A model generated the notes under the pieces. That model did no database searches. It saw nothing but the letters and a program-made list of their open reading frames with translations, and was not told where the DNA came from. A stretch of 10,660 nt of DNA from a bacterium (lineage in GTDB: Bacteria; UBP15; UBA6099; DSWB01). Shown here piece by piece: positions 1 to 10,660 of the stretch; positions within the stretch are counted from its first letter, which is position 1, and the number at the start of each line of letters is the position of its first letter. The stretch is from assembly GCA_020061125.1 (NCBI GenBank), contig JAGUYV010000297.1, positions 1 to 10,660 of the forward strand, read 5' to 3'. Made by a program: the position numbers and the translations under genes.

Positions 1-124
1 GCGGCGTTGCCGCCACCGGCGCTGCCGCCCGCTGCAACTCGGCCCTGGTGATGCGTCCGGCCCGAATTGCAGCAATATCCCCCCGCCTCACCAGCCAGCA
101 ATCACTGTTCAACAACTGTTTCAT
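1..124 (-). CDS. Possible divergent small ORF, 5' end only (runs off left edge)
   Basis: An ATG on the minus strand (plus positions 124-122) opens a frame that stays open to the window edge, about 41 codons. It begins MKQLLNSDCWLVRRGDIAAI, then becomes Arg/Ala rich. An in-frame TGA lies directly upstream of the ATG, so this would be the true start if the gene is real. There is no convincing Shine-Dalgarno sequence before it, and the third codon positions are only moderately GC rich. The same stretch is also partly open in two plus-strand frames, which end at 146-148 and 150-152, so it could instead be the 3' end of an upstream plus-strand gene or simply non-coding. No family is recognised. 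If real, 125-217 would be a divergent promoter region. Confidence 0.2.
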   Translation of the reverse strand, partial: MKQLLNSDCWLVRRGDIAAIRAGRITRAELQRAAAPVAATP

Positions 125-133
125 TCAGAGGCG

Positions 134-162
134 TTGCAGAAATCATGAATGATTGGTAACAT
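134..162 (+). promoter_or_regulatory. Weak candidate sigma-70-type promoter for the operon
   Basis: TTGCAG (134-139) and TAACAT (157-162) are separated by 17 bp, the usual spacing for housekeeping promoters. The -35 box matches the consensus at about half its positions and the -10 box at four of six. Transcription would start near 169, leaving a leader of about 50 nt before gene 1. TATAGT at 166-171 is a better -10 box but has no -35 partner at proper spacing. This is the only promoter-like region found ahead of the four genes, and it is a weak call. Confidence 0.25.
141..154. promoter_or_regulatory. Perfect inverted repeat, operator-like
   Basis: AATCAT-GA-ATGATT is a perfect inverted repeat with 6-bp arms and a 2-bp spacer, in an AT-rich patch of an otherwise GC-rich region. 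It sits between the candidate -35 and -10 boxes. This placement suits a dimeric repressor site. No regulator is encoded in the window, and the repeat matches no operator I can name. Confidence 0.35.
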
Positions 163-203
163 ACCTATAGTTTGTCAACCCGGACAAGCGCAGTGACTCG
201 ACT

Positions 204-210
204 GGGGGAG
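204..210 (+). promoter_or_regulatory. Ribosome-binding site for gene 1
   Basis: GGGGGAG lies 7 nt before the ATG at 218, which supports that start. Small stem options surround it: TTGTC (172-176) with GACAA (183-187), and ACTC (196-199) with GAGT (208-211), the second of which would partly cover the site. Confidence 0.6.
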
Positions 211-217
211 TGCGCGG

Positions 218-2047
218 ATGCGTGACCGGTCCGCTTGGATTTCGAGACGGGCAGCGGCGTGGTGTGCTTGCGCCGGACTGCTTCTTCTGCTGCTCCCAGC
301 GCATGCGCTGGCCTGGCCCACGTCGGCCCAGTGGATCCCCGTTTACAAATCCGGCCTCCTCCTTCAGGACAGCAACAGCGACACCAACGGATCCCGCAAC
401 GTGGTGTCCGACTCGAACAATCCCGCCGCATATATGTACAACGACGGAACCTACTTCTACTTCCGTCTGCGCCTCGACCGCTCTCCCGCTGGAACCGGAG
501 GCCAGGGATACATGGAGCCATACGGGTGGGGCGTGGAAATAGATTCCAATATGGATCCGCGCAACTACGAATGGCTGATAATCGTTGACGGCATATCGCA
601 GTCGGAGACGATTTCCCTGTGGCAGAATACGGTGCAGAGAACGGTCGGTGATCCCGGAGACCGCGCGGAAATCAGAACCGCTTCCGTTCCCTTGGCCGGT
701 AACTTCCAGATTTCCGCAGCAAACACGGCTTTCAACGCCAGCCAGGATTACTTCCTTGACTGGCGGTTCCCCTACGACACCTTCAAGCAGTCATCCGGCA
801 TCACGGACACGACCCCCATCCGGTTGTTCTTCGGCAGCTCAAGCAGCGCCGACGCGCTCACGGAAAACGGCGCGGACCTTGTTGGGGCGTCCGATTTGAT
901 TGCCGGTTTCTCTGATTATGTGATCCCTCTTGAGCGCACGCCAACCACGGGCAGTGTGATGTTCGTGTCCAACCTTGCCGGGACCGGCGACGTTACGAGC
1001 ATTACGCAGGGCGACACGATCTTCATCAAGGTCACGGACGGCGACATGAACCTGCTCGACACATCGGTTCAGACGCTGACCGTTGTTCTCACAAACCAGA
1101 ACGGGGATACCGAGACCGTAACCCTCATGGAGACAGGAGTGAATACCGGGGTGTTCACGGGGTCCAAGGCCACGGTCTCCGCGCTGCCCGTTGCCGGGGA
1201 CGGAACGTTCCAGATAAGGCCCGGCGAGACCATAACCGTCACCTACATAGACCGGATAGATGCGAACCGCAACACCAACCAGTCCCGCACGGATACGCTG
1301 ACCGTTGGCGGGCCTTCGATATCCGTGAGCAAAACCGTGAGCGCAGCGGCGGCAGTGGCCGGAGACGTGCTCACATACACCATCACCATCACCAACAGCG
1401 GCAGCGGCGACGCCTGGCTGAACACAATCCAGGATAACCTTTCCGCAGGGTTCTCGTATGTGCAAAACTCCGCGGCGGGCCTCACCACTTCCAATCCATC
1501 CATCAGCAACCAGACGCTGATCTGGAACGGCTCGTGGATCGTGCCCCGGCGCGTGGGAGCGGTCAATGGGAGCGTCACGCTGTCGTTCCAGGCCGTGGCC
1601 GGAGGCATCGCGGGTATTCAGTACAACAGCGCGGTGGCGAGCGGCGCGAACTTCAGCCCCGTGTCCACGGGCGGAACCGCGGCCGTGACCATGTCGGCGC
1701 CGGTCATGACACTCACCAAGCAGGTGGCCGGGGCGTCCTATACGCCGGGCAGCGTTTTGACCTATTCCGTGATATACCGCAACACCGGGAGCGCGAGCGC
1801 CACCAACTTCATCATCACCGATGCCGTGCCGGACAACGCCACCTATGTGCCCGGTAGTCTGCGCATGGGCAACGCGGCATCCACATTCGCAACCGCCGCA
1901 GTCAAAACCGATGCCGCGGACGCAGACGAAGCCGAGGTCGTGGAGCGAAACATTTTGTACCGGGTCAACCTGATTGCTCCGGATGATGGCGTTGCCGGAG
2001 CGGGCGCGGATGAAGGCATTGTCTATTTCCAGGTCACCATTGATTGA
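218..2047 (+). CDS. Secreted DUF11-repeat surface protein with N-terminal beta-rich domain
   Basis: Predicted secreted protein of 609 aa. Residues 1-32 form a Sec signal peptide with an Arg-rich start, a Leu-rich core and likely cleavage after AHALA before WPTSAQ. Residues 33-240 are a Tyr/Phe/Trp-rich beta domain (NDGTYFYFRLRLD at 75-87, then YGWGVEID at 102-109) with a faint resemblance to CBM9/DOMON-like binding domains. I do not claim a ligand. Residues 244-363 are a beta-sandwich with the motif ETGVNTGVFTG (305-315), homologous to a domain in gene 4. Residues 366-491 and 494-609 are two DUF11 repeats (GDVLTYTITITNSG; GSVLTYSVIYRNTG and YVPGS). It ends on the last DUF11 strand, FQVTID, with no anchor or sorting signal. 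Its only cysteines (16 and 18) lie in the signal peptide without a lipobox. It is the first gene of the cluster, 12 bp before gene 2. The start is set by the GGGGGAG site. The coding call is firm; the role (surface structure or adhesion) is inference. Confidence 0.93.
   Translation: MRDRSAWISRRAAAWCACAGLLLLLLPAHALAWPTSAQWIPVYKSGLLLQDSNSDTNGSRNVVSDSNNPAAYMYNDGTYFYFRLRLDRSPAGTGGQGYMEPYGWGVEIDSNMDPRNYEWLIIVDGISQSETISLWQNTVQRTVGDPGDRAEIRTASVPLAGNFQISAANTAFNASQDYFLDWRFPYDTFKQSSGITDTTPIRLFFGSSSSADALTENGADLVGASDLIAGFSDYVIPLERTPTTGSVMFVSNLAGTGDVTSITQGDTIFIKVTDGDMNLLDTSVQTLTVVLTNQNGDTETVTLMETGVNTGVFTGSKATVSALPVAGDGTFQIRPGETITVTYIDRIDANRNTNQSRTDTLTVGGPSISVSKTVSAAAAVAGDVLTYTITITNSGSGDAWLNTIQDNLSAGFSYVQNSAAGLTTSNPSISNQTLIWNGSWIVPRRVGAVNGSVTLSFQAVAGGIAGIQYNSAVASGANFSPVSTGGTAAVTMSAPVMTLTKQVAGASYTPGSVLTYSVIYRNTGSASATNFIITDAVPDNATYVPGSLRMGNAASTFATAAVKTDAADADEAEVVERNILYRVNLIAPDDGVAGAGADEGIVYFQVTID
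947..1306 (+). other. ETGxxTGVF beta-sandwich domain, copy in gene 1
   Basis: Residues 244-363 of gene 1 line up with residues 437-553 of gene 4: GDTIFIKVTD with GDTVCVQVTD, and ETGVNTGVFTG with ETGVSTGVFRG, followed in both by a short strand and a closing DTLTV/DTVLI. Domains with this motif occur in large bacterial and archaeal surface proteins. It has no catalytic signature and is probably a structural beta-domain. Confidence 0.7.
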
Positions 2048-2059
2048 CCGGGGGGCGCG

Positions 2060-2566
2060 ATGAGAATCACACCATTGTACATGGCGGCGGCAGCCGCACT
2101 ATTGATTGCGGGCGCGGCGTTCGCGGAACAGGGCAAAGCCCAAAATCCGCTGGCGCTTGAAATCAAGGCTGCACGCGAAGTCAGGATCGTCAAGAACGGC
2201 ACGACCCTCACCGCTCTGGAACCCGCCGACGAGATGCGTTCCGGCGACATCATCGTGTACACCCTCAACTACAAGAACCGGGGCAAGGAACCGCTCAAGG
2301 GCGTGAAGCTCACGGACCCGCTGCCCGAAGGGGTTTCATTCATCCCCGGCAGCATGTTCGGAGACAAAGCGGCCGTAACCTTCAGCATTGACGGCGGCAA
2401 GACCTATCATTCGCATCCGGTGAAATATAAAGCCACTATGCCGGACGGCTCCGTGAAAGAACGCGAGGCCACGCCGGACATGTTCACGCACATCCGCTGG
2501 GTTCTCAAAGACACCTTGAAACCCGGCGCGTCCGGGCAGGTAGGGTTCAAAGCCAGGGTCAAATGA
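2060..2566 (+). CDS. Small secreted single-DUF11 protein
   Basis: Protein of 168 aa. Residues 1-22 are a signal peptide (MRITPLYMAAAAALLIAGAAFA, likely cut before EQGKAQ). The rest is one DUF11-type domain with the hallmarks SGDIIVYTLNYKNRG (61-75), LTDPLPEGVSFIPGS (84-98), FSIDGGKTY (108-116) and THIRWVLKDTLKPGASGQV (143-161). The stand-alone 160-170 aa form with FSIDGGKT and THIRW motifs is a recurring compact version in Gram-negative bacteria. It has no cysteines, anchor or catalytic motif. The start follows gene 1's stop by 12 bp; a run of six G (2050-2055) lies 4 nt before the ATG as a poor ribosome site, so translation may rely on coupling to gene 1. Unlike the other three products it is Lys-rich and compact, which would suit a soluble periplasmic or capping subunit, but that is inference. 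Confidence 0.92.
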   Translation: MRITPLYMAAAAALLIAGAAFAEQGKAQNPLALEIKAAREVRIVKNGTTLTALEPADEMRSGDIIVYTLNYKNRGKEPLKGVKLTDPLPEGVSFIPGSMFGDKAAVTFSIDGGKTYHSHPVKYKATMPDGSVKEREATPDMFTHIRWVLKDTLKPGASGQVGFKARVK

Positions 2567-2586
2567 CTCCATTATCAACTGGAGAG
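2567..2586 (+). promoter_or_regulatory. Stem-loop over the ribosome-binding site of gene 3
   Basis: CTCCA (2567-2571) can pair with TGGAG (2580-2584) across an 8-nt loop, covering the GGAGAG site (2581-2586) that serves the ATG at 2592. The stem begins immediately after gene 2's TGA (2564-2566), so a ribosome finishing gene 2 would melt it. This is consistent with translational coupling. The stem is only 5 bp, so chance cannot be excluded. Confidence 0.35.
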
Positions 2587-2591
2587 AAATC

Positions 2592-4358
2592 ATGATAAAG
2601 CACACACACAATACAGGCACAACGCGAGCGGGAGGTCTGGCGCGCGCGCTTGCCGCGCTTGCCCTGGTTCTGCTGATGCAAAGCCCGGCGCTTGGCGCGG
2701 GCACCGCGGCCGGAACCGTGATAACCAATCAGGCCTATGCGGACTATCAGGATCCCAACGGGAACGACATGACCCGGGTTTTCTCAAACAGCGTCACGAC
2801 CATAGTGAGCCAGGTTGCGGGCGTGGATGTGGTGCCCGCAACGAGCTCCAAAGTCGGGGCCGCCAACTCCACGGTCATGTATCTGCTGGAGATATTCAAC
2901 ACGGGCAACGGAAACGACGTGTATGATTTCGCTTACGCCGTGACTGCGGGATGGACTCCCACCGCCGTGCAGTTCTACCATGACGTGAACAACAACCACA
3001 CATTCGACGCAGGCACGGACCCGATCGTGTCCTCTCCTTATGTTACCGGAACAGTTGCCGCGGATGACGACTTCGATGTGTTCATGTTCGTCACGGTTCC
3101 CGCGGGCGCGGCCGACAACTCGCAGTCCGTGATCCGCGTAACGGCCACGAGCCGGTTTGACGGGACTGTGACGGATTTCGGCGTGTACACCATCACCGTG
3201 TCCTCCGCCGTGGTCACGGCCATCAAGTCCCATGTGCCATCGCGGCCCAAGCCCGGCGACACCGTTACTTACACACTCACCCTCACCAACAGCGGAACGG
3301 CGAATGCGTCCAATATCGTGGTCACGGATGCGATTCCCGGAAACATGACCTTCGTGCCCGGCAGCATCAGCATCAGCGGCGTTTCCAAAACCGATGCCGC
3401 GGATGCGGACACCGCGGATTACAACGCCACCACAGCGGGCGCGGTTACTGTAAGTCTTGGAACCCTCAACAGCGGCGGATCGGCCACCTCGTTTTCTTTC
3501 CAGGCGCGCGTGAACGCCGCGGTTGCGGCCAACACGGCAATCACCAACCAGGCCTCCATCAACTACAACTCCGGACTGAACGCACTAAGCAGCACATCCA
3601 ACGGCGACACATTATTTGTTGGAACCAATGCCGCGGCTGAAATTGCCGCCACCACGACATCCGCATCGGCGGATCCCGGAGATACGGTCACCTATGCGTT
3701 CACCGTGACGAACAACGGCAACGATTCCGACACCTTTGATCTCACCACAGGCTCCAGCCGCGGCTGGACATGGACTATCTGGGTGGACGCCAACGGGGAC
3801 GGTATCGCGGGCAATGATGGAGATTACCGGCTCACGGACTCCGACGGAGACGGCGTCATAGATACCGGGTCTCTCACAGCCGGGCAGAGCCTGTCGCTCC
3901 TGGCCGTGGCCACGGTTCCCGCAGGCACGCCGGACCGCGCCGTGGATGTCCTCACCATCACGGCAACTTCATCCAACGACACCGCCATATCGGACTCGCA
4001 GTCGTTTTCCACCACGATCACCTCGCCGGTGCTCACATTGAGCAAAACCGTGACCCCGGCGGGATCGCAGCCGCCTGGCACCACGCTCACCTACACCATC
4101 ACGGCGACAAACACCGGCACGGGCATTGCGACCAGGGTGGTCATAACCGATGTGGTGCCCGCGAACACCACCTATGTGGCCGGCTCCATCCTCACTGGCC
4201 CCACGGTTGCCGGGCTTACGGCGCGCACGGATGCCAATGACGGTGATGGCGCGCTGTACGATTCAGGAACAGATGCGGTTATCGTAGGCGCGGCGGGCAA
4301 TGAGTCCATCGGCCCCGGCGGCACACTGCTGCTGCGGTTCTCGGTCACGATTAACTGA
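2592..4358 (+). CDS. Secreted protein with duplicated Asp-loop + DUF11 modules
   Basis: Protein of 588 aa. Residues 1-36 are a signal peptide (core ALAALALVLLMQSPALGA). Residues 36-72 carry the motif AGTVITNQAYADYQDPNGND...TTIV, also found at the mature N-terminus of gene 4. Two A-B units follow: A (76-207) and A' (347-477) share the pattern of a beta-domain, a W-containing strand, an Asp/Asn loop and TVPAG; B (208-344) and B' (478-588) are DUF11 repeats (GDTVTYTLTLTNSG; GTTLTYTITATNTG). Asp-rich loops DVNNNHTFD (131-139), DANGDG (399-404) and DSDGDGVID (416-424) resemble EF-hand or thrombospondin-3 calcium loops. It has no cysteines, anchor or catalytic motif and ends in FSVTIN, much like gene 1's FQVTID. 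The start is supported by GGAGAG 5 nt upstream. It is probably a calcium-stabilised rod-like surface subunit (inference). Confidence 0.93.
   Translation: MIKHTHNTGTTRAGGLARALAALALVLLMQSPALGAGTAAGTVITNQAYADYQDPNGNDMTRVFSNSVTTIVSQVAGVDVVPATSSKVGAANSTVMYLLEIFNTGNGNDVYDFAYAVTAGWTPTAVQFYHDVNNNHTFDAGTDPIVSSPYVTGTVAADDDFDVFMFVTVPAGAADNSQSVIRVTATSRFDGTVTDFGVYTITVSSAVVTAIKSHVPSRPKPGDTVTYTLTLTNSGTANASNIVVTDAIPGNMTFVPGSISISGVSKTDAADADTADYNATTAGAVTVSLGTLNSGGSATSFSFQARVNAAVAANTAITNQASINYNSGLNALSSTSNGDTLFVGTNAAAEIAATTTSASADPGDTVTYAFTVTNNGNDSDTFDLTTGSSRGWTWTIWVDANGDGIAGNDGDYRLTDSDGDGVIDTGSLTAGQSLSLLAVATVPAGTPDRAVDVLTITATSSNDTAISDSQSFSTTITSPVLTLSKTVTPAGSQPPGTTLTYTITATNTGTGIATRVVITDVVPANTTYVAGSILTGPTVAGLTARTDANDGDGALYDSGTDAVIVGAAGNESIGPGGTLLLRFSVTIN
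2817..4355 (+). repeat. Internal A-B-A'-B' duplication in gene 3
   Basis: A module 2817-3212 and A' 3630-4022, with B (DUF11) 3213-3623 and B' 4023-4355. The A copies match in order: opening beta-strands, NTGNGNDVYDF against NNGNDSDTFDL, a GW strand, an Asp loop, and FVTVPAG against VATVPAG, then an ITATS-like strand. The copies are clearly diverged at DNA level, so the duplication is old. Confidence 0.75.
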
Positions 4359-4376
4359 CGGCGGAACAGGATTCTG

Positions 4377-7300
4377 ATGCGCAAAGCGGCAATGCCAACC
4401 CCGAGACATGCGCTGCACGCGGCACTTGCCGTTGCGTTTGCGCTGCTGTTCTGGCAAACAAGCGCATGGGGGTTGAGCGCCACGGCCGGGACATCCATTC
4501 TTAACCGGGCGTCCCTGTCATATCGCGACGGGGGGGGGAATCCCGTTCCCGGCGAATCGGCCACCGCGGAGACTGTGGTCTCCGGCGGTCCGGTGCTGAT
4601 GTTGACCATAACGGAAAGCTCGGATCCCGTGGCCATGGGCGCGGCGCTGGTATACACTCTGGCCTACGCAAACACGGGCAACGCGGATTCCACGAACACG
4701 GCGCTGGCGCTGGCCCTGTCATCATTTGTCACCTACCAGTCCAGTTCAGTCGGGGGAACTCATGCCGCGGGTGCGGGCGGCGGCACAGTATCCTGGACGC
4801 TAGGAACCCTGGCGCCGGGCGCGTCCGGAACGGTTACGGTCACGGTCCTGGTGAAATCCGCGGGCGACCCATCGGGCATCGCCAACGGATCCGTCATTGT
4901 TGCCAGCGGAACGCTGACCTCCAATGAAACCAATGCCGCGGCCAATGCATCCACGACGGTAGGGTCCGCGCCCAACCTTGGGATTGCCATGACCGGCACT
5001 CCGGGCGTGGTGCAGCCCGGCGGGACCATCCTCTACACCATCAGCTACAGCAACACCGGGAACCAGACCGCAAATAATGTTTCCATTCGCACCCAGTTGC
5101 CACCGGGCACGGCCCTGGCGGCCGGAACCATATCGGGTTCCGGCGCGGAGCAAAACCGCGCGGTCTCCTGGGTTCTGGGCGCTCTTGCGCCGGGCGCGTC
5201 CGGCTCCGTGTCTTTTCAAGTCACGGTATCGCCCATCGCCGAATCGGGCAGCTCGCTGACCAATGATGCGGTGATAATCAGCAACGAGCTTGGCGTCATC
5301 CTCTCCAATCAGGTCACGACCTTTGTTCGCGCCGCGGCGCTCGCCGTGACAAAGACCGGTCTGGACACAAGACCGGGCGAGAACATAACCTACACCATCA
5401 ATGCCCAGAACCAGGGGATGCTGAACCTGACAAATGTGATTATCCGCGATCCCTTGCCCGCGGCCACAACTTTTGTCAGCGCGGACCAGGGCGGCGTTCT
5501 GCAGGGCGGCGAGGTTGTCTGGACCGTGGGCAGCCTGGGCGTGGGCGAGGAGTTCACAGCCACCCTGGTGTTGACTGTTTCGCCAACCGCGGCTCCCGGC
5601 GCGGCGCTTTCCAACACCGCATCGGTTTCATCCACGGAAAGTCCGGCGCAGAGCGCGACAAACTTGACCACCGTGGCCGCGCGCACCCAGGGCCGGATCG
5701 AGTTTTACACCAGCGCATGGCAGCGCGCCAGAAGTTATCATTCCGGAGACACGGTGTGTGTCCAGGTCACGGACTACGACCAGAACCGTGACGAGACCTC
5801 CGTTGAGACGGTCAGGGCGAAGCTTCAGAATGCGGCGAACAGCGACACGGAGAACTTGACGCTCACCGAGACCGGCGTTTCCACGGGCGTGTTCCGCGGA
5901 TGCGTGCAGAGCGTTTCCACTGCCGGAACCAATGACGACAGCGCCATCAGCGTATCCACCAACAGTTTTATGCGTGTGTATTACACGGACGCGCTCGACC
6001 CGATCCCCATGGTGTCCGACACTGTGCTCATAGATCCTTTCGGAATCGTGTTCGACTCGCAGACCGGAGCGCCCGTGCCGGGCGCGGTCGTCACGCTGAT
6101 GGACGCGGCAACTGGTCTGCCCGCGGCATTGCCAAACAATCCCAACACGAATGCGATCCAGTCCAACCCATACCCGGCGACCGCGGCGGACGGTTTCTTC
6201 CAGTTCGAGTTCGTGCCCGCAGGCAGCTATTACCTCGATGTGTCACCGGGCGGCACATACACATATCCGTCGCTTGTGCCGGACAGCAGCCTGCCGCAGG
6301 GCTATATAATCGGCACGGGATCAAAGCGTGAAGTGTTCACCCTTACCGCGGGTATGGAACCGTTGCACCTTGATGTTCCGGTGGACCCGCCGGTGGTGGA
6401 GCTTCTGACAGTCACCAAATCCGCGGACCGGACCAACGCTTCCATAGGCGACATCATTCGCTACACCATCCGGGTTACCAACCGCGGTGCCCTGCCCGTG
6501 AACCTGCCTGTGGTCACGGACGTGCTGCCGCACGGCATTCAGTATCTGCCCGGCTCCTCGGCCCTGAATGGCGCGGTCATCGCTGATCCCACGGGCGCGC
6601 CAGGCAAAACCATAGCGTGGAGCATGACCGGCGCCATCCTTCCGGGCGCTTCCATTGAGATCATGTTTTATGCCGTGGCGGGCGCGGACAGCAGCCGCGG
6701 CGATGGAAAGAACACGGCCTACGCGCGCGGGCAGGCCGGGACCAAGACCGTCACCTCCAACAATGCATACCACACGCTGCGCATCACCGAGGGCGTCTTC
6801 ACTTCCGATGGAACCATCCTGGGCCGCGTGTTTCATGACGCAAACGGAAACGGCTTGCAGGACAAGGGCGAGCCGGGCATCGCGGGCATTGAGCTTTATA
6901 TGGAAAACGGAACCCGTGTGACCACCGACAGCCGCGGGCTGTATTCCATCAACTCCGTGACGCGCGGCACGCATTTGCTCGTGGTGGATGACAAGAGCCT
7001 TCCCGCGGGGCTGTCGCCCGCGCAGGGATCGCACCGCGACATGGGCGCGCCGGGTTCTCGATTCGTGGATATGGCCGCAAGCGGGCTGGCCCATGCGGAC
7101 TTTCCGCTTCAAGGCCGCATCGAGGAGAACACTCCGGATCCGCGTGGCGGCTTGGAGGCGGCGCCCATCTCCCCGCAGCCGGAGGATATCCCTCTCGAAG
7201 AGAGGATCATGAACATGACCCCGGCGCTTGAAATCCTTGAACCAGAGGATCGCGCCGTGGTTTCTTCAACACGCACCAGAATCATGATCAAGGCCCCATA

Positions 7301-10241
7301 CGACGCAGACCTGCAAATGCTGCTGAATGGGGAGCCGGTCAGCGTGAGCCGCGTCGGCCGCCGCATATTCAACAAGGATATCAATGTCGCGGTGTACGAG
7401 TTCGTGGGGCTGGCCCTGCTGCCCGGCGAGCACAACTCCATTGAAGCCCAAACCCTCGACGCCAGCGGCGCAGTGACCGCTTCAAAAGCAGTCGTTGTGA
7501 CCGCGTCGGGAGCGCCGGACCGCATCCTGATTCAGGCGGACTCCGTTCCCGCGGACGGAACCGGCGCAGCTACGGCGCGCGTGTCCGTTCTAGACCGGAA
7601 CGGCAACCCCATCGGATACGCGGGCATTGTCACGGTGACCGTTTCCGCCGGGGAGATTCTGGACCTCGACATGAACGGAGGGGAGCCGGGCGTTCAGTTG
7701 CTATACAGGGATGAAACCGTATTCAGAATCAAAGCGCCCACGCAGCCCGGCCCGGTCCGCGTATCCGTGAGCTTCGAAGATCTCACCGCAGGACAGGATG
7801 TCTATTTCACCAGGGATATGAGCGACGCCATCGGGTTCGCGTTCGGTGAGATCAAAATCGGCCGGGGCCGCGCACGGGGCAGTACGGAATACCTCAAATC
7901 CCGTGACAACGAGTGGTTCGACAATGGATCGTATTCCGGCGGCCGCGCTGCCTGGTTTGTTAAACGGGATCTGGGAAAGGGCGTGTTTCTCACTTCTTCG
8001 TTCGACTCCGCTAAGCGCAAACGCTATGACCTCATGCGGGACGCCGAATACCGGGATGATTCGGAATCCCTGTATCCCATCTACGGCGACGACAGCGAGA
8101 CCGCTTTCGAGTCCCAGTCCCAGAGCAAGGCCTATGTACGGCTGGACAGAGGCCGGTCGCGTTTGCTTTACGGAGATTACCAGACCGCCTTCACGGACAC
8201 CAGACTGGGCGCTTACACGCGCACCTTCAACGGCGCGAACCTGGAGATAAACAGCGCGGATTATCAGCTCAAGGCGTTTTCCGCATTCACGGACCGTTCA
8301 CAGGTTGTGGACGAAATGCGCGGCCGGGGCGTGTCGGGTTATTACAACTTGAGCAAAACCCCTGTCGTGGACGGAAGCGAATCCATCGTCATCCAGACGC
8401 GCGACAGAAACCTGATCACAAGGGTTGTTGATTCGCAACCCATGGTGCGATGGATTGATTACACAGTGGATTATGAGCGCGGCGCGATCCTGTTCAAAGC
8501 GCCGGTGCCGTCCCACGATGCGGAGCTGAATCCCGTTTTCATCGTCGTGTCCTATGAGACCGAAGGTGGCGCGCGCAAATACTTCATATACGGCGCGCGC
8601 ATGAAGTACTGTTTCAACAAGTATCTTACGCTCGGCGCGACGCAGGTCACGGACGAGCAGGATGCGGGCGCACAGCATTTGAAGGCGTTTGATGCGGCCA
8701 TCACGCTCCGGCCAAGAACAGTATTCCGTTACGAGCAGGTCAAGACGCAGCGCTTGTTCAATGTCAGCGGCGTGAACTCCCTGCAGAGCGGAGACGGCTG
8801 GCTGTGGGAACTGGAGAGCCGCGAACGGGACGATTTGACATGGAAGGTTTATCAGAGATCAACCAATGACTGGTTCGGCAACCCGTCGGCATCGGAAATG
8901 CAGCGCGGCATGCAGCGGCAGGGCTACGAACTGGAGTTCCGCAAATCCGCGCGCCTGTCATACTCAAGCAGCTATTTTGTGAGCAAAGACACCGTCAACG
9001 AAATGGACCACCGCAGCCATTCCGTGGGCATGAAATCCATGACCGAATCTTCGGAGCTTGACATCGAACTGCTCCGCGAAAGCTCCAGCGACGCTTACAT
9101 TTCGTCCGCTAGCGCAAACACAAGGAATCCGTACGACGACGCCGAGGTCACGCCCGGCAAGACCGTCGCACTGCGCACGGCTCTGCGCAAGCGCCTGCGC
9201 CCAAGGCTTGATCTCACCGCATCTCACAGGCGGGATATTCAATACAACAGGCACAACATCACCACGGCGGGACTGGAGTTCCGGCTGAACCAAAGCGGCA
9301 AGCTGTATGTGCGAGAGGAGTTGTGGGCGTTCGAGGACCGCAGCGGTCGCCGCACGGTGTTCGGCGCGGACGCACAGGTGAACCGGAACACCAGCGCTTT
9401 CAATGAATACCGGATCGAGAACGGCGCGGGCGGTCAGCGCATCCAGCGCGCCATCGGCCTGCGGAACGCCTTCACCTGGGGCCGGGACCTCACGGGGAAT
9501 GTGTCTGTGGAGAATCTGTCCACAATCAGCGGCGCGGAGCGGGACAGCGAACCCGATGCGTTTGCGCTGGCCGCAGCCGCGGAATATCTACCAAAAGATC
9601 GCATTAAGATCTCAAGCCGCCTGGAATACAGGGACGCCACCGCCGAAACCTCGCGCCTCGCGGAACTGGGCGTGGCGTGGAAAGCGCATCCCGATTACTC
9701 GGCCATGGCGCGGCAGCGGTACTATGAAACAACATTCAGCAACGGTGCGCAGAGAACGGCTGCAAGCACGCTCCTGGGCCTGGCATGGCGCCCGGCGCAC
9801 ACGAGCAGATACAACGGCCTCATGCGCCTGGAGTTCAAGGCCGACCGCAGTTCCCCGTCCGTGCAGAACGCAACACCGCGCGCGCGCATCTTCGCCATCG
9901 AAGGTTCATACCATCCCGTGACCCGGTTCACCCTCACGGGCAAGTACGCATTCAAAACCGCGCGCAGCGGAAACTGGGATTCCCGCACAACCATGGTCGC
10001 CGCGCGCGTGCTCTATGACATCGGCAGCCGGTGGGACATCAGCGGAGAATACCGCGCGCTCACAAGCCGCACCATCAGCGCGGAGTCTCGCGGCGGCGCT
10101 CTTGAGCTTGGATACCAGGCAATCCGAAATCTCTGGCTTTCCGCAGGGTACAGCTACGACGCATTCGACACCGACCTCACCGGCGACAGCTACTGGGGCA
10201 AAGGCCCTTACATGAAGATGAGATTCAAGATCATGAACTGA
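4377..10241 (+). CDS. Giant modular outer-membrane beta-barrel protein with DUF11/Ig-like passenger
   Basis: Protein of 1954 aa, by far the largest product. In order: signal peptide 1-32 (ALAVAFALLFWQTSAWG); N-motif 33-69; DUF11 repeats at about 71-195, 199-317 and 320-435; ETGVSTGVFRG domain 437-553; carboxypeptidase-regulatory-like domain 555-668 (TGAPVPGAVVTL); fourth DUF11 675-805; SdrD-B-like domain 808-912 (FHDANGNGLQDKGEPGI); Pro/Glu linker 913-946; Ig-like 947-1043; Big_1/invasin-like 1047-1146; then about 800 residues of alternating amphipathic strands to the end, closing with YMKMRFKI as outer-membrane barrels do. Two cysteines (461, 509) lie in the ETG domain and one (1412) in the barrel. 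ATG 4377 has AGGA 5 nt upstream; it lies 18 bp after gene 3. Likely the outer-membrane anchor of the system, possibly also its export pore (inference). No catalytic motif is seen. Confidence 0.94.
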   Translation: MRKAAMPTPRHALHAALAVAFALLFWQTSAWGLSATAGTSILNRASLSYRDGGGNPVPGESATAETVVSGGPVLMLTITESSDPVAMGAALVYTLAYANTGNADSTNTALALALSSFVTYQSSSVGGTHAAGAGGGTVSWTLGTLAPGASGTVTVTVLVKSAGDPSGIANGSVIVASGTLTSNETNAAANASTTVGSAPNLGIAMTGTPGVVQPGGTILYTISYSNTGNQTANNVSIRTQLPPGTALAAGTISGSGAEQNRAVSWVLGALAPGASGSVSFQVTVSPIAESGSSLTNDAVIISNELGVILSNQVTTFVRAAALAVTKTGLDTRPGENITYTINAQNQGMLNLTNVIIRDPLPAATTFVSADQGGVLQGGEVVWTVGSLGVGEEFTATLVLTVSPTAAPGAALSNTASVSSTESPAQSATNLTTVAARTQGRIEFYTSAWQRARSYHSGDTVCVQVTDYDQNRDETSVETVRAKLQNAANSDTENLTLTETGVSTGVFRGCVQSVSTAGTNDDSAISVSTNSFMRVYYTDALDPIPMVSDTVLIDPFGIVFDSQTGAPVPGAVVTLMDAATGLPAALPNNPNTNAIQSNPYPATAADGFFQFEFVPAGSYYLDVSPGGTYTYPSLVPDSSLPQGYIIGTGSKREVFTLTAGMEPLHLDVPVDPPVVELLTVTKSADRTNASIGDIIRYTIRVTNRGALPVNLPVVTDVLPHGIQYLPGSSALNGAVIADPTGAPGKTIAWSMTGAILPGASIEIMFYAVAGADSSRGDGKNTAYARGQAGTKTVTSNNAYHTLRITEGVFTSDGTILGRVFHDANGNGLQDKGEPGIAGIELYMENGTRVTTDSRGLYSINSVTRGTHLLVVDDKSLPAGLSPAQGSHRDMGAPGSRFVDMAASGLAHADFPLQGRIEENTPDPRGGLEAAPISPQPEDIPLEERIMNMTPALEILEPEDRAVVSSTRTRIMIKAPYDADLQMLLNGEPVSVSRVGRRIFNKDINVAVYEFVGLALLPGEHNSIEAQTLDASGAVTASKAVVVTASGAPDRILIQADSVPADGTGAATARVSVLDRNGNPIGYAGIVTVTVSAGEILDLDMNGGEPGVQLLYRDETVFRIKAPTQPGPVRVSVSFEDLTAGQDVYFTRDMSDAIGFAFGEIKIGRGRARGSTEYLKSRDNEWFDNGSYSGGRAAWFVKRDLGKGVFLTSSFDSAKRKRYDLMRDAEYRDDSESLYPIYGDDSETAFESQSQSKAYVRLDRGRSRLLYGDYQTAFTDTRLGAYTRTFNGANLEINSADYQLKAFSAFTDRSQVVDEMRGRGVSGYYNLSKTPVVDGSESIVIQTRDRNLITRVVDSQPMVRWIDYTVDYERGAILFKAPVPSHDAELNPVFIVVSYETEGGARKYFIYGARMKYCFNKYLTLGATQVTDEQDAGAQHLKAFDAAITLRPRTVFRYEQVKTQRLFNVSGVNSLQSGDGWLWELESRERDDLTWKVYQRSTNDWFGNPSASEMQRGMQRQGYELEFRKSARLSYSSSYFVSKDTVNEMDHRSHSVGMKSMTESSELDIELLRESSSDAYISSASANTRNPYDDAEVTPGKTVALRTALRKRLRPRLDLTASHRRDIQYNRHNITTAGLEFRLNQSGKLYVREELWAFEDRSGRRTVFGADAQVNRNTSAFNEYRIENGAGGQRIQRAIGLRNAFTWGRDLTGNVSVENLSTISGAERDSEPDAFALAAAAEYLPKDRIKISSRLEYRDATAETSRLAELGVAWKAHPDYSAMARQRYYETTFSNGAQRTAASTLLGLAWRPAHTSRYNGLMRLEFKADRSSPSVQNATPRARIFAIEGSYHPVTRFTLTGKYAFKTARSGNWDSRTTMVAARVLYDIGSRWDISGEYRALTSRTISAESRGGALELGYQAIRNLWLSAGYSYDAFDTDLTGDSYWGKGPYMKMRFKIMN
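4530..4538 (+). repeat. Homopolymeric G9 tract inside gene 4 coding sequence
   Basis: Nine consecutive G encode Gly52-Gly54 in the N-terminal motif of gene 4. It is the longest single-base run noticed in the window and lies in a loop where the equivalent part of gene 3 has DPNGND. Loss of one G would bring in TGA at 4597-4599; gain of one would also end in a premature stop several hundred bases on. Confidence 0.9.
5685..6035 (+). other. ETGxxTGVF beta-sandwich domain with cysteine pair, copy in gene 4
   Basis: Residues 437-553, homologous to residues 244-363 of gene 1. Cys461 (codon 5757-5759) and Cys509 (codon 5901-5903) replace Phe269 and Ser316 of the gene 1 copy. They are the only cysteines in the pre-barrel part of the mature protein, so an intradomain disulfide is likely. 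Confidence 0.7.
7815..10238 (+). other. Predicted giant outer-membrane beta-barrel domain of gene 4
   Basis: Residues 1147-1954 form a run of 9-14-residue alternating polar/apolar strands joined by short turns and longer charged loops; reading by eye gives about 36-38 candidates. Motifs in order: LYPIYGDDS (1232-1240), YVRLDRGRSRLLYGDYQT (1253-1270), GSESIVIQTRDR (1333-1344), DYTVDYERGAILFKAPVP (1361-1378), NPVFIVVSYE (1385-1394). The last stretch, on a non-barrel-like insert, recalls modules in very large barrels such as SprA of the type 9 secretion system. The strand count is an estimate and the SprA likeness is from memory of motif style. Confidence 0.65.
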
Positions 10242-10352
10242 TGCAGTACGATTTGTCACTCCCCGGATTTCCCCCTGTACAGCGTCTCCATATGCCCGTC
10301 TCAATACGCACACCAGCCAGTATGCTCGTTCGTGATTCCGCTCCATGACAAC

Positions 10353-10366
10353 TCGCCCTAGGGCGA
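10353..10366. terminator. Perfect palindrome, possible operon terminator
   Basis: TCGCCCTAGGGCGA is a perfect 14-bp palindrome 111 nt after gene 4's stop; as RNA it could form a 5-bp stem TCGCC/GGCGA with a CTAG loop. The T-rich run (10375-10382) starts 8 nt later instead of directly after the stem, so it is not a standard intrinsic terminator. A protein-binding site is equally possible. Confidence 0.3.
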
Positions 10367-10386
10367 AATAATCGTTCTTTTTCTCC

Positions 10387-10404
10387 GAGGGTGGCTACCC
10401 CCTC
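10387..10404 (+). other. GC-rich stem-loop in the leader of the downstream gene
   Basis: GAGGG (10387-10391) pairs with CCCTC (10400-10404) over an 8-nt loop and extends by CC/GG with one bulged T. A GGGGCCCC palindrome and TTTT follow (10406-10418). It could be a weak terminator or leader structure; I recognise no riboswitch class in 10380-10500. Confidence 0.25.
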
Positions 10405-10482
10405 TGGGGCCCCCTTTTCGAGATCGGCGTTCGGTGCCCACCGGGTCGTTTATCCACGGTTTGGCATCAACGAGTTCATCGG

Positions 10483-10491
10483 AAAGGAGGT
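10483..10491 (+). promoter_or_regulatory. Strong ribosome-binding site for the downstream gene
   Basis: AAAGGAGGT is a near-perfect Shine-Dalgarno sequence 10 nt before the ATG at 10502. It is much stronger than the sites in front of genes 1-4 and fixes the start, even though the frame is open upstream to a TGA at 10346-10348. Confidence 0.8.
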
Positions 10492-10501
10492 CTGTTTCAC
10501 C

Positions 10502-10660
10502 ATGCCCGAAAACAGGATGATGTGCTGCCGCGAGGAGGTGTTCGCCAGCGTGCTGGCGCTGCGGCGGGCCGGGTACGATGCACGGCGCGCGGGCGACGGG
10601 TTCGTCGTGACCCACCCCGAGCGCGGCGCGTTCGCGTTCAGCGGATCGAGGCTGCTGCCC
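10502..10660 (+). CDS. Hypothetical protein, N-terminal part (runs off right edge)
   Basis: 53 codons open to the window edge, beginning MPENRMMCCREEVFASVLAL and continuing RRAGYDARRAGDGFVVTHPE. The strong AAAGGAGGT site and almost exclusively G/C third positions support a real gene. There is no signal peptide: the start is charged, has two adjacent cysteines (residues 8-9) and an amphipathic helix-like stretch (EEVFASVLALRRAGYDA), so the product is probably cytoplasmic. No family recognised. It lies 260 bp after gene 4 behind its own leader and has higher third-position GC than the cluster, so it is probably a separate transcription unit unrelated to surface assembly. Confidence 0.75.
   Translation, partial: MPENRMMCCREEVFASVLALRRAGYDARRAGDGFVVTHPERGAFAFSGSRLLP

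Follow-up and report, generated by a model that had tools for sequence, protein, structure and literature searches.

Introduction

The described systems closest to the locus reported here are the type 9 secretion system (T9SS) translocon SprA, the FimD/PapC ushers, the Deinococcus protein SlpA and the DUF11 (CLIPPER) fibrillar adhesins. SlpA has 30 strands, and barrels of 38 strands, in proteins left unspecified, have already been predicted in Deinococcus radiodurans (PMC9388160). In fibrillar adhesins, DUF11 has been proven by experiment to be a Lys-Asp-Asn isopeptide domain (PMC12617251).

The stretch of DNA analysed here, called the window throughout, comprises 10,660 nucleotides of a bacterial contig (JAGUYV010000297.1 of assembly GCA_020061125.1; GTDB lineage UBP15; UBA6099; DSWB01). 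A first-pass annotation of this sequence had proposed that gene 4 (g4) ends in an unusually large barrel and had regarded SprA as the sole known extreme of barrel size; the Deinococcus barrels (PMC9388160) correct the latter view and, through the earlier 38-strand prediction, make the g4 barrel itself less new. In a literature search covering the main text of openly available papers, we found no paper on the barrel family or on the split DUF11 polymer proposed below. Every solved single-chain barrel that we found reported is smaller than the 40 strands predicted for g4.

Results

A barrel gene in a conserved operon with DUF11 proteins

The barrel gene and genes for exported DUF11 (CLIPPER) proteins form a conserved operon (Table 1): of 55 loci, 48 have a larger DUF11 gene resembling g3 upstream of the barrel gene, and 30 a small one resembling g2. 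DUF11 is found in g4 itself above the Pfam gathering score (161.7 bits, 4 stretches). When one DUF11 domain was compared with the PDB (phmmer), no true relative was found. The 'DUF11' matches of a paper on T11SS cargo were set aside, being mostly DUF1194.

Table 1. Features of the window, with positions on the 10,660-nucleotide stretch
Feature	Position	Strand	Basis or remark
g1, 609 aa, exported; unique N-terminal domain, Ig-like and DUF11 domains	218..2047	+	ORF, DUF11 match
g2, 168 aa, exported; single DUF11 without last strands (acceptor only)	2060..2566	+	ORF, Pfam DUF11
g3, 588 aa, exported DUF11 protein; N-terminal donor and C-terminal acceptor-type DUF11	2592..4358	+	
g3 donor segment (AAGTVITNQAYADYQDPNGN..SNSVTT)	2709..2825	+	donor-HMM match, residues 40-78
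g3 intact internal DUF11, last strands resembling the donor segment (internal control)	3207..3626	+	Pfam profile 6-98/114
g3 acceptor-type C-terminal DUF11, end ...LLLRFSVTIN*	4011..4355	+	Pfam profile 2-56/114
g4, 1954 aa; signal peptide, donor segment, DUF11 repeats, CarboxypepD_reg/SdrD_B, invasin-type Ig, predicted giant barrel	4377..10241	+	
g4 donor segment at the mature N-terminus (ATAGTSILNRASLSYRDGGGNP)	4485..4580	+	donor HMM, residues 37-68, 28.8 bits
Ig-like domain (Invasin_D3/Big_1-like) directly before the barrel	7521..7811	+	below Pfam cut-off; AlphaFold2 model
Predicted 40-strand outer-membrane barrel	7830..10235	+	gene residues 1152-1953; AlphaFold2 and DSSP, homologue model, amphipathicity, loop parity
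Plug-like inserted domain, strands 8/9 (VVDGSESIVIQTRDR..DYTVDYERGAILFKAPV)	8322..8531	+	both AlphaFold2 models
SprA-homologous module (insert and strands behind it)	8316..8765	+	hhalign, NCBIfam TIGR04189, HMM search of SprA proteins

A scan of GTDB species genomes recovered 185 relatives, and the family also occurs in Deinococcota and Cyanobacteria, Deinococcus and cyanobacterial plasmids included. The device for anchoring or export proposed by the first-pass annotation is plausible but not, as had been suggested, peculiar to this cluster. The barrel belongs to an unnamed, widespread family that has no curated counterpart in Pfam or NCBIfam. Because a Deinococcus ficus protein fits the family profile (E 2.8e-49), the 38-strand proteins predicted in D. 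radiodurans may be members as well. In one locus (L078) a g1-like region and the barrel are joined in one chain, in the order tip-stalk-barrel.

A predicted giant outer-membrane barrel

The C-terminal ~800 residues of g4 (7815-10238) consist of amphipathic strands in unbroken succession. AlphaFold2 was applied to window positions 7491-10238 (916 aa, 34-sequence alignment), resulting in a model with mean pLDDT 80.6 and pTM 0.73. According to DSSP, an Ig-like domain (model residues 11-107) is followed by 40 long strands from residue 114 to 915, the only interruption being a small insert domain around residues 278-347; the g4 C-terminus is the last barrel strand. A relative from Acinetobacter celticus, 26% identical and modelled separately (pLDDT 77.1), likewise has 40 strands, and its insert lies at the corresponding position.

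The family-averaged hydrophobicity alternates along the strands far beyond chance, with a mean |even-odd| difference of 0.367 compared to 0.161 +/- 0.019 (maximum 0.224) in 2000 column shuffles. Even-to-odd turns are shorter than odd-to-even loops (p = 0.003, excluding the insert), which is what a barrel with an even strand number and its termini in the periplasm requires. Furthermore, 16-strand porins align over a range (model residues ~110-914) that crosses the seam. Alternation, loop lengths and this seam-crossing alignment indirectly support a single closed barrel, the form that the protein would presumably take in vivo. Taken together, the C-terminal region of g4 very probably is a giant outer-membrane barrel, with 40 strands predicted. 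The very large single-chain barrel read by eye from the sequence is therefore borne out as a prediction by two models, hydrophobicity alternation and loop parity, as is its place C-terminal to the DUF11/Ig stalk; the estimate of 36-38 strands was slightly low.

A module homologous to SprA within the barrel

The insert and the strands that follow it, about 130 residues, are homologous to SprA judging from profile comparison (hhalign probability 97.2, E 4e-11), and the NCBIfam SprA model (TIGR04189) matches the window protein with E 4e-5 at 20.6-21 bits, although only over model positions 613-690 and below the equivalog cut-off of 200 bits. The remainder of the barrel is not demonstrably related. 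A barrel 'unlike SprA', as first annotated, is accordingly right for that remainder and wrong for the module. SprA_N (PF14349), present in true SprAs, is absent from the window protein and from the 25 families listed for 34 family members. With SprA_N missing and TIGR04189 far below its cut-off, identity with T9SS SprA was rejected.

In structure comparisons, both models have FimD/PapC ushers among their best matches (Z 15-17, rmsd 6-13 A). SprA is among those of the Acinetobacter model (Z 13.4) and is not in the VIA top-50 of the window model. Neither the whole-family profile nor the insert-region profile retrieved a barrel from the PDB by sequence, so the evidence for the links to SprA and ushers comes from genomic SprA proteins and from structure. 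There was no match in PHROGs, and, in agreement with the first-pass annotation, no ordinary family of 22-26 strands was matched. The g4 protein matches none of the usher families in Pfam at E<=1; since periplasmic domains are also missing C-terminally behind the barrel, usher identity was rejected. A dedicated periplasmic chaperone was not identified and no chaperone gene was seen.

Complementary DUF11 ends suggested by sequence

In g1, the C-terminal DUF11 stops short of its last strands, giving an acceptor-type end (...GIVYFQVTID*), and the N-terminus has no donor segment. From their ends, g1 is a candidate fibre tip, g2 a candidate tip or cap and g3 a candidate shaft subunit. Across the family, acceptor-type C-termini are found in 67/75 larger partners, 28/30 small partners and 1/70 barrel proteins. 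An N-terminal donor segment is found in 71/75 larger partners, none of the 30 small partners and at least 35 of 70 barrel proteins, about half of the barrel N-termini falling below the donor-HMM threshold, some of them truncated or with wrongly predicted starts. The partner proteins themselves were the source of the donor HMM; among 444 other ORFs, it matches only additional ones that are as large as partners or barrel proteins. The HMM also matches the end of the internal DUF11 of g3, from residue 315 onward (E 9.5e-4).

With a donor appended, acceptor ends match the Pfam DUF11 profile up to position 100-104 of 114, compared with 53-85 on their own, a span like that of an intact domain; the C-terminal DUF11 of g3 is extended to 2-104/114. 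The bit score of such chimeras clearly rises only for g2 (28.3 to 38.2) and is flat for g3. Most large subunits carry the Lys and Asp of the CLIPPER isopeptide triad in the acceptor and the Asn in the donor, and in the window the Lys/Asp/Asn positions are present in the g1, g2 and g3 acceptors and the g3 and g4 donors. Many alphaproteobacterial small proteins have Asn in place of the catalytic Asp; covalent joints therefore cannot be general. Computation supports complementary ends, with predicted acceptor C-termini and donor N-termini.

Discussion

A proposed surface fibre and its alternatives

We hold with moderate confidence that g4 is the base of a surface-fibre system, in which the ~40-strand barrel would act as exit pore and membrane anchor and would carry its own DUF11/Ig stalk. 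All of g1 to g4 would cross the inner membrane via Sec. The C-terminal DUF11 domains of g1, g2 and g3 would lack their last strands, and g3 and g4 would provide these at their mature N-termini, linking tip (g1 or g2), shaft (g3) and base (g4) head to tail via donor-strand complementation, with joints possibly made covalent by the isopeptide triad that acceptor and donor share. The pore would in principle be wide enough to pass folded Ig domains, and the plug-like insert may keep it shut in the resting state, the way ushers and SprA-type translocons are closed. Polymerisation, covalency, gating and the outward orientation of the stalk are what we infer.

Canonical topology places the N-terminus of a barrel in the periplasm, and hence the stalk too; its outward passage is assumed. 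An envelope tether, with a periplasmic stalk as in SlpA/OmpM, a barrel anchoring the outer membrane and a scaffold of DUF11 partners that is periplasmic or attached to an S-layer, would follow by default from the even strand number and N-terminal stalk. The best Foldseek matches, SlpA/SDBC of Deinococcus (E 1.9e-9), point the same way, as does an OmpA-family gene after the barrel gene in Acinetobacter. However, g4 has no coiled coil or other peptidoglycan-binding domain and no Pfam match to SLH, the tether feature of SlpA/OmpM, on which ground SlpA identity was rejected, and DUF11/CLIPPER and SdrD_B are stalk domains of surface adhesins (PMC12617251). We consider such a tether unlikely.

A single chain with N-terminal passenger and C-terminal barrel would also suit an autotransporter-like protein exporting only its own stalk, the DUF11 partners being independently secreted adhesins that share the operon. 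This is distinctly improbable, given that Deinococcus and Synechococcus encode stalk and barrel in separate adjoining genes with the same partner types, and that the partners are conserved neighbours with complementary ends. A classical autotransporter (T5a) was rejected, as no autotransporter barrel family is matched and 40 strands compare with 12.

The models could over-close what truly are two smaller barrels, a barrel plus a sheet, or a homo-oligomer; pTM values of 0.70-0.73 and an rmsd >18 A upon whole-length superposition on known barrels would fit this. We nevertheless give it little credence, because two divergent sequences share the 40-strand layout, strands 9 to 40 are not broken up by any long linker domain, and alignments span the seam. 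Finally, a large uptake porin or TonB-dependent-like transporter, suggested by the annotation 'TonB-dependent receptor' of rhizobial-plasmid relatives, is very improbable, and TonB-dependent receptor identity was rejected: Pfam gives no plug or receptor match, 40 strands compare with 22, and the neighbours are adhesin-like rather than transporters.

The surface fibre is thus our preferred reading. More tentatively, and we regard this fuller version as doubtful though possible, it may represent an undescribed class of fibre, in which N-terminal strands of split DUF11/CLIPPER subunits complete the C-terminal Ig of the next subunit and lock it autocatalytically through Lys-Asn, and a 40-strand, partly SprA-related barrel exports and anchors the product. 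Nature would then have its own genome-encoded equivalent of SpyTag/SpyCatcher-type chemistry, with a wide distribution that takes in Acinetobacter, Erythrobacter, Deinococcus and cyanobacteria. If our reading of the locus as a whole is right, a common family without a name would include the largest single-chain outer-membrane barrel; SprA-type ancestry would reach beyond the T9SS; and the very wide barrel would be explained by passage of folded, cross-linked Ig domains. Because members of the barrel family occur in genera that can be cultured (Acinetobacter, Photobacterium, Erythrobacter, Deinococcus), purification and imaging are feasible now.

Comparison with known systems

The g4 family shares with SprA/Sov, the T9SS translocon of Bacteroidota, a giant single-chain barrel, as predicted, and the homologous module of insert plus strands. 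It differs in having 40 modelled strands instead of 36, a barrel region of ~800 residues in g4 compared to a protein of at least 2000 residues, no SprA_N, and a fused DUF11 stalk. FimD/PapC ushers, the top structural matches, resemble the g4 models in a domain inserted after an even-numbered barrel strand, and the g4 locus in adjoining genes for Ig-like subunits with donor-type N-termini, but they have 24 strands, and their N- and C-terminal domains are missing from g4. SlpA/SDBC of Deinococcus and the barrels predicted in D. radiodurans are also very large; SlpA is distinguished by 30 strands, a trimeric state, and SLH plus coiled coil. DUF11/CLIPPER fibrillar adhesins (PMC12617251) resemble the g4 system in their tandem DUF11 stalk and Lys-Asp-Asn signature; the published cases are intramolecular, within single chains, whereas here the domain appears to be split between adjoining proteins.

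A predicted closed barrel of 40 strands

The C-terminal part of g4, the last of the four genes in the window and 1954 residues long, was modelled with AlphaFold2 over residues 1039-1954 (model residues 1-916; window 7491-10238), using an alignment with 33 relatives. The model (mean pLDDT 80.6, pTM 0.73) comprises an Ig-like domain followed by 40 strands of 7-19 residues each; strands 8 and 9 are separated by a small inserted domain. An Acinetobacter celticus relative, 26% identical to g4, was modelled too, and its model again has 40 strands and the insert at the same position. The very large single-chain barrel proposed by the first-pass annotation, which had counted about 36-38 strands by eye, is borne out and strengthened.

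Hydrophobicity alternates along the strands (family average 0.367 versus 0.161 ± 0.019 in shuffles), and the long loops share one side, the short turns the opposite one (p = 0.003). Several 16-strand porins, their own first and last strands included, align structurally to model residues ~110-914, an alignment that requires strands 1 and 40 to be neighbours. Taken with the two models, these results are good but indirect evidence that the region would form one closed barrel.

The barrel region is covered by no Pfam, NCBIfam or PHROG family; some family members weakly match generic barrel families. In public databases, members are annotated as 'DUF11 domain-containing', 'hypothetical' or 'TonB-dependent receptor'. 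A scan of 84,980 species genomes gave 204 pattern matches, 185 of them encoding a relative. The outline of the earlier interpretation, a possible anchoring or export device of this cluster, stands, but the isolation of the barrel does not. The best 80 of the 185 include Desulfuromonas, Nitrospirae, Acidobacteria, Burkholderiales, Acinetobacter, Photobacterium and many Sphingomonadales, and further relatives lie on plasmids of cyanobacteria, rhizobia, Rhodobacterales and Deinococcus. The window's own genome (a 4.1-Mb draft, ~79% complete, from a small phylum) also has a paralogue of the barrel, within a 2986-residue open frame.

Genes of the window and domains of their products
Gene	Coordinates	Direction	Features
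g1	218-2047	common to all four genes	DUF11; Sec-type signal peptide (by eye)
g2	2060-2566	common to all four genes	DUF11; Sec-type signal peptide (by eye)
g3	2592-4358	common to all four genes	DUF11; Sec-type signal peptide (by eye)
g4	4377-10241	common to all four genes	DUF11; Sec-type signal peptide (by eye)

Complementary ends of the DUF11 proteins

Partner proteins end in '..pGxxxxFxVxI*', ahead of the last DUF11 strands, in 67/75 larger (g3-like) and 28/30 small (g2-like, ~160 residues) cases, compared with 1/70 barrel proteins. In larger partners and in the barrel proteins, the signal peptide is followed by a donor motif, 'AGTxIxNxAxxxYx..SNxVxT'. A profile built on this motif matches 71/75 larger partners (its seed set, hence partly circular), 35/70 barrel proteins and 0/30 small partners; its 21 matches among 444 other ORFs all fall in partner- or barrel-size ORFs of the same loci. 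It also matches the end of an intact DUF11 domain within g3, immediately behind the '..FxVxV' strand. When the donor is added to an acceptor, the Pfam DUF11 match runs to position 100-104 of 114, like an intact domain, versus 53-85 before, with a clear rise in score for g2 only. Judged from sequence, g1 and g2 could act as acceptors only, g3 as donor and acceptor, and g4 as donor only; with such complementary ends, the four proteins would constitute a set of tip, shaft and base.

DUF11, renamed CLIPPER, forms a Lys-Asp-Asn isopeptide bond, as proven crystallographically (PMC12617251). In the split domain, Lys and Asp lie on the acceptor and Asn on the donor. Both acceptor residues are kept in g1, g2 and g3 of the window and in 32 of the 42 alignable larger acceptors, whereas many alphaproteobacterial g2-like proteins (e.g. 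L031 3688-4170) have Asn at the catalytic Asp position (VVTNPLP), which is Asp in g2. Covalent joining between molecules is accordingly possible at many junctions, not all.

The N-terminal ~240 residues of g1 (window 218-950, WPTSAQWIPVYKSGLLLQDSNSD...) match no Pfam family, even at E 10, and by eye resemble a beta sandwich of carbohydrate-binding type.

Gene arrangement among relatives

In 48 of the 55 loci whose upstream sequence suffices, a larger DUF11 gene precedes the barrel gene; 30 also have a ~160-residue single-DUF11 gene upstream of it. In Deinococcus ficus and Synechococcus NIES-970, two adjoining genes encode the stalk (DUF11 plus SdrD_B) and the barrel separately, preceded by a small and a large partner gene. 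Locus L078 instead encodes a single chain in the order g1-like region, repeats, DUF11, barrel, thereby joining a relative of the g1 N-terminal region to the barrel. This fused protein (1578-10481, 2967 residues) carries four or five near-identical repeats of ~115 residues at residues ~380-850, which suggests that stalk length varied recently.

In Acinetobacter (L117 11848-12930; L011 10455-11525), an OmpA-family gene and another DUF11 gene of ~960 residues follow the barrel gene, and one cassette copy resides on a mobilizable plasmid. Downstream proteins elsewhere (L118 10462-14223; L026 10451-12409), a parallel beta-helix in Deinococcus and ~650-750 residues long in Sphingomonadales, also finish in an acceptor-like '..FRxxI/V' strand, and the cassette may thus contain further subunits.

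Comparison with known barrels

Identity of g4 with SprA is ruled out, since the full SprA model is not reached. The barrel-family profile nevertheless matches proteins of ~2000-2200 residues that NCBIfam assigns to type 9 secretion SprA (TIGR04189, up to 836 bits). In hhalign the match (probability 97.2, E 4e-11) covers model residues 276-425, which hold the insert and the strands that come next, and g4 itself matches the SprA model at that module with E 4e-5, far under the family cut-off. The relationship detected between the g4 barrel and SprA is a distant one and spans one module. The first-pass description 'unlike SprA' holds for the full model and for the SprA_N domain, absent from g4 and from the 25 families listed for 34 family members, but fails for this module.

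In a second group of large proteins (~1100-1250 residues), the part in common with the barrel model is longer, residues 191-392 (hhalign E 2.6e-16). Its members (L111, L112, L104, L105, L097, G000:C394) contain the insert with flanking strands, occur several per genome in the window's phylum and bear no family name. The insert (window 8322-8531; motif GSE..DYxVDYxxGxIxF) weakly resembles phage tail tube and distal tail models (NCBIfam NF052337, TIGR02217).

Ushers pass Ig subunits linked by donor strands, a likeness to the Ig-like DUF11 partners with their donor and acceptor ends, and rank among the best structural matches of both models (Z 15-17, modest superposition). This resemblance and the SprA-related insert together suggest a wide, gated pore that would pass folded Ig domains and might also anchor the fibre. 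We infer orientation, export and polymerisation; the strongest competing reading is a SlpA-like periplasmic tether. A new fibre system has a realistic chance of being correct.

Published single-chain barrels go up to the 36 strands of SprA (PMC9581022, PMC10994853), compared with the 40 modelled for g4; Deinococcus SlpA has 30, and the study describing it adds a prediction of three barrels with 38 strands in D. radiodurans (PMC9388160). Because a Deinococcus ficus protein matches the g4 family profile at E 2.8e-49, these unnamed 38-strand proteins may belong to the same family. Most likely, the g4 barrel is a new form within the giant outer-membrane barrels.
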